Shown here: piece after piece, positions 1 to 64,000 of the stretch | Layout: the number at the start of each line of letters is the position of its first letter | Position numbering within the stretch: position 1 is the first letter of the stretch | NCBI GenBank assembly: GCA_040882465.1 | Contig: JBBEBG010000026.1 | Coordinates: forward strand, 108,518 to 172,517 | Origin: Gemmatimonadota bacterium | Lineage (GTDB): Bacteria > Gemmatimonadota > Gemmatimonadetes > Longimicrobiales > Gaopeijiaceae | Direction of reading: 5' to 3' | DNA: 64,000 nucleotides | Notes under the pieces: generated by a model | What the model saw: the letters and a program-made list of their open reading frames with translations, nothing else | Database searches by the model: none | What the model was told of the DNA's origin: nothing | Made by a program: the position numbers and the translations under genes

Positions 1-459
1 GCCACCCTCGCGGGAGCCATCCCCGGGGGCATGCCGGCCCTGATCGGGTGGAGCGCGGCGACCGGAGAGGTGACCCTCGGAGCCCTAGTGCTCTTCGGAA
101 TCGGATTCCTCTGGCAGATTCCGCACGTGCTCGCCCTCGCCTGGCTCCTCCGAGAGGACTATGCCCGGGCCGGGTTCCTCATGGCGCCGCCCGCGGATCC
201 CGAAGGAAGGACCATCGGTCGCCACATGATTCTGTATGCTTCCGCCCTCATCCCGGTGAGCCTCCTTCCCACTCCGCTCGGATTGACCGGAACCATTTAC
301 CTCGTCGGTGCGCTGGCACTCGGGGCCATGCTCCTCGGATTCGCGGTCGTCGCGCGCGGGGAGATGTCGCGCCGCGCGGTGCGGAGAGTCTTCCTGGGCT
401 CGCTCGCCTACCAGCCGCTCCTGTTGGCCCTCATGCTCGTAGACACCGTGCGAGGCTGA
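1..459 (+). CDS. ctaB: Heme O synthase (protoheme IX farnesyltransferase), C-terminal part
   Basis: The gene is cut by the window edge, so only the last 152 residues are present and the start lies outside. The product is an integral-membrane UbiA-family prenyltransferase that adds a farnesyl group to heme b to make heme O for terminal oxidases. Visible family features are a Gly/Pro-rich loop reading GAIPGGMPALIGW, the segment FLWQIPHVLALAWLLREDYARAG, and three or four further hydrophobic helices ending in a short cytoplasmic tail. The recognition rests on the WQxPHxxxLAxxxxxDYxxAG signature of CtaB/CyoE. The neighbouring oxidase genes are presumably upstream, outside the window. It runs convergently to the dCMP deaminase gene 19 bp away. 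Confidence 0.9.
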   Translation, partial: ATLAGAIPGGMPALIGWSAATGEVTLGALVLFGIGFLWQIPHVLALAWLLREDYARAGFLMAPPADPEGRTIGRHMILYASALIPVSLLPTPLGLTGTIYLVGALALGAMLLGFAVVARGEMSRRAVRRVFLGSLAYQPLLLALMLVDTVRG

Positions 460-478
460 CGCCGCGGCCCGTGCGTCG

Positions 479-1018
479 TCAGAGGGGCGGGGCTGGTGGG
501 TCACGCCAGGAGTCTCGCCATCGATCGTAGCGGACCGCGACGACCCCGGCCCGCCCGAGGACGGCCAGCCCGTCGGCGTCGCGATACGGCTCCCGGTAAA
601 AGAGGTGCGCCACCCGGGCCTGAACCATGAGCTTCGCGCACATGACGCAGGGCGACGCGGTGACAAAGACTACCTTGTCGTGCAGAAGGCCGGGGGCCTT
701 CACGAGGGCGTTCATCTCCGAGTGGATACACCCGCACGCCCCGGGGATCGGGGAGTCGCAATCGTTCGGAAAGCCCCGCACGTTTCCATTGTACCCGATC
801 GCGACGACGTTTTCGAGCATCGGATCGGTGATCACCGTTCCCACCGAAAGGCGGCGGCAGGTGCTGCGCTTGGCGAGATCCTCCGCCATCCGCATGTACA
901 CTTCGAAGAGGGGCGGCCGGTCGAGACTGTAAGCGGCGACTTCGCTCGCGTCGGCCACCTCGACCATGTTCAACGGATGTGTGTTTTCCGGAACGAGATC
1001 CTTGAAGAGGACCGGCAT
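479..1018 (-). CDS. dCMP/cytidine-type deaminase (ComEB-like)
   Basis: A 179-aa zinc deaminase, most likely converting dCMP to dUMP for thymidylate synthesis. The zinc site is clear: HSEMNAL supplies the His ligand and the catalytic Glu, and SPCVMC supplies the two Cys ligands. The conserved GYNGNVRGFPNDCD segment precedes it, as in deoxycytidylate deaminases. The first about 35 residues are not conserved in this family in my reading, so an internal start is possible. It starts 3 bp after the typA stop and is almost certainly transcribed with it. A tRNA- or riboflavin-type deaminase is less likely because of the CD...CxC arrangement around the Gly/Asn-rich loop. Confidence 0.83.
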   Translation of the reverse strand: MPVLFKDLVPENTHPLNMVEVADASEVAAYSLDRPPLFEVYMRMAEDLAKRSTCRRLSVGTVITDPMLENVVAIGYNGNVRGFPNDCDSPIPGACGCIHSEMNALVKAPGLLHDKVVFVTASPCVMCAKLMVQARVAHLFYREPYRDADGLAVLGRAGVVAVRYDRWRDSWRDPPAPPL

Positions 1019-1021
1019 CGG

Positions 1022-2866
1022 TCACGCCTGTTGCGATGCGGTGGCCCTCAGCGTCTTCTTGCGTGCGTTGGGATCGAGCTGACGCTTCCGGAGCCGTAGC
1101 CCGTCGGGTGTGACCTCGATGAGCTCGTCGTCTTCGATGAACTCGAGCGCGAGCTCCAGAGTGAGGATCCGCGCGGGCTCGAGGCGCACATTTTCGTCCG
1201 AGCCCGACGCCCGCATGTTCGTGAGCTTTTTCTCCTTGCACACGTTCACGTCGAGATCCCCGGGGCGGACGTGTTCGCCCACGATCATTCCGGGATAAAC
1301 CGGGTCTCCGGGTTTCACGAACATCGTCGCGCGCTCCTGGAGACTAAAAAGCGCATAGGGGATCGTCTCCCCCTGGCGGTCGGCCACGAGGACGCCGCGC
1401 CGGCGGCCGGTGATCGGTCCCGCCCAGGGCCCGTACTCGAGGAAGTGGTGGTTCAGGATCCCGAGTCCTCTCGAGTCGGTCAGGAACTCGGAGCGGTAGC
1501 CGAAGAGCCCCCTCGCCGGAATACGAAAACGCAGGCGCGTCGTGGACTCCACGGACGGGCGCATCTCGAGGAGCTCTCCGCGGCGCGGCCCCATCTTCTC
1601 CATGACGATCCCGACCATGGCTTCGGGAACGTCGATGAGGACTTCCTCGTAGGGCTCGAGCCGGTTCCCTGCCGGGTCGCGCTTCGTGATCACCCGTGGG
1701 CGAGAAACCTGAAACTCGTACCCCTCGCGCCGCATCGTTTCCATGAGGATCGAGAGATGGAGCTCGCCACGCCCGGAAACCTGGAAGGTATCGGTCTGGT
1801 CGGTGTCCTCGACCCGGAGGGCGACGTTCCGCTCGAGCTCCCGGAATAGACGCTCACGAACCTGCCGGGTGGTCACGAATTTTCCGGCCCGTCCCGCGAA
1901 GGGGGAGTTGTTCACCGTGAAGTCCACGGAAAGGGTGGGCTCCTCGACCTGGATCCCCAATAGCCGCTCGCGGTGCGCGGGATCGGTGAGCGTCTTCCCG
2001 ATCTCCACCCCCTCGAGGCCGGCGAGCGCGATGATATCCCCCGCGGAAGCTTCCTGTACTTCGATCCTCTCGAGCCCCCGAAAGGCGAAGAGTTTCGATA
2101 CGCGGGCCTCCACGCCTTCTTCGTCCGGGACACGGCCTGGGTCGCCGTAAGGCAGGAGGGCGACCGAGTCTCCGACTCGTACCCTTCCCCCCTCAATGCG
2201 CCCGATCGCGATCCTTCCCAAGTAAGACGAGTGGTCGAGGGTGGAGACGAGCATCTGGAAGGGACGGGAGGCGTCCCCCGACGGAGCGGGGACCGTGTTC
2301 TTGATGGCGTCGAAGAGGGGAACCAGGTCCGTGCCATCTTCGTCCGGCTTCGTCGCGGCCCACCCCTGCAACCCGGAGGCATAGAGGAAAGGAGCGTCGA
2401 GCTGACGGTCCGACGCCTCCAGTTCCATGAAGAGCTCGAGGACTTCGTCGTGCACTTCCTTCGGGCGAGCGGCAGGGCGATCCACCTTGTTGATCACGAC
2501 GACCGGCATCAGCCCCAGCTCGAGTGCCTTGCGCGTCACGAAGCGGGTCTGGGGCATGGGGCCCTCAACGGCGTCCACGAGGATCAGGACTCCGTCCACC
2601 ATCCGGAGAATCCGCTCCACCTCCCCCCCGAAGTCGGCGTGACCCGGGGTATCCACGATGTTGATCTTAAGACCCCGCCAGTAGACTGCTGTGTTCTTGG
2701 AAAGGATGGTGATGCCGCGCTCGCGCTCGAGCGGATTCGAGTCGAGCACGCGCTCCTGCATCGCCTGGTTATCCCGGAAGATTCCCGCCTGGCGGAGCAT
2801 CTTGTCCACGAGAGTCGTCTTCCCGTGGTCCACGTGCGCGATGATCGCGACGTTCCTGATGGACAT
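1022..2866 (-). CDS. typA: Ribosome-associated translational GTPase TypA/BipA
   Basis: A 614-aa elongation-factor-like GTPase that binds the 70S ribosome and supports ribosome assembly and stress adaptation. The N-terminus carries G1 [10 protein letters not shown], the switch region RERGITI, G3 [11 protein letters not shown], and G4 [10 protein letters not shown], followed by the beta-barrel domain II, two EF-G-like alpha/beta domains and the TypA-specific C-terminal domain ([17 protein letters not shown], near residue 460, then [15 protein letters not shown]). Length is that expected for the family. The ATG start is preceded by AAGGGCCGG. It heads a two-gene operon with the deaminase gene; the upstream receptor gene is separated by a strong hairpin. 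Confidence 0.96.
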
Positions 2867-3061
2867 ATTCCGGCCCTTCGACCCCCGAATGTGCGCGCCG
2901 AAGTCGGACTCACCGGATCGGCGCCGCCCTCCGCGCGGTTGCGTGGGGCGTAGCCCTTAATTTTAGCCGCTTCCGTCCTGTCGCGGCAGGGAGTAACGGG
3001 AGAGTGGACAGCCGGGTTTCGTTCGGCTCCGGCTTGGGAACCCTGGAGTCGGAAATGAATC

Positions 3062-3092
3062 GGGGGTGTGGGGGCGGGGGCCCCACACCCCC
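3062..3092 (-). terminator. GC-rich hairpin after the TonB receptor gene
   Basis: A perfect 12-bp inverted repeat, GGGGGTGTGGGG pairing with CCCCACACCCCC across a 7-nt loop, lies 50 bp past the stop of the receptor gene and before typA. There is only a weak T-rich stretch (ATTCATTT) after it on the minus strand, so it may need Rho or act as an mRNA 3' end stabiliser. Confidence 0.6.
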
Positions 3093-3143
3093 GTCGTTCC
3101 TCGACTCTCCCTCCGAAGGGCGCTCCGTTAGTTGCCACTTCCC

Positions 3144-5321
3144 CTAGTTGCCGCCTCCCCACTTCGCGGTGAGACCGACCTGAAGCGAGCGGTCTGGACC
3201 GGGTTCGTAAAAGCGGCTCCCGAAGGCGTTCACGGCGACCGACGCAATGTAGTCCTTGTCGGCCACATTGATGACCGCGACCCAGGGCGAGAGGCTCAGG
3301 TTCCCGACCACCAGGTCGGACACCCCCGCGCGGAGGTCCACGATCATGTAAGACGGAGCGGACGCGGTGTTCAGGTCGTTCGCCACGACCTCGTCCGAAT
3401 AGGTCCACGCGGCATCGACCCAGAATGGATCCGGGCTCACCCGAGTGACCGCCTGAAGCCTCTGCGGAGCGACTCCCGGAATTTGGTTGCCGGCGAGATT
3501 CTCGTCGCCCAACTCGTAGGCGCGGAATCGGGCGTTGGTGTAGCTGTAGGTGACATTCTGGCGGAAGACACCGTCGGCGCTCGCGAAGGCGAGACTCGCC
3601 TCCACGCCCCGGTGGCGCGAGCGTCCCGCATTGCGGAAGAATGTCACGCCGGGGGAGCCTTCGACCTCGAAGGGCACGAGCTCGTTTCGCAGATCCGTCT
3701 GATAGGTCGTGACCTCGAAGGTCGCCGAGTTGCCGATCGCGCCCCGGAGCCCCGCTTCGTAGGACTCACCCTTCATGGGATCGAGATCGGGATTGAATCC
3801 TCCCGCCGCGTCGGGCCGGTTCGCGAGCTCCGTGGTCGTCGGCGTTTCGAATACCGTCCCGATGGATCCGAAGAATGTGAGGGAGGGTCCGGCGGGAACG
3901 CTGACGCCGATGGAGGGGCTGATGGCGTCGAGGGTGCGGCTTCCGGAGTCGTCGGGGTTCTCCGGTGTCACCGGGACCCGGTCCGTCGCGGTGAACTCCT
4001 GGCGGTCGTAGCGGAGGCCGGCGAGCGCAACCGCGCCTCCGGGGAGCTCAAGCGTGCCCTGGATGAAGGCGCCGATGCTCGAGACCTCCTCTGCCTGATC
4101 GAGGTAGGGCTCGTCCAAGGGGAGTCCGGACTGGAACTCCACTACGACCTCCGAGCGGTCGTCGTCCTGGAGGTCGTACTCGACGCCCCCACGCCAACGC
4201 AGGTCGCCGAGCGCGCTCGCGATCGTGCTTCCGAGTTGCGCGCGCACGCCTCCGCCGTTCCGCGAAAGATCGATGATGTCGCTCGGAATCGGGTTGTTGA
4301 TCGTCCGGTGGACGCCGTAAAGGGAAAAGTCTCCCTCCAGCGCGGCTCCGAGCGGCCCCTGCCAGCGGAGGCCTACCTGCTGCTGTTTCAGCGTCTTCCC
4401 CGTGCGAAACCGAAGATAGGTATCGGCGATTTCGCGGAAGACCTCCGGCGCGAAGTTCCCCGCTTTCGAACCCGCGCTCTCGGCGTCCAGATCCACCAGG
4501 TTCGCCGTCAGGCTGAGCTCTCCGCCCGCCATGCCTCGAGAAAGCTGGGCATTCAGGCCGAAGCGCTCGGAACTGCCGTACGACGTGCCGAGGGTATCCA
4601 CGCGCGGAGACGCCGGGGCGATATTCCGGTAACCGTCCCAGGTCTGGCCCGAGATCGCGAAGATGTACCCGGTGCCGTTCACCGTTCCGGATGCCGTGAG
4701 TTGGCCGCGGTAAAGACCATCGCTCCCGGTCACCCCCGTCACCTCGAGATTGTAGGGTGTCAGGGCCGGACCCCTCGTCGTGAAGGAGAGGACTCCGCCG
4801 GAGGCGTTCCCGAAGAGGGCGGAGGCGGGGCCCCGAATTACCTCGACACGTTCCAGCGATCCAACGTCGAGGTGGTCCAAGCTGCTCTGGCCGTCCGGAA
4901 GTGTCGCCGGGATCCCATCCACGATGACGCGAATTCCGCGGAGGCCGAACTGCGCCCGCGCCCCGAATCCGCGGATCGCCACACGTTCACCGACCGCGGG
5001 ATTGTACCGGTTCTGCACCTGGACGCCGGGGAGCCCGTAAAGCGCCTGATCGAGGAAGAATCCGCTGCGCCCCCGCTGGAGGTCCTCCCCGCTCAAGGTC
5101 GCGATCGCGAGCGGAGAGGCGGTTTCGAGCAGAGGGGTCCGGAGTACCGACACCTCGACGGGAGCGAGCGGAATGGTGTCTGCGGGAGCAATCTGCAGTG
5201 CGGCGGCCGGCGCGGCGCCGAGGAGCCAGAGCGAGAGCGCCGCGGAAACGGGACCTGAAACGGCTCTCGGAACTCTCACGAGGGACCGCGGGTGGCAAAA
5301 CGAACGTTGCATCTCGAACAT
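3144..5321 (-). CDS. TonB-dependent outer-membrane receptor
   Basis: A 725-aa outer-membrane transporter. A signal peptide (basic start, then LSLWLLGAAPAAA) precedes the plug domain: VEVSVLRTPLLETASPLAIATLSGEDL, GVQVQNRYNP.., VAIRGFGARAQFG, GIRVIVDGIP, and LERVEVIRGPASALFGNASGGVL, all characteristic of TonB plugs. The remainder is a 22-strand-type barrel with strands such as ESYEAGLRGAIGN and the terminal strand ending in LTAKWGGGN. The overall pattern (RGFGAR.QFG, DG.PAT.PDGQS) resembles siderophore or cofactor receptors of the FecA type. The substrate cannot be assigned: no transport partner or Fur-like box was recognised nearby. It is monocistronic between two intergenic gaps. Confidence 0.9.
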   Translation of the reverse strand: MFEMQRSFCHPRSLVRVPRAVSGPVSAALSLWLLGAAPAAALQIAPADTIPLAPVEVSVLRTPLLETASPLAIATLSGEDLQRGRSGFFLDQALYGLPGVQVQNRYNPAVGERVAIRGFGARAQFGLRGIRVIVDGIPATLPDGQSSLDHLDVGSLERVEVIRGPASALFGNASGGVLSFTTRGPALTPYNLEVTGVTGSDGLYRGQLTASGTVNGTGYIFAISGQTWDGYRNIAPASPRVDTLGTSYGSSERFGLNAQLSRGMAGGELSLTANLVDLDAESAGSKAGNFAPEVFREIADTYLRFRTGKTLKQQQVGLRWQGPLGAALEGDFSLYGVHRTINNPIPSDIIDLSRNGGGVRAQLGSTIASALGDLRWRGGVEYDLQDDDRSEVVVEFQSGLPLDEPYLDQAEEVSSIGAFIQGTLELPGGAVALAGLRYDRQEFTATDRVPVTPENPDDSGSRTLDAISPSIGVSVPAGPSLTFFGSIGTVFETPTTTELANRPDAAGGFNPDLDPMKGESYEAGLRGAIGNSATFEVTTYQTDLRNELVPFEVEGSPGVTFFRNAGRSRHRGVEASLAFASADGVFRQNVTYSYTNARFRAYELGDENLAGNQIPGVAPQRLQAVTRVSPDPFWVDAAWTYSDEVVANDLNTASAPSYMIVDLRAGVSDLVVGNLSLSPWVAVINVADKDYIASVAVNAFGSRFYEPGPDRSLQVGLTAKWGGGN

Positions 5322-5499
5322 AGGTGCCTCGTCTTGAGAGAAAGCATCGGTCCGTCCGACCCGCGGAGCGCGGTCGGCGAACCGTTCTTCCAGTCTTCCA
5401 ACGTCCGGCCTCTCGAAGGGGATCGAGGCGGACTACGCACCGTTAAAAGAATCGGGAGGGGTTCAACTGTCCAGAGATTCCCGGAGCGGAAGGGCGGTC
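5322..5499. other. Divergent intergenic region (receptor / Nudix regulator)
   Basis: A 178-bp gap between the divergently transcribed receptor and regulator genes. I found no palindrome matching the nadA-leader element and no riboswitch-like motif. The SD-like GGAAGGGCGG before the GTG start of the regulator is the only clear signal. Confidence 0.4.
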
Positions 5500-6504
5500 G
5501 TGGCGGAATTCGGGGGATCCAATCCCCCGATCAGGGTGGGGTTGACCGCGGTGATCGTCGCCGTCACCAAGGAGAGCCCTCGCATCTTGACGCTATCCGG
5601 CATGGTGCCGGCCGGGAGCCCTGTGGAAGGCGCCAATCCGGAGCCTGCACCTGATTTCCTTCCCTACGGCCCGCTCGACCCGGCGGGCGACCGAACGCTG
5701 GAGCTGACGCTGCGGGGGTGGGTGCGCGAGCAAACCGGGCTCGAAATCGGCTACGCCGAGCAGCTTTATACGTTCGGGGACCGTGACCGGGTCGGGAGAG
5801 GCCGTTCCGCCGGGCCGAGAGTTATCTCCGTCGCGTACCTCGCGCTGATGCGGGAGGCGCGCCCATCCGGGTCGTCGCGGGCGCGTTGGCGCGACTGTTA
5901 CGCTTATTTCCCCTGGGAAGATCGGCGCGCCGGCGCACACCCAGTGATCTCCGATGTCATCGCGCCGGCACTCCAAGCCTGGATGCGCGCCGTGCCGAAG
6001 GGTCCGCGGCAAGAAGAACGGCGACAGCGGGCCGGGATCGCCTTTGGGCTGGAGGGGTCGGGGTGGGACGGAGACCGCGTTTTGGAGCGTTACGAGCTTC
6101 TTTACGAGATCGGGCTGGTCGCCGAATCGGGGAGGGTTCGGCCTCACGAGAAGCACGACATCGCCACCGAGTCGCTCGGCCGGGCCATGGGGCTCGATCA
6201 TCGCCGCATCCTGGCCACGGGGCTCGGGCGCATTCGGGGCAAGCTTCGTTATCGTCCTGTCGTTTTCGAGCTCCTTCCCGACACCTTCACCCTTCTCCGC
6301 CTCCAGCTCGTGGTCGAAGCTCTTTCGGGAATCCGGTTACACAAGCAGAACTTTCGCCGGCTCGTGGAGAGCGGGGGTCTCGTCGAGGGAACGAGAAGAT
6401 TCGACCAGAAGACGGGAGGGAGGCCCGCCGAGCTCTTCCGATTCCGCCGGGAAGTTTTGAAGGAGCGCCGGGCGCCGGGGATGCGGCTCCCAGGAGGGCG
6501 TTGA
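5500..6504 (+). CDS. NrtR/NadQ-type Nudix-domain repressor of NAD synthesis
   Basis: A 334-aa protein with an N-terminal Nudix (ADP-ribose pyrophosphatase-like) fold and a C-terminal winged helix-turn-helix. The Nudix-box region reads LRGWVREQTGLEIG, followed by EQLYTFGD and ISVAYLALM; the REQTG form, lacking the second metal-binding Glu pair of catalytic Nudix enzymes, is typical of NAD-sensing regulators rather than hydrolases. The C-terminus (LHKQNFRRLVESGGLVEGT..., GRPAELFRFR) matches the DNA-binding part of this group. It is about 100 residues longer than classical NrtR because of a central insert (about residues 125-230), which points to the longer NadQ-like subgroup. Start: GTG with SD GGAAGGGCGG. 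It immediately precedes nadA-nadB, its probable targets. Assignment of subgroup is inference. Confidence 0.82.
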   Translation: MAEFGGSNPPIRVGLTAVIVAVTKESPRILTLSGMVPAGSPVEGANPEPAPDFLPYGPLDPAGDRTLELTLRGWVREQTGLEIGYAEQLYTFGDRDRVGRGRSAGPRVISVAYLALMREARPSGSSRARWRDCYAYFPWEDRRAGAHPVISDVIAPALQAWMRAVPKGPRQEERRQRAGIAFGLEGSGWDGDRVLERYELLYEIGLVAESGRVRPHEKHDIATESLGRAMGLDHRRILATGLGRIRGKLRYRPVVFELLPDTFTLLRLQLVVEALSGIRLHKQNFRRLVESGGLVEGTRRFDQKTGGRPAELFRFRREVLKERRAPGMRLPGGR

Positions 6505-6567
6505 GGGACTAACAGGGCGCCGCGACAGGAGGCGCGAAGGCCCCCCCCCGATCCTCGGTTTTCCTTG

Positions 6568-6596
6568 TTGACGAACCTCCCAATGTCCGGTAGGGT
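6568..6596 (+). promoter_or_regulatory. Candidate sigma70 promoter of nadAB
   Basis: TTGACG (6568-6573), 17-bp spacer, TAGGGT (6591-6596). Initiation would fall near 6603, giving a leader of about 55 nt that contains the palindrome at 6629-6647. Confidence 0.55.
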
Positions 6597-6628
6597 AACA
6601 GAAATGTGGCGGTTTTTTTTCGCCCTGA

Positions 6629-6647
6629 TATGCTCACACTGAGTATA
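6629..6647. promoter_or_regulatory. Palindromic operator candidate in nadA leader
   Basis: TATGCTCA-CAC-TGAGTATA: two 8-bp arms with one mismatch around a 3-bp centre, located between the putative transcription start and the nadA ATG at 6659. Its symmetry, position and the adjacent Nudix-type regulator make it the probable binding site of that regulator, which would block elongation or initiation when NAD is sufficient. Binding itself is inference. Confidence 0.7.
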
Positions 6648-6658
6648 AGAGAGCCGAG

Positions 6659-7696
6659 ATGCCAGCTAGTGCCTCCACAACGGTTGCCGAGCCGCTCGAG
6701 TACACGCCGGAAATCGCGCGAGCGACCGCGGAGCTCTATTCGCGTTTGCGAGGAGTCATTCCCGAAGTCGAATGGCCTTTTCACGCGCCCTACATCCACC
6801 GGATCGAGCAGCTCAAGATAGAGCGGAACGCGGTCATCCTCGCGCACAACTACCAGACGACGGAGATCTTCCACGGGGTCGCGGACTATCGGGGTGACTC
6901 GCTCGGGCTGGCGCAGGAGGGGGCCAGGACCGACGCTGACGTGATCGTCCTCTGCGGCGTCCACTTCATGGCCGAGACCGCGAAGATCCTGAGCCCGGAA
7001 AAAACGGTGCTCATTCCGGACCTCCGCGCCGGCTGCTCGCTCGCCGAGTCCATCACCGGCGCGGACGTCCGCCGGATGCGGGCCCGGCACCCCGGCGCGC
7101 CCGTCGTGAGTTACGTGAACACATCGGCCGACGTGAAGGCCGAGAGCGATATCTGCTGCACTTCTTCGAACGCCGTGAAGGTCGTCGAATCCCTCGGGGC
7201 CAAAAAAGTCATCTTCCTCCCCGACGAATACCTGGCGAGTTACGTGGCCAGCCAGACGAAGGTCGAGATCATCCCGTGGGACGGTCGTTGTGAGGTACAC
7301 GAGCGCTTCACGGCGGACGAAGTCCGGAGATATCGGCGCGCCACGCCGGACCTCGTCGTTCTCGCGCACCCGGAGTGCCCGCCCGACGTCCTGGCCGAAG
7401 CCGATTACGTGGGCTCGACCTCGGGGATGGCCCGTTTCGTCCAGGAGAAGAAGCCGGTGCGGGTCGCGATGATCACGGAGTGCTCCATGAGCGACAACGT
7501 CGCGGCGGAGAACCCGGACGTCGAGTTCATCCGACCATGCAACCTTTGCCCGCACATGAAGCGGATCACCCTTCCCCGGATTCTCAGGTCCCTGGAGACC
7601 CTCGAGCACCGTGTGGAGGTGGACTCCGGAGTCGCCCAGCGCGCTCGCCGGGCCGTTGAAGCGATGCTGGCCGTCGGCCGGGGAAGCGGGGGATGA
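6659..7696 (+). CDS. nadA: Quinolinate synthase
   Basis: A 345-aa [4Fe-4S] enzyme that condenses iminoaspartate with dihydroxyacetone phosphate to quinolinate, the second step of de novo NAD synthesis in the cytoplasm. The three cluster cysteines are recognisable in RAGCSLAES (about residue 126), HPECPPDV (about 240) and [11 protein letters not shown] (near 300). Substrate-binding segments include [33 protein letters not shown] and [10 protein letters not shown]. Start: ATG 12 bp after the palindrome, with only a weak purine-rich SD. It overlaps nadB by ATGA. nadC is not present in the window, so the pathway is completed elsewhere. Confidence 0.97.
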
Positions 7697-9372
7697 GCGA
7701 AGCCCCGCAAGGGGACCCCGACCCAGCTCCCCGTCACGCTCCACGGCCCCGCGCAGTGGACGTCCTCGTGGTGGGCTCGGGAGTCGCCGGCCTCTCCGCC
7801 GCGCTGGAGCTCGGCCGCCACCCTCTTCGCCCTAAAACGCTGGTCGCGACTCGCGGAACGCTCGGGGGCCACGGCGCCTCCCCCCTGGCGCAGGGCGGAG
7901 TCGCCGTGGCCTTCGATCCCACGGACTCTCCCGAGCTGCACGCGGACGACACTCGCGCGGCGGGTGCCGGCCTCGCGCGTCCCGAGCTCGTAGAGATTCT
8001 GACGCGTGACGGTCCCGACCGGGTTCGGGAGCTCATCCGTATCGGCACCGCCTTCGACCGGGGACCGTCCGGACGCCTCGCCCTCGGACTCGAAGCCGCG
8101 CATTCTCGCCGACGAATCCTCCACGCACGCGGAGACCGCACCGGAGCCGAGGTCACCCGTGCGCTCCGCGAGGCGGTACAAGGCTCCGCCGCGATCGAGG
8201 TCGCCGAGCACGTGGAGGTGCTCGAGCTCCTCGTGCGGAACGGAAGGGTCGAGGGTGTTCTCGCCCGCGACGGCGCCGGCGATCTCGTCCGCATTGAGGC
8301 CGCCGCGGTCCTCCTCGCCACGGGGGGTGCCGGGCGGGCTTATCTCAAGACGACCTCGCCCCCGGGGTTGAACGGGGATGGCCTTGCGATGGCCGCGTTC
8401 GCCGGCGCGCGTCTCATGGACCTCGAGTTCGTGCAGTTCCACCCCACCGCCCTCAACGTGCATGCGGACCCTCTTCCCCTCATGACCGAGGCGCTCCGAG
8501 GTGCCGGGGCCCGCCTCGTGGATCAACACGGGGAACCCGTGCTGGATCCCGACGAAGGCGACGAGCTGGCCTCGCGCGACAAGGTGGCGAGGGCCCTCTG
8601 GGCCCGGATTCGGGAGGGAATCCCCGTATTCCTGGACTGCCGGAAGGCGCTCGGGGGAAAGGGGGCCGAAGCCTTTCCGGGAGTCTACGCCCTCTGCCGG
8701 TCACACGGAGTGAATCCCGACTCCGAGTTGGTCCCCGTGACACCCGCCGCTCACTACCACATGGGAGGGATCGCGGTGGACGAGGACGGGAGAAGCTCCC
8801 TTCGCGGGCTCTGGGCCGCCGGAGAGGTGTCGGCCTCCGGGGTCCACGGCGCGAATCGGCTGGCGAGCAACTCCCTGCTCGAGGGACTCGTGTTCGGTCC
8901 CCGCGCCGCCCGCTCCATGGCGCGCGCCATCGCCCAATCCTTCGGGCCCCAGGGGACCCGCTCGGACCCACGGATCAACGGTTCGATGGGCACCTTCGAC
9001 GCGCCTCCCCTCGCACCTGAGGCCGTCCTTCGGGTCCGCACGATCCTCTGGGAACAAGTCGGCGTCATTCGAAGCGCGGCGGGCCTCGAGAGCGCGCTGG
9101 CCGAGCTGGACGCGCTCGAAGAGAAGCTGCGGCGCCTTTCGACTCCACCTGTTCGTCCCTTACTTCTCGTGGCACGACTGATCACCCGCACGGCGCTCTT
9201 GAGGACCGAGAGCCGCGGCTGCCACTTCCGCACCGACTTCCCGGAACCGGACCCGGGCGCCCCTCGGCACAGCCAGGTGGAGGTCGGGCCCGACGGCCTC
9301 GCGATCCGCGCCTTTCTCGCGGAAGCTCCGACCGAACCCGCCCCACCCGCGGAAGTCTCCTCACCCGCTTAG
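7693..9372 (+). CDS. nadB: L-aspartate oxidase
   Basis: A 559-aa FAD-dependent flavoprotein that oxidises L-aspartate to iminoaspartate, feeding NadA. An extra proline-rich N-terminal segment (about 18 residues) precedes the FAD dinucleotide-binding motif [18 protein letters not shown]. Other family features are [17 protein letters not shown], the arginine-containing [55 protein letters not shown] and the Arg/Ser-rich [20 protein letters not shown]. The C-terminal helical domain ends in [14 protein letters not shown], also typical of NadB. The ATGA overlap with nadA implies translational coupling, and NadA and NadB hand on unstable iminoaspartate. Confidence 0.96.
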
Positions 9373-9380
9373 GGCGAGCG

Positions 9381-9412
9381 ACGGAGAAGGAGGATTCCTC
9401 TCCTTTCTCCCC
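9381..9412 (+). terminator. Weak hairpin after nadB
   Basis: GGAGAAGGAG pairs, with one bulge, with CTCCTTTCTCC a few bases past the nadB stop. There is no clear T-tract, so this is a candidate only. Confidence 0.3.
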
Positions 9413-9451
9413 GACTATCCGGGTGGAGTGGGTTTCCGGAGCGGGTCTCGA

Positions 9452-10393
9452 TCAGGGAAGCTTCTCGTCGTCGTCCTCGGCCGGCGCCCGGGTGCCGGGG
9501 CCGGCTAGGACCTCGCGGTAGTGCCTGGCGGCTTCGCGAAGGCGCGCCTCGGTCATCGCGTGACTGGCGGCATGAAAGGTGGGTCCCACGCCCGTCCGAA
9601 TGCCGGTCTGGAAGTGGGTCCCGGGGATCTGCCGCGCCGGCACCGCACGCACGAGACGGCGCGCGAAGTCCCTCCCGCGGCCCTCTGGTACGGCGACCAC
9701 GAATTCGTCCCCTCCGGCCCGGAAGAGTCCCCTGGCATCGATCCGCATCTCACCTGCTACGCGCCCGATCATCGAGGCGACCATGCGAATCAGGCGATTC
9801 CTCGCCTAGTGGCCTCCGGTATCGTTTACCGCCTTGAGGCCGATGAAGTCCGCGGTGACGATGTCCACTTGCGGATCGTCGTCCAGCCGGTTTCGCGCCC
9901 TGGACCAGGCATATGCGTTGGCGAGCCCGGTGAGTGCGTCCTCGGGGAGCGTTCGAAGGCGTTCCCATCGCTCCGGATCGATCGCCTCCGCCAGGCGGCG
10001 GCGCAGGTTCCGGAGCGGCCGCTCGCGCAGCGGAATCGCGAAGAAGAAATAGGCGGCGTGCGCGTCCGCCGCCGAGTTGTTCGGCGCCGAGGCCTCCCTC
10101 CTTGAATGGCTGCCGGGATTGCGCGCCCGTGTCAGTCGCTCGGTGGCCGTCCGAACCAAGGCTGCGAGCTTCGTGACGAGGCCGGGAGGAGGCGCGGACG
10201 GAATCTCCATGAGAACCGTCGGCGAAGGAGCGGATCCCGCGAGCTCTCTCCGGGCGGCGCGCCGTCGCGGTGGGACTGGATCGGTCGCGGGTGGCGAGTC
10301 GCCGACCGATCCGCGCGGACGGGCTTCCTCCACCCCGGCGGCGGGGCCGGGAATCCGATCCTTCGACTCCGTTGGCGGATCGGTCGGTTGCAT
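9452..10393 (-). pseudogene. GGDEF-domain gene interrupted by an in-frame TAG
   Basis: Two reading-frame pieces in the same frame encode one GGDEF (diguanylate cyclase-type) domain. The upstream piece ends with DALTGLANAYAWSRARN..., IGLKAVNDTGGH and then a TAG at 9806-9808. The downstream piece continues with ARNRLIRMVASMIGRV and the signature RAGGDEFVVAV. The conserved alignment (ND.xGHxxGNxLL, then GGDEF) passes straight across the stop with no frameshift, so one base change explains it. The start is placed at ATG 10393, downstream of a terminator. The N-terminal part is proline- and arginine-rich with no recognisable domain. The GGDEF motif is intact, but the DxLTGLxNR and FKxxND regions are divergent, so activity would be doubtful even if full length. 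Sequencing error, nonsense decay or amber readthrough are all possible. Confidence 0.7.
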
Positions 10394-10526
10394 GCTCGCC
10401 CAGGGCGGCGGTGAAAGATGGTCCTTCGGCCCGGGGGTCGTCCCCGTGGACTGCAAGAGTCGTACCTCGCTCGTCCCCGTTTGAGACTCGTCCAACAAGG
10501 GCGTCACAAAATGAATGCCCGGACTC

Positions 10527-11177
10527 TCAGATCTTGGAGAAGTGGATCGGAGCGGCGCGATTTTCCCGCCATGGGGAACCCCTTGGGGCCGGACCGCCAC
10601 GCCGGAGTCCCGGGAGGAGTGTTTCAGGACCCGAGGGCGAAAAAGAAGGGGGGGAGCCGGCGGGCTCCCCCACTTCGAAACTCCGCGCGGCGCCGGGCCG
10701 TGGGCCGCTTGGAGAACGTTTCCCCCGAGCGGTCCAGTCCGAGGCTGGAACCACCATGATCGCCGCCTGTCCGGCCTCGTCGCTCGGCAGCTCGGTTTCA
10801 CCGGCGGGAATGCGGTTCAGCCTGAGCATGTACGCGACGATGTCCGTGTACTCCTGGCGGGTGAGCCTCCCGGGCGAGTCGTAGGGCATGGTCATGCGAA
10901 TGCTCTCGACGAAGTCGCCGATCGGCCGCCCGGACCGGACGCTCAACAACATCGGATTGGCCCATTCGTTCTGGGAATGGCAACCGAAGCAGTTCGCCTG
11001 AGCCGTTCGTTGTCCCCGATCGGCCTGGGCGGTCGTGAACACGCCGTCCATGATCGTGACGCCCCCGGCCACCTCGTCCACGGGGGCGGGCCCGGCGGTC
11101 TGTGCCGATCCGGAGGTCGTGGAACAGCCCGCCATCAGGAGCGCGCCAACCCAGAACAACCCAATCGTGGATCTCAT
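10527..11177 (-). CDS. c-type cytochrome lipoprotein with an anomalous C-terminus
   Basis: A 216-aa ORF whose first about 145 residues are a small exported c-type cytochrome. The lipobox LLMAGC indicates a lipid-anchored protein; the heme site is NCFGCHS (CxxCH, near residue 66), and the sixth-ligand Met probably lies in RMTMPYDSPG. The segment EYTDIVAYMLRLNRIPAGETELP is typical of class I cytochromes of this kind. SD AAGGG precedes the ATG by 8 nt. From about residue 145 the sequence becomes Pro/Arg/Gly-rich and unlike a cytochrome, and the reading frame runs through a rho-independent terminator at 10640-10671 to a stop at 10527. The natural end of the protein is uncertain. Confidence 0.78.
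   Translation of the reverse strand: MRSTIGLFWVGALLMAGCSTTSGSAQTAGPAPVDEVAGGVTIMDGVFTTAQADRGQRTAQANCFGCHSQNEWANPMLLSVRSGRPIGDFVESIRMTMPYDSPGRLTRQEYTDIVAYMLRLNRIPAGETELPSDEAGQAAIMVVPASDWTARGKRSPSGPRPGAARSFEVGEPAGSPPSFSPSGPETLLPGLRRGGPAPRGSPWRENRAAPIHFSKI
10640..10671 (-). terminator. Rho-independent terminator inside the cytochrome reading frame
   Basis: On the minus strand GGGGGAGCC-CGCC-GGCTCCCCC is a perfect 9-bp stem with a 4-nt loop, followed by CCTTCTTTTT. This is a textbook intrinsic terminator for the cytochrome gene, yet the cytochrome frame has no stop before it. Confidence 0.8.
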
Positions 11178-11288
11178 GATTTTTTCCCTTGTTGGTTCCC
11201 CGCTGTCCTTCTGGTTCGAAACGGGCAGCCTCCCGGCACCCTCCCCTGGTGACGCGCAGGGTTGCGGACGGTAAATCGTTCGTCCGTG

Positions 11289-13679
11289 TCAGTCAACCCG
11301 GATTCCGGCCTCACCGATCGTAGTACCCGCGAGATGGAGCCAAGTCTCGACCACGGTGTCCGGGTTGAGCGAAACGCTGTCGATTCCCTCGTCGAGGAGC
11401 CACTTCGCGAGGTCTGGGTGGTCGGACGGGCCCTGTCCGCAGATCCCGACGTACTTCCCCTTCCGCCGACACGCCTGGATCGCCATGGAGAGCAATGCCA
11501 GAACGGCAGGATCCCGCTCATCAAAAAGATGCGAGAGCAGCCCCGAGTCCCGGTCCAGACCCAGGGTGAGCTGGGTCAGATCGTTCGAGCCGATTGAAAA
11601 GCCGTCGAAGTATTCCAGGAAATCGTCCGCCAGCAGGGCGTTTGAGGGAAGCTCGCACATCATGATGAGCTTGAGCCCCCGCTCTCCCCGCCGGAGCCCC
11701 TTTTCCGCGAGGAGCTCGGTGACCTTTTTCGCCTCTCCCAGAGTGCGGAGGAAGGGAATCATCACCTGTACGTTGTCGAGTCCCATTTCCTCGCGAACCT
11801 TCTTGAGCGCACGCACCTCCAACTCGAAGCAGTCCCGGAACTCATCCGAGATGTAACGCGCCGCGCCACGGAATCCGAGCATCGGGTTCTCCTCTTCGGG
11901 CTCGTACTTCGCGCCCCCGAGGAGATTCGCGTATTCATTCGACTTGAAGTCGGACATCCGGACGATGACGGGTTCCGGCGCGAAAGCGGCGGCGAGGGTG
12001 CTGATCCCTTCAGCCAGCTTGTCCACGTAGTAGCTGACCGGATCCGGGTATCCGGCCGTAAGCTCCAGGATCGTCGCCTTCAGATCGTCCGTCTGATCGT
12101 CCAGGTTGATCAAGGCCTTGGGGTGAACGCCGATCATCCGATTGATGATGAACTCGAGGCGGGCGAGCCCGATTCCTCGATTCGGGATGCTGGCGAAGTC
12201 GAAGGCGCGGTCCGGATTCCCGACGTTCATCATGATGTCGAGCGGGATGTCGGGCATCGCGTCGAGGCTGAGCTCCTGCCGGTCGAAGTCGAGCTCCCCG
12301 TCATAGATGTACCCCGTGTCCCCTTCCGCGCAGGAGACGGTCACCCCCTGCCCGTCGGGGATCTCCTCCGTCGCGTGTCCGCATCCGACCACGGCGGGAA
12401 TCCCGAGCTCCCGCGCGATGATGGCGGCATGACAGGTCCGCCCCCCGCGGTTTGTGACAATGGCGGAAGCCCGCTTCATCACCGGTTCCCAGTCCGGGTC
12501 CGTCATGTCGGCGACCAGAACGTCGCCGTCCCGAACCCGCTTCATCTCGGAGATCTTCTTGACGATCCTCGCCGGTCCGGCGCCGATACGCTGACCGATC
12601 GCCCGACCTTCGATGATGACCTTGCCGCGGGTCCTGAGCGTGTAGCGCTCGACGAACTGGCCCGGGCGACTCTTCACCGTCTCCGGGCGCGCCTGGAGGA
12701 TATAGAGCGTTCCATCCTCCCCGTCCTTCCCCCATTCGATGTCCATCGGTCGCCCGTAGTGGCGCTCGATGGTGACCGCCTGGCGGGCAAGCTCGATCAG
12801 ATCTTCGTCGGTAAGCGAGAAGCGGCGGCGATCTTCCGGGGAAACCGGCACCGTCCGAACCGACTTTCCATCGAAGTCCGCGTCGGCGTAAATGAGCTTC
12901 TCGAGCTTGGTCCCCATCGTCCGGCGAAGAATCGGGAGATCTCCTCTTTCCAGTGCGGGTTTGTAGAGGTAGAACTCGTCGGGGTTGACCGAGCCTTGGA
13001 CCAGGAGCTCCCCCAATCCGTACGTCGCGGTGATGAAGACGACGTCGGGAAATCCCGACTCCGTGTCGAGAGTGAACAGCACGCCGCTCGCCCCGAGATC
13101 GGATCGGACCATCCGCTGCACCGCGGCCGAAAGCGCCACCTCCGAGTGCTCGAAGCCATGATGCACGCGGTAGGAGATCGCGCGGTCGTTGAAGAGCGAC
13201 GCAAAGACTTCGTGCACGGCCTTCAGGACCGCGTCCACTCCCCTCACGTTCAGGAAAGTCTCCTGCTGGCCCGCGAAGGAGGCTTCAGGAAGGTCTTCCG
13301 CCGTGGCCGACGAACGAACCGCGACGGAGTGCTCCGTTCCGTCGCCGTGCATCTTGGCGTAGAATTCCTTGATCTCACGCTCGATCTTGCCGGGGAGGGG
13401 GGCGGCGAGAATCCACTGGCGGATCTCCTGGCCCGTGGCCGCTAGAGCCTCGACATCGGAGGCGTCGAGGGCGTCGAGGGCCGCATGAATGCGGTCCGCG
13501 AGGCCGTCCTGCCCGAGAAAGTCCCGGTACGCCTCGGCGGTCGTGGCGAAACCGCCGGGAACGCGGATGCCGAGCTCCGAGAGTTGGCTGATCATCTCGC
13601 CAAGGGAGGCGTTTTTCCCGCCCACGCGTTCGAGATCGTTCATCCCGAGCGTCGCGAGGTCCACGACATAGGCACTCAC
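11289..13679 (-). CDS. ppsA: Phosphoenolpyruvate synthase
   Basis: A 796-aa enzyme that makes phosphoenolpyruvate from pyruvate and ATP for gluconeogenesis. The domain order is canonical: N-terminal ATP-grasp nucleotide-binding domain ([39 protein letters not shown]), swivelling phosphohistidine domain with [21 protein letters not shown] around residue 415 (catalytic His), and C-terminal TIM barrel with [41 protein letters not shown] and [15 protein letters not shown] start. It is divergent from ppsR, whose start lies only 26 bp away, and TAGAAT in that gap could serve as its -10 box. The pairing with ppsR implies control by phosphorylation of the Thr next to the catalytic His. Confidence 0.97.
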
Positions 13680-13705
13680 GATTCCGGTCGCTTCCTCTTT
13701 ATTCT

Positions 13706-14560
13706 ATGAGTGACGCACAACCGAACGACGCACCGAGGCCCAGCGTGCGGCCAGTGTTTTTCGTCTCGGATCGGACGGGAATCACGGCCGAGACGCTCGG
13801 TCACAGCCTTCTCACGCAGTTTAATGGGATCGAGTTCCAGCGGGTAACGGTGCCATTCATCGACAATGCTGACAAGGCCCGGGAAATGGTCGTGCGCATC
13901 AACGAGGCCACGCGCGCGTCGGGAGTTCAGACGCTCGTTTTCAGCTCCTTCGTGGACGATGAGGTTCGTGAGATCATCGAGACGGCGGACTGCCTGTGCC
14001 TCGACTTCTTCGACGCATTCATCGGGCCGCTGGAGAGAGAGCTCGATGTGCGCTCTGCACATGCCGCCGGCCGCGCGCATGGAATGCAGGACCACGATGA
14101 CTATACGCGGCGTATCGACGCGATGAACTTCTCGCTCGCGAACGACGACGGAGTGAACACCAGAAACTATGGAAGCGCGGAAGTGGTCCTGATCGGGGTG
14201 TCCCGTTCCGGGAAGACGCCGACCTGTCTCTACCTCGCACTCCACTACGGGATCCACGCGGCAAACTGCCCCCTGACGGAGGACGATCTGGAGGACGGGA
14301 AGCTGCCGCCGGCCCTCGCCAAGCACCGCGAGCGGCTCTTCGGCCTCACGATCGATCCCGTCCGCCTCAAGGGGATCCGGCAGGAAAGGCGCCCCGACAG
14401 CCGGTACTCTTCAACCCGACAGGTGAACTTCGAGGTGAAGGAGGCGGAGGCGATGTTCCGACGATACGAAATCCCCTTCTACAACACGACGAACGCCTCC
14501 GTGGAAGAGATCGCCACCACCGTGATTCAGAAGGCGGGCCTCCGCCGCCGCCTCCTATGA
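13706..14560 (+). CDS. ppsR: PEP synthase regulatory protein (DUF299 kinase/pyrophosphorylase)
   Basis: A 284-aa bifunctional enzyme that inactivates PEP synthase by ADP-dependent threonine phosphorylation and reactivates it by Pi-dependent dephosphorylation. Family features are VFFVSDRTGITAETLGHSLL at the N-terminus, the P-loop GVSRSGKTPTCLYLA (about residues 153-167), and the C-terminal YSSTRQVNFEVKEAEAMFRRYEIPFYNTTNASVEEIA. Residues 1-13 are an extra polar extension. No SD is visible before the ATG. The divergent arrangement with ppsA supports the PEP-synthase rather than the pyruvate-phosphate-dikinase regulator. It overlaps the MarR gene by ATGA. Confidence 0.95.
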   Translation: MSDAQPNDAPRPSVRPVFFVSDRTGITAETLGHSLLTQFNGIEFQRVTVPFIDNADKAREMVVRINEATRASGVQTLVFSSFVDDEVREIIETADCLCLDFFDAFIGPLERELDVRSAHAAGRAHGMQDHDDYTRRIDAMNFSLANDDGVNTRNYGSAEVVLIGVSRSGKTPTCLYLALHYGIHAANCPLTEDDLEDGKLPPALAKHRERLFGLTIDPVRLKGIRQERRPDSRYSSTRQVNFEVKEAEAMFRRYEIPFYNTTNASVEEIATTVIQKAGLRRRLL

Positions 14561-15153
14561 TGGACGAGACGAACCGCCCCCATCCGGGCTCCCCCGCCCA
14601 GAGCCCCTTCAGTCAGGAGCCTCCGCCCGGCTCGGTGGACTCCGAGTTCGAGACGCCCCTCAAGCTCTTCACGGTCCTGTCTCGGGCCCATGCGACTCTG
14701 CATGCGCGCGCCGCGGAAGACATCGGACGTCATGAGATCACCGCCACCGAGTTCTCGGTGCTCGAGACGCTCTACCACAAGGGTCCCCTCCTCCATGGTG
14801 CGATCGGGGAGAAGATCCTCGTCTCGAGCGGGGGGATCACCTATCTCGTGGATCGGCTGGAGGCCCGGGGGCTCCTCGAACGCCGCGAGTGCCCGGGGGA
14901 CCGGCGCGCGCGCTACGTGGCGCTCACGGCCGAGGGAGTGGAGCTGATGGACCGCATCTTCCCTGAACACGCGCGCGCGTTGGCCGACGCCATGGCCGCC
15001 CTTACCGCGGACGAGCAGGTTCGGCTGACGCAGCTTCTCCGCACCCTCGGAAAGGGCGCAAGCGATCCCCCGAATGCGGGCGACCCGATCGCCCCGGGCC
15101 AGACTTCGGCCGGCCCGACCCCCCTCAGGGGATCTCGACCCGCGCGCGAGTGA
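14557..15153 (+). CDS. MarR-family transcriptional regulator
   Basis: A 198-aa winged-helix regulator. The central part follows the MarR fold: helix-rich dimerisation segment (residues about 30-60), then TATEFSVLETLYHKGPLLHGAIGEKILVSSGGITYLVDRLEARGLLERRECPGDRRARYVALTAEG, split here as the recognition helix (SSGGITYLVDRLEARGLL) and the wing (CPGDRRARYVALT). Flanks of about 30 residues at the N-terminus and about 40 at the C-terminus are low-complexity. It overlaps ppsR by ATGA and lies upstream of a YceI gene, a pairing often seen with MarR proteins, so it may control yceI through the inverted repeat at 15239-15253. The effector is unknown. Confidence 0.88.
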   Translation: MMDETNRPHPGSPAQSPFSQEPPPGSVDSEFETPLKLFTVLSRAHATLHARAAEDIGRHEITATEFSVLETLYHKGPLLHGAIGEKILVSSGGITYLVDRLEARGLLERRECPGDRRARYVALTAEGVELMDRIFPEHARALADAMAALTADEQVRLTQLLRTLGKGASDPPNAGDPIAPGQTSAGPTPLRGSRPARE

Positions 15154-15238
15154 CCCACCCCTGGCCCGGAGCGAGACGTTCGGGCCCGGAATCGACGATC
15201 AGGAGATTCGCTTGCTTGTTCCGCGAACCTTCATTATA

Positions 15239-15253
15239 TTAGTTTTGTCCTAA
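15239..15253. promoter_or_regulatory. Inverted repeat upstream of yceI (possible MarR operator)
   Basis: TTAG-N7-CTAA within an AT-rich patch (TATATTAGTTTTGTCCTAAATGA) that stands out from the GC-rich surroundings, 110 bp before the yceI start and just after the MarR gene. Size and position suit a MarR dimer, but the arms are only 4 bp. Confidence 0.35.
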
Positions 15254-15362
15254 ATGATTCAGTAATGAGATAAATGCCGGTGCGATCAATCCGGTCCGGG
15301 GCCCTGAACGGCCAATTGTCTCACCGCGTGACTTCACGATTCAGAGAAAAATGGGGGAGAAC

Positions 15363-15926
15363 ATGGCAACGAGCAGCCAAGGGGTCACCGAACAGGTTCG
15401 GGTCTGGAACATCGACCCCGCGCACACCCAGGTGGAGTTCGGCGTCCGGCACCTCATGTTATCTACGGTCAAGGGGCGTTTCCCCGGTGTCGCGGGGACG
15501 GTCCGGCTCGACCAGGATGACCCGTCCCGCTCCTCGGTGAAGGTCGAGATCGACGCTTCGTCCATCGACACTCGAAACGCGGACCGGGACGCCCACCTCA
15601 GGAGCGGGGACTTTTTCGACGTCGAGAACCACCCGACGATCCGCTTTGAGAGCCGAGAGGTCGAAATCTCGGACGACCGGTACCGCGTCGGGGGAGAGCT
15701 GACGATCCGCGGCGTGAGTCGCCCGGTCGTCCTTCGCGTCGAACGCCTCGGAGAAGTCGTGGATCCGTGGGGATACGAGCGGATCGGATTCCACGCCGAA
15801 ACGCGCATCAACCGGAAGGACTTCGGGTTGACGTGGAACCAGCTGCTCGAGGCGGGTGGCGTCACCGTTGGCGAGGAGGTCCAGATCTCCCTCGACATTC
15901 AGGCGGTCGCGGGCGAGGAGGCGTAA
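15363..15926 (+). CDS. YceI-family protein
   Basis: A 187-aa lipocalin-like YceI-domain protein. The family binds polyprenoid-type lipids in a beta-barrel and is induced by stress or isoprenoid pathways. Conserved segments are WNIDPAHTQVEFGVRHLMLSTVKG, DASSIDTRNADRDAHLRSGDFFDVENHPTIRFES, GELTIRGVSRPVVL and GFHAETRINRKDFGLTWN. There is no signal peptide, so it is probably cytoplasmic, unlike E. coli YceI. I placed the start at the second ATG (15363), because GGGGGAG lies 5 nt before it; the first ATG (15351) is inside that SD. It is probably regulated by the upstream MarR protein. Confidence 0.92.
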   Translation: MATSSQGVTEQVRVWNIDPAHTQVEFGVRHLMLSTVKGRFPGVAGTVRLDQDDPSRSSVKVEIDASSIDTRNADRDAHLRSGDFFDVENHPTIRFESREVEISDDRYRVGGELTIRGVSRPVVLRVERLGEVVDPWGYERIGFHAETRINRKDFGLTWNQLLEAGGVTVGEEVQISLDIQAVAGEEA

Positions 15927-15957
15927 CCGCTCCGCGCCGCGAAGGTGGCTTCGCCGG

Positions 15958-16863
15958 CTAGAGGAGGGCTTCGATCCGGCGAAGCCGTTCTTCTGCCTTG
16001 CGAGGCTCGAGGTTGCTCAGGTAGATCTTTTCGATCCCGCGCTCGCGCAGCGCTTCGAGGCTCCGGGCGCATACGGCCTCGGGGGTGGCTCCACGCTCGA
16101 ACTCCTCTCTCAGCGCATCCGCGGGCACGGGAATGAACTTTCCCAGGCGTTCGAGAGTGCGCGGGCGTCCACTTCGGTAATAAAAGACCCCCACTAGGAT
16201 CGGGAGCGTCACCCCGCGCTCGGCCGCGGTCGCGAGGAAGCGCTCGAGGGGCTCGATTTCATGATGCGAGACGACCTGAGTGAGGACGTAGTCCGCGTAG
16301 AAATCGGGATCCAGGAGGAGATCCACCTGTTCGCCGGGATCCCGGAAGGGATTGACCCAGGCACCCAGGGCGAGATCAGGGACCTGCTCGCGGATGAGCC
16401 GGCGCAGATCCCTGGAGTGTGGAACGCAGCGGGCCGGGCCGACCGACCGGTCGCCGCCGGTCACGGTGAGGGCCCCCAGGCGGTGTGACGCGGCCCTCCT
16501 GGCGAAAAGGAGACAATACTCCAGCGAGTGTTTGCAGGTCAGAAAGGGGACCACGCGTGACAGATCGTGCCCGGCGCCGAGGTTGGACGTCAGGTGCTGA
16601 AGACTCTCCTCTTCCGGGTCGCCCACCGCGTCGTCGGTGAAGAGGACGAAACGGCCGGCACGAAGGAGCGCGCGCATGGCCTGATTCAGGTCGATCCATG
16701 CGTCCACCGAGCGGCCGCCGATCAGGCCGACCCGCGGTGGGCGCAACTCGACGGCCCGTAGCGGTCCGGGCGCCCGTAGCGCCTCCATGAACGGACCCCG
16801 CCCGGGCGCGTTGCCCGATCGCCCCGCGTCTCGCGTGGCTGGAGCGGGACGGTCAGCGACCAT
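15958..16863 (-). CDS. Methylenetetrahydrofolate reductase-like protein
   Basis: A 301-aa protein with the TIM-barrel outline of MTHFR: AVELRPPRVG at the first strand, the second-half segments VVPFLTCKHSLEYCLLFARRAASHRLGALTVTGGDRSVG and LGAWVNPFRDPGEQVDLLLDPDFYADYVLTQVVSHHEIEPLERFL, which mimic the folate-binding half and the Q-type strand. It diverges from the MTHFR fusion in the preceding gene and may have a different cofactor or pterin. The first 25 residues (PAPATRDAGRSG...) are probably a non-conserved extension. It is third in the metH operon, overlapping the previous gene by 11 bp. A methyl-transfer or folate-interconverting role is inferred from context; function unproven. Confidence 0.65.
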   Translation of the reverse strand: MVADRPAPATRDAGRSGNAPGRGPFMEALRAPGPLRAVELRPPRVGLIGGRSVDAWIDLNQAMRALLRAGRFVLFTDDAVGDPEEESLQHLTSNLGAGHDLSRVVPFLTCKHSLEYCLLFARRAASHRLGALTVTGGDRSVGPARCVPHSRDLRRLIREQVPDLALGAWVNPFRDPGEQVDLLLDPDFYADYVLTQVVSHHEIEPLERFLATAAERGVTLPILVGVFYYRSGRPRTLERLGKFIPVPADALREEFERGATPEAVCARSLEALRERGIEKIYLSNLEPRKAEERLRRIEALL

Positions 16864-18742
16864 GCGGCCCGATACCCGCCCGTCGGCGGGCTTCCTCCGC
16901 CAATTCGAGGGCGAGCTCCACGCCCCCGCGCGATCCGTTCACATGCACTCCCTGCACGTGGGGGAGGACGGCCTCCAGGACCTCGCTCAGAATCTTTCGA
17001 CCTTCGCTTACGGCCTCTTCCGCTCCCCGCGCCTCCGCGCCGGCCATCCGGCTCAGGATTTCCTGTGGCACCTGCACGCCCGGGACCTCCTGGGCGAGGT
17101 ACTCCGCGTCCCGAAGCGTCGCGAGCGGCCAGAGTCCTGCGAGGATCGGGATGCGCGGGGCACCCGCCCGCTCCAAGAAACGCAACAGGGCACCCGCGTC
17201 GAAAACGGGCTGCGTGATGGCGAAGTCGGCCCCGGCCTCGACCTTCCACCGGTATCGACTCGTCTCGCGTTCAAGGTCGGCGGCCCCCTGGTTCAGCGCC
17301 ACCCCCACCACGAACCGGGTGGGAGGTTCCACCGCGTGCCCGCCCGGGTCCACCCCGCGGTTCAGGTGGTGAAGAACGTTCGTCAGGCCGATCGAATCGA
17401 TGTCGAGGACCGATGTGTGGTCCGGATAGGGACCCGTCGGAGCGGGGTCGCCGCTCACCACGAGGACGTTCCGGATGCCGGCCGCCGCCGCGCCGAGAAA
17501 GTCCGAAATCATCCGAAGCATGTGGCGGTCCCGGCAGGTGTAGTGCACGACGATCTCGGCGTCCACCTGGCCGGCCAGCACGATCGCCGCGGGAATTACG
17601 CCCGCGCGCCTGAGCCCTCTCCCCGCATCCACGAGCGTCACCACGTCCACGCCGGCCGCCCGCGCCCGGCGTGCATCCGCGATGAGTCCCGAAAGATCCC
17701 ATCCCTGAGGGGGAAGCAGCTCGATGGACGCGACGAACTCCCCGGCCGCGAGCGCGCGCCCGAGCGGCGAGCGTTCCGCCAGGGGAACGGGGGAGGTGCC
17801 GGCCGCCACCTCCTGTGCGGGAAGGCGCGGGGCAGCGGCCCCCGCTGCGCGGACATGCCCGTCCGAAACCTCCGTTACCGAAACCGCGGCGCTAATCTCG
17901 CTAATGTGTGCGGGCGTGGTACCGCAGCACCCACCCACGACGCGGGCGCCCGCTTCGACCATGCGCCGCGCGTATCGGGCCATGTAGGAGGGGCTCGCCA
18001 GGTAGATCTTCCGGTCCCCGACGAGCCGCGGGAGCCCGGCGTTCGGCTGGGCGGAGAGTGGCACTTCCGTGACGCGGGCCATCCGCTCCACCGCATCGAG
18101 GATCTCCGCGGGTCCGACGGAGCAGTTCACCCCGATGACGTCCGCGCCCCATTCCTCGAGGCTGCGGGCCACGCTCTCCACGTCGGTCCCGTAGGAGGTG
18201 TTCCCTCCCTCCTCGATCGTCACCTGCGCGAAGACGGGGCGATCGCTCACCGACCGGACCGCCTTCAACGCCTGCTTGAGCTCGTTCAGATCCGAAAAGG
18301 TTTCGAGGAGAAAGCCGTCCACGTCGCCCTCGAGGAGCCCCGTCGCTTGCCGCCGGAAAAATCCCTCCGCTTCCGCTTCGGAGGTCGGGCCCCATGGCTC
18401 GATTCGGATCCCGAGGGGCCCGATCGCGCCGACGACTTTCGCGCGGCCCGCCGATGCCCTCCGGGCCAGGATCGCCGCCGCGCGGTTGATCTCCTCCGTC
18501 TTCTCCTCCAGCCCGAAACCGGAGAGCTTCACGGGATTCGCGCCGAAGGTGTTCGTTTCGATGATCTCCGCTCCGGCCTCCACATATTCCCTGTGGATTC
18601 CTTCCACGAGTTCCGGTTCGGTCAGATTCAACTCGTCGTAACAGACGTTGACGAACACGCCTCGCTCGTAAAGCAGGGTGCCGATCGCCCCATCGAGCAG
18701 ATGGACGGCGCCGTCCCGGATCAGGTCTCGCAACGTTTTCAC
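16853..18742 (-). CDS. Bifunctional homocysteine S-methyltransferase / methylenetetrahydrofolate reductase
   Basis: A 629-aa fusion. Residues 1-300 are a BHMT/MetH-type homocysteine-binding barrel: [48 protein letters not shown] and the zinc-cysteine motif [14 protein letters not shown], with a third Cys at NCSVG. Residues about 345-629 are an MTHFR-type flavin barrel: [52 protein letters not shown] and [16 protein letters not shown]. It resembles B. subtilis YitJ. Start: GTG at 18742, overlapping the metH stop (GTGA) and preceded by AAAGGAGGGAG, so it is coupled to metH. It provides methyl groups at the folate level (MTHFR half) and may itself methylate homocysteine. Confidence 0.9.
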
Positions 18743-21700
18743 CGGGACTCCCTCCTTTCGGGACGCGCCTGGGATCCGGGTCCGGACCCCTCCGGATCGT
18801 AGCCTAGAACGGGCCCCAGCCAGCGCTCGGCTTCCTGGAGCGACCACCCCTTCCGGCGCGCGTAATCCTGAACCTGGTCTCTCCCGATCCGCCCGATTCC
18901 GAAGTAGAACGCGTCCGGGTGCGAAAAGACCCAGCCGCTGACCGCGGCCGTGGGAAGCATCGCGTAGCTTTCCGTGAGGGTGACACCCACCTGGTCCTGC
19001 CCCTCCAAGAGCGTCATGATCGTTCCTTTCTCCGTATGGTCGGGGCAAGCGGGATACCCGGGCGCCGGCCGGATCCCGCGGTACCGCTCCTGGACGAGCT
19101 CCTCGTTCGAGAGGCGCTCGTCGGCGGAATAACCCCAGATCTCGCGCCGCACTCTTTCGTGCAGGCGCTCCGCAAAGGCCTCGGCCAGCCGGTCGGCGAG
19201 CGATTGGGCGAGGATGGACCGGTAGTCGTCATGGTCCCGTCCGAAGCGTGCAATGAGGTCTTCGAGTCCGTGCCCCGCGGTGACGACGAAGGCTCCCGCC
19301 CAGTCCGGCGGGCCCCCGTCCCGAGGGGACACGAAGTCGGCGAGAGCCAGATTGGCTCGGTCCCCCTCCTTGTCGAACTGCTGACGGAGCGTGTGGATGC
19401 GAGCCACGACTCGATCCCGAGCTTCGGACTCGTACAGCTCCACGTCGTCGCCCACCGAGTGGGCCGGCCAGATCCGAACCCCGCCGGCGGCCCTCAAGAG
19501 TTTTTCGGCCACGATTTCGTCGAGGAGTAGGTTGGCGTCCTCGAGGAGGCGCGTAGCTGCTTCCCCCCGGTCCGGATCCGAGAGGATCTCGGGATATTTC
19601 CCCCGGAGCTCCCAGGTCTGGAAAAAAGGCGTCCAATCGATGTACCGGCGCAACTCCGCAAGCGACTCTTCCGGAAAAAGCTGGAGCTCAGTCGTGTGGG
19701 GCGCGGGCGGGAGATACCCCTCCCACCGAATGGGAAAGGCATTGGCCCGCGCCTCCTCGATGGGTACGAGTGGGCTCTTTTCTCGGCGGCCCTCGTGGCG
19801 CTCGCGAAGCTGGGCGTACTCCTCGCGCGTGCGGGCCATGAAACCGGTGCGCTCGCGCGGGCTCAACAACTTGGACACAACCCCCACCGCACGGGACGCA
19901 TCCAGGACGTGCACGGTCGGTCCGCGGTAACGCCCTTCCACTTTGATCGCGGTGTGGGCACGGGAGGTCGTTGCTCCCCCGATGAGGAGGGGAAGCTCGA
20001 AGCCCTGCCGCTCCAGCTCCCCCGCGACATGAACCATTTCGTCCAGGGAAGGCGTGATCAGTCCCGAGAGCCCGATCACGTCGGCCGCCTCGCTCCGCGC
20101 CGCGTCAAGGATTCTCTCCGCGGAGACCATGACTCCAAGATCCACGACATGGTAGCCGTTACACTGGAGGACGACGCCCACGATGTTCTTGCCGATGTCG
20201 TGCACGTCTCCCTTCACCGTGGCGAGAAGCACCTTCCCCTTCGCCGAAGGCGCCTCGCCCTCCTCCTTCTCGGCCTCCATGTAAGGGAGGAGGTACGCGA
20301 CCGCCTTTTTCATGACGCGCGCGCTTTTCACGACCTGTGGGAGGAACATCTTCCCGGACCCGAAGAGGTCACCCACGACGTTCATCCCCTTCATGAGGGG
20401 CCCTTCGATCACTTCGAGGGCGCGTTCCGCACCCTTCCTCGCCGCTTCGGTGTCCTCTTCGACCCAGCGGTCGAGGCCCTTCACGAGCGAGTGGGTGAGG
20501 CGCTCCTCGGGAGTGCCCTCCCGCCAGGAGAGGTCTGCCTCTCGTTCCTTGCCGCCCTCGCGGTGGCGCTCCGCGATCGCGGTCAGCCTCTCGGTGGCGT
20601 CGGGGCGCCGCTGGAAAAGCACGTCTTCGACGGCTTCCCTGAGTTCCCGGGGAACTTCGTCGTACACCGGGAGCGCACCCGCATTGACGATCCCCATATC
20701 GAGGCCGGCCCCGATCGCGTGATAGAGGAAGATCGTGTGCATCGACTCCCGCAAGCCGGGATTCCCACGGAAGGAGAAGGAGAGATTCGAGATCCCCCCG
20801 CTCGTGAGGGCCCGCGGGAGGGTCGCCTTGATCTCGCGGACGGCCTCGATGTAGGCGACGGCGTACCCGTCGTGCTCCGGAATTCCGGTGGCGACCGCAA
20901 ATACGTTGGGGTCGAAGATCACGTCCTCGGGAGGGCATCCGACCTCCTCGGTCAGGATCCGGTATGCGCGCGTGCAGATCTCGACCTTTCTCTCCTTCGT
21001 TTCCGCCTGCCCCTGCTCGTCGAAAGCCATGACGACCACAGCGGCGCCGGCATCGAGCACTTTTTTCGCGCGTTCGCGGAAGAGCTCCTCCCCGTCCTTC
21101 AGGGAAATGGAGTTCACGACCCCCTTCCCCTGGAGGCACTGGAGACCCGCCTCCAGGACTTCCCAGCGGGAAGAGTCCACCATGACCGGGATACGCGAGA
21201 TGTCCGGCTCGGCTGCCACGAGGCGGAGGAAGTGAACCATCGCCTCCTTCGAGTCCAGCAGCCCCTCGTCCATGTTGACGTCGAGGATCTGCGCGCCCCC
21301 CTCGACCTGTCCGCGGGCGACGTCGAGCGCCTCGTCGTAACGCTCCTCTTTGATCAGCGTCTGGAAACGCCGCGACCCCGTCACGTTCGTGCGTTCACCA
21401 ACATTCACGAAGTTGAGCTGAGGGCCGATATTCAGCGGCTCAAGCCCCGAGAGTCGGCAAAGAGGCGGAATCTCGGGAACCTCGCGGGGCGGGAGCCCCT
21501 CGATCGCTTCCGCCAGGGCGGCGATGTGGTCGGGTGTGGTGCCGCAGCACCCTCCCACGATGTTGACGAGCCCACGGCGTGCGAAATCACCAATGAGGGC
21601 GGCCATCTCGGCCGGGCCTTGATCGTACCCGCCAAACTGGTTCGGGAGGCCCGCGTTGGGGTGAACGCTCGTCCGCGTATCCGCCGCCCGCGCCAACTCC

Positions 21701-22494
21701 TCGAGATGGGGAGCGAGTTGGCGCGCCCCCAGCGCGCAATTCAGCCCCACCGAAAAGGGGCGCGCGTGGCGGATCGAATTGAGGAAGGCTTCCGCGGTCT
21801 GCCCCGACAGCGTCCGTCCGGACAGGTCGGTGATCGTCCCCGAAACCATGATCGGGAGAGAGGACCCCATCTCGGCCTGGACCTCACGGATCGCGTAGAG
21901 GGCGGCCTTCGCGTTCAGCGTGTCGAAGACGGTCTCGACCATCAAGAGGTCGGAACCGCCCTCGATGAGGCCCGCCGCCTGTTCGCGATAAACACCGACG
22001 AGCTCCGCGAAAGTGATGTCGCGGAAGGCCGGATCGTCGACCCGTGGAGACATGGAGGCGCTCCGATTCGTGGGACCCAGAATCCCACAAACGAAGCGCG
22101 GTCGTGAGGGTTCCGCCGCCTCCACGGCGGCCGCCGCGCGCCGCGCCAGTGACGCGGCCTCCCGGTTGAGCTCCCGGACGACTCCGCCGAGGCCGTATTC
22201 GCTCTGCCCCAACGTCGTCGCGCTGAAGGTGTTCGTCTCGACGATGTCGGCGCCCGCCTGGAAGTAGCGCCGGTGGATCTCTTCGATCACATCGGGACGG
22301 GTCAGAACCAGGACGTCGTGGTTCCCCTTGAGCTCCTTCGAGTGGTCCCGGAACCGGTCACCTCGATAGTCGGCCTCGGTGAGGCCAAACCCCTGGATGA
22401 GGGTAGCCATGGCGCCGTCGAGGAGCAGGATACGTTCGCGGGCCGCGGCGGCGAGGGCGCCGGCTCGTCCGGAAGGTGCGGCGGTGCTTGTCAT
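18739..22494 (-). CDS. metH: Cobalamin-dependent methionine synthase
   Basis: A 1251-aa modular enzyme methylating homocysteine from methyltetrahydrofolate through methylcobalamin. Modules in order: homocysteine domain ([29 protein letters not shown], zinc motif [11 protein letters not shown]), pterin domain ([37 protein letters not shown]), cap plus cobalamin domain ([38 protein letters not shown] with the cobalt-ligand His in [23 protein letters not shown]), and the SAM-binding reactivation domain ([21 protein letters not shown]). ATG 22494 was chosen because GGAGGAG precedes it by 8 nt; the frame remains open upstream but that part is the riboswitch leader. It heads a three-gene operon. 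The SD is inside a CCTCC/GGAGG hairpin (22505-22521). Confidence 0.97.
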
Positions 22495-22504
22495 GGGCCG
22501 TTCT

Positions 22505-22521
22505 CCTCCCTCGACAGGAGG
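22505..22521 (-). promoter_or_regulatory. Hairpin sequestering the metH ribosome-binding site
   Basis: CCTCC-N7-GGAGG on the minus strand places the metH SD (GGAGGAG) in the 3' arm. With the upstream SAM-II-like aptamer it offers a way to switch translation. The stem is only 5 bp. Confidence 0.4.
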
Positions 22522-22619
22522 CTCACGCCACTCGCGCGCAGGATCGCGCGAGAAGCCGGAGTGGGCAGCGGCGAGGGATAAAAAAAATCCCCCGCCACAA
22601 TGAGCGCGCCGAGGGGAGC

Positions 22620-22676
22620 AGCTTTTTAGCGGTTCGGTTTCCCGGGTCGCAATACGCTTCAAATCACCCTGAGCTC
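22620..22676 (-). promoter_or_regulatory. SAM-II-like riboswitch upstream of metH
   Basis: Read on the minus strand, the blocks TCAGGG, TGATTTG, CGTATTGC, CCCGGGA and CCGCTAAAAAGC occur in this order within about 55 nt. They match the conserved order of the SAM-II (SAM_alpha) pseudoknot: stem 1 followed by UGAUUU, the RUUGC-containing loop, the return strand of stem 1 (GGG/CCC with an A-G mismatch extended by TC/GA), then the GCUAAA strand that closes the pseudoknot and forms the SAM site. It lies about 125 nt before metH, whose product feeds SAM synthesis. No cobalamin-riboswitch signature was found. Identification is by motif reading only. Confidence 0.75.
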
Positions 22677-22807
22677 GTTCGGCTCGGTAGAATGTATAGC
22701 GGAGTCGCCTGGCGAATGCCACCCGGACGATGCGAGCCCGGAGCTGTGGGCGGAAAAGGGCGCAGCCATTCCGGTTCCGCCGCGGGCCGGAGCGAGGGGA
22801 GGAGAAA

Positions 22808-24379
22808 TTGCCATTCACCCGTTACCGGGACGTCGTCCCGGACTGGGCGGGGTTTCAGGAGGCCATCGGGACGCCCGAGCCCGTCACGCTGAGGGTGCGG
22901 ACGGGACTCGTGTCGCCCGATCGTCTCATTCCCCGGCTGGAGGGCCAGGGATTCCAGCTCTCGGAGGTCACGGGCGCGAGTGGGTTCTGGCGGGTGGACC
23001 GGGGCCCCGGATCGGTTGCCCAGACGCTCGAGCACTGGCTCGGGCTCTTTCACGTGCAGCAGGCGGTCATGGGTCTCCCCACCCTCGCCCTGGCGCCCCT
23101 TGCCGGAGAGCGCGTCCTCGACCTGTGCGCCGCGCCGGGGGGGAAAACCGCACACATCGCGGAGCTGATGGGGGACCGCGGCCCCCTCGTCGCCGTGGAC
23201 CGGAAGGAGAAGAGGCTCCGGGGGCTTCTCGGGAACCTGTACCGACTGGGGCATCCCAACGTCCTGGTCATTGCGGCGGACGGCCGGCAGCTTCCGGGTG
23301 GGGCGATGTTCGACCGGATCCTGGTGGATGCCCCCTGTTCCGCCGAGGGGACGAGCCGGCGGCAGGGAGGACGAATCCCGCGGCGGGACGCTGGCTTCGT
23401 CGCGTACGTGACCTCGGTCCAGGAGGCCCTCCTCCGGCGAGCCGTGGATCTCCTCCGCCCCGGCGGCGTCCTGGTTTATTCCACCTGCACCTTCGCTCCG
23501 GAGGAAAACGAGGCGGTCGTGAGCCGGGTCCTCTCGGACACGCCCCTCGAGGTCGAGCCCATCCCCCTGCAAGCACCCCATTCGCCCGGACTCGCAGACT
23601 GGGAGGGAACGAGCTTCGATCCGTCCCTCGCGAGGGCGTGGCGCGTTTACCCACACCAGATGAACTCGGGAGGCCTCTTCATGGTTCGCCTCCGCAAGCC
23701 CACGGGTGCGAACGAGCCAGACGCCGGGTGGTCACCGGTTCCAGAGGCCTTTCCCGGGGAGGACACGGCCGCCGCTCATCTCAGGATCACAACAGCACAA
23801 ATCGAATTAGAAGAGTGGTTCGATATGCCGCACGACCTCCTCGCGTCGCTCGACTGGATGGTGCGGGGCAAGAATGTTTGGGCGCACACGGCCGAGCGCT
23901 GGCCCGTCGCCGCCTGGGGCCGTGACCCCGCCGCGACGCGCTGGCGGGTCGTCTCCCTCGGGATTCGCGCCCTCAAGCAACGCCGCGAAGGGATGGAGAC
24001 ACCCTCGAACCACTTCCTCGCGCGTTGGGGGAAGGAGCTGGGTGGAGACCGCCAGGTCGAACTGACCCGGGACCAGCTTCGGACCTTGTTGTTGGACCTG
24101 CATATTCCCTCGGCGGAACTCCCGGTCGGTCCGGTCGCGCTTCTGTGGGAGGGAATGGTCCTGGGAAGAGGGATGGTCGGTGTCGGGGGACTACGGCACG
24201 AGATCCCCGGCGCGTCCGCGGCAAGGCTTTCGACCCTTCTCGGGGTCCGGACGGAAGGCGACGAGGGGGGAGACGGCCCTCTCGTCGGAGGCGACTTGGA
24301 CTCGAAGGTCCGGACCCCAATCAGCCCCCATGGTTCGGGTCACGTAGGGGCAGACCCTGCGACCGGCGGGACAGAATAG
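22808..24379 (+). CDS. rRNA m5C methyltransferase, RsmF/NSUN (NOL1/NOP2/sun) family
   Basis: A 523-aa SAM-dependent RNA cytosine-5 methyltransferase. The SAM motif [18 protein letters not shown] lies about 100 residues in, followed by the acidic residue in [10 protein letters not shown], motif [14 protein letters not shown] (regulatory/product-release Cys) and motif [16 protein letters not shown] (nucleophilic Cys). The N-terminal [11 protein letters not shown]-type segment is the usual PPI-like start of RsmF. Residues about 310-470 form a C-terminal PUA-like domain (LEEWFDMP..., [15 protein letters not shown]), and the last 50 residues are low-complexity. The start is taken as TTG 22808 following GGGGAGGAG; an ATG 26 codons upstream is open but lies in the riboswitch-promoter region. 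The target base is not predictable. Confidence 0.87.
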
Positions 24380-24400
24380 AAACCGTACTGCTGTTCTATA

Positions 24401-25954
24401 TCAAAAGGGAGGGGTTGTCGGGGGCGGAACTCGAGGATTCACGAGACGTTCATAGGCGTAGGCGAGCCCGATGAGCCTCCCTTCGTCGAATGGACGCCCG
24501 AGGAGCTCGATCCCGACGGGAAGCCCCGAGGCTGTGAGCGCCGCAGGTGCGACGAGCGCCGGGAGCCCGGTCGCCGCGCTCAGCTGACAATTGATCCCCC
24601 CCTGGGATTCGCCCACAGGAGCGGGCTCGCGCCTCGCGCTCGGATAGGCAATCGCGTCGAGCCCCTGGTCGTCCAGGAAGGCGATCACCACTTCCCGCAC
24701 CCGGTCTCGGCGGCCGAGTGCCCTCCGATATCCGTCCGAATCCGGCCCCTCGGTCGCGCTGCTCGTCCGCAGGACTCCCTCGACGGCGGGATCGTGAAGC
24801 CCGCCCGCGATGATCTCTTCGAGCGAACCAACCGGGGCTCCCGGAATCGCCGAGAGATAGGCGCGGAGGTCTTCCCGAAACTCCTGGGTGATCACGCTCG
24901 TCCCAGCCAGCAACGTGTCGAGTCCGGGGATGACAACTTCGACGATCTCCGCCCCCCCTTCCTCCATTCGGGCGAGCGCGGAACGCACGACCGCGCTGAC
25001 TTCGGCTTCCGCCTCCCCGGCACCGAAGTAGCTCCCAAGCACACCGATCCTGGCTCCTCTCAAGGCATCGGCCCGAAGGGCGTCCTGGAAACCTTCCACG
25101 AGAGAGGGGCGGGGGACCATGGTGGCCGGATCGTTCGGATCTGGACCCGCGATCGCCGCGAGCCCGATCGCGAGATCCTCGACCGTCCGGGCGAGCGGAC
25201 CCGGTGTATCCTGGGTGTGGGAGAGGGGAACGAGCCCTTGGACACTGGCCAACCCCTTGGTCGGGCGGATCCCGAAGAGCCCGTTGAAGGCGGCGGGCAC
25301 GCGGATCGAGCCGCAGGTGTCGGTTCCGTATCCGATCGCCGCAAAACTCGCGGAGACCGCGGCCCCGGTGCCCCCGCTCGACCCGCCCGGATTTCGGGAG
25401 GGGTCATAGGGATTGCGGGTTTGGCCGCCAAGCGAGCTGATGCTGGTGTAGCCGAAGGCGAACTCGTGCAGGTTGGTCTTCCCCAGGATGACCGCGCCGG
25501 CTTCCCGCAGCATCCGCACCACCGTCGCGTCCTCGGGAGGCACCATTCCCTCCAGCGAGACGGAACCTGCGGTCGTCGGCTGGTCCGCGGTTCCGAAGTT
25601 GTCCTTGAGGACGATCGGAATTCCATGGAGGGGGCCCCGCGGCCCTGACTCCGCGCGCTCGCCGTCGAGCGCCTCCGCTTCCTCACGGGCTCGCGGATTG
25701 AGGGAAATCAGGGCCCTCAGCTCGGGGCCGGCTCGATCGTAGGCCTCGACCCGCGCAAGATAGGCGTCCACCAGTGCCACCGCCGTCGTTCGCCCTTCCT
25801 CCATCGCCTCCTGAAGTTCCGTGATGCTCGTCTCATAGACCTGGACCGGGCCTTCGGGGCCCCGCGGGCCACATCCCACGAGGACCGCCGCGAGAACGAC
25901 CGCCGTCGCGGCGCGGGGAGGTCGGTCGGCGCGAGGAGGCATCGGCTTGGTCAT
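24401..25954 (-). CDS. Exported amidase-signature hydrolase (lipoprotein)
   Basis: A 517-aa amidase-signature enzyme with a lipobox (AAVLVGCGP) after a short basic N-terminus, so it is predicted to be lipid-anchored outside the cytoplasm. The Ser-cisSer-Lys triad is present: Lys in IVLKDNFGTADQPT, Ser residues in NPGGSSGGTGAAVSAS, and the GYGTDTCGSIRVPAAFNGLFGIRPTKG segment that carries the nucleophilic Ser. Typical length and C-terminal GLPALVAPAALTASGLPVGIELLGRPFDE confirm the family. The substrate is unknown; a peptide or small-amide role is likely rather than GatA function, because of export and absence of gatBC. It is downstream of the deoxyhypusine synthase gene on the same strand, 82 bp apart. 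Confidence 0.88.
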   Translation of the reverse strand: MTKPMPPRADRPPRAATAVVLAAVLVGCGPRGPEGPVQVYETSITELQEAMEEGRTTAVALVDAYLARVEAYDRAGPELRALISLNPRAREEAEALDGERAESGPRGPLHGIPIVLKDNFGTADQPTTAGSVSLEGMVPPEDATVVRMLREAGAVILGKTNLHEFAFGYTSISSLGGQTRNPYDPSRNPGGSSGGTGAAVSASFAAIGYGTDTCGSIRVPAAFNGLFGIRPTKGLASVQGLVPLSHTQDTPGPLARTVEDLAIGLAAIAGPDPNDPATMVPRPSLVEGFQDALRADALRGARIGVLGSYFGAGEAEAEVSAVVRSALARMEEGGAEIVEVVIPGLDTLLAGTSVITQEFREDLRAYLSAIPGAPVGSLEEIIAGGLHDPAVEGVLRTSSATEGPDSDGYRRALGRRDRVREVVIAFLDDQGLDAIAYPSARREPAPVGESQGGINCQLSAATGLPALVAPAALTASGLPVGIELLGRPFDEGRLIGLAYAYERLVNPRVPPPTTPPF

Positions 25955-26036
25955 CCGTTCTCCAGTGCGCGCGGGAACCGAGACGACTGCGCGAAGTCGG
26001 AGTAAAGGAAGGGGGACGCTCCGCGTCCGCGCCCCC

Positions 26037-27014
26037 TCAATCTCCCAGGAGGTACCCGAAGATCAGGGGCGCGACGATCGTGGCATCCGACTTGATCAGG
26101 AACTTCGGGGTGTCGGGCGCGAGTTTCCCCCAGGTGATCTTCTCGTTGGGAACGGCCCCCGAATACCCACCGTACGAAACCTCCGCGTCCGAGATCTGGC
26201 AAAAGTACCCCCAGAAGGGTGTTTCCCGCCTCATATCCTGAATGATGGACGGCACCGCGCAGATCGCGAAGTCTCCGGCGATCCCACCCCCGATCTGGAA
26301 AAATCCGACCGAGGGAAGCCCCTCCGCCAACCCATTGTTCGCGAGGTACCACTCGATGAGCGCCGCGAACTGTTCGGTCCCCGTCTTTACGCACTGATGG
26401 TGAGGAACCTTCCCGACCAGGACGTTGGCGGCGAACATGTTCCCCGTCGTCGAGTCCTCCCACCCGGGGGAGTACACCGGCACACCCTTCTCCATCGCGG
26501 CGAGGAGCCAGGAATTTTGGGGGTCTCCCTGGTAGTGCTCGTCGAGTTCGCCGGAGGCCAGGATGTCGAATAGGTACTCGGAGGGAAAGGTGCGCGTCCC
26601 TTCCCGGCACGCCGAGCTCCAGCGGTCGAGCAGGCGGGATTCGATGTGGCGCATGATGTCTTCGGGGATACAGGTGTCGGTGACCCGATTCATCCCCCGC
26701 TCGTACAGTGCCTGCTCGTCGCTCGCGGAGAGCGCGCGCCAGTCGGGAACGAGCTCGTATTCGTCGTGACCGAGGAGGTTGAAGACGTCCTCCTCGAGGT
26801 TCGCGCCGGTGCACGAGATCGCGTGGACCTTGTTTTCCCGGATCATTCGAGAGAGGCTGATCCCCAGCTCTCCGGTGGACATCGCCCCGGCGAGCGACAC
26901 GAGCATCTTTCCTCCCTTCGCGAGATGGGCCTCGTAGGCCCGTGCGGCTTCGACCGTTTCGCGGGCGTTGAAGTGGAGGTAGTGCTTGTCCATGAATACG
27001 CGGATCGCACCCAT
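26037..27014 (-). CDS. Deoxyhypusine synthase-family protein
   Basis: A 325-aa homologue of deoxyhypusine synthase, which in eukaryotes and archaea transfers a butylamine from spermidine to a lysine of eIF5A using NAD. The NAD-binding Rossmann parts are visible as KMLVSLAGAMSTGELGISLSRMI, ISCTGANLEEDVFNLLGHDEY and PVYSPGWEDSTTGNMFA. The motif NEKITWGKLAPD matches the region of the active-site lysine (WGK). The bacterial paralogue family is best known as homospermidine-synthase-like; no eIF5A occurs in bacteria, so polyamine (homospermidine) synthesis is the most likely role. The gene starts a minus-strand unit ending with the amidase. No polyamine genes lie beside it. Confidence 0.9.
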   Translation of the reverse strand: MGAIRVFMDKHYLHFNARETVEAARAYEAHLAKGGKMLVSLAGAMSTGELGISLSRMIRENKVHAISCTGANLEEDVFNLLGHDEYELVPDWRALSASDEQALYERGMNRVTDTCIPEDIMRHIESRLLDRWSSACREGTRTFPSEYLFDILASGELDEHYQGDPQNSWLLAAMEKGVPVYSPGWEDSTTGNMFAANVLVGKVPHHQCVKTGTEQFAALIEWYLANNGLAEGLPSVGFFQIGGGIAGDFAICAVPSIIQDMRRETPFWGYFCQISDAEVSYGGYSGAVPNEKITWGKLAPDTPKFLIKSDATIVAPLIFGYLLGD

Positions 27015-27245
27015 TTAGCGGAACCCCCGGAGGGCGGGCGCGCGGAGCGGGGGCGGGGCGGGAGAAAAACGAAACGACACGGAAAGTGGTCCTCCGGTTC
27101 GGTCGGGGATGCGGGAGGCAAGGTGGTCCGCCTTCCAGGGTCCTCATTATTTCACAGGCCTCCGTTCCTCACAAGCGCGTCACGGGAGACGCCGCGCCCC
27201 GGGGGACTCTCATGACGATGTCGAGCGCGGGAGAGTGAGCGTCTG

Positions 27246-28757
27246 ATGCGGCCCATCCCTAAGAGTGGCGGCCTCCAGGAAGAACCGCCGGTCGGTCTCC
27301 TCCTCCTCCAGGCCTCGTCCGCGCTCGTGGGTCCCCCGGGCGATCGGGCGCGGAGCCTTCCTCCCGGCGCCCTGCGCCCGGTGTGCGGCGGGGGCCTCAC
27401 CGCCCTCCTGGCCGGCTCGGAAGGCCTACACGGGCTTTTCCAGGAGTCGCGGAAGCTCGCGGGACGCCTCGAGCTCTTCACCGAAGAGGGACCGATCTCC
27501 CGCGAAGCCGGGATGAGGGCCGGATCGGGCACGTGGCATCGAACGATCCACCTTCCCTCGGGCGGCTCGCTGGAGGAACGGGGCCTCTTAGCTGACAACC
27601 ATCCCGCCGCCGTGGTTCAGTGGACCTTGCGCTCCGGGCCCGCCGGAAGGAGGGGTGCGCCGGGCAATAGGCGGATACTGGATCTGCGCCTCCATCTCCC
27701 GTTGCCTCACGCGCCCCTGGAGCTTCGCCTTCTCCTCGCGGAGGGCGCCCCCGTGGCCGTTCTCCTCCTCCCCGGCAGTTCGGAACCGATGGCGGCCGCG
27801 CGCGCTCTCGCGCCACTGTCGGAGCGCGAACGCCAGCGGGTGGGCCGCGGTGAGCAGGGTGGCATCGAACTCAGGTTGGGGCTCGACGGGTCCGGTCCGA
27901 CGCGGCCGCTCGCTGACGCCCTTCTGGCCATCGAAGAGGCCTCTCTCGGGTTGGGACCTATGGGGCGCCCCACGGGTCCCTTTCTCGCGGGCGTCGCCGA
28001 CGGGCTCCCGACCTTTTTGTCCGGAGTGCCCCTTGCGGAGTTGTGCGTCGCGGCATTGGCAGCCGGGCGCTTCGGTCTCGCCCGGGGAGTCCTGGACGCG
28101 CTCGTCTCGGCCGCACACCCGCAGAGAACGGACCTCGACCGGCTGGCGAGCCGATGGGTGGAATGGACCGGGCGCCCGGCGCCGTCGGCGTTCGCCTCCG
28201 CGAAGGAAGGCTCGCCCTTTGGCCCCGCACCCGCCAACCCCCGGCACCATCTCCCGGTGCTGGGCGGAGGGAGACCGGGCGGCGCGGAGGAGTGGCTCGC
28301 GCTTTCGGCACCCCTCCCCCCTCCCGAGAGCTTCGGGAGTCCCGACCTTCCGGCCTTTGCGCTGAGCCGCACTGTGCATGCCGCCCGGCTGATTCGGTCC
28401 TGGGTCGAGGGGGCCCTCGGAGCTCGTCCAGACGCCTCGGTGGGACGCCTCAGGCTCGCTCCCCGGATTCGCCCGACCTGGAGCTCCCTGGGGATGACGG
28501 GGATGCGGATGGGGGACGTCTCCATCGCCCTCGAATGTCGGCGGGAGCCGAGGAAAATTACCTTCGTCCTCCGTCAGGAAGGGGGGCGGATCCCGATCCA
28601 GCTCGTTTTCGAGCCACATCTCCCGCTCGCGCGCGTGTCGGAGGTCAGGATCGCCGACGCGGTCGCCGAGGTCGGGCTCGTCCCGGAGGGCGCGGGTGTG
28701 CGGCTTAGCTGTCAGTTCCCTCTCGATCCAGAGCGGAGAGTGACGATTGTCGGATGA
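27246..28757 (+). CDS. Truncated glycogen-debranching/six-hairpin-glycosidase-like protein
   Basis: A 503-aa protein I recognise only in part. The N-terminal GTWHRTIHLPSGGSLEERGLLADNHPAAVVQWTL and following beta-rich segment resemble the N-terminal sandwich of debranching enzymes and related (alpha/alpha)6 glycosidases. The last 110 residues (LRLAPRIRPTWSSLGMTGMRMGDVSIALECRRE...RIPIQLVFEPHLPL) resemble the C-terminal beta domain of such enzymes (the GRLxLxPxLPxxWxxLxxxGLRxG pattern). The helical barrel between them appears largely missing or highly degenerate, and no catalytic acid pair could be placed. It may be non-catalytic. SD GGGAGAG precedes the ATG; it overlaps the NhaC gene by 11 bp. 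Confidence 0.45.
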   Translation: MRPIPKSGGLQEEPPVGLLLLQASSALVGPPGDRARSLPPGALRPVCGGGLTALLAGSEGLHGLFQESRKLAGRLELFTEEGPISREAGMRAGSGTWHRTIHLPSGGSLEERGLLADNHPAAVVQWTLRSGPAGRRGAPGNRRILDLRLHLPLPHAPLELRLLLAEGAPVAVLLLPGSSEPMAAARALAPLSERERQRVGRGEQGGIELRLGLDGSGPTRPLADALLAIEEASLGLGPMGRPTGPFLAGVADGLPTFLSGVPLAELCVAALAAGRFGLARGVLDALVSAAHPQRTDLDRLASRWVEWTGRPAPSAFASAKEGSPFGPAPANPRHHLPVLGGGRPGGAEEWLALSAPLPPPESFGSPDLPAFALSRTVHAARLIRSWVEGALGARPDASVGRLRLAPRIRPTWSSLGMTGMRMGDVSIALECRREPRKITFVLRQEGGRIPIQLVFEPHLPLARVSEVRIADAVAEVGLVPEGAGVRLSCQFPLDPERRVTIVG

Positions 28758-30351
28758 TCTCGGGACGACCGAAGCTACCCGGAGCGCGCCGGAACCCCCT
28801 CACCGCCCAGGGCGGCGGTGGGGCCCCGTCCTCGTCGCCGTCATGGCCGCGTTACTGGCATGGCTCCTCTCTCCCGAGCTCTCGCGGCCAGTGGCGGAAG
28901 GGGGACATTTCGGGCTGACGTCGCTCCTCCCCGCGCTCACCACGCTCGTCCTCGTCTTCCTCACGAGGGACGTTGTGAGCTCCCTCTTTCTCGGAATCGT
29001 CGTCGCGGGAATCGTCGTCTCCGACCTCGACATCGTGGACCGCTTCCTCCTTCCCTCGCTCGCGACGAATTCCTTCGCCGTCATCCTCCTCGTCTACCTC
29101 TGGGCGCTCGGTGGACTCATCGGCTTGTGGACCCGGACGGGGGGGGCGCGCGAGTTCGCGCGTTGGGCTTCCTCCCGGATGGTCCATGGTCCGCGCTCGG
29201 CGAAATTCTTCGCCTGGCTCATGGGGGTGGTATTTCACCAGGGAGGGACGATTTCGACCGTCCTCGCGGGAACCACGGTCAAGGCGGTGACCGACGAACA
29301 GGGGGTTTCCCACGAGGAGCTGGCGTACATCGTGGACTCTACCGCTTCACCGGTTGCGACCGTCATCCCGCTGAACGCATGGCCCCTTTACGTGGCAGGG
29401 CTCGTGGTCGGGACGGTCCCCTACTTCGCGACGGAGCAGGACGCCCTCGCATTTTTTTTCCGCTCCGTCCCGCTGAACTTCTACGCGCTTTTCGCCGTGA
29501 CCACGACGCTCCTCTTCGCGCTGGAGCTCCTTCCGTGGGAAGGGCGAAGGATGCGGGCCGCCCGGAAACGGGCCCGCACGACCGGTGCGCTCGACGGTCC
29601 CGGCTCCGCGCCGCTGGCCGCCGGAGAGCTCACGACCGTGAACGTCGCCAAGGGTTATGATGCCGGCGTCGCGGATTTCGCGGTCCCTATTCTGGTCCTC
29701 ATCGGAGTTGCGATGACGGGGGTCATCGGACCGCTCCTCTCGGCGATTCGCGCGGGCGACATGGGGATCTTCCTCGCGGGAATCGCCGTGCCGATCGCGC
29801 AGGCTTTTGGCCTCGCGGTCCTCGCCGCGATCGGTCTCGCGCTCGCAAAGGGGATGTCGCTGGGGGACGCGATCGGCGGCTTCGTGGAGGGGTGCAAAGG
29901 AGTGACGATCGGCGCCCTGATCCTCGCCCTCGCCGTGACCCTCGGGACCGTCTCCCGGGAGCTCGGAACGGGGAACTACATCGTGGAGACGGTCGCGGGA
30001 AGGGTGAACGCGGCACTCCTCCCGGCCCTCTTCATGTTCGTGTGCATGGCGGTGTCCTTTTCCATCGGAACGTCATGGGGGACGTACGCGGTCGTCTTCC
30101 CGCTCGCGATGCCGCTCGCATACGCGGTGCACCCCGATCCCTTTTACCTGTCGGTGACCTTCGGAGCGGTGTTGGGAGGGGCGGTTTTCGGGGACCAATG
30201 TTCTCCGATCTCGGACACGACGATCCTGTCGAGCCTCGCCTGCGGATGCGACGTGATGGATCACGTCACCACCCAACTTCCCCTCGCACTCGCATGTGCG
30301 GCGGCCGGGGCCGGGCTGACGACTCTCTTCGCGGTGGTAGCGTTGGGGTAA
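28747..30351 (+). CDS. NhaC-family Na+/H+ antiporter
   Basis: A 534-aa integral-membrane transporter of the NhaC (COG1757) type with about 11-12 hydrophobic segments, each 18-22 residues. Conserved features are FHQGGTISTVLAGTTVKAVTD, the paired AYIVDSTASPVATVIPLNAWPLYV, and the C-terminal AVFGDQCSPISDTTILSSLACGCDVMDHVTTQLP, a family signature. The last is thought to line the ion site. Cytoplasmic N-terminus of about 25 residues. Start: TTG at 28747 after GGAGAG, overlapping the previous stop. Na+, K+ or amino-acid/proton exchange cannot be told apart from sequence. Confidence 0.9.
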   Translation: MSDDLGTTEATRSAPEPPHRPGRRWGPVLVAVMAALLAWLLSPELSRPVAEGGHFGLTSLLPALTTLVLVFLTRDVVSSLFLGIVVAGIVVSDLDIVDRFLLPSLATNSFAVILLVYLWALGGLIGLWTRTGGAREFARWASSRMVHGPRSAKFFAWLMGVVFHQGGTISTVLAGTTVKAVTDEQGVSHEELAYIVDSTASPVATVIPLNAWPLYVAGLVVGTVPYFATEQDALAFFFRSVPLNFYALFAVTTTLLFALELLPWEGRRMRAARKRARTTGALDGPGSAPLAAGELTTVNVAKGYDAGVADFAVPILVLIGVAMTGVIGPLLSAIRAGDMGIFLAGIAVPIAQAFGLAVLAAIGLALAKGMSLGDAIGGFVEGCKGVTIGALILALAVTLGTVSRELGTGNYIVETVAGRVNAALLPALFMFVCMAVSFSIGTSWGTYAVVFPLAMPLAYAVHPDPFYLSVTFGAVLGGAVFGDQCSPISDTTILSSLACGCDVMDHVTTQLPLALACAAAGAGLTTLFAVVALG

Positions 30352-30356
30352 GGCGG

Positions 30357-30602
30357 TTACTTCTTCGAGCGCTTTTTGGCCTTCCGGTACCTCTTGGCGG
30401 CTTCCTCGGCCGTTGCGGCGTCGAGGAACTTGTGCTCGACAAGTAGCTCCAGGAGGCGTTCCCCCCGGTCGGGGACCGGGGTCTTGCTGATCACGCGAGC
30501 GAAGGCGATACGGTCCTTTTCTTTGATGTCGTCCAGGATCCTGATCGGAACTCCATAACGGAGCAGGATCCGTTTGGCGTCGACCGCCACCGAATCGCTC
30601 AA
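30357..30602 (-). CDS. Small lysine-rich hypothetical protein
   Basis: An 81-aa protein with a helix-rich core (ILLRYGVPIRILDDIKEKDRIAFARVIS) and a basic tail ending AAKRYRKAKKRSKK. I recognise no family. TTG at 30602 is the best start because AAGGAGG lies 5 nt upstream; the longer frame to ATG 30674 has no SD. A nucleic-acid-binding or ribosome-associated role is conceivable from the basic tail, but this is a guess. It is convergent to NhaC with 5 bp between the stops. Confidence 0.55.
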   Translation of the reverse strand: MSDSVAVDAKRILLRYGVPIRILDDIKEKDRIAFARVISKTPVPDRGERLLELLVEHKFLDAATAEEAAKRYRKAKKRSKK

Positions 30603-30738
30603 GTTGGCCTCCTTCACCCAGGGAAACCTCACCTCCGAAGGCTCCAATCTAAAACTCCGGAGGGCCGGACCCAAACATTTGCTTCCGGCTCTCCTGTCCG
30701 ACGGGACGCATGTCGCGTGTCCGATCCCGCCCGGGGGG

Positions 30739-31398
30739 TCAACCGCCCAGCGGGATCGCGAGCATGAGGAAGAGGTCCGTTTGGAGGTCGCTTTCCTCAG
30801 CGCCCTCGGGTCCTTCGCCCGGCTCGAAGCGGGAGAGATACGCGGAGAGCTCGAGCTGGGGCTCCAGGCCGAGCAGATCGAATTCGAGGCCGACGCCCAA
30901 CTGACCGGCGAAACGTGTCTGGTCCTCCAGGACCGAGCTCCAATCCCCGTCGTCGGTGAGCTGGCCCGGGTCGAAGTCGTAGCGCTTCACTCCGGCGCCC
31001 ACGAGAAGGTTGGGGCGGAAAAACAGGATCCGGGGGAGAGGGTGAAGCACCAACCCCACGGTGGCGGTCAGGAGTGTGCTCCTCGCATCGCAGCTTTCAC
31101 ATCCGACGCCGCTGATGGGAACGTCGGATGCCGTGGCATAGTTGACTTGGGCCCTCAGGCTACCGAGCTCCAGCGCGAGTCCCAGCCCCACCGTGGAGGA
31201 CTTTTTTCCCGCCTCGAAGAGGTTTTCCCCGCCATCGGTAACCTCCGTGAGGTCGGTGAGCGGCGTATACAGTCCGACCTGGGGAAGGAGTCGCAGCCCT
31301 CCCTGCCCCGCGGCGATTTGTGGGAGGGCAAGAAGCGCAACGAGTGACAGAGCGACCCGAGGGCCAGCCTGTCGAAGGATTCGTGCTCCGAATTGCAT
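30739..31398 (-). CDS. Exported outer-membrane beta-barrel-like protein
   Basis: A 219-aa protein with a clear signal peptide (ILRQAGPRVALSLVALLALPQIAAG) and mature start QGGLRLLPQVG. The mature part has alternating beta-strand patterns (VGLGLALELGSLRAQVNYA, LLTATVGLVLHPLP, GQLGVGLEFDLLGLEPQLELSAYLSRF) and ends in an aromatic/hydrophobic strand LMLAIPLGG. This suits a small 8-stranded barrel of the OmpA/OmpW kind, but the specific family was not recognised. Start taken at ATG 31398, directly before the signal peptide; upstream in-frame sequence is non-conserved. It is divergent from the DtxR/MntR regulator gene. Confidence 0.6.
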   Translation of the reverse strand: MQFGARILRQAGPRVALSLVALLALPQIAAGQGGLRLLPQVGLYTPLTDLTEVTDGGENLFEAGKKSSTVGLGLALELGSLRAQVNYATASDVPISGVGCESCDARSTLLTATVGLVLHPLPRILFFRPNLLVGAGVKRYDFDPGQLTDDGDWSSVLEDQTRFAGQLGVGLEFDLLGLEPQLELSAYLSRFEPGEGPEGAEESDLQTDLFLMLAIPLGG

Positions 31399-31550
31399 GG
31401 AATGGCTCCGGTTCCAGGGGGAAAGGATCCCGCTCGCGCGGATTGCGGTCCAGGGCAAGAATGGCAAGAAAGATGCCGGTCGGCTCGCCTCCCCATTCCC
31501 CGCGCGGTAAATTGACTGCCCGTTTCGCGCCACTTCCGGGACGACAACGC

Positions 31551-32237
31551 ATGGCCGAAGATGAAGGCCCCAGCCTTTCGCGCTCCGTCGAAGACTACCT
31601 CAAGGCGATTTATGCCCTTTCCGAGAGTGGAGCCGCCGCCTCCACGAGCGAGATCGCGGCGGCCCTGGAAGTACAGCCCGCCTCCGTGAGCGGGATGATC
31701 AAGAGGCTCGCGGAATTCGGATACGTCGAACATGCCCCCTACCGGGGGGTCCATCTGACCCCCGAAGGGAGCCGCGAAGCGCTTCGGATCATCCGCAGGC
31801 ATCGGATTCTCGAGACTTATCTGAGCCAGCGCCTCGGATTTTCTTGGGACGACGTCCACCAGGAAGCCGAGCGCCTCGAACACGCGGCCTCGGACGCGCT
31901 GATCGAGCGCATGGCGGCCGCGCTCGAGCACCCCCGCCACGATCCGCACGGTGCGCCGATCCCCACGCCGAGCGGGGATGTGGAGGCGACGGACCACCCG
32001 AACCTCGCCGACGTGGCAGTCGGGAGTCGTGTCCAGATTCGGGCCGTTCAGGACGAGGACTCGGACCGCCTCCGGTACCTGGAGGCCCGCGGCCTCCTTC
32101 CCGGAGTCCTCCTCTCCATTGACGCGCGCGCACCCTTCAACGGACCTATTACGGTCCGCGTCGGTGGTCGACGCGGGACGCTCCAGACGATCGGGCACGA
32201 TCTCGCCCGCCGAATCCGGGTCGCCGTCGCCGAATAG
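31551..32237 (+). CDS. DtxR/MntR-family metal-dependent repressor
   Basis: A 228-aa Fe2+/Mn2+-responsive repressor with three domains. Residues 10-70 are the winged helix (VEDYLKAIYALSESGAAASTSEIAAALEVQPASVSGMIKRLAEFGYVE...PYRGVHLTPEG). Residues 75-140 are the dimerisation/metal domain, with probable ligands in RRHRILETYL and HQEAERLEHAASD. Residues 150-228 are the SH3-like C-terminal FeoA-type domain (GSRVQIRAVQDEDSDRLRYLEARGLLPG). The ATG at 31551 begins the conserved region; the frame is open for 77 codons upstream without homology. Its regulon is not visible here, but it is divergent from an outer-membrane protein. Confidence 0.9.
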   Translation: MAEDEGPSLSRSVEDYLKAIYALSESGAAASTSEIAAALEVQPASVSGMIKRLAEFGYVEHAPYRGVHLTPEGSREALRIIRRHRILETYLSQRLGFSWDDVHQEAERLEHAASDALIERMAAALEHPRHDPHGAPIPTPSGDVEATDHPNLADVAVGSRVQIRAVQDEDSDRLRYLEARGLLPGVLLSIDARAPFNGPITVRVGGRRGTLQTIGHDLARRIRVAVAE

Positions 32238-32299
32238 GCGCCCGCGGCCTGCGCCGGGCCCGTTCCGGCCCGTCCGTACCGTCTGGGTCGTCCCGCGAC

Positions 32300-32335
32300 A
32301 AAAAAGGGACCCGGCGAGTTCCCCCGCCGGGCCCC
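32300..32335 (-). terminator. Rho-independent terminator for the 54-aa ORF
   Basis: Minus strand: 10-bp stem with one mismatch (GGGGCCCGGCG / CGCCGGGTCCC) and an 8-nt loop, followed by TTTTTT. It lies about 30 bp after the stop of the small ORF at 32367-32531 and points the same way. Confidence 0.8.
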
Positions 32336-32366
32336 GATCGCTCCATCGAGCGTCACCGATCGGGCG

Positions 32367-32531
32367 TTAGCGCCGTGCCGCGCCCAGTCTCTCCGCTATC
32401 GCGCCGGAACGCGGCGCACTCCGGACCGAGACCAACTCGATTCGCCGAGTCACCCGAGGCGCCCGAGTCGAAAGCTCTGGGTAGGTATATTCATGCCGGT
32501 TCTGGAATCTCCGGCTGGTATGTCTGAGCAT
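32367..32531 (-). CDS. Small basic ORF (54 aa) with strong SD and terminator
   Basis: This short frame encodes MLRHTSRRFQNRHEYTYPEL followed by 34 further residues ending in AERLGAARR. AAGGAG sits 5 nt before the ATG (AAGGAGACACGATG), and a perfect intrinsic terminator lies just after the TAA, so it has the hallmarks of an independent small gene. It is rich in arginine and contains a PELSTRAPRVTRRIELVS segment. I know no family. It is not a convincing lasso precursor despite a YxxPxL match (no Gly/Thr leader pattern, no Gly core start). Possible roles: small DNA/RNA-binding protein or leader peptide. It is 124 bp downstream of the lipoprotein gene. Confidence 0.6.
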   Translation of the reverse strand: MLRHTSRRFQNRHEYTYPELSTRAPRVTRRIELVSVRSAPRSGAIAERLGAARR

Positions 32532-32654
32532 CGTGTCTCCTTCTCACAGTCCCCCTGGATCTCCCCTCACCTCACCCACGCCGGAGGACCCGGGCCCGGG
32601 TGATTCCCCTCACTCACATTCCCCTACGAGGGGGATGCTGTAGAGTTTCAAAGG

Positions 32655-33269
32655 TTAGATGCGCAGGGAGTCGAGGAGGAGATCGCCGGGGAGGAAGGAG
32701 CGGTGCAGATTTCGAATCCTCCATCCCTCGGATGATCCAATGAGAAGAACGGTTTCGTGCATCTGTCCGACCATCCGTGCCGCCCCGTCGGGACCGGGCT
32801 CGAAGACCCCGAGACGGGTCACGAGAAATGCCGTTCCCCCGGAAAAAAGCGTCGCCCGGCTCGCCACGGGCTCGAGGGTGACCCCATCCGCATGCCGGCG
32901 GCGGAGCTCGAGGAGAAGCTCCCCCCTGGTTGCCGCTTCCGATGCCTCCCCGACCAAGGCATCCACGAGGGTGGCATCCCCGTCCACCAATGCGAGGGCC
33001 CGGGAAAGGTCGCCGGCGGCGACCGAGTTCCTGAAATGTTCGATCGTTTGGAGGGCGGCCGCTTCGGAGAGTTCGGCGGAGGGTGCGCCTCCGAGGGCCT
33101 CATTCTCCTCCTCGGCGGGAGTCGTATCGGGTCCGCCTCTCGGCTCGAAAGTGCACGCGGCGAAGACCAGGGGAAGGAGGATCGTGCCTACGGCGAGCCC
33201 AACGTCTCCTCGGGCCACCCAACGCGGGGTGAAGCCGGGGACGCGATGCCGCTTGTCCGGCTGCGTCAC
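32655..33269 (-). CDS. Lipoprotein with nuclear-transport-factor-2-like (SnoaL-type) domain
   Basis: A 204-aa predicted lipoprotein. The hydrophobic segment GLAVGTILLPLVFAAC ends in a lipobox Cys, with Gly/Glu-rich spacer EEENEALGGAPSAE before the folded domain. Residues about 70-200 (AALQTIEHFRNSVAAGDLSRALALVDGDATLVDALVGE... through MHETVLLIGSSEGWRIRNLHRSF) have the alternation and the helix-then-sheet order of the SnoaL/NTF2-like fold. GTG at 33269 overlaps the previous stop (GTGA), so it is translationally coupled to the 137-aa gene. An alternative GTG at 33218 would shorten the n-region. Ligand or substrate unknown. Confidence 0.7.
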   Translation of the reverse strand: MTQPDKRHRVPGFTPRWVARGDVGLAVGTILLPLVFAACTFEPRGGPDTTPAEEENEALGGAPSAELSEAAALQTIEHFRNSVAAGDLSRALALVDGDATLVDALVGEASEAATRGELLLELRRRHADGVTLEPVASRATLFSGGTAFLVTRLGVFEPGPDGAARMVGQMHETVLLIGSSEGWRIRNLHRSFLPGDLLLDSLRI

Positions 33270-33679
33270 GGGCCCCTGTGGCGGTAGATTCCGACCCGAA
33301 GGGGAGGGTCGACGCGCCAACGGAAGTAGATCCGGTTTTCCCCGTCGACGATGATCCCCTCTTTTTTGTCCCGAGCCTTCGGGTAGTCCACCCCCTGCTC
33401 GCTCTCGACGACCAGGACCTCTCCGGCCCCCAGCCCGTCCAGGAGCCTCTCGATCTTCTCCTTCAGCCTCTCCAGAAGGAGCGCCTCGGCTTCGGTCTGG
33501 ACCGGGCCGTCGGATTCGGAGGCGAGCGACTCTTCTCTGACTTTTTCGTATTCCTTCGCGAAGGTTTCCGCAGGGACGGAGAAGTTTCGATCCCTTCGGA
33601 AGCCGATCTCGCTCAGCGCGTTCGAGTCGAAGTCCGTGACGACGGACTGGAGAGAGGTGCCGTACCGTCGAAGGAGCAT
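33266..33679 (-). CDS. Conserved hypothetical protein (137 aa)
   Basis: The protein starts MLLRRYGTSLQSVVTDFDSNALSEIGFRRD and includes a charged helical stretch (FAKEYEKVREESLASE... ALLLERLKEKIERLLDGL) and a C-terminal beta-rich part (EVLVVESEQGVDYPKARDKKEGIIVDGENRIYFRWRVDPPLRVGIYR). I do not recognise a family; the shape suggests a small cytoplasmic alpha+beta protein. ATG at 33679 is 5 bp past the DEAD-box stop, with a GAAGGA SD. It sits between the helicase and the lipoprotein in the same operon. The long upstream part of the open frame overlaps the helicase and is not real. Confidence 0.6.
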   Translation of the reverse strand: MLLRRYGTSLQSVVTDFDSNALSEIGFRRDRNFSVPAETFAKEYEKVREESLASESDGPVQTEAEALLLERLKEKIERLLDGLGAGEVLVVESEQGVDYPKARDKKEGIIVDGENRIYFRWRVDPPLRVGIYRHRGP

Positions 33680-33684
33680 GCCGA

Positions 33685-34938
33685 TCAGTCCTTGAAGTCG
33701 AGAAGTGCCGAGAGCTCTTCGTCGGAGAGATCCTGGGCGGATCGGGACCCCATTCCGCGGCCCGATCGCGAGTGTTTGTTGCGGGCGCGCTCCTCCCGCA
33801 TCCCGCCACCGGAGTAGTCGAACTCGGCAACCGAAAAGCGCGGGAGGGTCCGCCCGAGGCGGAGCTCGATCGAGCGGAGGTACCCGAGGTCGGCGCCCGT
33901 GACGAAGGTCACCGCAGTCCCTACCGCGCCGGCCCGACCCGTCCGCCCAATACGGTGCACGTAGTCCTCGGGGTCGGTCGGGACGTCGAAGTTCACCACG
34001 TGTGAGATCCCCTCCACATCGAGTCCCCGCTGGGCCACGTCCGTGGCGACCAGCACGCGCACCTTCCCCGAGGCGAACCGCTCGAGTGCGCGCACACGGT
34101 GCTGCATGGGACGGTCGGAATGCATGGTGTCCACTCCGATCCCGTCGCTCTCGAGGCGTCCGCGGAGGACCTCCGCCCCGGCCTTCGTGCGGGTGAAGAT
34201 CAGCACCTGGTCCCACCCCGGCTCCGAGAGGAGCTTCACGATCAACTCGGGCTTGTGCTCGGGCTTGACCGTGTAGATCCGCTCCTCGATCCCCTCCGCG
34301 GTTGTCCCCTCGGGCGTCGCCTCGACCCACTCCGCGTCTCGAGTGATCTGAAGCGCGAGCGCATGGACACCGTGGGGCATCGTGGCCGAAAAGAGCATAC
34401 TCTGGCGCTGTTTCGGCGACTTCCTCAGGACCGATTCGATCTGGGGGCGGAATCCCATGTCGAGCATGCGGTCCGCTTCGTCGAGGACGAGGACCTTCAG
34501 GTTCGAGAGGTCCACGTTGCCCCGGTCCAGGTGGTCGTTGAATCGTCCCGGCGTCGCCGTGAGGATCTCGTATCCCCCCTTCAGCGCATCGATCTGGGGC
34601 CCGTAGCCCACCCCGCCGACGATGTCCGCGACCCGGAGATCGCTCCCCCGCGCGAGCTCCCTGGCGTCCTCCGCAACCTGTTGGGCGAGCTCTCGCGTGG
34701 GGCAGAGCACGAGAATCTGGAGCCCCGCCCCGGAGCTCACGCGGTCGAGCGAAGGGAGGATGAAAGCTCCGGTCTTCCCCGTTCCGGTCTGCGCGATCCC
34801 CACCAGGTCTTTGCCCAGGAGTGCGGCCGGAATCGCCCTCGCCTGAATCGGGGTGGGGACGGTCCAGCCGATGGCTTCGACCGCCTCCAGTCGCTCCGCC
34901 GAGAGACCCAGGCCCGTGAATCCTTCACCCTCTCCCAA
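33685..34938 (-). CDS. DEAD-box RNA helicase
   Basis: A 417-aa ATP-dependent RNA helicase of the RhlE/DbpA-type core. Motifs in order: Q-motif FTGLGLSAERLEAVEAIGWTVPTPIQ, motif I AQTGTGKTGAF, Ia PTRELAQQV, GG and TPGR motifs (ATPGRFNDHL), II VLDEADRMLDMGF, III FSATMP, then C-terminal IV RTKAGAEVL, V ATDVAQRGLDVEGISHVVNFDVP and VI YVHRIGRTGRAG. The short Gly/Arg-rich tail (HSRSGRGMGSRS) ends in ALLDFKD. TTG 34938 is preceded by AAAGGCGG; the longer frame upstream has no helicase homology and overlaps the divergent phosphatase region. It is the first gene of a three-gene minus-strand operon. Confidence 0.92.
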   Translation of the reverse strand: MGEGEGFTGLGLSAERLEAVEAIGWTVPTPIQARAIPAALLGKDLVGIAQTGTGKTGAFILPSLDRVSSGAGLQILVLCPTRELAQQVAEDARELARGSDLRVADIVGGVGYGPQIDALKGGYEILTATPGRFNDHLDRGNVDLSNLKVLVLDEADRMLDMGFRPQIESVLRKSPKQRQSMLFSATMPHGVHALALQITRDAEWVEATPEGTTAEGIEERIYTVKPEHKPELIVKLLSEPGWDQVLIFTRTKAGAEVLRGRLESDGIGVDTMHSDRPMQHRVRALERFASGKVRVLVATDVAQRGLDVEGISHVVNFDVPTDPEDYVHRIGRTGRAGAVGTAVTFVTGADLGYLRSIELRLGRTLPRFSVAEFDYSGGGMREERARNKHSRSGRGMGSRSAQDLSDEELSALLDFKD

Positions 34939-35082
34939 GAAGTACCGCCTTTGTGGGGGTGCCGCCGTCGTTCTTGCAGGTGATAGTTTAAGAGATTCCT
35001 CCCGATCCGCCCACGTCCCGGGGGCCGCATGGGCGCCCGACCACAGGTCCGCGCCTCCTCCGGAAACCGATCCCGAACGACC

Positions 35083-35589
35083 ATGCCCGAGTCCCGCGAT
35101 CCGACCAGAGCGACGAGCGTTCTCTTCGTTTGCCTTGGCAACATCTGCCGCTCTCCCCTCGCGGAAGGTGTGTTCGCGCACCTCGTTCGGGAGGCGGGAA
35201 GGGAGGCGATCTACCGAGCCGACTCGGCGGGGACCGGCCACTGGCACGTAGGAGAGCCACCGGATCCCCGCTCCGTGGGAGTGGCCGAGCGGCACGGGAT
35301 CGCCCTCAGTGGAGTGGCCCGGCAGGTGGATCCCAGTGACTTCCGCAGCTTCGATCGGATCGTCGCGATGGACCGCGACAACTTGCGCGAGCTCCGCCGG
35401 ATCTCGCCGAAGGGAGAAGGTACCGGACTTCTCTCCCTCCTTCGCGAGTTCGATCTCGAAGCGGAAGGAGAGCTGTCGGTCCCCGATCCGTATTACGGAG
35501 GTCCGGACGGGTTCGAGAAGGTTTTCGCAATGGTGTATCGGTCCTGCGCGAGGCTTCTCGAGGATCTCGAGGCGGAACGCGCGCGGTGA
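35083..35589 (+). CDS. Low-molecular-weight protein-tyrosine-phosphatase-like enzyme
   Basis: A 168-aa phosphatase of the LMW-PTP family. The P-loop VCLGNICRSPLAEGVF (C-x5-R nucleophile loop) is intact, as are the SAGTGHWHVGEPPD segment and the general-acid loop VPDPYYGG with its DP motif. The start is ATG 35083, because 18 upstream residues are unlike the family. It overlaps the fructosamine kinase gene by GTGA. That pairing is known in other bacteria, where the phosphatase acts on ribulosamine/erythrulosamine phosphate, so its substrate may be a glycated-protein adduct and not phosphotyrosine. This is inference from context. Confidence 0.92.
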   Translation: MPESRDPTRATSVLFVCLGNICRSPLAEGVFAHLVREAGREAIYRADSAGTGHWHVGEPPDPRSVGVAERHGIALSGVARQVDPSDFRSFDRIVAMDRDNLRELRRISPKGEGTGLLSLLREFDLEAEGELSVPDPYYGGPDGFEKVFAMVYRSCARLLEDLEAERAR

Positions 35590-36503
35590 GGGCGGGCGGA
35601 GTCCCGGCCCAGGTGGCCGAGGAGGCGTCGCGGGCGCTCGGCGGAAGGGGCGCAGGGCGCCCCTTCCGCCGGGTCCAGGCCCTCGGAGGAGGGTGCGTCC
35701 ACCGCGCGGCCCATGTGGAGACGGAGGAGGGAACCGCGGCCTTTCTCAAGTGGTCGGGCGAGGGCGTATTCACCGGATTCGGGGTGGAAGCCCGGGGGCT
35801 ACTCGCCCTCGCGGAAAGGGGTGGGGTGAGGGTCCCGAAGGTCTTGGGTTTTAGCTCGGGGGAAAGTGGCGCCGCAGGTTGGCTCCTTCTCGAGTTCGTC
35901 CGTCCCGGGGCTCCCGGGAGCGCGATTCCCGAGCGGCTGGGAGAGGGACTCGCCACCCTCCATCGACCTCTCTCGAAGGGAGCGCCGGGGTGGGAGGAGG
36001 AAGGGTGGATCGGAACGCTGCCGCAGCGGAACGGTCCGGAGCAGGAATGGCCGGCATTTTGGCGGGATTCCCGGCTCCTTCCCCTCCTCTCCAGGCTCGA
36101 GCACGGCTTCGATCGAAAGACGCGGGCGGGAGCCGAGCAGGTGCTCTCCGCCATCCATGTCGCGCTCGAGGGCTGGCAGGACGACGGTCTTTCCCTCCTC
36201 CACGGCGACCTCTGGAGCGGGAATGTCCTCTGGGACGAATCGGGGGATCCGGTCCTCCTGGACCCCGCGGCCTATCGCGGGCATCGTGAGGTGGATCTCG
36301 CGATGATGGAGCTTTTCGGCGGGTTCTCGGGACGGAGCTTCGATGCCTATTTCGCTTTGGCCCCTCTCGCCGCCGGGTACCCGGAGCGCCGCCGCGACGC
36401 CTACCAGCTTTACCCGCTCCTCATGCACCTCGCGCTGTTCGGGGAGGGCTACCTCCCTCGCGTTCGCCACTGCATCCTGCGACTGGCTTCGGCGATCTCC
36501 TGA
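35586..36503 (+). CDS. Fructosamine/ketosamine-3-kinase family protein
   Basis: A 305-aa kinase of the FN3K family, with aminoglycoside-kinase-like fold. Catalytic loop: LLHGDLWSGNVLWDE (HGDLW with Asp base) and metal-binding DPAAYRGHREVDLAMMELFGGF. The N-terminal GGCVHRAAHVETEEG.AAFLKW contains the ATP-binding Lys, and LLLEFVRPG the hinge. The family phosphorylates ketosamines on proteins at the 3-hydroxyl so that the sugar falls off. The GTG start overlaps the phosphatase stop (GTGA), making a two-gene deglycation operon. Bacterial members usually prefer ribulosamine or erythrulosamine. Confidence 0.92.
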   Translation: MRAGGVPAQVAEEASRALGGRGAGRPFRRVQALGGGCVHRAAHVETEEGTAAFLKWSGEGVFTGFGVEARGLLALAERGGVRVPKVLGFSSGESGAAGWLLLEFVRPGAPGSAIPERLGEGLATLHRPLSKGAPGWEEEGWIGTLPQRNGPEQEWPAFWRDSRLLPLLSRLEHGFDRKTRAGAEQVLSAIHVALEGWQDDGLSLLHGDLWSGNVLWDESGDPVLLDPAAYRGHREVDLAMMELFGGFSGRSFDAYFALAPLAAGYPERRRDAYQLYPLLMHLALFGEGYLPRVRHCILRLASAIS

Positions 36504-36521
36504 CTCACGGGCGTGGCGCGG

Positions 36522-37202
36522 CTACCTCCGAAGGGCAACGAGAAGGCCGTCGCCGACGGGGAGAAGGGTCGCGTCGAAGGCCGGGTCACTCCGCAGGTTC
36601 TCGTGGCTCCGTCGGATGGCCTCCGTCGCGGGATCGGTTACGGCCGGATCCAGGACCTGTCCCCTCCAGAGCGCGTTGTCCACCAGGAGGAGGCCTCCGG
36701 GGCGCAGGAGCCTCCGGGCTTCAACGACGTAGGAAGGGAGCCCCTCCTTGTCCGCGTCGAGGAGGATCGCGTCGAACGATCCGTCGGGACCGAGGCTGCG
36801 GAGCACAATGTCCGCCGGGCCCTCGCGGACCTCGACGCGGCCCCCGACCCCCGCTTCGGCGAGGAGCCTCCGGGCGAGCGCGGCTCGTGCGGGATCCACC
36901 TCGATGGTGACGAGGCCAGCCTCGCCATCCGACTCGTCGGGGAGCGCTCGCGCGATCCAGAGCGCCGAATACCCCGCGAGCGTCCCCACCTCGACGACCC
37001 GGCGTGCTTCGGCGATGCGGAGGAGGAGCTGCACGGCTCGCGCGGTGACGGCCGGGAGCTGGATCGTGGGGAGCCCCTCCGCCTCCATGACTTGCCGGAT
37101 GCGGCGAAGGGCGTCGTCTTCGGGCGCGAAGCGGTCGCGAACGTAAGCCTCCGCCGACGCGGAGAAGAAGCTTTCGGCGGTCTCCGGCTCGGGCGATCCC
37201 AT
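36522..37202 (-). CDS. SAM-dependent O-methyltransferase (caffeoyl-CoA OMT type)
   Basis: A 226-aa class I methyltransferase. Motif I VVEVGTLAGYSALWIARAL binds SAM; the acidic residue LVTIEVDPARAALARR follows; FDAILLDADKEGLPSYV and GLLLVDNALWRGQV carry the metal-binding and catalytic residues typical of the COMT/TrmR group (D-x-D/K, DN). Start ATG 37202, 5 bp downstream of the aminotransferase stop, so they are co-transcribed. TrmR-like tRNA hydroxyuridine methylation or a small-molecule catechol activity are both possible. Confidence 0.88.
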   Translation of the reverse strand: MGSPEPETAESFFSASAEAYVRDRFAPEDDALRRIRQVMEAEGLPTIQLPAVTARAVQLLLRIAEARRVVEVGTLAGYSALWIARALPDESDGEAGLVTIEVDPARAALARRLLAEAGVGGRVEVREGPADIVLRSLGPDGSFDAILLDADKEGLPSYVVEARRLLRPGGLLLVDNALWRGQVLDPAVTDPATEAIRRSHENLRSDPAFDATLLPVGDGLLVALRR

Positions 37203-37207
37203 GGCTC

Positions 37208-38395
37208 TCAGCGGGCCGCGAGTCTCCGGACCGATTCCTCGAGGATGTCGTCCGAGGTCGCGAAGCTCATCCTGGCGTACCGGTCGTCGCCGAAGGCGGA
37301 CCCGGGGACCATGGCGACACCGGTTCCCTCCAGGACCGAGGCGCACCAGGCCTGGGAGCCCTTCATCTTTTCGCCGTATTCGGCCGACACCTTGAGGAAG
37401 AGGTAAAAGGCGCCGTCGGGATAAACGAAGGAGAGGTGCGGAAGCTTCTCCTTGACGCGATTCACGACGAGATCTCGCCTGCGGCGGAAGGCGGCGACCA
37501 TCTCGGCGATGGACGCGGCGGCCTTTTCCGGGTTCGACAGGGCCGCGAGAGCGGCCACCTGCGAAGGGGTCGCCGGATTCGACGTCGTTTGGCTCTGGAG
37601 TGCGCCCACTTTTCCGGCGAGCCCCGCGTCCCCGAGCATGTACCCGATGCGCCATCCCGTCATGGCAAAGGTCTTCGAGACCCCGTCCAGAATCACGAAG
37701 GGGCCGAGCTCCTCGGGCGAGAGGCTGAGGAGCCCGGGCGCGGCACCGCCTTCGCTTCCAAAATAAATGCGCCGGTAGATCTCGTCGCTGAGGAGCCAGA
37801 CCCCGTGCCCGCGCGCCCATCCTGCGACAGCGCGGAGCTCCTCCAGGGAATACACGGCGCCCGACGGATTCGAAGGAGACGAGACGATGAGCCCGCGGGT
37901 CCTCGGCGTCCGCACCTTTTCGAGGTCTTCCACCGTCAGCTTGTAGTCCCGCTCCTCCGAACCCGTGACGAAAGCCGGCTCGGCGCGAGCGAGCGCCACG
38001 ATGTCCGGATAACTCGTCCAATATGGAGCGGCGACCAGGACCTCGTCGCCCGGCCCGAAGAGCGCGAAACAGACGTTGAAGAGGGCCTGCTTGGCTCCCG
38101 CCCCGACTACGACGTTTTCGCCGGAGAACTTCCACCCGGGAGCGGCGTTCGAGAGGAGGTCGCGCGCGACCGCGGCCCGCAGCTCGGGTATCCCCTGGGG
38201 CTGCGTGTAACGCGTTTTTCCGGCTCGGATTCCCGCGATCGCCGCATCGGAGATCCAGGCGGGCGTGTCGAAGTCGGGCTCGCCGGCACTCAGATCGATG
38301 ATGTCGCGCCCTTCCGCCGCGAGTTTCTTGGCGAGTGCGCTGACGGCCATGGTCGCGGACGGTTGAAGTCGCGAAATGTTGTCGCTGTAGTTCAT
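37208..38395 (-). CDS. Class I/II PLP aminotransferase (aspartate aminotransferase-like)
   Basis: A 395-aa fold-type I aminotransferase. Substrate-binding LSAGEPDFDTPAWISDAAIAGI, the YTQPQGIPELR segment, SSPSNPSGAVYSLEELRAVA (N of the PLP ring), DEIYRRIYF (Asp of PLP) and DGVSKTFAMTGWRIGY with the Schiff-base Lys are all present, and RMSFATSD near the end holds the alpha-carboxylate Arg. These match bacterial aspartate/prephenate aminotransferases of subgroup I-gamma. ATG 38395 precedes MNYSDNISRLQPSATMA; the 21 residues before it are not conserved. Exact amino acid unknown. Confidence 0.93.
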   Translation of the reverse strand: MNYSDNISRLQPSATMAVSALAKKLAAEGRDIIDLSAGEPDFDTPAWISDAAIAGIRAGKTRYTQPQGIPELRAAVARDLLSNAAPGWKFSGENVVVGAGAKQALFNVCFALFGPGDEVLVAAPYWTSYPDIVALARAEPAFVTGSEERDYKLTVEDLEKVRTPRTRGLIVSSPSNPSGAVYSLEELRAVAGWARGHGVWLLSDEIYRRIYFGSEGGAAPGLLSLSPEELGPFVILDGVSKTFAMTGWRIGYMLGDAGLAGKVGALQSQTTSNPATPSQVAALAALSNPEKAAASIAEMVAAFRRRRDLVVNRVKEKLPHLSFVYPDGAFYLFLKVSAEYGEKMKGSQAWCASVLEGTGVAMVPGSAFGDDRYARMSFATSDDILEESVRRLAAR

Positions 38396-38545
38396 ATCGG
38401 GGGGCGAAGGGATCGGCCGCGAGGAAAAGCCCGGCCCGGGCGGCGCGCGGGAGGGCAACGGCGTGGTAATATCGAGGCGCGGCCGGAGGCGAGCAACCGG
38501 AAGGGCGACCGCGCGCGGTCATCGGGGATCCCACGGGGAGGAGAC

Positions 38546-39151
38546 GTGACACGGCGAGATCGGCCGCTTGAAGGCGGAGCCCTTCGCTTCGTCTTCGACT
38601 ACGTGGACCCCGGCTCGTATCTCGCGGCCGCGATGCTGGACCGCGTCCCGCGGTCGCGTGTGGCGTCGTCACCCGTGGAATGGGTGCCGCTCGAGCTCCG
38701 GCCGCCCCCAGCTTCCCGCCCGGACCCCGGGACGCCCGAGTGGGCCGGCCTGATCGAGGCGGTCGGAGAGGCGGCCGCCAGGGCGGGGATCCCGTTTCGT
38801 GCCCCTCCCTTCGTTCCCTGGTCCCGCAAAGCGCACGAGCTCGCCCTTCTCGCCGCGGAGAAGGGTTGCTTCGAACGGGTCCACCAGACACTCTTCGAGG
38901 CCCATTTCGTCCGAGGGATGGACATCGGACGCGTGGATGTCCTCGCCGGACTGGGCGGGGAGTGCGGGTTCGATCCGGCGGAAGTGCGAACCGTTCTCGG
39001 TGTGGACCGCTTCGGTCCGAGGATGGACGAGATCCGCGCCGCATTGCTCCGCGAAGGGATTCGGGGCGTTCCCCTCCTGCAGGCGAACGGGAAGCAGCTG
39101 GCGGGGTTCAAGGACGCTGCCGAGCTGACGGCTTTTTTCAAAACACTGTGA
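38546..39151 (+). CDS. DsbA/HCCA-isomerase-like thioredoxin-fold protein lacking CxxC
   Basis: A 201-aa protein of the FrnE/DsbA/GST-kappa class. The N-terminal LRFVFDYVDPGSYLAAAML is where DsbA has CPxC and HCCA isomerase/GST-kappa has SPYSYLA; here the positions are D-P-G-S, so no disulfide chemistry is expected and the DPGSYL form is closer to the isomerase group. The C-terminal GIRGVPLLQANGKQLAGFKDAAELTAFF contains the cis-Pro. Start GTG 38546 with GGGGAGGAG. It is divergent from the aminotransferase operon. A GSH-dependent isomerase or transferase is more likely than an oxidoreductase, but the substrate is unknown. Confidence 0.78.
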   Translation: MTRRDRPLEGGALRFVFDYVDPGSYLAAAMLDRVPRSRVASSPVEWVPLELRPPPASRPDPGTPEWAGLIEAVGEAAARAGIPFRAPPFVPWSRKAHELALLAAEKGCFERVHQTLFEAHFVRGMDIGRVDVLAGLGGECGFDPAEVRTVLGVDRFGPRMDEIRAALLREGIRGVPLLQANGKQLAGFKDAAELTAFFKTL

Positions 39152-39177
39152 GCCTCGCCTTTGGCGAGAGGTGATGT

Positions 39178-39480
39178 GTGGCCGGTTACGTGCGAAAGAC
39201 GGTGCTCTCCACGAGTGAGGTTCTCGACCTCGCCGCCGAGGTACTTCCCGAACGGATCGGCCTCGGGCGGAGGAAGGAGTCCGAGCACGGTGCGACCTAC
39301 TCCGGGAAGGAGGGCACCGTTACCGTGACCGCGCATCCTCATTCGCTGTACACCGAGGTCACGGTGCAGACGGACCAGCTCCGGACCTCCCGCATGGATT
39401 ACGAGATCCAGAAGTTTCTCAATCGACTTCCCTACGAAGTTGGAGATCGGGGAGGCCCCGGAGCCGGCGATGTCACCTGA
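39178..39480 (+). CDS. Hypothetical 100-aa protein
   Basis: The protein reads MAGYVRKTVLSTSEVLDLAAEVLPERIGLG at its start and has an alpha-beta pattern of ATYSGKEGTVTVTAHPHSLYTEVTVQTDQLRTSRMDYEIQKFLNRLPYEVGD, split here for description only. I recognise no family. GTG with GAGAGGTG upstream. It is 25 bp before the DbpA-like gene and on the same strand, so probably co-transcribed; a CTCGCC/GGCGAG hairpin lies just before it. Confidence 0.55.
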   Translation: MAGYVRKTVLSTSEVLDLAAEVLPERIGLGRRKESEHGATYSGKEGTVTVTAHPHSLYTEVTVQTDQLRTSRMDYEIQKFLNRLPYEVGDRGGPGAGDVT

Positions 39481-39504
39481 CCCGGTGAACCGAGGTGTCC
39501 GTCC

Positions 39505-41160
39505 ATGACCGGGCCGGACACCTTCGAAGAGCTCGGACTTTCCCCCGCCCTTGTGGAGGCACTCGCGGCGGAAGGGATCGAGGTCCCGACCGCTTTACAG
39601 GCCGAAGCGATTCCGGTCCTGCGCCGCGGAAACTCGGCGGTCCTTCGCGCGGGCCCAGGGTCGGGGATCCTCGTCGCGTTCGGCGTCCCCCTCCTCGACC
39701 GCCTGGAGCCGGATGTGGCCGGCCCCCGTGCCCTCGTCCTTACGACCGGCGCAACACGGTCCGGCGCGCTCGCTCTCTCCTTGGCGCGCATCGCCGCCGG
39801 AACGGATCACCGGGTGGCGGCCCTCGGAGGACCATGGGCCCTTCCGGAGCGAGCGACGATCCTCTTCGCCACGCCGGCGGAGCTGGACCGCGCGATCCGT
39901 GGCTCGCAGGTGAAGCTCGACCGGGTGGAGGCCATCGTCCTCGACGGGGCATCTTCCTTCTTCGAGGGAATGGAGTCCTCTCTCCCTCCTTCAATCCTTG
40001 TGGAGCTTGGGACCGGGGAAAGGCAGATCGTCGTTGCGAGCGAGCCGTTCACGCCGGCCGTGCGCCGATTCGCGGACCAACAACTTCGGCGTGCCGTTTA
40101 CATCCCGTCCGATGCGGCGTCGCCGGACGAAGGGTCCCCGGGTCCCCATCGCGGCGCTCTCCGCGTGCGGACGGTGGAGGGGGAGGGGGAGCAAGAGGTC
40201 GCGCGGCTCGCCGCGGAGCTCTTCGAGGAAGGCGCCGCCCACGTTCTCCTCTTCGCGCGCTCCGCGGACCGGGCGGCGGATGTCGGCGACTTCCTCGCGC
40301 TCCACGGCTTCGTGGCCGGCCCCGCGGGAGAAGCGGATTCGCCGGTCTGGCTCGGGGTGGATCCGCTCCAGGTCCGTGAAGCACTCCGCGAAAAGAGTGA
40401 CCAGGTCAGGGGAACCGTCGTCGTGTCCACGGACGTCCCGATGGACGCAGACGATCTCGACCGGAGGCACGGCGGTTCCCTCGGACAGGGGGTCGTTCTC
40501 GCACGCGCGAGGGAGCTCCCGCACCTCCGCAGGACGGCCCGGGAGGCCGGATACGTGCTCCAGCCTTTCACCTCCCGGCGGAAGGAGCTCCGCGAAGCGG
40601 CGGGGGACTTCCTCGCACGGGTCGAGCGAACGCTCGAAAGTGGAGATCTCCTCCCTCAGCATCTTCTTCTCGAGCCACTGATCGAACGCTGGGAAGCCGC
40701 CGAAGTCGCGGCCGCCCTCTCCCTCCTCCTGCGTGAGAAGGGACCGCCCGGGCCCGTCGGCGCCGCGGCGGGCCCGGCCGAAGCGGCGCCCGGAGAAGCG
40801 CGCGTCGGTCCGCGTCCGCAGGCTTGGGTCCGCCTCTTCCTCAGCGTCGGCGAGCGCGACGGAATCGGGGCGGGCGACCTCCTCGGCGCGATCATTGGCG
40901 AGTCGGGAATCGCCGGCGATCAGATTGGCCGCATAGACCTGAAGGACACCTATTCGCGCGTCGAAGTGCACGAAGGGGTGGCCGACCAGGTGATTCGCGC
41001 CCTGAACGGAACGTCGATCCGCGGGCGGAGCGTGCGCGCGGACTTCGACCGTGGTGAAGCAAGATCGCGCGGGGGGGGGGCCCCTGGGCGGAAACAGGGG
41101 GGAGGAGCGCGTCGCGGAGGCCCTCCCTTCGGATCCGGCGGGAGCACACCAAAACGCTGA
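39505..41160 (+). CDS. Degenerate DEAD-box protein with intact DbpA-type RNA-binding domain
   Basis: A 551-aa protein with the layout of a DbpA-like helicase but degraded catalytic motifs. The Q-motif-like FEELGLSPALVEALAAEGIEVPTALQAEAIPVL is present. Where motif I should read A-x-T-G-x-G-K-T it reads RAGPGSGILVAF (residues 48-59, no Lys), and where DEAD should be it reads VLDGASSF (145-152). In the second RecA-like domain, motifs V and VI are unrecognisable. In contrast, residues about 430-515 (VRLFLSVGERDGIGAGDLLGAIIGESGIAGDQIGRIDLKD...) form a good DbpA RNA-binding domain, followed by an Arg/Gly-rich tail. It is probably an RNA-binding scaffold, not an ATPase. ATG start; SD GAGGTG. Confidence 0.72.
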   Translation: MTGPDTFEELGLSPALVEALAAEGIEVPTALQAEAIPVLRRGNSAVLRAGPGSGILVAFGVPLLDRLEPDVAGPRALVLTTGATRSGALALSLARIAAGTDHRVAALGGPWALPERATILFATPAELDRAIRGSQVKLDRVEAIVLDGASSFFEGMESSLPPSILVELGTGERQIVVASEPFTPAVRRFADQQLRRAVYIPSDAASPDEGSPGPHRGALRVRTVEGEGEQEVARLAAELFEEGAAHVLLFARSADRAADVGDFLALHGFVAGPAGEADSPVWLGVDPLQVREALREKSDQVRGTVVVSTDVPMDADDLDRRHGGSLGQGVVLARARELPHLRRTAREAGYVLQPFTSRRKELREAAGDFLARVERTLESGDLLPQHLLLEPLIERWEAAEVAAALSLLLREKGPPGPVGAAAGPAEAAPGEARVGPRPQAWVRLFLSVGERDGIGAGDLLGAIIGESGIAGDQIGRIDLKDTYSRVEVHEGVADQVIRALNGTSIRGRSVRADFDRGEARSRGGGAPGRKQGGGARRGGPPFGSGGSTPKR

Positions 41161-41217
41161 GACCTGGGGGAAGGGGCGGCGGGCGCGAGGGTCGTGCTTC
41201 AGCGCCGGAACGGCGAA

Positions 41218-41252
41218 GGGGCCACGATCCCGTGCGGCGGGAACGTGGCCCC
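41218..41252. terminator. Hairpin between the DbpA-like gene and hup
   Basis: GGGGCCACG and CGTGGCCCC form a 9-bp stem with a 17-nt loop that itself contains a CCCG/CGGG helix. It sits between two convergent genes, 58 bp from the first stop and 39 bp from the second, so it may serve both. No T-tract. Confidence 0.5.
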
Positions 41253-41290
41253 CATCGTCCGGAGGAAGCCCCTCCGAACCTACTCCGGGC

Positions 41291-41575
41291 TCACTTCACG
41301 GCGTCTTTCAGGCCCTTCCCGGAACGGAAGCCAGGGGTCCTCGTGGCGGCGATCCGGATGGTCTGGCCGGTGCGGGGATTCCGGCCGGTCCGGGCCTTCC
41401 GCTGCTTCACTTCGAAAGTGCCGAAGCCGGTGATCTGGACCTTCTTCCCCTTCTTCAGCGCCTTGGCGATCACGCCACTGTCGGCGGCGAAAAGGGCATC
41501 AACGGCGCGCCCGGCGTCGGCCTTCGTCATTCCGGTGGCACTGGCGAGTGCGTCCACGAGCTCGGATTTGTTCAT
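41291..41575 (-). CDS. hup: HU-family DNA-binding protein
   Basis: A 94-aa histone-like nucleoid protein that bends DNA as a dimer. The sequence follows HU along its length: MNKSELVDALASATGMTKADA, VQITGFGTFEVKQRKARTGRNPRTGQ (arm with the intercalating Pro) and a terminal VxFRxGKxLKDAVK-like FRSGKGLKDAVK. GGAGTG SD. Located next to a DbpA-like RNA-binding protein and a small zinc-ribbon protein. Confidence 0.95.
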   Translation of the reverse strand: MNKSELVDALASATGMTKADAGRAVDALFAADSGVIAKALKKGKKVQITGFGTFEVKQRKARTGRNPRTGQTIRIAATRTPGFRSGKGLKDAVK

Positions 41576-41888
41576 CAGGGTCACTCCTCGTGCAAGATGG
41601 TGAAGGGGACTGAACCACTCTGGACGCGACGGCCGAAGCCACGATCCCGACCGGAAGCAGTGAAGGGAAGGGTAAGGCGCGACCCCGGGAGCGTCAAGGG
41701 AAGGGATGACCGGAAACCCGCTCCAACACTGGATTTCAAGGGGATCGCACGGAAACACATGAGGGCCCTCGCGGAACTCGCCGCGCTTCGAGCGAGCGGC
41801 GCAACACCTCGGTCTTGGCCTCTAATCCCCGCTGTGACAACGTCTTGAGAAATGCAACGGCGCGGAGGGATCCATTGGAGAAAGTCTC
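41576..41888. other. hup upstream intergenic region
   Basis: A 313-bp gap. It holds the hup promoter (41669-41697) and the SD (GGAGAAAG) of the downstream zinc-ribbon gene on the plus strand. I see no further gene or strong structure. Confidence 0.5.
41669..41697 (-). promoter_or_regulatory. Candidate sigma70 promoter of hup
   Basis: On the minus strand TTGACG, 17-bp spacer, TACCCT. Start would be near 41662, leaving a leader of about 87 nt. Confidence 0.55.
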
Positions 41889-42137
41889 ATGAGCCGGGAG
41901 GCAGTCTATTCGAAGGACGAACTCGCGGAGTTGCACGCCTCCGCGCGATACGGCCGCCCGCTTGAATGCCCGAGGTGTCGGACGTCCCTCCTGTCGCGTC
42001 CCGTCGTGCAGAGCCGGGAGGTCGCTTACGTGCGAACGCGCACCTGGTGGATCTGCCCCGAGTGCCGGCGCAGCGCCGTGCTCGACGCGGATTCGGAGGA
42101 GACCCGTGGGAGTCGCGGGGATGGTCCCGCGCGTTGA
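41889..42137 (+). CDS. Small zinc-ribbon protein
   Basis: An 82-aa protein with two CxxC pairs, ECPRC (about residue 26) and CPEC (about 56), 26 residues apart, as in treble-clef or rubredoxin-like zinc ribbons. The segment between (SLLSRPVVQSREVAYVRTRTWWI) is beta-rich and the tail is charged and disordered. Good SD GGAGAAAG. Function is unknown; a nucleic-acid or ribosome role is the usual inference for such folds. Confidence 0.65.
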   Translation: MSREAVYSKDELAELHASARYGRPLECPRCRTSLLSRPVVQSREVAYVRTRTWWICPECRRSAVLDADSEETRGSRGDGPAR

Positions 42138-42162
42138 CGGTCCGGCGGACGAACCTTTGGCA

Positions 42163-43842
42163 CTACTCGGCGAGCTCGGCGACGGCTCCGGCGCCGAGGC
42201 GTCCCCGACTCTTTTCGGCGGTGGGCCGAGCCCGGGCCTGCTCCTCTTCGGAAAGACGGAGCGGCCGCTGGCGGTGCCAATCGGTGACGGCTTGCCACGC
42301 GCTCGCCAGGGCGAGTAACCGCTCCTCTCCGAAAGGAAGGCCTGCCGCCAGGACGCCGTGCGGTGCGGCGACTCCGGACCGCTCGCGCATTCCGATCGGG
42401 AAGGCGATGAGGGGAAGGCCGACCATGTCCATCGGACCGGCCCCGGACTGGAGGACGACGTCGCAAGACGAAAAGACGCGATCGAGCACGAGCCCGAGGA
42501 GGGCCACCCGCGCCCGTTGACCCTTCAGGAACTCGTCCCCCGAGAGGAGGAGCCCGTTGATCCAGGGAGAAAGGGCGACGCCGAACAGCCGGACATCGCG
42601 CCGAAGCGTCTCCAGGAAGATCTCGCTCCGCTCCGGTAGTCGGACGGCGTTCATGGCGGACGAGGTGAGCCCCTCCCATTCGGGAGGAAGCGCGATCTCA
42701 ACGAGCTCGCCGCCGATGGCCTCGAGTGCCAAGAGGAAGCTCTCCCGGTCCGCCTGCACTTCGTCTCCTCCCGCCCCGACCCAACCCTCGGGCACGCCAA
42801 CGCGCGTGGGCCACCGAAGCTCCATGCCGCGGTCCCCCTCGACAGGCGTCGCGGCGGCCAGGTAGTCCGGGACGGGCGGAAGGCCGAGGGTTCGAAGATC
42901 CGCCGGGTCGGGTCCGGCCATCGCCTGGAGGAGAAGTGCGGCGTCCGCCGCGTCGCGCGCGAGCGGGCCCGCATGGTCCCTCGAATAACTGAGGGGGATC
43001 ACACCTCGCAGCGAGACCCGGCCTAGAGTGGGCTTGAGCCCGGTGAGCCCCTGCGCGAGCGAGGGCGAGGTGATCGAGCCTCCAGTCTGCGTTCCGATTC
43101 CGGCCGGCGCCATCCGTGCGGACACGGCCGTGGCGGTGCCACTCGACGAGCCGCCCGGGCTCACCTCCGAGTCGTGCGTCACCCACGCGTTGAGCGTCGT
43201 GATCTCCCCATCGGGGGTGAGCGCGCGCGTCGTGGCGAGCGGGCCCATCTGCGTTTTTCCAAGGACGATTCCGCCCGCCGCCGTAAGGCGCTCCACGGCC
43301 GTCGCGTCGAAGGCGGGCACGAAGTCCTGGTAGATCCAGGAGTTCGCCGTCGTCGGGACGCCGCGCGTGTAGAAATTGTCCTTGATCGCGAGCGGAATTC
43401 CGTGGAGGAGCCCACGGGGCTGGAGGCCATCGAGCTCGAGTGCCCGCTCGCGCACGGCATCCGCCGGTACCGCGTTAAAGGCCATGTAGACGCCGTCCCA
43501 CCGTTCGATGCGCGCGAGGCAGTCGGCCGCGAGCTCGGTGGGCGAGAGTTCACGGGCCCGAAAGAGGGCTCCCGCTTCGCGGATGGTGAGCTCGGCGGGC
43601 TCGGCCGCCTGGAGCCCCGCGCTTGCAGGCGCGGCGGCCCCGAAAAAATCCGAGGTGTCCAAGCGCCCCGCGCGAGGGGCCCCTGGCCGGGCACCCGTCA
43701 GGGAGAGGGGAGGAAGCTGCCCGACCGCGGCTCCGGCCGCGACCACGCTCATCCTCGTGAGGAAGGCGCGACGATCGAGGCGTTCGTCCTGGGGAGGTTC
43801 GCGGTCCAGGTCCTCGCCCTCTCGCTTCCGCCTACCGAGCAT
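42163..43842 (-). CDS. Tat-exported amidase-signature hydrolase
   Basis: A 559-aa amidase with an N-terminal twin-arginine signal: DRRAFLTRMSVVAAGAAVG (RRAFLT) ahead of a Gly/Ala/Pro-rich linker. The triad parts are IPLAIKDNFYTRGVPTTANSW (Lys), EVSPGGSSSGTATAVSARMAPAGIGTQTGGSITSP (cis-Ser and Ser nucleophile; key residues K, S, S) and GLTGLKPTLGRVSLRGVIPLSYSRDHAGPLAR. It differs from the lipoprotein amidase at 24.4-26.0 kb by the SSSG form and the Tat route, so it is not a simple duplicate. GGGAAGGGG lies 5 nt before ATG 43842. It overlaps a 94-aa small gene upstream by 11 bp. Substrate unknown. Confidence 0.88.
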   Translation of the reverse strand: MLGRRKREGEDLDREPPQDERLDRRAFLTRMSVVAAGAAVGQLPPLSLTGARPGAPRAGRLDTSDFFGAAAPASAGLQAAEPAELTIREAGALFRARELSPTELAADCLARIERWDGVYMAFNAVPADAVRERALELDGLQPRGLLHGIPLAIKDNFYTRGVPTTANSWIYQDFVPAFDATAVERLTAAGGIVLGKTQMGPLATTRALTPDGEITTLNAWVTHDSEVSPGGSSSGTATAVSARMAPAGIGTQTGGSITSPSLAQGLTGLKPTLGRVSLRGVIPLSYSRDHAGPLARDAADAALLLQAMAGPDPADLRTLGLPPVPDYLAAATPVEGDRGMELRWPTRVGVPEGWVGAGGDEVQADRESFLLALEAIGGELVEIALPPEWEGLTSSAMNAVRLPERSEIFLETLRRDVRLFGVALSPWINGLLLSGDEFLKGQRARVALLGLVLDRVFSSCDVVLQSGAGPMDMVGLPLIAFPIGMRERSGVAAPHGVLAAGLPFGEERLLALASAWQAVTDWHRQRPLRLSEEEQARARPTAEKSRGRLGAGAVAELAE

Positions 43843-44116
43843 CGGGACCCCTTCCCTCGGGACCCAGGAGCGCTGTCGGAAAGAGCGCCGGGAGCGCGTC
43901 CTCGGGCTGGATGCGAAGCTCCGCGATCGCGGGAACGGTGGAACGCAGGAAGCTGCGCGCGGCCCGGAGGACCCGGATCCGGTCGGCGGGCGCCAACTCG
44001 TCCTCTTCCGGCAGAACGGAGAGATCCACCCCGACAATCTCCAGGCGCGTCAGGATGTAGCGGTCCAGTTCCTCGTCGGTGAGGTCGGCCAGATCGCGGG
44101 ATGCCGGCTTGGACAC
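43832..44116 (-). CDS. Small helical protein upstream of the Tat amidase
   Basis: A 94-aa protein with no signal peptide, beginning MSKPASRDLADLTDEELDRYILTRLEIVGVDLSVLP and ending in Pro/Gly-rich sequence. GTG start after AAAGGAG. It overlaps the amidase start by 11 bp, so the pair is translationally coupled. Its acidic, helical character would suit a chaperone-like or piggy-back partner for Tat export, as small Tat partners exist for other redox enzymes, but here this is speculative. No family was recognised. Confidence 0.5.
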   Translation of the reverse strand: MSKPASRDLADLTDEELDRYILTRLEIVGVDLSVLPEEDELAPADRIRVLRAARSFLRSTVPAIAELRIQPEDALPALFPTALLGPEGRGPDAR

Positions 44117-44369
44117 GGGGAACGCGCTCCTTTCCCTTGGGCGAGGGACCAGACCGGCGGGGCGCTCTGCCGCCGCAGCTGGACACCCCTTTTAATGGTA
44201 CCCCCGGGGTCTGGTGCGGACCAGTGAGAGCTTCTGAAAGCGGCACGCGAGCGAGACCCGGGCATCTGTCGGGAAGTCGTGGGGCCGGACCCATGCCGCG
44301 TGAACGCTGTATCTTTCCGGGAACCTGCATGGCGTCCCCCCAAGCGACGGTCCGGCCCGGCAGAATGCG

Positions 44370-45728
44370 ATGAACCTCCCGCGAGCAATGCTGGGCCGTG
44401 CCTGGGTCCGGGCCTGCGCCCTGTCCCTCGCCGTCCCCCTTCTCCTCGCCCCCCCGGTCGAGGCGCAGGGACCTGGGGCCCTCGACCCCGCCCTCGCCGC
44501 GGCCACCTTCGATTCCGCCTGGACGCGGGTCCGCGACACGTATTACGACCCGGGAATGCGCGGACTCGACTGGGACGGCGTGCGGGCGGAGCTTCGGCCG
44601 CGCGCGGTCGCCGCCTACTCCTCCTCCGAGTTGAGGGATGTGCTCACCGAGATGCTTTCCCGCCTGGGAGAGTCACACTTCAGCATCATCCCGGGGCCTT
44701 CGGCGGCAGCCTTCGACCTCCCCGCCGCCGCTGGGGATGCCGAACCGGGACTCGATCTTCGCCGGGTGGGGGATGAGCTGGTCGTTTCGCGCGTACGCGC
44801 GGGTAGCCCGGCCGAAGGGGGAGGCGTTCGGCCCGGATGGATTCTGGACGGGATCGACGAGCTGTCCATGGACACTCTCGCCTCCTGGGTCAGCGAGGGT
44901 GCCCCCGACGAGAACGTGGAGCGCTACATCGGGCTTTGGTTCCCGATTTCCGCACGTGCGCGCCTCGCGGGAGCCCAGGGCTCGGAGGTGACCGTGCATC
45001 TGCGTGACGGATCGAACGAGGAGCGCAGCGTCACACTCGAACGCGCCGCTCCTCCGGGCGAGGAAGTTCGCCTCGGAAACCTCCCTCCGCTCCGGATGGA
45101 ATCGACCCATCGGATCGAGACGCTCCCGGGGGGCGGCGAAGCCGGGGTCATCCGGCTCTCCGCTTGGTTCCCGGCCATCGTCCCCGCTCTCGCAACCGCG
45201 ATGGGAGACCTTCGGGACGTCGACGGAATCGTGTTGGACCTTCGCGGAAATCCGGGCGGGCTGGCCGCCCTCGTGATGGGGGTGGGCGGCCATTTCCTCG
45301 ACGAGCCACTGAGTCTCGGGGAAATGCGCATGCGGGAAGCGACCCTCCGCTTCGTCGTGAACCCTCAACGCGTCACGGGGGACGGGACGCGCGTCGAACC
45401 TTTCAGCGGCCCTTTCGCGATCCTCGTGGATCCGCTGACGGCGAGCACCTCCGAGGTGTTCGCGGGGGGGATGCAGGCCCTGGGGCGGGCACGCGTCTTC
45501 GGCGAGACGACAGCGGGACAGGCCCTTCCCGCTCTCGTCACCGCGCTTCCGAACGGTGACCGTCTCCTGCATGCGGTCGCCGACTTCACGGCGTCGGACG
45601 GCTCACGGTTGGAGGGCGCCGGCGTCACCCCGGATGTCATCGTCCCTCTGACCCGCGAGGCCCTTCTCGCGGGGGAGGATTCGGCTCTGCGCGAGGCCTT
45701 CCAATGGATCGCGTCGCACCCGGATTGA
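44370..45728 (+). CDS. Exported S41-family peptidase
   Basis: A 452-aa exported protein with a signal peptide (AWVRACALSLAVPLLLAPPVEAQ). It has the S41 plan: helical N-terminal region with TRVRDTYYDPGMRGLDWDGVRAEL, a PDZ-like domain (LDLRRVGDELVVSRVRAGSPAEGGGVRPGWILDGIDE), and the catalytic domain with DGIVLDLRGNPGG and LTASTSEVFAGGMQALGRARVFGETTAGQALP, carrying the Ser nucleophile. The GETTAG form lacks the Lys seen in CtpA, so it belongs to the tricorn/IRBP-like branch. Likely periplasmic protein processing or turnover. A 36-bp gap separates it from the DUF-type lipoprotein-like gene, suggesting co-transcription. Confidence 0.88.
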   Translation: MNLPRAMLGRAWVRACALSLAVPLLLAPPVEAQGPGALDPALAAATFDSAWTRVRDTYYDPGMRGLDWDGVRAELRPRAVAAYSSSELRDVLTEMLSRLGESHFSIIPGPSAAAFDLPAAAGDAEPGLDLRRVGDELVVSRVRAGSPAEGGGVRPGWILDGIDELSMDTLASWVSEGAPDENVERYIGLWFPISARARLAGAQGSEVTVHLRDGSNEERSVTLERAAPPGEEVRLGNLPPLRMESTHRIETLPGGGEAGVIRLSAWFPAIVPALATAMGDLRDVDGIVLDLRGNPGGLAALVMGVGGHFLDEPLSLGEMRMREATLRFVVNPQRVTGDGTRVEPFSGPFAILVDPLTASTSEVFAGGMQALGRARVFGETTAGQALPALVTALPNGDRLLHAVADFTASDGSRLEGAGVTPDVIVPLTREALLAGEDSALREAFQWIASHPD

Positions 45729-45763
45729 CCGGGCCGCGCTTCCCCCCTCAAGGAAACTCGACC

Positions 45764-46525
45764 ATGAACAAGAAGTCCGGCAGCTGGGTCCTCCTCCCGA
45801 TTCTCGCCGCCTTTGCGCTCCCGGCATCCGCGCAGCAGCTCCCCGCGGCGGACGAGTTGATCGAGGACTACGTCGAAGCGATTGGCGGCCGCGAAGCGCA
45901 TCTTGCGCCCTCTTCCATGCGGCAGAGCGGGAGCGTCTCGATCTCGGGTCTCGGAATTCAGGGAACCTTCGAGATCCTGACCGCCACCCCGAACCGCTTT
46001 CGCATGGCCATCTCATTGCCGGGAATGGGCGAAATCCTGACCGGATACGACGGGGAAAACGGCTGGACGTCGAATCCTCTCATCGGTTCGACGATCATGG
46101 AGGGAGAAGAGCTCGCGACGGCGCGGGACAACGCCAACTGGCGCGCCATGCTCCGCGACTCGGACCTGATCCCCGTGCGCGAGACTGTCGAGGCGGCCAC
46201 CTACGGCGGCCAGGGTTGTTGGAAAGTCCGCCTCCAGTGGGCGTCGGGAAGGGAGTCCTTCGACTGTTATTCGCAAGAAACGGGCCTCCTGGTGGCTTCC
46301 GAGGAGACACAGGTGTCCCCGATGGGCACCATTCAGGCGACCATGCTTTATTTCGACTACCGGGACGTAGAGGGAATGCTCCTCCCCGGAAGAATGTCGC
46401 AGAGCTCCGCGGGGCAGACGCTCGAAATCGTGCTCAGTTCAGTGGAGATCAACACGGTGGATCCGGCCGCCCTCGAGCCCCCACCCGCGGTAAGAGCTCT
46501 CCTGGGAGGAAACGGGGGGGACTGA
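45764..46525 (+). CDS. Exported LolA-like/DUF protein
   Basis: A 253-aa exported protein. Signal peptide: MNKKSGSWVLLPILAAFALPASAQQ. The mature start ADELIEDYVEAIGGREAHLAPSSMRQSG is typical of a widely distributed family of exported helix-then-beta proteins (LolA-like fold), and the C-terminal IQATMLYFDYRDVEGMLLPGRM is a beta hairpin. It has two Cys (GCWK, FDCYS) that could form a disulfide. Located between the S41 peptidase and the UMF1 transporter. Role unknown; lipid or lipoprotein binding is an inference from the fold. Confidence 0.6.
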   Translation: MNKKSGSWVLLPILAAFALPASAQQLPAADELIEDYVEAIGGREAHLAPSSMRQSGSVSISGLGIQGTFEILTATPNRFRMAISLPGMGEILTGYDGENGWTSNPLIGSTIMEGEELATARDNANWRAMLRDSDLIPVRETVEAATYGGQGCWKVRLQWASGRESFDCYSQETGLLVASEETQVSPMGTIQATMLYFDYRDVEGMLLPGRMSQSSAGQTLEIVLSSVEINTVDPAALEPPPAVRALLGGNGGD

Positions 46526-46571
46526 AGAGCGCCCTGGCGCGCCGGGGCGAGCGCCGTCAGACTCCTTCCGC

Positions 46572-47927
46572 ATGACCGAGGACAGCCGCCCTTCACGGCT
46601 CGAGCGATTTGGGCTGCATCGCCCCGAGTTACGCGCGTGGGCGATGTACGACTTCGCGAACTCGGCGGTCATGACGACCGTCGTCGCCGCCGTCTTTCCC
46701 CTGTACTTCCGAAGTGTCGTCGCGGCCGAGCTTCCGCTCGCCCTCTCGATCTTCGGCACGGCCACCTCCCTCGCAGTCATCTCGATCGGGGTCGTCTCCC
46801 CGGTGCTCGGCGCCATCGCGGACTTTTCTGCGATCAAGAAGCGGATGCTCGCCGCCCTCATGGCGATCGGGGTCCTCGCCGTGGCAGGCATGTTCTGGGT
46901 CCAGGAGGGCGACTGGGGGCTCGGGATCGCCCTCTTCATGCTCGCGAACGTCGGGCTGGCCGGGAGCTTCGTCTTCTACGACTCGCTCCTCCCCCACGTC
47001 GCCGAGAATCAAGAGATGGACCGCGTCTCCACCTCGGGTTTTGGCCTCGGGTACCTGGGGGGTGCGATCCTGCTGGGACTCAATCTGGCCTGGATTTTCG
47101 CCCCGGGTGCCTTCGGACTTCCCTCGGGCGAAGGACTCTCCCCGTCGCAGGCGACGCTTCCGGTGCGGCTCGCCCTACTTTCCGCGGCCGTGTGGTGGGT
47201 GATTTTTGCGATCCCCCTATTCCGGCGGGTGCCCGAGCCTCCCCGGCGGCTCGAGGCAGACGAGAAGGCGCGCACCAATCCGATCGGGGCGGCGCTCATT
47301 CGCCTCGGAGAGACCTTCAGGGAGCTGAGGAGCTACAAGCAGGCCTTCCTCATGCTCCTCGCCTTCCTCATATACAGCGACGGGATTGGAACGATCATCC
47401 GGATGGCCGCGATCTACGGCGGCGAGCTCGGGATCGGAACGCAGTCCCTGATCGCGGCGATCCTGATCACGCAGATCGTCGGTGTCCCCTTCGCTTTTTT
47501 GTTCGGAGCGATCGCGGGACGGATCGGCGCCAAACCGGCCGTGCTGATCGCCCTCGTCGTTTACATGGGAATCACGCTCGTCGGGTTCCTGATGACGACC
47601 GCGACCCACTTTCTCGCGCTCGCGGTGATGGTGGGGATGGTCCAGGGGGGGGCCCAGGCACTGTCGCGCTCCCTCTTCGCCCGGCTCATCCCGCGCCACA
47701 AGTCGGGTGAGTTTTTTGGGTTCTTCGGCGTGATGGACCGGTTCTCGGGGAGCATCGGGACACTCGTGATGGCCGGGATCGCCGCGATCACCGGTGAGGC
47801 ACGCTTCGGAATCCTCGCGATCATCCTCTTTTTCATCGTCGGCGCCTTCCTCCTGACCCGAGTGGACGTCGAGGCCGGGGAAGAGGCTGCGCGAGAAGCG
47901 GAGCGGGCCGCGGGGGTCACCATCTAA
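46572..47927 (+). CDS. UMF1-family MFS transporter
   Basis: A 451-aa MFS permease related to yeast Atg22. RAWAMYDFANSAVMTTVVAAVFPLYFRS is a strong family signature at the N-terminus, followed by eleven or so hydrophobic segments with charged loops (FFGFFGVMDRFSGSIGTLVMAGI between TM9 and TM10). It is likely an amino-acid or small-solute exporter in the inner membrane; the substrate is unknown. Start ATG 46572. Confidence 0.9.
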   Translation: MTEDSRPSRLERFGLHRPELRAWAMYDFANSAVMTTVVAAVFPLYFRSVVAAELPLALSIFGTATSLAVISIGVVSPVLGAIADFSAIKKRMLAALMAIGVLAVAGMFWVQEGDWGLGIALFMLANVGLAGSFVFYDSLLPHVAENQEMDRVSTSGFGLGYLGGAILLGLNLAWIFAPGAFGLPSGEGLSPSQATLPVRLALLSAAVWWVIFAIPLFRRVPEPPRRLEADEKARTNPIGAALIRLGETFRELRSYKQAFLMLLAFLIYSDGIGTIIRMAAIYGGELGIGTQSLIAAILITQIVGVPFAFLFGAIAGRIGAKPAVLIALVVYMGITLVGFLMTTATHFLALAVMVGMVQGGAQALSRSLFARLIPRHKSGEFFGFFGVMDRFSGSIGTLVMAGIAAITGEARFGILAIILFFIVGAFLLTRVDVEAGEEAAREAERAAGVTI

Positions 47928-47975
47928 GTCTCTTTTGGGCCGGCGACCGCTCTTCCCGTACGAGGACGTCAGTCC

Positions 47976-50513
47976 TCAATCGCCCTTCAAGACCTCCGCC
48001 GGGCGGATGCGCGCGGCACGAAGGGCCGGAAGCAAAAAAGCGACCAGCGTCACCGTCATCACCGCCATCACCGCCCCGATGAGGATCGCGGGATCGTCGG
48101 CGCGAACTTGATGGAACCGGTTCGTGACGACACGGCCTCCAACATAGGCCGCCGCCAACCCCAGGATGATTCCGGCGACGGATAGGACCCAGGCCTGGGA
48201 GAGCAGGATGGCCACGACCTTCCCCGGGGTCGCCCCGAGGGCGATCATCGTGGCGAGTTCCCTCCGTCGCTGCGCCGTCGAGTGCGCGACGACGCCGAAG
48301 ATTCCGATCGCCGCGAGTGCCAGGGAAACGGCGGCAAAAAGGCTCATGAGGACGAGCCCGAGCCGGTGACGCCACATGGCGTCGGAGAGTAACTCCGAGA
48401 GCGGGATGATATCGACCCGGATCGCGGGATCTACCTGAGCCAGTGCGGCCCGAATCGTCGGAATAGCATCCGTCGGATCCGCCAGCGTCGTCTCGATGAT
48501 CCAGCCCCGCGCGGCGAGAGCGGTCGGCACGTACCACACGGGTGTGGGCACGTCCCTGAGCGAGCGGTATTGGATGTTTTCAACCACGCCGACAATCTCC
48601 TGCAGATTGTCGAAGTCCACGACGGGCGCTCCGAAGCCGAATAGGACTCCGACGGGATCACGGCCGGCGAGGTAAGACTCCGCGAACGCCCGGTTGACCA
48701 CCACCCGCGGCAGGCCGAAATCCGCCGGACCCGGTCGAAATTCACCAGTCTCCCGATCGATCGTTCCCGACTCCGGCTGGCCGGAGGTGGGGTCGGTCCT
48801 CGTTACCCTAGGCGGGGGTCGGTCCTCTTCCGTGAGCATGCGGCCGGCGAGCAAGCGAGTGCCCATCGCCTCGAAGAATCCCGGGCTCACCGCGGTTCGA
48901 ATGGCCACGTTCTGACGGTTCACATCGTAGTCGTCCCCGGGAACCGCCACGTACCAGCCTGAATCGTAGTACGGACGGAGCGGAAGGGCGCTCGACGCGC
49001 CCAGGCGGGAGACGACGTTCAAGGAGCGGAGGCGCTCCGGCGCGGCGGCCATCCAATTCTGCACGGCCGCCTGGTCGTCCGGAAGCATCGGATCCACCAG
49101 CAGGCGACCCTCCGTCGCAAACCCGAGATCCATGGACGACAGGTTCAGATAGCTCCGCACGAGCCAGCCCGCGCCGGCCACGAGTGTGATGGCGAGCGAA
49201 ATCTCCGCGACGACCAGCGCATTCATGATCCGCCGCGATCCCTGACCACCGGACGCGGAGCGACCGCTTTCACTGAGAAGCCCGCGGAGGTCCGGAGCCG
49301 ACAACCGAAGGGCCGGAAGGAGTCCAACGAGGACAGTGGCGCCGGTGAGCACCGCGACGCAGAAGGCGAGGACGCGCCAATCGAGGGGAACCTGGTCCAT
49401 GCGGGGGAGATCGGACCCTCCCCACGCGACCAGGATGCGAACTCCCACGAAGGCCAGCAGAAGTCCCACGATCGTCCCGGCGGAGGCGAGGAGTAAGGAT
49501 TCGCCGAGGAACCGCCGCATGATCCTGGCCCGGTCCGATCCCAGGGCCAGGCGCACTCCCATCTCCGTGGCCTGCCGCTGGCCCTTCGCGAGGAGCAACG
49601 TCGCGACGTTCACACTTCCGAGGACCAGGAGCACCAGCGCTCCGCCGAGGACCACGAGCAGAATCGGCGCGAGGTCGCCGACCAGCAGCTCGTTGAGAGG
49701 GAGGATTGCATAGACCCGATCCGCGAAACTCGGAAATCGCTCCTCCAATCCGAACGCGATGGCGGCCAGCTCCGCCTCGATCTGTTCCTGGGACGCGCCC
49801 GGATTCGCGCGAAGAAATCCGTTGTAGGCAATGAGAACGGCGTCGGGCAAGGCGAACGGCAGCCACAGGTCGGCGCCCAGGGGAAATTCAAGCTCGGGTG
49901 GGGCGACCCCTAGCACCGTGACGGATCGTCCCCTCAGCCGAATCGTCCGGTCCACGATCGTCGGATCCCGAGCGAAGAGCTCGCTCCAGAGTCCGTCCGA
50001 CAGGATCGCGACGGACGGGGCGACGGTGACCATCACCGTCCGGGATTCCCCGCCCGGGCCGGCCACCGTCTGTTCGCGAACTTCCGGAATGTGGTCCTCG
50101 GGGACGAACGCACGTCCGGCGCCCATCGGCGCCGCGAAGAGATCGAAGAAGCCCTCGCTCACGTGCCCGATCATGACGTCGCGGGGAGCGCCGCCCTCCG
50201 GAATGACGGCCGTTCGGCTCACCCCGTAGGCGACTGCATGCCGTACCGTTCGCGCCTGGTCGTTGATCGCGTGGACGTGGGCACCGGAAACGCGGTCGCG
50301 ACCCGTGGTATAACGGCCATCCACCAGCCGTGACCCCAGAAAGTACAGGTCGTCGGCATCGGGAAAGGGGAGCGGCCGAAGGAGGGTCGCATTGACCGTA
50401 CTGAAGATCGCCGTGGTCGCGCCGATGCCCACGGCGAGAGTCGCCACGGCGGCCAGGGTGAACCCCGGTCGCCTGGCCAACCGACGCATCGTGATCAGGA
50501 CGTCTCGCCACAT
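47976..50513 (-). CDS. ADOP-type (MacB-like) ABC transporter permease
   Basis: An 845-aa permease with two MacB/FtsX halves in one chain. First: DVLITMRRLARRPGFTLAAVATLAVGIGATTAIFSTVNATLLRPLPFP, the hallmark of duplicated orphan permeases of Acidobacteria/Gemmatimonadota type, a periplasmic MacB_PCD domain, then membrane segments (LVVLGGALVLLVLGSVNVATLLLAKGQRQATEMGVRLALG). Second: MNALVVAEISLAITLVAGAGWLVRSYLNLSSMDLGF and the C-terminal FAAVSLALAAIGIFGVVAHSTAQRRRELATMIALGATPG. No ATPase gene is adjacent. It lies next to the lasso cluster and could export a peptide, but it is separated by the GNAT gene and is divergent, so a link is only speculative. Confidence 0.9.
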   Translation of the reverse strand: MWRDVLITMRRLARRPGFTLAAVATLAVGIGATTAIFSTVNATLLRPLPFPDADDLYFLGSRLVDGRYTTGRDRVSGAHVHAINDQARTVRHAVAYGVSRTAVIPEGGAPRDVMIGHVSEGFFDLFAAPMGAGRAFVPEDHIPEVREQTVAGPGGESRTVMVTVAPSVAILSDGLWSELFARDPTIVDRTIRLRGRSVTVLGVAPPELEFPLGADLWLPFALPDAVLIAYNGFLRANPGASQEQIEAELAAIAFGLEERFPSFADRVYAILPLNELLVGDLAPILLVVLGGALVLLVLGSVNVATLLLAKGQRQATEMGVRLALGSDRARIMRRFLGESLLLASAGTIVGLLLAFVGVRILVAWGGSDLPRMDQVPLDWRVLAFCVAVLTGATVLVGLLPALRLSAPDLRGLLSESGRSASGGQGSRRIMNALVVAEISLAITLVAGAGWLVRSYLNLSSMDLGFATEGRLLVDPMLPDDQAAVQNWMAAAPERLRSLNVVSRLGASSALPLRPYYDSGWYVAVPGDDYDVNRQNVAIRTAVSPGFFEAMGTRLLAGRMLTEEDRPPPRVTRTDPTSGQPESGTIDRETGEFRPGPADFGLPRVVVNRAFAESYLAGRDPVGVLFGFGAPVVDFDNLQEIVGVVENIQYRSLRDVPTPVWYVPTALAARGWIIETTLADPTDAIPTIRAALAQVDPAIRVDIIPLSELLSDAMWRHRLGLVLMSLFAAVSLALAAIGIFGVVAHSTAQRRRELATMIALGATPGKVVAILLSQAWVLSVAGIILGLAAAYVGGRVVTNRFHQVRADDPAILIGAVMAVMTVTLVAFLLPALRAARIRPAEVLKGD

Positions 50514-50733
50514 CGACCGTGACCTCGGCGCGAAGGGAACGTAGCCACGGCCAGGCGGGCATAGTTGGAGCCCACCATGCGCGTGTCAAGTTTCCGCCGG
50601 TAGCGCGCCCATGGGGACGAAACGCAGGAAGAAAACCGTCCCGCCAGGCCTTTCGTTTCGCGGGGCGCCCGCGACTTATCCTGCCGGTTTCGTTCTCGAC
50701 GAAGGTCCGCGAACGTCGTAAGCTTCCCCGACG

Positions 50734-51792
50734 ATGCCATCTCTGGAGATCACGAAACACGAGCTGACCCGCCTGCCCGCTGACGTCGCGACGGCCCTCG
50801 GCCTCCTTCGGCGAAGGTACCTTGCGGAGCACTGGCCGGAGCGGTCGCTGCCGGGCGTCGAGGCCTCCGCCATTCGATTTGAAAGGCTCTGGTGCCACGG
50901 CGCGGGCGCCGTCTGGATTGCGCATCATGCCGAGTGGGGTCCGGTCGCGTACCACCTGCTGGTCCCGAGGGGCAAGTCGGCATCCGCCGCCTGTGTCCTA
51001 TGCGTGCTGCCCGAGGCCCGTGGGCGCGGCATCGCACGAGCACTCCTCCGTGAAGGACATTCATTCTCGGCCGCGCACGGCATTGCCGAGATGGAGGCCG
51101 AGTCGAGCTCGCTCGTCCCGGAAGGAGACATGCTCCTGAAACGAATGGGAGCGGTCTCCCAGGGACGAGCCCACGTCTATGAAGGCCTCATCTCCGCGGT
51201 ACGGGACGAGGTGGTCCGGGAGAGGAGTCGCCTCGACGAAACGCTCGGCGTTCGCCTCGAGATTCACCGGAAGGGCCATCCGGAGGACGATCTCGCGCAG
51301 CTGGTTCATCTGAAGGGATTCATATCGACCACATACGGTCACACTCCCCACGACCTATCCGCCGCGACCGCCGCAGTTCGACGATCAGACGCTTTGCTCG
51401 CCGAGCGGGGAGGTAGCCGCCTCCTGGTCTTGGCCCGGGAACAGGAGTCGGGCCTCGTCGTCGGTTGCGCCGAGACGGTTTGGTGGACCGATGACCCGCT
51501 CGCCGTCTATACGTGGAACTTGGCCGTCCTCGAGCGGTGTCGCGGCCGGTCCCTCGCAGGAGCGCTGAACGCCGCGCTCCTTCTCGAGGTTCCGAGAACC
51601 TTCCCCGCGGTCGAGTCCATTCGACTCCGGCTGCATGAATCGGCCCATGGGCTGCAGGCCAGATGCCGAAGGCTGGGATTCAACCTGCACCACACCGAAG
51701 GGTTGTGGACCGTGCCCGAGGGGAGCCTCGCGGATTACCTGCATGGACACCGGAATCCGAACGACGACGATCGGGGGAGCCATGTGGGGTGA
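50734..51792 (+). CDS. Tandem GNAT-family N-acetyltransferase
   Basis: A 352-aa acetyltransferase with two GNAT folds. The first has ACVLCVLPEARGRGIARALLREG (R/Q-x-x-G-x-G/A motif A), the second NLAVLERCRGRSLAGALNAALLLEV. Both halves keep the acetyl-CoA pyrophosphate loop pattern. It is transcribed toward the lasso cyclase, with only 17 bp between the stops, and away from the ADOP permease. Acetylated lasso peptides with cluster-encoded GNAT enzymes are known (albusnodin), and the precursor's core has two lysines next to the ring. An alternative is an unrelated tailoring or resistance acetyltransferase. Confidence 0.85.
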   Translation: MPSLEITKHELTRLPADVATALGLLRRRYLAEHWPERSLPGVEASAIRFERLWCHGAGAVWIAHHAEWGPVAYHLLVPRGKSASAACVLCVLPEARGRGIARALLREGHSFSAAHGIAEMEAESSSLVPEGDMLLKRMGAVSQGRAHVYEGLISAVRDEVVRERSRLDETLGVRLEIHRKGHPEDDLAQLVHLKGFISTTYGHTPHDLSAATAAVRRSDALLAERGGSRLLVLAREQESGLVVGCAETVWWTDDPLAVYTWNLAVLERCRGRSLAGALNAALLLEVPRTFPAVESIRLRLHESAHGLQARCRRLGFNLHHTEGLWTVPEGSLADYLHGHRNPNDDDRGSHVG

Positions 51793-51809
51793 GGCCCAAT
51801 TCTGCGCCG

Positions 51810-53633
51810 TCACGTTCGCGAGCCGGGGTCCCATTTTCCGGATCTTACGGCGAGCCATGTTTCGAGGCTCAGGAGCGGGAGCAGGGGCCACATCGGGGTC
51901 GGCACTCCCAGTCTCGCGGCATCCACCAGATCTCGAAACTTCTCTCCGTCGACGATCCCGTAGTCCGCGAGCACGGGCTCCTTCAGCATCCTGTCAAGCG
52001 CGGCCTTCCGGGCGCTCAGCGCCCAGATGATCCCTCGATCCGCGGAATCGTTGGTCATGCGGTGACGGACCACCGGCGGGAGTCGGTCGTGCATGGCATG
52101 CCGCAGAAGCCCCTTCGGCTCACCACCGCCGAAATCGTCCTCGGAGGGCAAGGAAAGCACGAACTCCACGAGTGGCTGGTATAGGAACGGATGTCGGCGT
52201 TCCAGATAGTCCGTGTACGGCTGCACCTCCAAGGCGGACCGCATCGAAACGAGTGATCGCCTGATGTGATCGCCCCGGTGGCCCACTTTCCTCCAGCTCC
52301 CCCATCCTCGCATGCGTGCGGACATGACGTTTCGCGCACGCTCGCGAAGGCCTGGCGCAATCCAATCCGGAATTGACTTCGGCGAGCGATGGGCCCCGAG
52401 GATGGGAGCCAACCCGCTGGACCACAGATGCCGCCAGAACGACGTGTCCGTTTGGCGAGCGATGCCGTAAGCGGTCCGGAGCGCGGTCGGGAGTCTCCCT
52501 GAGACGATCTGATCGGCGATTCGCTTTCGAGAAACTCCCAGGTACTGGTCCGCGCCGTACCCGCCGAGAATCACCTCGCCACCACCCGCCCGCACCAGCT
52601 CCCGGGCCGCCCGATCGCTTGCCCAAAAGGCGTAGTGATACCATGGTTCGTCCGACTTCGGCGGAGGATGTCCGTCGGCTTGCCACGGACGGAAGTTGAG
52701 GAACTCCCGGTGCTTCAAGCCGCACCTCTGCACGACACCCTCGAAGTACGGGCGCTGATCCTCTCGATCCAACTCGTCCACGAGGGTATACCCGCCGCCC
52801 AGTCGGATCGGGGTCTTGCCGCACTCGAAGAGGTGCTGCGCGGTGACCACGATGGATGAAGAATCGAGCCCGCCCGAAACTTCCGCCCAGACTCCCTCCC
52901 CCCTGCCGAGGTGTGCCAGCACCGCTCGGTCGAACAGCGCCCGGAACGTCTCGATCGCTTCCGCTTGCCCCACGGTCTTCCGGGGACGGACGGACCACAG
53001 GCTACGAAATACCCTCTCCGAGGAGGCACCGTCGCGGTATTGAAGAATGAATCCGGGCTTTATCGGAGAGATGCCCTTCCAGATCGTTCGGGTTGGCTCG
53101 GGCGGAAAGCTGGACAGCAGATAGTCGGCCACGTAGTCCCGATCGATCCTATCGTCCGTGCGAAGCGTCTCTAGGTGGGACGAAACGGCGATCCCCCACT
53201 CGCCCTCGGATACGAAGATTCGATTGAGCCCAAGCCAGTCCCGTGCCGCCCAGAGCGTCCCTGACTCGGCGTCCCACAGTACGAACGCGAAGGATCCGGA
53301 GAGTTCCGCGAACGACTCCGGGCCCTCGGACGCGAAAAGCCGAAGGGCCAGCTCGAGGTCCACACCCCCCCCGGAGGAGTCCGGAGCGTCGGTGCGCTTC
53401 GCGAGCTCCTCCCGGTTGTCGAGGGACGCTTGTCCCACACAAGAGAGATGTCGGAATTCCGCCGTGGCCACCCGGCGACCGGTCGGCCCACCGGCGGTGG
53501 CTAGAAGAAAGGTGGATCGGCGAAGGACGGTCGGCTCGTACCCGCAGATCTGCCCCAGCCGGCCCGTGAGCGCTCGAAACCTCTCCTCGTGCGCCGTCCC
53601 GAGACCGGCCACTGCTACGAAGCTGTCGGTCAC
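51810..53633 (-). CDS. Lasso peptide isopeptide-bond-forming cyclase (asparagine-synthetase-like)
   Basis: A 607-aa ATP-dependent macrolactam synthetase of the LasC/McjC class. The glutamine-amidotransferase-like N-terminus lacks the Cys nucleophile (GTG start gives MTDSFVAVAGLG), as in lasso cyclases, and keeps RDWLGLNRIF and FAFVLWDAESGTLWAARD. The synthetase half has the PP-loop SGGLDSSSIVVTAQHLF and EVILGGYGADQYLG. Predicted reaction: adenylation of Glu8 of the precursor core and closure onto Gly1. GTG 53633 overlaps the B2 stop (GTGA). In context with B1, B2 and the precursor the lasso assignment is preferred to ordinary asparagine synthetase. Confidence 0.9.
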   Translation of the reverse strand: MTDSFVAVAGLGTAHEERFRALTGRLGQICGYEPTVLRRSTFLLATAGGPTGRRVATAEFRHLSCVGQASLDNREELAKRTDAPDSSGGGVDLELALRLFASEGPESFAELSGSFAFVLWDAESGTLWAARDWLGLNRIFVSEGEWGIAVSSHLETLRTDDRIDRDYVADYLLSSFPPEPTRTIWKGISPIKPGFILQYRDGASSERVFRSLWSVRPRKTVGQAEAIETFRALFDRAVLAHLGRGEGVWAEVSGGLDSSSIVVTAQHLFECGKTPIRLGGGYTLVDELDREDQRPYFEGVVQRCGLKHREFLNFRPWQADGHPPPKSDEPWYHYAFWASDRAARELVRAGGGEVILGGYGADQYLGVSRKRIADQIVSGRLPTALRTAYGIARQTDTSFWRHLWSSGLAPILGAHRSPKSIPDWIAPGLRERARNVMSARMRGWGSWRKVGHRGDHIRRSLVSMRSALEVQPYTDYLERRHPFLYQPLVEFVLSLPSEDDFGGGEPKGLLRHAMHDRLPPVVRHRMTNDSADRGIIWALSARKAALDRMLKEPVLADYGIVDGEKFRDLVDAARLGVPTPMWPLLPLLSLETWLAVRSGKWDPGSRT

Positions 53634-54040
53634 AAATCCAGGTTGAAGGTTGGAAGCCCGGTCGCCCACACATCTCCCGTGTTCAACCGCTCACCGGCGA
53701 CTTCGACCCATGCATGAGCGTAAAAGGGAAACGGTTGCACGCCAATCTTGATCTCGGCGGGCACCCGCATCCATCGCAACATCAGACCCATGGACAACGA
53801 CCGTTCCAGGCAGCCGGCTCTCCCGGGAAACAGGGCCGCGGCACTCGAAATCGACTCCTCGATGGCCCGCACTCTCTCATCGTGAGCCGAAGCGGCATCG
53901 CCAGAGCTGGAACGGACTTTGGCCAGTTTTCGATAGACGCCGAGCGTCCTACCGAACCCCAACGTCTTGAGGCTCAGGCGAAAGAAGAGGATCGTGAGAC
54001 CCGACGTGAGGATTCGGAGGCTCCGTCGAAGGTTAGGCAC
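53630..54040 (-). CDS. Lasso peptide B2 protein (transglutaminase-like leader protease)
   Basis: A 136-aa protease that removes the leader from the lasso precursor. The Cys-His-Asp triad fits the family: GCLERSLSMGLMLRWMRVPAEIKIGV, split as GCLERSL (Cys), AHAWVEVAGERL (His) and TGDVW (Asp). The N-terminal LTIL-type hydrophobic segment (LRRSLRILTSGLTILFFRLSLK) is also usual. GTG start; it overlaps the B1 stop by 8 bp (GTGCCTAA) and the cyclase start by 4 bp, so the three are translationally coupled. Confidence 0.92.
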   Translation of the reverse strand: MPNLRRSLRILTSGLTILFFRLSLKTLGFGRTLGVYRKLAKVRSSSGDAASAHDERVRAIEESISSAAALFPGRAGCLERSLSMGLMLRWMRVPAEIKIGVQPFPFYAHAWVEVAGERLNTGDVWATGLPTFNLDL

Positions 54041-54317
54041 GGGACCGAACGAGCTGGTTGTCCACGAGGTGCCTGAGGAACTTCAGGATGTCCTCTTCCA
54101 GCTGCTCACGGCCGATCTGGTAGTCCGCCGTGAGTTCCTCAAGGAGCTCCGACGAGTCCGCTTCCGAAGGACGATCGGCGGCCTGGATCGCCGCCCAAAC
54201 CCGCGCCCCCACCGCGTTTAGTCCGAAGTACTCCCCCCGAGTCGAGTGCAGCAGGACCGCGCGCCCCTCCTCCAACACACAGTACACGCCCGGGGCCGGC
54301 CTCAGGGAGCCGATCAT
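54033..54317 (-). CDS. Lasso peptide B1 / PqqD-like precursor-recognition protein
   Basis: A 94-aa PqqD-family RRE protein that binds the leader and delivers it to B2 and C. The winged-helix-like core is PGVYCVLEEGRAVLLHSTRGEYFGLNAVGARVWAAIQ followed by a helical ELLEELTADYQIGREQLEEDILKFLRHLVDNQLV, described here by parts. ATG 54317 is chosen; the open frame extends upstream only through non-conserved sequence. It is the first gene of a B1-B2-C operon with the TTGACA promoter 77 bp upstream. Confidence 0.92.
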   Translation of the reverse strand: MIGSLRPAPGVYCVLEEGRAVLLHSTRGEYFGLNAVGARVWAAIQAADRPSEADSSELLEELTADYQIGREQLEEDILKFLRHLVDNQLVRSRA

Positions 54318-54685
54318 GTCCGTGCAGCGTGGGCCCTGCGGAGGAATGGGATGCCGATGCCTTGCTCGGAGGACACGTTGGATGGAGGAGGCAACGGTAT
54401 TTCGTGCCCGAAGTCGTGTCAAGAAAGCGAGAAACGACGCGCCGGGCGAAGGCCGAAGGTTCTCGGACTCGACGGCCGGCCAAACGCCGCCCCCTACCTT
54501 AGCGTCCTGTCCGGCGAAGTCCGCAATGATCGGGCGCCAGTCCTTCACGGGCAGACCCATCTAACCCTGGTTCCGGAGAGCGGATCGTAACAAGACCCTG
54601 GACCTTTGCCTACCAGAAGATTTAGCTTGAATCCTTTCGGGTGAGTTTGACCCACGAACCTGACGAGACTCCGGGGGACCCTGGA
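54318..54685. other. Divergent promoter region of the lasso operon and TPR gene
   Basis: A 368-bp gap between lasB1 (minus) and the TPR gene (plus). It contains the lasB promoter at 54394-54422 and no credible second precursor. GTG 54641 is an alternative start for the TPR gene. Confidence 0.6.
54394..54422 (-). promoter_or_regulatory. Candidate sigma70 promoter of the lasB1-B2-C operon
   Basis: Minus strand: TTGACA, exactly 17 bp, TACCGT. Perfect -35 and a weak -10; initiation would be near 54387, with a 70-nt leader to the B1 ATG. Confidence 0.65.
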
Positions 54686-55999
54686 ATGAAGATGTCCGAG
54701 ACGACCGTGGCTGGCACGGCCACGAAGCGACGTTGGAGAATACCCCCACCGCTCCTTCAGGACGGGGGGGCTCCGGGCCCCGAGGGACTGACGATCCTGA
54801 GCGAGTTCCGGAGCGAGTTGGGCGCGGTCCTGTGGAAATCGCTCCGCACAGTCGTCCTGTGGGCCGAAGCGGATCCCGCTTCGCGGCGGAATCTGTTCGA
54901 CGAAAGGGCCGCGGACCGACGCCAGTTGGAAATTCTTGCGGTCGCGCCGGACGACGAGCGCGCGCCGAGGGCCGCGCTCGAGGATCTTCTCTGCGTACTG
55001 GCGCAGCCCGAGCGCGCCGACCCCGAGTTTGTCGGGGTGGTGTGTTCGCGAATCGCTGCGTGGGCCGAGGGGATGGGGGCCCGTAGGACCCAACTCGAGT
55101 TTCAACAGGCAGCGGCGCTTTCCTGCCCGGCCAATCCCTGGTTCGCTCTGGCGGTGGGAAACGGGTCCCGAGATCTCGCACAGTATTCCCGCGCCGAGGC
55201 CTGGTACTTCCGCGCGGTCGGGCTCGCCCGTCAGGGGAGCGACTGGGAAGCATATGTGAAGGCTTACCTGAATAACGGAATCATGATGTTCCGGCGCGGC
55301 GCCCTTCCGGCCGCCCGCCGGAGTTACCTGAAGGCGTTGCGTCGCTCGAGGCGCCAAGGGCTTCGTGAGGGCGAAGCGAAGGCACTGCACGACCTCTTCG
55401 TTCTCGAGGCCCGGGGCACGAATTGGAATCGGGCCCACTCCTGGGCGCAGTTGGCTCTGGAGGCTCACGGCCCCGGCCATGCACAATTGCCTCGGCTCGC
55501 CCACGATATCGCATACTTTTGGTTGGAGCAGGGTGTTTGTGCCCACGCCCTGTGCGTGTTCATGGAGACGCTCGGTCAGGTCAATGCGGGAGAGCGACCG
55601 ACGGTCCTGGGGTCACTCGCGCGCGCGGCTGCCGGGAACCGCGACCTGGCCGCCTACCGCTGGGCGAGGCAGGAGTTGCTGCGCTACGAGCCGGGACCCG
55701 GAATGGCCGAGGCGTGGGTGGATATGGCCCGGGCGGCGCTCGCGTTGAGCCACCGAGACGAGGCCCTGGAGGCCGCGCACCTCGCCGAAACCGTTGCTCG
55801 GTCGCGGCGGGAGGGCCAGATGCGCTTCCTCGCGGAGTCCGTCATGAACGAGATCGAGGGAGAGCGGAGGGCGGCCGCCGAACGCCCCGCCCCCGAAATG
55901 CCGGCTTTCCACCTCGGCACGAGCGATGAGCTCGCCCGGAAGCTGATCAGAACGCTCCAGCTCGCGCCCGCCCGGCAATCGGTCGCTGCAGGAGCCTGA
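54686..55999 (+). CDS. TPR-type helical-repeat protein inside the lasso cluster
   Basis: A 437-aa protein of helix pairs, e.g. AQYSRAEAWYFRAVGLARQGSDWEAYVKAYLNNGIMMFRRGALPAARRSYLKALRRSRRQGLREGEAKALHDL, summarised as TPR-like repeats over residues about 150-400. There is no signal peptide. The N-terminus (ILSEFRSELGAVLWKSLRTVVLWAEADPASRRNLF) is unlike known TPR caps. It is transcribed opposite to the A and B1-B2-C genes between them and ends at a bidirectional terminator. It may be a scaffold or regulatory partner of the lasso system. ATG 54686 has GGGGGA upstream. Confidence 0.65.
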   Translation: MKMSETTVAGTATKRRWRIPPPLLQDGGAPGPEGLTILSEFRSELGAVLWKSLRTVVLWAEADPASRRNLFDERAADRRQLEILAVAPDDERAPRAALEDLLCVLAQPERADPEFVGVVCSRIAAWAEGMGARRTQLEFQQAAALSCPANPWFALAVGNGSRDLAQYSRAEAWYFRAVGLARQGSDWEAYVKAYLNNGIMMFRRGALPAARRSYLKALRRSRRQGLREGEAKALHDLFVLEARGTNWNRAHSWAQLALEAHGPGHAQLPRLAHDIAYFWLEQGVCAHALCVFMETLGQVNAGERPTVLGSLARAAAGNRDLAAYRWARQELLRYEPGPGMAEAWVDMARAALALSHRDEALEAAHLAETVARSRREGQMRFLAESVMNEIEGERRAAAERPAPEMPAFHLGTSDELARKLIRTLQLAPARQSVAAGA

Positions 56000-56013
56000 G
56001 GCCTTTAAGTGTG

Positions 56014-56049
56014 AGAGGAGGCCAGCCTATTGCTGGGCTGGCCTCCTCT
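56014..56049. terminator. Bidirectional terminator between TPR gene and lasso precursor
   Basis: A 14-bp perfect stem (AGAGGAGGCCAGCC / GGCTGGCCTCCTCT) with an 8-nt loop between two convergent genes (stops at 55999 and 56074). A short TTT follows on the plus strand. It can end both transcripts. Confidence 0.75.
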
Positions 56050-56073
56050 TTCCTCCCAGTCAGCGAAATGGCG

Positions 56074-56250
56074 TCAACCACCGGATCCCAAGTATCCGGC
56101 AATCGCCTTCTTCTCGGCGAAGGATCCGTCATCACCCATTGTCCGCTCGACCGCGTCGCCGAAGCTCACGAGTCTGGGCGGCTCGTACGACAGTGCCGGA
56201 ATCTCAGCGTCCAGCGGGCGGGTCGACTTTTCCTGGAATCCCTCGATCAT
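56074..56250 (-). CDS. Lasso peptide precursor
   Basis: A 58-aa precursor. The start is ATG 56250 with GGAGGTG 5 nt upstream. Leader residues 22-38 fit the lasso consensus Y-x2-P-x-L-x3-G-x5-T-x: Y22, P25, L27, G31, T37 (SYEPPRLVSFGDAVERTM). The core then begins at Gly39. Core positions: ring GDDGSFAE (Gly1 to Glu8, an 8-residue macrolactam), followed by Lys9, Lys10, and a tail AIAGYLGSGG, 20 residues in total. The B1, B2 and C genes are 1.8 kb away across a convergent TPR gene. The expected mass and threading need mass spectrometry. Confidence 0.88.
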   Translation of the reverse strand: MIEGFQEKSTRPLDAEIPALSYEPPRLVSFGDAVERTMGDDGSFAEKKAIAGYLGSGG

Positions 56251-56341
56251 GCTCACCTCCGAATGGAAGAAGCCACCGAAACTGGGGTAGGTTGATGGCT
56301 GACGAACGACGACACACATATGGAATGTTGATCCGGAAGCC

Positions 56342-56383
56342 GGTCCGGACCCACCCCGATTCCGTTAGAATCATGACTGATTC
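56342..56383. promoter_or_regulatory. Palindromes between lasso precursor and AraC-type gene
   Basis: Two inverted repeats: GGTCCGGACC (56342-56351, perfect) and GAATCA-TGAC-TGATTC (56368-56383, perfect 6-bp arms). They lie in the divergent region between the precursor (start 56250) and the AraC-type regulator (start 56393), so they could be its autoregulatory and precursor operators. Confidence 0.45.
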
Positions 56384-56392
56384 CACCGATTT

Positions 56393-57211
56393 ATGAACAC
56401 GGCCCCCCGCCCCCTCTTCCTCCTCCACCATGACCGAGTGCTCCTCGAGCGCCTCGCGCGCGCGGCGCACTCCCGATTCAGGCTCTCCCCCGTGGAGAGC
56501 TGGGACTCCCTTCGTGCAGGTGTCGCCGAGGCTCCCCCGGCCGCCCTCATCCTGGTCGACCCCTTCTTCGGTCAGACGAATGGTCATGGGCCGGCCCCCC
56601 AATTGCACGACCTTCTGACCTCCTTTCCCTCCTCGACCGTGATCGCGGCGATGGACTCCTCGCCCGCGAGGTACCGGGACATCTGGCTCCTGGGGGAATG
56701 GGGGATCGCAGAGATCCTTCAGACGGAAGAAGACCGGAGTCAGCTCGCCCTGACCCGCCGATTGCTCCAGGCGCGTGCGCAACCGCTCCGAAAGCTCCTC
56801 TCCCACGAGTCCGGGATCCCCTTCACGGGTCGGGCCCGGGCCCTCATGGATGCCGCCGTCGAGACGGTCATGACCGGGGGCCATCCTAAGCACCTGGCGC
56901 GCTCCCTGGGGTTTTCGCCATCCACACTGCTCCGCTGGTGCGAGCGTTCCCAGCTCCCCAGCCCGAGACGACTTCTGCTCTGGCTAAGGGTTCTTTTTGC
57001 CTCGGCGCTCCTCGACGATCCAGGCCATACGGTGTTCAGCGTGGGACTCGCGTGCGGCTATTCCGGCGATCAGGCGCTCCGGCGCGCGATCCACTCCGTC
57101 CTTCCCCACACCCCGACCCGGCTTCGGGAGCTCGGAGCCTTTGAGACTGCCTCAGCGGCCTTCTTTCGGGAGCTCCAGGGCCTTCGGGATGACGGGGCCG
57201 AGAAGAGATAG
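56393..57211 (+). CDS. Receiver-like/AraC-type transcriptional regulator
   Basis: A 272-aa regulator. The N-terminal 120 residues have receiver-like topology, with ILVDPFFGQ placing Asp56 at the phosphoacceptor position, but no invariant DD or K was identified with confidence. The C-terminal 110 residues are an AraC-type double HTH (LARSLGFSPSTLLRWCERSQLPSPRRLLLWLRVLFASALLDD, then VFSVGLACGYSGDQALRRAIHSVLP), the second helix-turn-helix being clear. It is divergent from the lasso precursor and 6 bp upstream of the histidine kinase gene, so it probably forms a two-component pair with it and controls the cluster. Confidence 0.78.
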   Translation: MNTAPRPLFLLHHDRVLLERLARAAHSRFRLSPVESWDSLRAGVAEAPPAALILVDPFFGQTNGHGPAPQLHDLLTSFPSSTVIAAMDSSPARYRDIWLLGEWGIAEILQTEEDRSQLALTRRLLQARAQPLRKLLSHESGIPFTGRARALMDAAVETVMTGGHPKHLARSLGFSPSTLLRWCERSQLPSPRRLLLWLRVLFASALLDDPGHTVFSVGLACGYSGDQALRRAIHSVLPHTPTRLRELGAFETASAAFFRELQGLRDDGAEKR

Positions 57212-57217
57212 GCAAGG

Positions 57218-58390
57218 ATGAGGCCAATCGAGGCGCAGGGCGCACCGGGATCGGCGGGGATGAACCGTGACGAGCGGCTCCACCGGCTCGGCCGGGTGAC
57301 CGGTGAGCTTCTCCACGATCTGGCCGGCTCGCTCGCCGTCCTCTCCGGAAGAGTGTCCCTGGCGCGCGCCGAGGCCAGTCTGGGTCGACTGGCCACGGAC
57401 GAGCTCGCCCGGATCGGCGCGGACGCCGATGAGCTCCGGGCGATGGTATTGGACGTTCTCGGAGAGGTCCGGGGCGTTCGCACCCCGGCGGAGGTCACCT
57501 TCCCGGTTCGTTCGACATTGGACGGCGTCGTAAACCGATGGCTCATTGGAGCACCCCAGGTCTCCGTTTCTTTACGGTCCTCCCTTCCCGCGAACGCCGA
57601 GATCTCGGGACCCCGCACCTTTTTCGTGCGCGCTCTCGGCAATCTTCTCCGCAACGCCGCGCGCCACGCCCATGGGGAGATCCGGATCGCGGCGATGCCG
57701 GTGGGCGGGGGAGACTGGGTCGAGATCGAAGTGGAGGACGATGGAGACGGCGTTCCCGAAGACCTTCGGAGCCTCATCTTCGAGCCTTTTCTTACCGGAA
57801 CGGAGCTCGGAACCGGACTGGGCCTCTCCTTCGCCCGGTGGGGGATCGAGCGCCTCGGCGGCTCGCTCGAGCTGAACGCCGCGAAGTCGCGTCTGGGCGG
57901 GGCGTCCTTCCGCGTGTCGCTCCCTCTTTCCACCATCGGCGCGCGCGCGCGCGGCCCGGCGTCGGCGGCGCCGGACCGTCCGACCCAGGGTCCCGCGCCC
58001 CTGAGGGGATTCCGGATCGCGGTCGTAGACGACGATGAAGCGGTGCGGACCACCTTCACCCGACTCCTCGAACGCTCCGGGGCGGAGACGGAGGGGATGG
58101 ATCCGACGCGCTGGGACTCGTTGGAGGCGGGCATGGACGCCCTTGCCGCCTTCGCCCCGAACGTGATCCTCCTCGACCTCACCCTGGGACCGTATTCGGG
58201 GCCCGACCTGGCCCGCATCATGCGGGAACGTGCTTCCCGGCTCTTCCAACGGGTGATTTATTTCACTGGCGGCGCCGATCCGGGCCCCATGGACCGTCCG
58301 ACCGTGAGCAAGCTCCTTCCCTGGGAAGTGATCTTGGACCGTCTCCGTCGCGTGGCCCTCGCCGCGGAAGGGCGCGATCGTCGCGGTTGA
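57218..58390 (+). CDS. Hybrid sensor histidine kinase with C-terminal receiver
   Basis: A 390-aa soluble-looking kinase with no clear membrane segment. H33 in LLHDLAGSLAVLSG is the candidate phospho-His. N-box GNLLRNAARHAHGEI (N142, N146), G1 DDGDGVPEDL, G2 GTGLGLSFARWGIE. A Pro-rich linker leads to a receiver (FRIAVVDDDEAVRTTF, Asp320 in VILLDLTLG). It starts 6 bp after the AraC-type gene; together they look like a regulatory pair for the lasso cluster. The input domain is short (about 30 residues), so the signal may come from another protein. Confidence 0.88.
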   Translation: MRPIEAQGAPGSAGMNRDERLHRLGRVTGELLHDLAGSLAVLSGRVSLARAEASLGRLATDELARIGADADELRAMVLDVLGEVRGVRTPAEVTFPVRSTLDGVVNRWLIGAPQVSVSLRSSLPANAEISGPRTFFVRALGNLLRNAARHAHGEIRIAAMPVGGGDWVEIEVEDDGDGVPEDLRSLIFEPFLTGTELGTGLGLSFARWGIERLGGSLELNAAKSRLGGASFRVSLPLSTIGARARGPASAAPDRPTQGPAPLRGFRIAVVDDDEAVRTTFTRLLERSGAETEGMDPTRWDSLEAGMDALAAFAPNVILLDLTLGPYSGPDLARIMRERASRLFQRVIYFTGGADPGPMDRPTVSKLLPWEVILDRLRRVALAAEGRDRRG

Positions 58391-58464
58391 CATCCCCCGC
58401 GTAAAGGGATGAGGATTACTCCGCCCGCAAAGCGGGCCGTTCCCCCCTCGAGAGACGCGGTCGC

Positions 58465-59283
58465 TTGGATCCCATCGTCCACAACATCGACCCGTTCCTC
58501 CTTCGCTTGGGCGACGGATTCGGGATCCGGTGGTACTCCATCCCGTACATGCTCGGGATGCTCTTTGCCTATCTCTCCCTCCTGAAGGCCGCACGGGAGA
58601 AAAAGATCGCGGGGCTCACCCCCGAAATCTCGGAGTCGTTCGTCCTAGCGGCGATCCTCGCCGCGCTCCTCGGCGCGCGTTTTTTTCACGTCTTTGTCTT
58701 CGAGTACGACCGGTACGGCCTCGATCCGATGGCATGGATCGCCGTGTGGCGCGGGGGACTGGCCTTCCACGGGGGGCTGGCGGGGATTCTCCTCACCGTG
58801 TTCTGGTTCTCCCACAAGCGTGGCATCTCCGCCTACGATCTCACCGACCGGCTGGCCGCACCGGTCGCCGTGGCTCTCGCGCTCGGCCGGATCGCCAACT
58901 TCATCAACGCCGAGATGTACGGGACTCCCTACGACGGTCCGTTTTGCGTGGATTATTCGCAGAACCAGTACATGGCTCGTCCGCCCGAGGGGTGCCGGCA
59001 TCCGACGCAGCTCTACGAATCGGCAAAGAACTTCGCGCTCGCCGGCTTTCTCTTCACGATCCGCGAACGACTTCGGCCGCGCCCCGGTGTCCTCACCTGG
59101 AGCTTCATCGCGCTGTACGGCTGGATCCGATTCTGTCTGATGTACGTCCGCGAAGAGGAGCGGGTCTGGGGAGATTTCACCCTGTCTCAAATCTTCTCCG
59201 GAGGGATGGGCATTCTGGGAACCGCTATGCTCGTGGCGGTCCTGCTCGCCCCCTCCCCCAAATCAGCGAGGAAGTCCCGTTGA
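58465..59283 (+). CDS. lgt: Prolipoprotein diacylglyceryl transferase
   Basis: A 272-aa inner-membrane enzyme attaching diacylglycerol to the lipobox Cys of prolipoproteins, about seven membrane segments. The signature ALGRIANFINAEMYGTPYDGPFC and the HGG-type GGLAFHGGLAGILL are present, as are IRWYSIPYMLGML and HPTQLYES. TTG start at 58465. It overlaps ettA by TTGA. Several lipoproteins in this window (cytochrome, amidase, SnoaL-like, 153-aa protein) are its likely substrates. Confidence 0.96.
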   Translation: MDPIVHNIDPFLLRLGDGFGIRWYSIPYMLGMLFAYLSLLKAAREKKIAGLTPEISESFVLAAILAALLGARFFHVFVFEYDRYGLDPMAWIAVWRGGLAFHGGLAGILLTVFWFSHKRGISAYDLTDRLAAPVAVALALGRIANFINAEMYGTPYDGPFCVDYSQNQYMARPPEGCRHPTQLYESAKNFALAGFLFTIRERLRPRPGVLTWSFIALYGWIRFCLMYVREEERVWGDFTLSQIFSGGMGILGTAMLVAVLLAPSPKSARKSR

Positions 59284-60959
59284 GCGGTCCCCAGTACATC
59301 TTCGTCATGAAGGACCTGAGGAAGGTCGTCCCTCCGAAGCGCGAAATCCTCAAAGGCATCTGGCTCTCCTTTTTTCCCGGCGCGAAGATCGGCGTGGTCG
59401 GGCCGAACGGGTCCGGTAAGAGCTCGCTCCTCCGCGTCATGGCCGGCGCCGATACGGACTTCCAGGGGGAGGCCTGGCCCGCCAAGGGCACCCGCATCGG
59501 ATACCTTCCACAGGAGCCCGTTCTGGATCCGGCGCTCGACGTGCGTGGAAACGTGGAGCTGGGGGTGAAAGAGGCGCGCGATCTCCTCCGGCGCTTCGAG
59601 GAAGTGAGCCTCCGTTTCGGCGAGATCACCTCCGACGATGAGATGACGGCTCTGCTCGATGAGCAGGGGAAGCTCCAGGACAGGATCGAAGCGGCGGGAG
59701 TCTGGGAGCTCGACCGGAAGATCGAGATCGCGATGGACGCTCTCCGGCTTCCTCCCGGCGACGCCCCCGTGGGTCCCCTTTCCGGCGGTGAGCGGCGGCG
59801 GGTGGCGCTCTGCCGTGTCCTTTTGGAGGAGCCGGATCTCCTCCTTCTCGACGAGCCCACGAACCACCTCGACGCCGAGTCCGTGGCATGGCTCGAGCGG
59901 CACCTCAGCGAGTTCAAGGGGACGATCGTCGCGATCACCCACGACCGTTACTTCCTCGACAACGTCGCGCAGTGGATCCTCGAGCTGGACCGGGGCGAAG
60001 GATTCCCGTACCAGGGCAATTATTCCTCCTGGCTCGAGCAGAAGCAGGCGCGGCTCGTGAAGGAAGAGAAAGAGGCGTCGGCGCGAAGCCGCACCCTCGA
60101 GCGGGAGCTCGAGTGGATCCGGATGGCTCCGCGCGCCCGCCACGCGAAGGGGAAGGCCCGCATCAGCGCGTACGAAGAGTTGATGGCCCAGGAAGGGAAG
60201 GAGCAACTCCGGGCCACCGAGATCCTCATTCCGAAGCCGCCCCGTCTCGGCGAGGACGTCGTGATCTTCGACGGCGTGAGCAAAGGATACGGCGACCTCC
60301 TGCTCATGGAGGAGGTGAGCTTTCGGCTTCCGAGGGGCGGAATTGTCGGAGTCATCGGGCCGAATGGCGCCGGAAAAACCACGACATTCCGCTTGATCGT
60401 GGGCGAGGAGAAACCGGACGAGGGGACGGTCACCGTCGGCTCCACCGTCACACTCTCGTACGTGGATCAGTCCCGCGAGGGAATCGATCCGGGGAAAACC
60501 GTCTGGGAAGAGGTGTCCGGAGGCCTGGACACGCTGGACTTCGGATGGAGAGAGGTAAACTCCCGTGCCTACCTCTCCTGGTTCAACTTCCGCGGCGCCG
60601 ATCAGCAGAAGAAGGTGGGCGTCCTCTCAGGCGGAGAGCGCAACCGGCTTCACCTGGCGAAGCTCCTCAAGGCGGGAGGGAACGTCCTCCTCCTGGACGA
60701 GCCGACGAACGACCTCGACGTGGACACGCTGAGGGCGCTCGAGGACGCCCTGGTCGCATTTCCCGGGTGCGTCGTCGTCATCTCGCACGACCGTTGGTTC
60801 CTCGACCGGGTGGCGACCCACATTCTCGCCTTCGAAGGCGACTCCAAGGTGGCCTGGTTCGAGGGGAATTATCAGGAGTACGAGGAGGATCGGAGGCGGC
60901 GGCTGGGCGCCGATGCCTCGCAACCGCACCGGATCCGGTACAAGCGCCTCACGCGGTAA
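59280..60959 (+). CDS. ettA: Energy-dependent translational throttle protein EttA (ABC-F)
   Basis: A 559-aa ribosome-binding ABC-F ATPase that gates the first peptide-bond step according to energy state. It has two ABC domains: Walker A GPNGSGKSSLLRVMAG and GPNGAGKTTTFRLIVGEE; signature LSGGERRRVALCRVLLEE and LSGGERNRLHLAKLLKAG; Walker B LLLLDEPTNHLD and VLLLDEPTNDLD. The P-site tRNA-interaction (linker) region EKEASARSRTLERELEWIRMAPRARHAKGKARISAYEEL lies between. It matches EttA from the N-terminal MSGPQYIFVMKDLRKVVPPKREILKGIWLSFFPGAKIGV start (TTG 59280, overlapping lgt). Confidence 0.95.
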   Translation: MSGPQYIFVMKDLRKVVPPKREILKGIWLSFFPGAKIGVVGPNGSGKSSLLRVMAGADTDFQGEAWPAKGTRIGYLPQEPVLDPALDVRGNVELGVKEARDLLRRFEEVSLRFGEITSDDEMTALLDEQGKLQDRIEAAGVWELDRKIEIAMDALRLPPGDAPVGPLSGGERRRVALCRVLLEEPDLLLLDEPTNHLDAESVAWLERHLSEFKGTIVAITHDRYFLDNVAQWILELDRGEGFPYQGNYSSWLEQKQARLVKEEKEASARSRTLERELEWIRMAPRARHAKGKARISAYEELMAQEGKEQLRATEILIPKPPRLGEDVVIFDGVSKGYGDLLLMEEVSFRLPRGGIVGVIGPNGAGKTTTFRLIVGEEKPDEGTVTVGSTVTLSYVDQSREGIDPGKTVWEEVSGGLDTLDFGWREVNSRAYLSWFNFRGADQQKKVGVLSGGERNRLHLAKLLKAGGNVLLLDEPTNDLDVDTLRALEDALVAFPGCVVVISHDRWFLDRVATHILAFEGDSKVAWFEGNYQEYEEDRRRRLGADASQPHRIRYKRLTR

Positions 60960-61007
60960 GGGGATGCGGGGCCCGGCGGGAAAGCGCATGGGCAGTGGCC
61001 ACGGATC

Positions 61008-61817
61008 TCACCGGGCGAAGCGCGCCCGCCAGTCCCCCGGCCGGAGAGTCGCGAGCGGCTCTCCCGCTTCGAGCCGGTCGAGGATTCCCTCCATCGCAAT
61101 GCGGATTCGAGCCGACTCCCCCGCCAGGTGCGCTCGTCCGATCGCGGCGCCCGCGGCGAGACCGACGAGAGCGGCCGGAATCCCGATGAGGGGGAATCCA
61201 AAGCCGAATCCGAGCCCGGTTCCAACCGCCGCGGCCGGGATGCCCATCCCGATCATGCCGCCGACCCCGGCTCCGCTCCGTACCGATCGCACGTCCGCCG
61301 TCATCGTCACGAGGACTTGCCCCTCCGGAAGGGGCACGAGGGAGAGCTCCAGGCTCTTGGCTCGAACCAGGTCGTAGGAAGAGCCCCCGACGCGCAACGC
61401 GCGCCGGACCACGGCGCGAACCCCGCCGGCCGGCTCCCAGAGAGACCGATCGCCCCGTTTGCGGAGGCGCCGGAGCGACTCCCCCTCGGCGAAGTGGTCC
61501 TCCAGGCGCTTCTCCAGGGCCCCGAACGGCCCGGGGACGACTCGGCTCACCTGCACGAACCCCGGGCCCACGACGCGGGCCAGAACGCCCTCGTCCTTCG
61601 AGGGGACCGGCCGAAGCGCCTCGGCACGCACCTCTCCGAGGGCCCGCCTCAGGTGGCGCGGCTCGATCCCGACTTCCTTCCCGATCCGGAGGAGCTCTTC
61701 CTCCCCCACGACGTCGCCGGGACCGCTCGAACCCGAGTCCTCGAACTGGAGCTCGGAGGCGCGACGGATGATCCGGTCGAACTCCTCTCTCGAAAAGCCT
61801 TCCTTCGCGGGAGGCAT
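61008..61817 (-). CDS. Uncharacterised membrane-associated protein with Gly/Ala-rich segment
   Basis: A 269-aa protein. N-terminal FSREEFDRIIRRASELQ is a motif I have seen in several uncharacterised Gemmatimonadota-type proteins, and EEELLRIGKEVGIEPRHLRRALGEVRAEA looks like a small helical module. After about 150 residues of alpha+beta sequence a Gly-rich hydrophobic region (GVGGMIGMGIPAAAVGTGLGFGFGFPLIGIPAALVGLAAGAAIG) suggests one or two membrane segments. No function assigned. ATG at 61817; it is 37 bp downstream of the lipoprotein gene, probably the same operon. Confidence 0.55.
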   Translation of the reverse strand: MPPAKEGFSREEFDRIIRRASELQFEDSGSSGPGDVVGEEELLRIGKEVGIEPRHLRRALGEVRAEALRPVPSKDEGVLARVVGPGFVQVSRVVPGPFGALEKRLEDHFAEGESLRRLRKRGDRSLWEPAGGVRAVVRRALRVGGSSYDLVRAKSLELSLVPLPEGQVLVTMTADVRSVRSGAGVGGMIGMGIPAAAVGTGLGFGFGFPLIGIPAALVGLAAGAAIGRAHLAGESARIRIAMEGILDRLEAGEPLATLRPGDWRARFAR

Positions 61818-61854
61818 GCCTTCCAATGCGATTCCTCCGGGTGCGTCCTGGCGG

Positions 61855-62316
61855 TCAGAGTCCGGCGGCCGGAGGCGGCGCGGGAGCGTCCGCCGCCGGG
61901 GCCTCTCCAGGTCGCATCCAGCGCACATCCGCCGACCCTCCCCCTGGAACGCGGGTGACGACGACGAGAAGATGCTGGACCGTCCAGTCCCCGGGTGCGG
62001 TACGCCAGTTCCGCGCCGTGTCCAGGTCGTCGAAGATACGAGCGTTCACCGTGGCGGCGGGCGGAGCCTGCTCCGCGATGCGGCGGCCCAGTTCCATGAC
62101 TTCCTCGTAAGCCGACCCAGCGGGGACCACGATCACGAGCTGTCCCCCCGTCGTGCCCGAGACCTCCACGATCTCGTGGGGAGGGGCTCCCGCGAGGTCG
62201 AGCCAGGGATGTCCGCGCTCGGGCTCCCCGGCGCAACTCGAGAGGAGGCTCACCGCGAAAAAGGCACAGGTTGCGGCGAACCGGGGGTGCGTGGGAATTC
62301 GAAGGAAGCGGCTCAT
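61855..62316 (-). CDS. Lipoprotein of unknown function
   Basis: A 153-aa lipoprotein with lipobox SLLSSCAG near residue 28. The mature part has a beta-rich domain with an RIFDDLDTARNWRTAPGDWTVQHLLVVVTRVP segment and ends with an Ala/Pro-rich tail. No family recognised. Start ATG 62316 immediately before the signal sequence; the rest of the open frame upstream is non-conserved. Confidence 0.6.
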   Translation of the reverse strand: MSRFLRIPTHPRFAATCAFFAVSLLSSCAGEPERGHPWLDLAGAPPHEIVEVSGTTGGQLVIVVPAGSAYEEVMELGRRIAEQAPPAATVNARIFDDLDTARNWRTAPGDWTVQHLLVVVTRVPGGGSADVRWMRPGEAPAADAPAPPPAAGL

Positions 62317-62496
62317 GAGGTGGTCCTGCGCCGGCGCTCGAGCTCGGTGTAAGGGGGCCGGGGGACAGGCCCGGCGCCTTGCCTCGGGAGGGTGGGGATT
62401 GTATGACGACCCCGATGGAACCGCCAGCGGAAAGTCACCCCTGGGCGCCGGCCGCCGAACAGATTCGACCTCCCTCTGCGTGGACTCTTCTCGGGA

Positions 62497-63513
62497 ATGA
62501 TCACTGCGACTCCGGCGTTGTCCGTTCTCCTCCCCGTCCGCGACGCCGCGGCCACCCTCGACGAGGCCATCTCGTCCATTCGGTCGCAGTCCGTTCGTCA
62601 CTGGGAGCTCGTCGCCGTGGACGATGGATCTACGGACGAGTCGGGCGAAATCCTTCGACGACACGCCGGTGCGGATCCGCGAATCAGGGTCGCGACGACG
62701 GGAAAGCGGGGCCTTGTCCCCGCTCTAGAAATGGCGCGCGCCGCCTCCCGGGCGCCCATCCTCGCCCGGATGGATGCCGACGACTTCGCGGAGCCGTCGC
62801 GCCTCGAAGCTCAACTCTCACTCCTGGCACGGCACCCGGGAGTCGCTCTCTGCGGGACCCATGTTCGATATTTCCCGCGCAGCCGGGTGCGGGACGGGGC
62901 ACGGAGATACGAAGCCTGGCTGAACGGTCACCGAAGCCACGAGGACCTGGCGCGCGACCTCTGGGTCGAGTGTCCGCTGTCCCATCCAACCTTTGCGATG
63001 CGCGCTTCAGTCGTCGACCGGGTCGGCGGCTACCGTGAGATGGCGTGGCCGGAGGACTACGATCTCGTCCTCCGAATCTGGGAGGCGGGGCTTGGCCTTG
63101 GCGTCGTTCCGCAGGTCCTCCACCGCTGGCGCGAGGGAAGCGAGCGCCTATCGCGGGTAGATTCCCGCTATGGTCCCGAGGCCTTCCGGCGAGTGAAGCT
63201 CCACTTCCTCTCCCGCACCCTTCTTCGGAAGAAGGAAGGGGTCCTCGTCTGGGGCGCGGGACCCACGGGGAAGGCGTTCGCCCGTTCGGCGATCGCCCTC
63301 GGGATCCCGGTCCGGGCCTTCGTGGACCTGGATCCGAGGAAGATCGGCCAGGAGGTGCATGGGGCTCCGGTCATTCCGCCGGCGGGCCTCGACGCCTTCC
63401 GCGACGCTCTCGCCTTGGCTGCGGTGGGTCGCCCGGGCGCCAGGGAGGAGATCCGCGCCGCGCTGCGCGACGCCGGCTGGGTGGAAGGGAGCGACTTCGT
63501 CGCGGTGGCCTGA
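62497..63513 (+). CDS. GT2-family glycosyltransferase with C-terminal Rossmann-like domain
   Basis: A 338-aa protein in two parts. Residues 1-220 are a GT-A fold transferase: LSVLLPVRDAAATLDEAISSIRSQS, DDGSTDESGEIL, ARMDADDFAEP (DxD-type motif), and WPEDYDLVLRIWEAGLGLG. Residues about 245-338 (GVLVWGAGPTGKAFARSAIALGIPVRAFVDLDPRKIGQEVHGAPVIPP) look like a small nucleotide-sugar or NAD-binding Rossmann module of the PglD-like kind. The combination is uncommon. Likely role: glycan or polysaccharide synthesis. No partner sugar genes in the window. Confidence 0.85.
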   Translation: MITATPALSVLLPVRDAAATLDEAISSIRSQSVRHWELVAVDDGSTDESGEILRRHAGADPRIRVATTGKRGLVPALEMARAASRAPILARMDADDFAEPSRLEAQLSLLARHPGVALCGTHVRYFPRSRVRDGARRYEAWLNGHRSHEDLARDLWVECPLSHPTFAMRASVVDRVGGYREMAWPEDYDLVLRIWEAGLGLGVVPQVLHRWREGSERLSRVDSRYGPEAFRRVKLHFLSRTLLRKKEGVLVWGAGPTGKAFARSAIALGIPVRAFVDLDPRKIGQEVHGAPVIPPAGLDAFRDALALAAVGRPGAREEIRAALRDAGWVEGSDFVAVA

Positions 63514-63587
63514 CCGGCGCACCCGCCTTCGAGCATCCGCAGCTCGCGTCGGCAACGGAAAGGCGCCTCCCGGTGTACCGAGCGGCC

Positions 63588-64000
63588 ATGTCCATGCCGC
63601 CCCGAGTCACCATCCTTCCCCAGCCGGACGACGCGACGTGCGGGCCGACCTGCCTGCACGCGATCTACTCCTATTTCGGGGACGAAGTCCCGCTGGACCG
63701 GGTGATCGAGGAGGTCGTCTCTCTTCCGACGCAGGGGACTCTCGCGGTCCTCCTGGCCTGCCACGCCCTGAGACGCGGGTATCGGGCGACGATCTACACA
63801 TACAATCTGCTCGTCTTCGACCCGAGCTGGTTCCATCTGGACCCCTTGGAGCTCCCCGGGAAGCTCCGTGAGCAGCGCGCCGCGAAGGCCGGAGATGAAC
63901 GGCTCCGCTTCGCAACGGACGCCTACCTCGAGTTCCTGGGTCTCGGCGGCGAAATCCGGTTCAAGGAGCTGACCCAGGAGCTCCTCCGCGGCTTCCTCCA
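63588..64000 (+). CDS. C39-like cysteine-peptidase-family protein, 5' part (runs off the window)
   Basis: The first 137 residues of an open frame that continues beyond the window. It begins MSMPPRVTILPQPDDATCGPTCLHAIYSYFGDE, with the Q-P-D-x-A-T-C-G-P-T-C pattern of C39-type cysteine peptidases (catalytic Cys in TCGPTC). The continuing VIEEVVSLPTQGTLAVLLACHALRRGYRATIYTYNLLVFD supports a papain-like fold; the His of the dyad would lie further on. Start ATG 63588 (a second ATG two codons later is possible). No signal peptide is apparent. Confidence 0.7.
   Translation, partial: MSMPPRVTILPQPDDATCGPTCLHAIYSYFGDEVPLDRVIEEVVSLPTQGTLAVLLACHALRRGYRATIYTYNLLVFDPSWFHLDPLELPGKLREQRAAKAGDERLRFATDAYLEFLGLGGEIRFKELTQELLRGFL

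Follow-up and report, generated by a model that had tools for sequence, protein, structure and literature searches.

The 64-kb window analyzed here, by which we mean the whole stretch of DNA under study, very probably carries a gene fusion, as judged from its sequence, that joins a lasso-peptide precursor to the conserved C-terminal tail of a lipopeptide resident in a regulatory module. The precursor gene occupies the slot between a TPR gene and a receiver-AraC gene, its last seven residues (GYLGSGG) fit the heptapeptide pattern of the peptides that relatives encode at this place, and the upstream repeat has been kept. The peptide of the window has no signal peptide and no lipobox, and carries a lasso leader instead. 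Because of this replacement, we regard it as a fusion and not as a plain member of the module. The fusion is known from one genome; a search with the precursor across 154 genomes of the order yielded no second case, the best other match having an E value of 0.005. We know of no lasso precursor that is fused, within the regulatory module of a different peptide family, to that family's conserved end, and none was found in the literature searched.

The precursor is a protein of 58 amino acids encoded on the minus strand at 56074 to 56250 (codons from 56250 down to 56077, stop codon at 56076-56074). It consists of the leader MIEGFQEKSTRPLDAEIPALSYEPPRLVSFGDAVERTM (56250-56137) and the 20-residue core GDDGSFAEKKAIAGYLGSGG, within which the ring GDDGSFAE spans 56136-56113 and the C-terminal heptapeptide GYLGSGG spans 56097-56077, all on the minus strand. 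A GGAGGT Shine-Dalgarno sequence precedes the gene, and the product has threonine at position -2 as well as Gly1 and Glu8 in its core. A sequence-only reading of this DNA had proposed such a precursor, with a lasso leader and a Gly1...Glu8 core. The proposal was borne out by the NF033521 model (lasso_leader_L3), which scored 21.6 against a cut-off of 19, and by a search for short ORFs with the strict pattern Y..P.L...G...T.[GASC], in which the precursor was the only one in the 64-kb window. We also built a leader-and-ring HMM from 13 lasso precursors whose clusters, found in f2 and f3 genomes, have the cyclases closest to C; these precursors share the leader pattern Y.PP....G.AV..T and the ring GxxGxxxE. 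This HMM matched the same ORF only (E value of 6e-6, the next being 1.5), and its alignment stops at the ring residue Glu8. The gene, whose last residues are AGYLGSGG, ends 77 nt from the stop codon of the TPR gene. A promoter and terminator scan of 54.0-56.45 kb found none; by eye, a GC-rich palindrome lies near 56014-56050.

Three overlapping genes encode the putative processing enzymes. B1 (54033 to 54317, minus strand) is a PqqD-like RRE protein, which scored 54.1 bits with PF05402 (cut-off 23.4), indicating a PqqD domain. Its start at 54317 is probable, and the frame is open for another 80 codons upstream of it, up to 54560 (54318-54560, minus strand), in the divergent region between B1 and TPR. 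B2 (53630 to 54040, minus strand) is a transglutaminase-like leader peptidase with Cys77, His109, and Asp123; it scored 86.8 bits with the NCBIfam lasso B2 model NF033537 (cut-off 33) and 75.9 with PF13471. C (51810 to 53633, minus strand) is an asparagine synthetase–like putative lasso macrolactam cyclase with PF00733 and GATase_7 matches above the cut-off; it has the ATP motif SGGLDS and no N-terminal (glutaminase) cysteine. Its start codon is the GTG at 53633, which shares GTGA with the stop codon of B2. The overlaps B1/B2 and B2/C, and the Cys-His-Asp residues of B2, are as the sequence-only reading had described them, and the three genes form one minus-strand operon.

The comparison with lasso families that the same reading had suggested gave a mixed result. 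B2 was well above its threshold, whereas B1 reached 45 bits on the lasso-specific model NF033536 (cut-off 80), and C reached 138 bits on NF033535 (cut-off 525), its best NCBIfam match. These B1 and cyclase models carry strict "exception" cut-offs (80 and 525), and the cyclases of related clusters with obvious adjacent precursors also remained below the latter, with scores of 170-223. C was closest to the cyclases of f2 and f3 lasso clusters (331 bits, 38% identity), while such proteins of its own family scored below 80 bits. A single-protein search of genome contigs with C as the query returned no relatives. That the lasso biosynthetic genes are real is, in our judgment, hardly in doubt. Elsewhere in the same genome, on contig 1, a second pair of PqqD-like and lasso B2–like genes (L035:9326-10192; 80 bits on NF033537) adjoins ABC transporter genes. 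This locus, which has neither a precursor with the strict pattern nor a cyclase match, was set aside.

Lasso clusters as such are already known, and those nearest to the window have a split B protein and belong to two other families of the same order (L041-L043, L048, L049, L055, L057, and L154). They share with the window the B1-B2-C order with overlaps, the leader Y.PP....G.AV..T, and the ring GxxGxxxE, and their cyclases are 34-38% identical to C. In these clusters, the precursor directly follows C, whereas in the window it lies beyond the TPR gene and ends in the lipopeptide tail. A further difference is that inspection of the neighboring genes in the window revealed neither a LasD-type ABC transporter nor an isopeptidase, in agreement with the sequence-only reading. 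The nearest membrane genes, which encode an MFS protein (46572-47927) and an FtsX/MacB-type permease (47976-50513) and belong to the inserted stretch, are export candidates only. Three of the nearest clusters have two or three tandem precursors after C (L041:11983-12455, L043:481-1042, and L049:11833-12004), with rings of the GxxGxxxE type or close to it and with tails of which LINFR is an example; to our knowledge, no known product matches them.

The genes flanking the precursor belong to a different system. The TPR protein (54641 to 55999, plus strand, with an alternative start ATG at 54686) has 40-67% identical copies beside AraC genes in relatives. The AraC protein (56393 to 57211, plus strand; PF12833) is 62-79% identical among the copies of its family, with ACGYSGDQALRRA invariant. 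Because its N-terminal half has a predicted receiver fold in which Asp56 is invariant, it is probably a response regulator. It is followed by a conserved neighbor, a soluble hybrid histidine kinase with a C-terminal receiver domain (57218 to 58390, plus strand; PF02518 and PF00072), and by lgt, encoding prolipoprotein diacylglyceryl transferase (58465 to 59283, plus strand; PF01790, 188.9 bits), which shares family synteny with the module. An operator-like direct repeat, GATTCCGT-N13-GATTCC, lies between the precursor and AraC genes at 56358 to 56384. This repeat (GATTCCGTTAGAATCATGACTGATTCC), upstream of AraC, is conserved in relatives; none is expected by chance in the window, and its own genome holds a single occurrence.

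The sequence-only reading had counted the TPR, AraC, and histidine kinase genes among the partners of the lasso genes. This view had to be abandoned, as the three genes and lgt recur jointly in many relatives without lasso genes of this kind nearby. Judged by this distribution, TPR, AraC, and histidine kinase form a resident module that is conserved in Gemmatimonadota and separate from the lasso genes. Likewise, the "split architecture" described earlier is correct as to gene order, with the TPR gene located between B1 and the precursor and convergent to the latter, but does not amount to a divided lasso cluster: the precursor gene occupies the slot of an older module, which accounts for its distance from B1, and B1-B2-C lie upstream of the TPR gene.

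Among the nearest named records, the carriers of the same regulator are MAGs, nearly all labeled Gemmatimonadetes or Gemmatimonadales. One record is labeled Gammaproteobacteria, and its gene layout is that of G055, a genome assigned to the window's own family by genome search. In G055, homologs of the genes at 37-46.5 kb of the window directly adjoin the TPR gene. In the window, the two are separated by 8.1 kb, which contains the MFS protein, the FtsX/MacB-type permease, a GNAT gene, and C-B2-B1, while the corresponding distance in other relatives is 3-5 kb. The stretch at 46.5-54.6 kb is atypical of the family.

In 13 relatives of the same family, the gap between the TPR and AraC genes encodes a small peptide with a signal peptide and a lipobox, both judged from hydrophobicity and the lipobox pattern of the sequence. 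This peptide is encoded on the strand opposite to TPR and AraC, that is, in the same slot and on the same strand as the precursor of the window. Its C terminus follows the pattern G-[YFH]-[IL]-[GD]-[SP]-x-x-stop, the individual ends being CGYLGSGC (twice), GGFLDSGD, EGYIGSDT, DGYIGSDT, CGYIGSDT, GGFLGSGG (twice), GGFLGSGS, GGYIGSGS, RGYIGSGG, GGYIGPNS, and GGHIGSDG. The family is absent from Pfam and NCBIfam. In genomes of another family of the order (f3), the slot peptides have looser ends, such as LGSGG, VGSGS, and IGTGT. These genomes (L135-L153, for example, L136, L146, and L150) hold many TPR copies, often with at least 10 matches listed per genome, and each copy usually has as neighbors a receiver-AraC gene and the gene for a small lipopeptide with an xGSGx end. 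By sequence, these TPR/peptide pairs are an expanded, undescribed family. In L201, L202, and L205, a second TPR-AraC pair adjoins lgt; the two genes of this pair are almost contiguous, and no slot peptide lies between them. The genomes of these loci hold a complete module as well.

We compared the tail of the precursor with those of the relatives by means of a scoring matrix, trained on the relatives only and with the window left out. The precursor ranked 1 of 989 ORF ends in the window, and over 18,101 ORF ends, only native family members scored equally high. Comparison of the last seven codons between the relatives and the window gave 21 identical, 42 synonymous, and 28 nonsynonymous positions; the tail has therefore been kept as a peptide and not as DNA. 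Across the whole genome, the precursor is the only place with the tail pattern, so that no second, lipidated copy is visible. These results bear on the possibility that the locus is an ordinary lasso cluster, with a GYLGSGG end and a position between TPR and AraC that are coincidental and unrelated to the lipopeptides. Lasso tails are variable, and glycine and serine are common in them. However, not a single unrelated end among the approximately 18,000 equals the precursor on the tail matrix, and the slot, strand, spacing, and operator agree too, which makes a coincidence very unlikely. That the lasso locus was wrongly joined to the TPR module during assembly is hardly credible. The source genome (3.53 Mb, completeness 99.56%) does consist of 41 contigs and has an estimated contamination of 4.55%, but the window is interior to a single 373-kb contig with family synteny on either side of the lasso cassette, and the fused parts share one reading frame within a 174-nt ORF that has a good Shine-Dalgarno sequence.

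One further locus, L037 of genome G099, has a TPR gene beside a lasso cluster and was considered as a second fusion. It was rejected, as it encodes its own tail-bearing lipopeptide and a separate, tail-less lasso-like precursor; the adjacency is further discounted by the similar locus L036, which has no TPR gene. The L037 lipopeptide (7319-7666, plus strand) is of the same family, adjoins the TPR gene, and bears the tail motif twice (GTFGSGH...GTFGSGH-stop), less than 4 kb from the unrelated lasso cluster with its own precursor. For the fusion in the window, the simplest history would be that a lasso cassette arrived beside the module and that the 5′ part of its precursor gene fused to the 3′ end of the gene for the resident peptide.

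Following established lasso biochemistry, B1 would bind the leader, B2 would cleave after Met38, and C would activate Glu8 and close the ring on Gly1. The predicted product has an 8-residue ring and a 12-residue tail, of which the last seven residues would be the free heptapeptide of the module. The lasso would present the same free C terminus on a compact scaffold, and in it the module would have its peptide signal in threaded instead of lipidated form. The fusion has no Sec signal like that of its relatives, and no exporter is evident. With less certainty, the TPR protein may bind the C-terminal tail in a Rap-Phr–like manner, which would alter how phosphate flows through the kinase and the response regulator of the AraC type; the latter may bind the repeat that lies between the divergent gene pair and control both genes.

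The comparison with Rap-Phr is based on structure and gene context. The TPR protein is predicted to be an all-helical superhelix (pLDDT 86.8), and its best structural matches include the Rap-type structures RapH-Spo0F, RapI, RapF-ComA, pLS20 Rap, and NprR alongside LGN and other TPR proteins. RapH was matched with a Z score of 20.3 over 319 residues and LGN with a higher one of 22.5, so the similarity to Rap is not specific. A sequence-profile search against the PDB returned generic TPR proteins only (kinesin light chain and designed TPR proteins), and Pfam and NCBIfam scans gave no Rap model on the protein. As no sequence membership in Rap/RRNPP was found, we claim only that the module may work like Rap-Phr. 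Rap-Phr and PlcR-PapR receptors bind the processed C-terminal peptide. Like these RRNPP systems of Firmicutes, the module has a predicted TPR superhelix that lacks a DNA-binding domain (as Rap does), an adjoining gene for a small secreted peptide that is conserved at its short C-terminal end, and a response regulator partner. It differs in its Gram-negative phylum, convergent gene order, and the lipobox on the native peptide, and the window differs further in having a lasso leader in place of the signal peptide. The PapR heptapeptide is mentioned in a published account (PMC6568020).

Taken as one explanation, the fusion, lasso processing, and recognition of the tail by the TPR protein, which would steer the kinase/AraC circuit, seem to us somewhat more probable than not on sequence and analogy. 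That the TPR protein recognizes the tail, which would then act as a signal, is a proposal drawn from analogy, and we give it a little less than even weight. With greater reserve, we suggest that a Rap-Phr–like signaling family of Gemmatimonadota, made up of TPR protein, lipopeptide, receiver-AraC regulator, and kinase, may have had its signal rebuilt as a lasso in this lineage.

The product might instead be a weapon that mimics the lipopeptide tail of relatives and jams their TPR receptor, with the producer protected by the GNAT acetyltransferase (50734 to 51792, plus strand; PF13508 and PF00583) through acetylation of Lys9/Lys10. The GNAT gene adjoins lasC, the core contains two lysines, and lysine acetylation has been reported as self-resistance for the lasso peptides triculamin and lariocidin (PMC13352647). 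The clusters of albusnodin, triculamin, and lariocidin likewise combine a GNAT gene adjoining the cyclase gene with lysines in the core, and albusnodin-type models gave weak matches below their cut-offs (precursor, 15.1 versus 30; C, 115 versus 300). In the window, however, the GNAT gene and lasC are convergent, and the former lies outside the operon, with its own orientation and transcription unit. It was not found near the module in relatives, and position alone marks it as the candidate partner that the sequence-only reading proposed; by analogy the enzyme could tailor Lys9/Lys10 or protect the producer. Moreover, the slot that the precursor gene occupies is the producer's own, as is the operator, the cognate TPR, AraC, and kinase genes are beside it, and the genome shows no separate native lipopeptide. 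A self signal fits these features better, and we consider a weapon unlikely. It is also improbable that the C terminus, carried over by the fusion, serves as a tag for processing, sorting, or stability, with the lasso having another role and the TPR protein handling export or folding. The tail is short, rich in glycine and serine, and without an assigned function, and the f3 versions are looser; yet it is kept at the protein level across the family and is always found beside the TPR protein and response regulator.

We favor the reading of the product as a lasso-borne signal of the resident module over a weapon or a tag. The module itself, composed of TPR protein, lipopeptide, and AraC/histidine kinase, appears undescribed. 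Literature searches found no published account of this TPR/AraC family; they also found no publications on lasso signaling in Gemmatimonadetes. We know of no described peptide signaling in the phylum Gemmatimonadota. The role of most native lasso peptides is an open question, and here it is directly testable, since a candidate receptor, operator, and readout lie within 4 kb. If the proposal is true, gene fusion is one way in which a lasso peptide can arise, and the locus would exemplify the natural grafting of an epitope onto the lasso fold. It would also indicate that TPR regulators are paired with a family of peptides not described so far.
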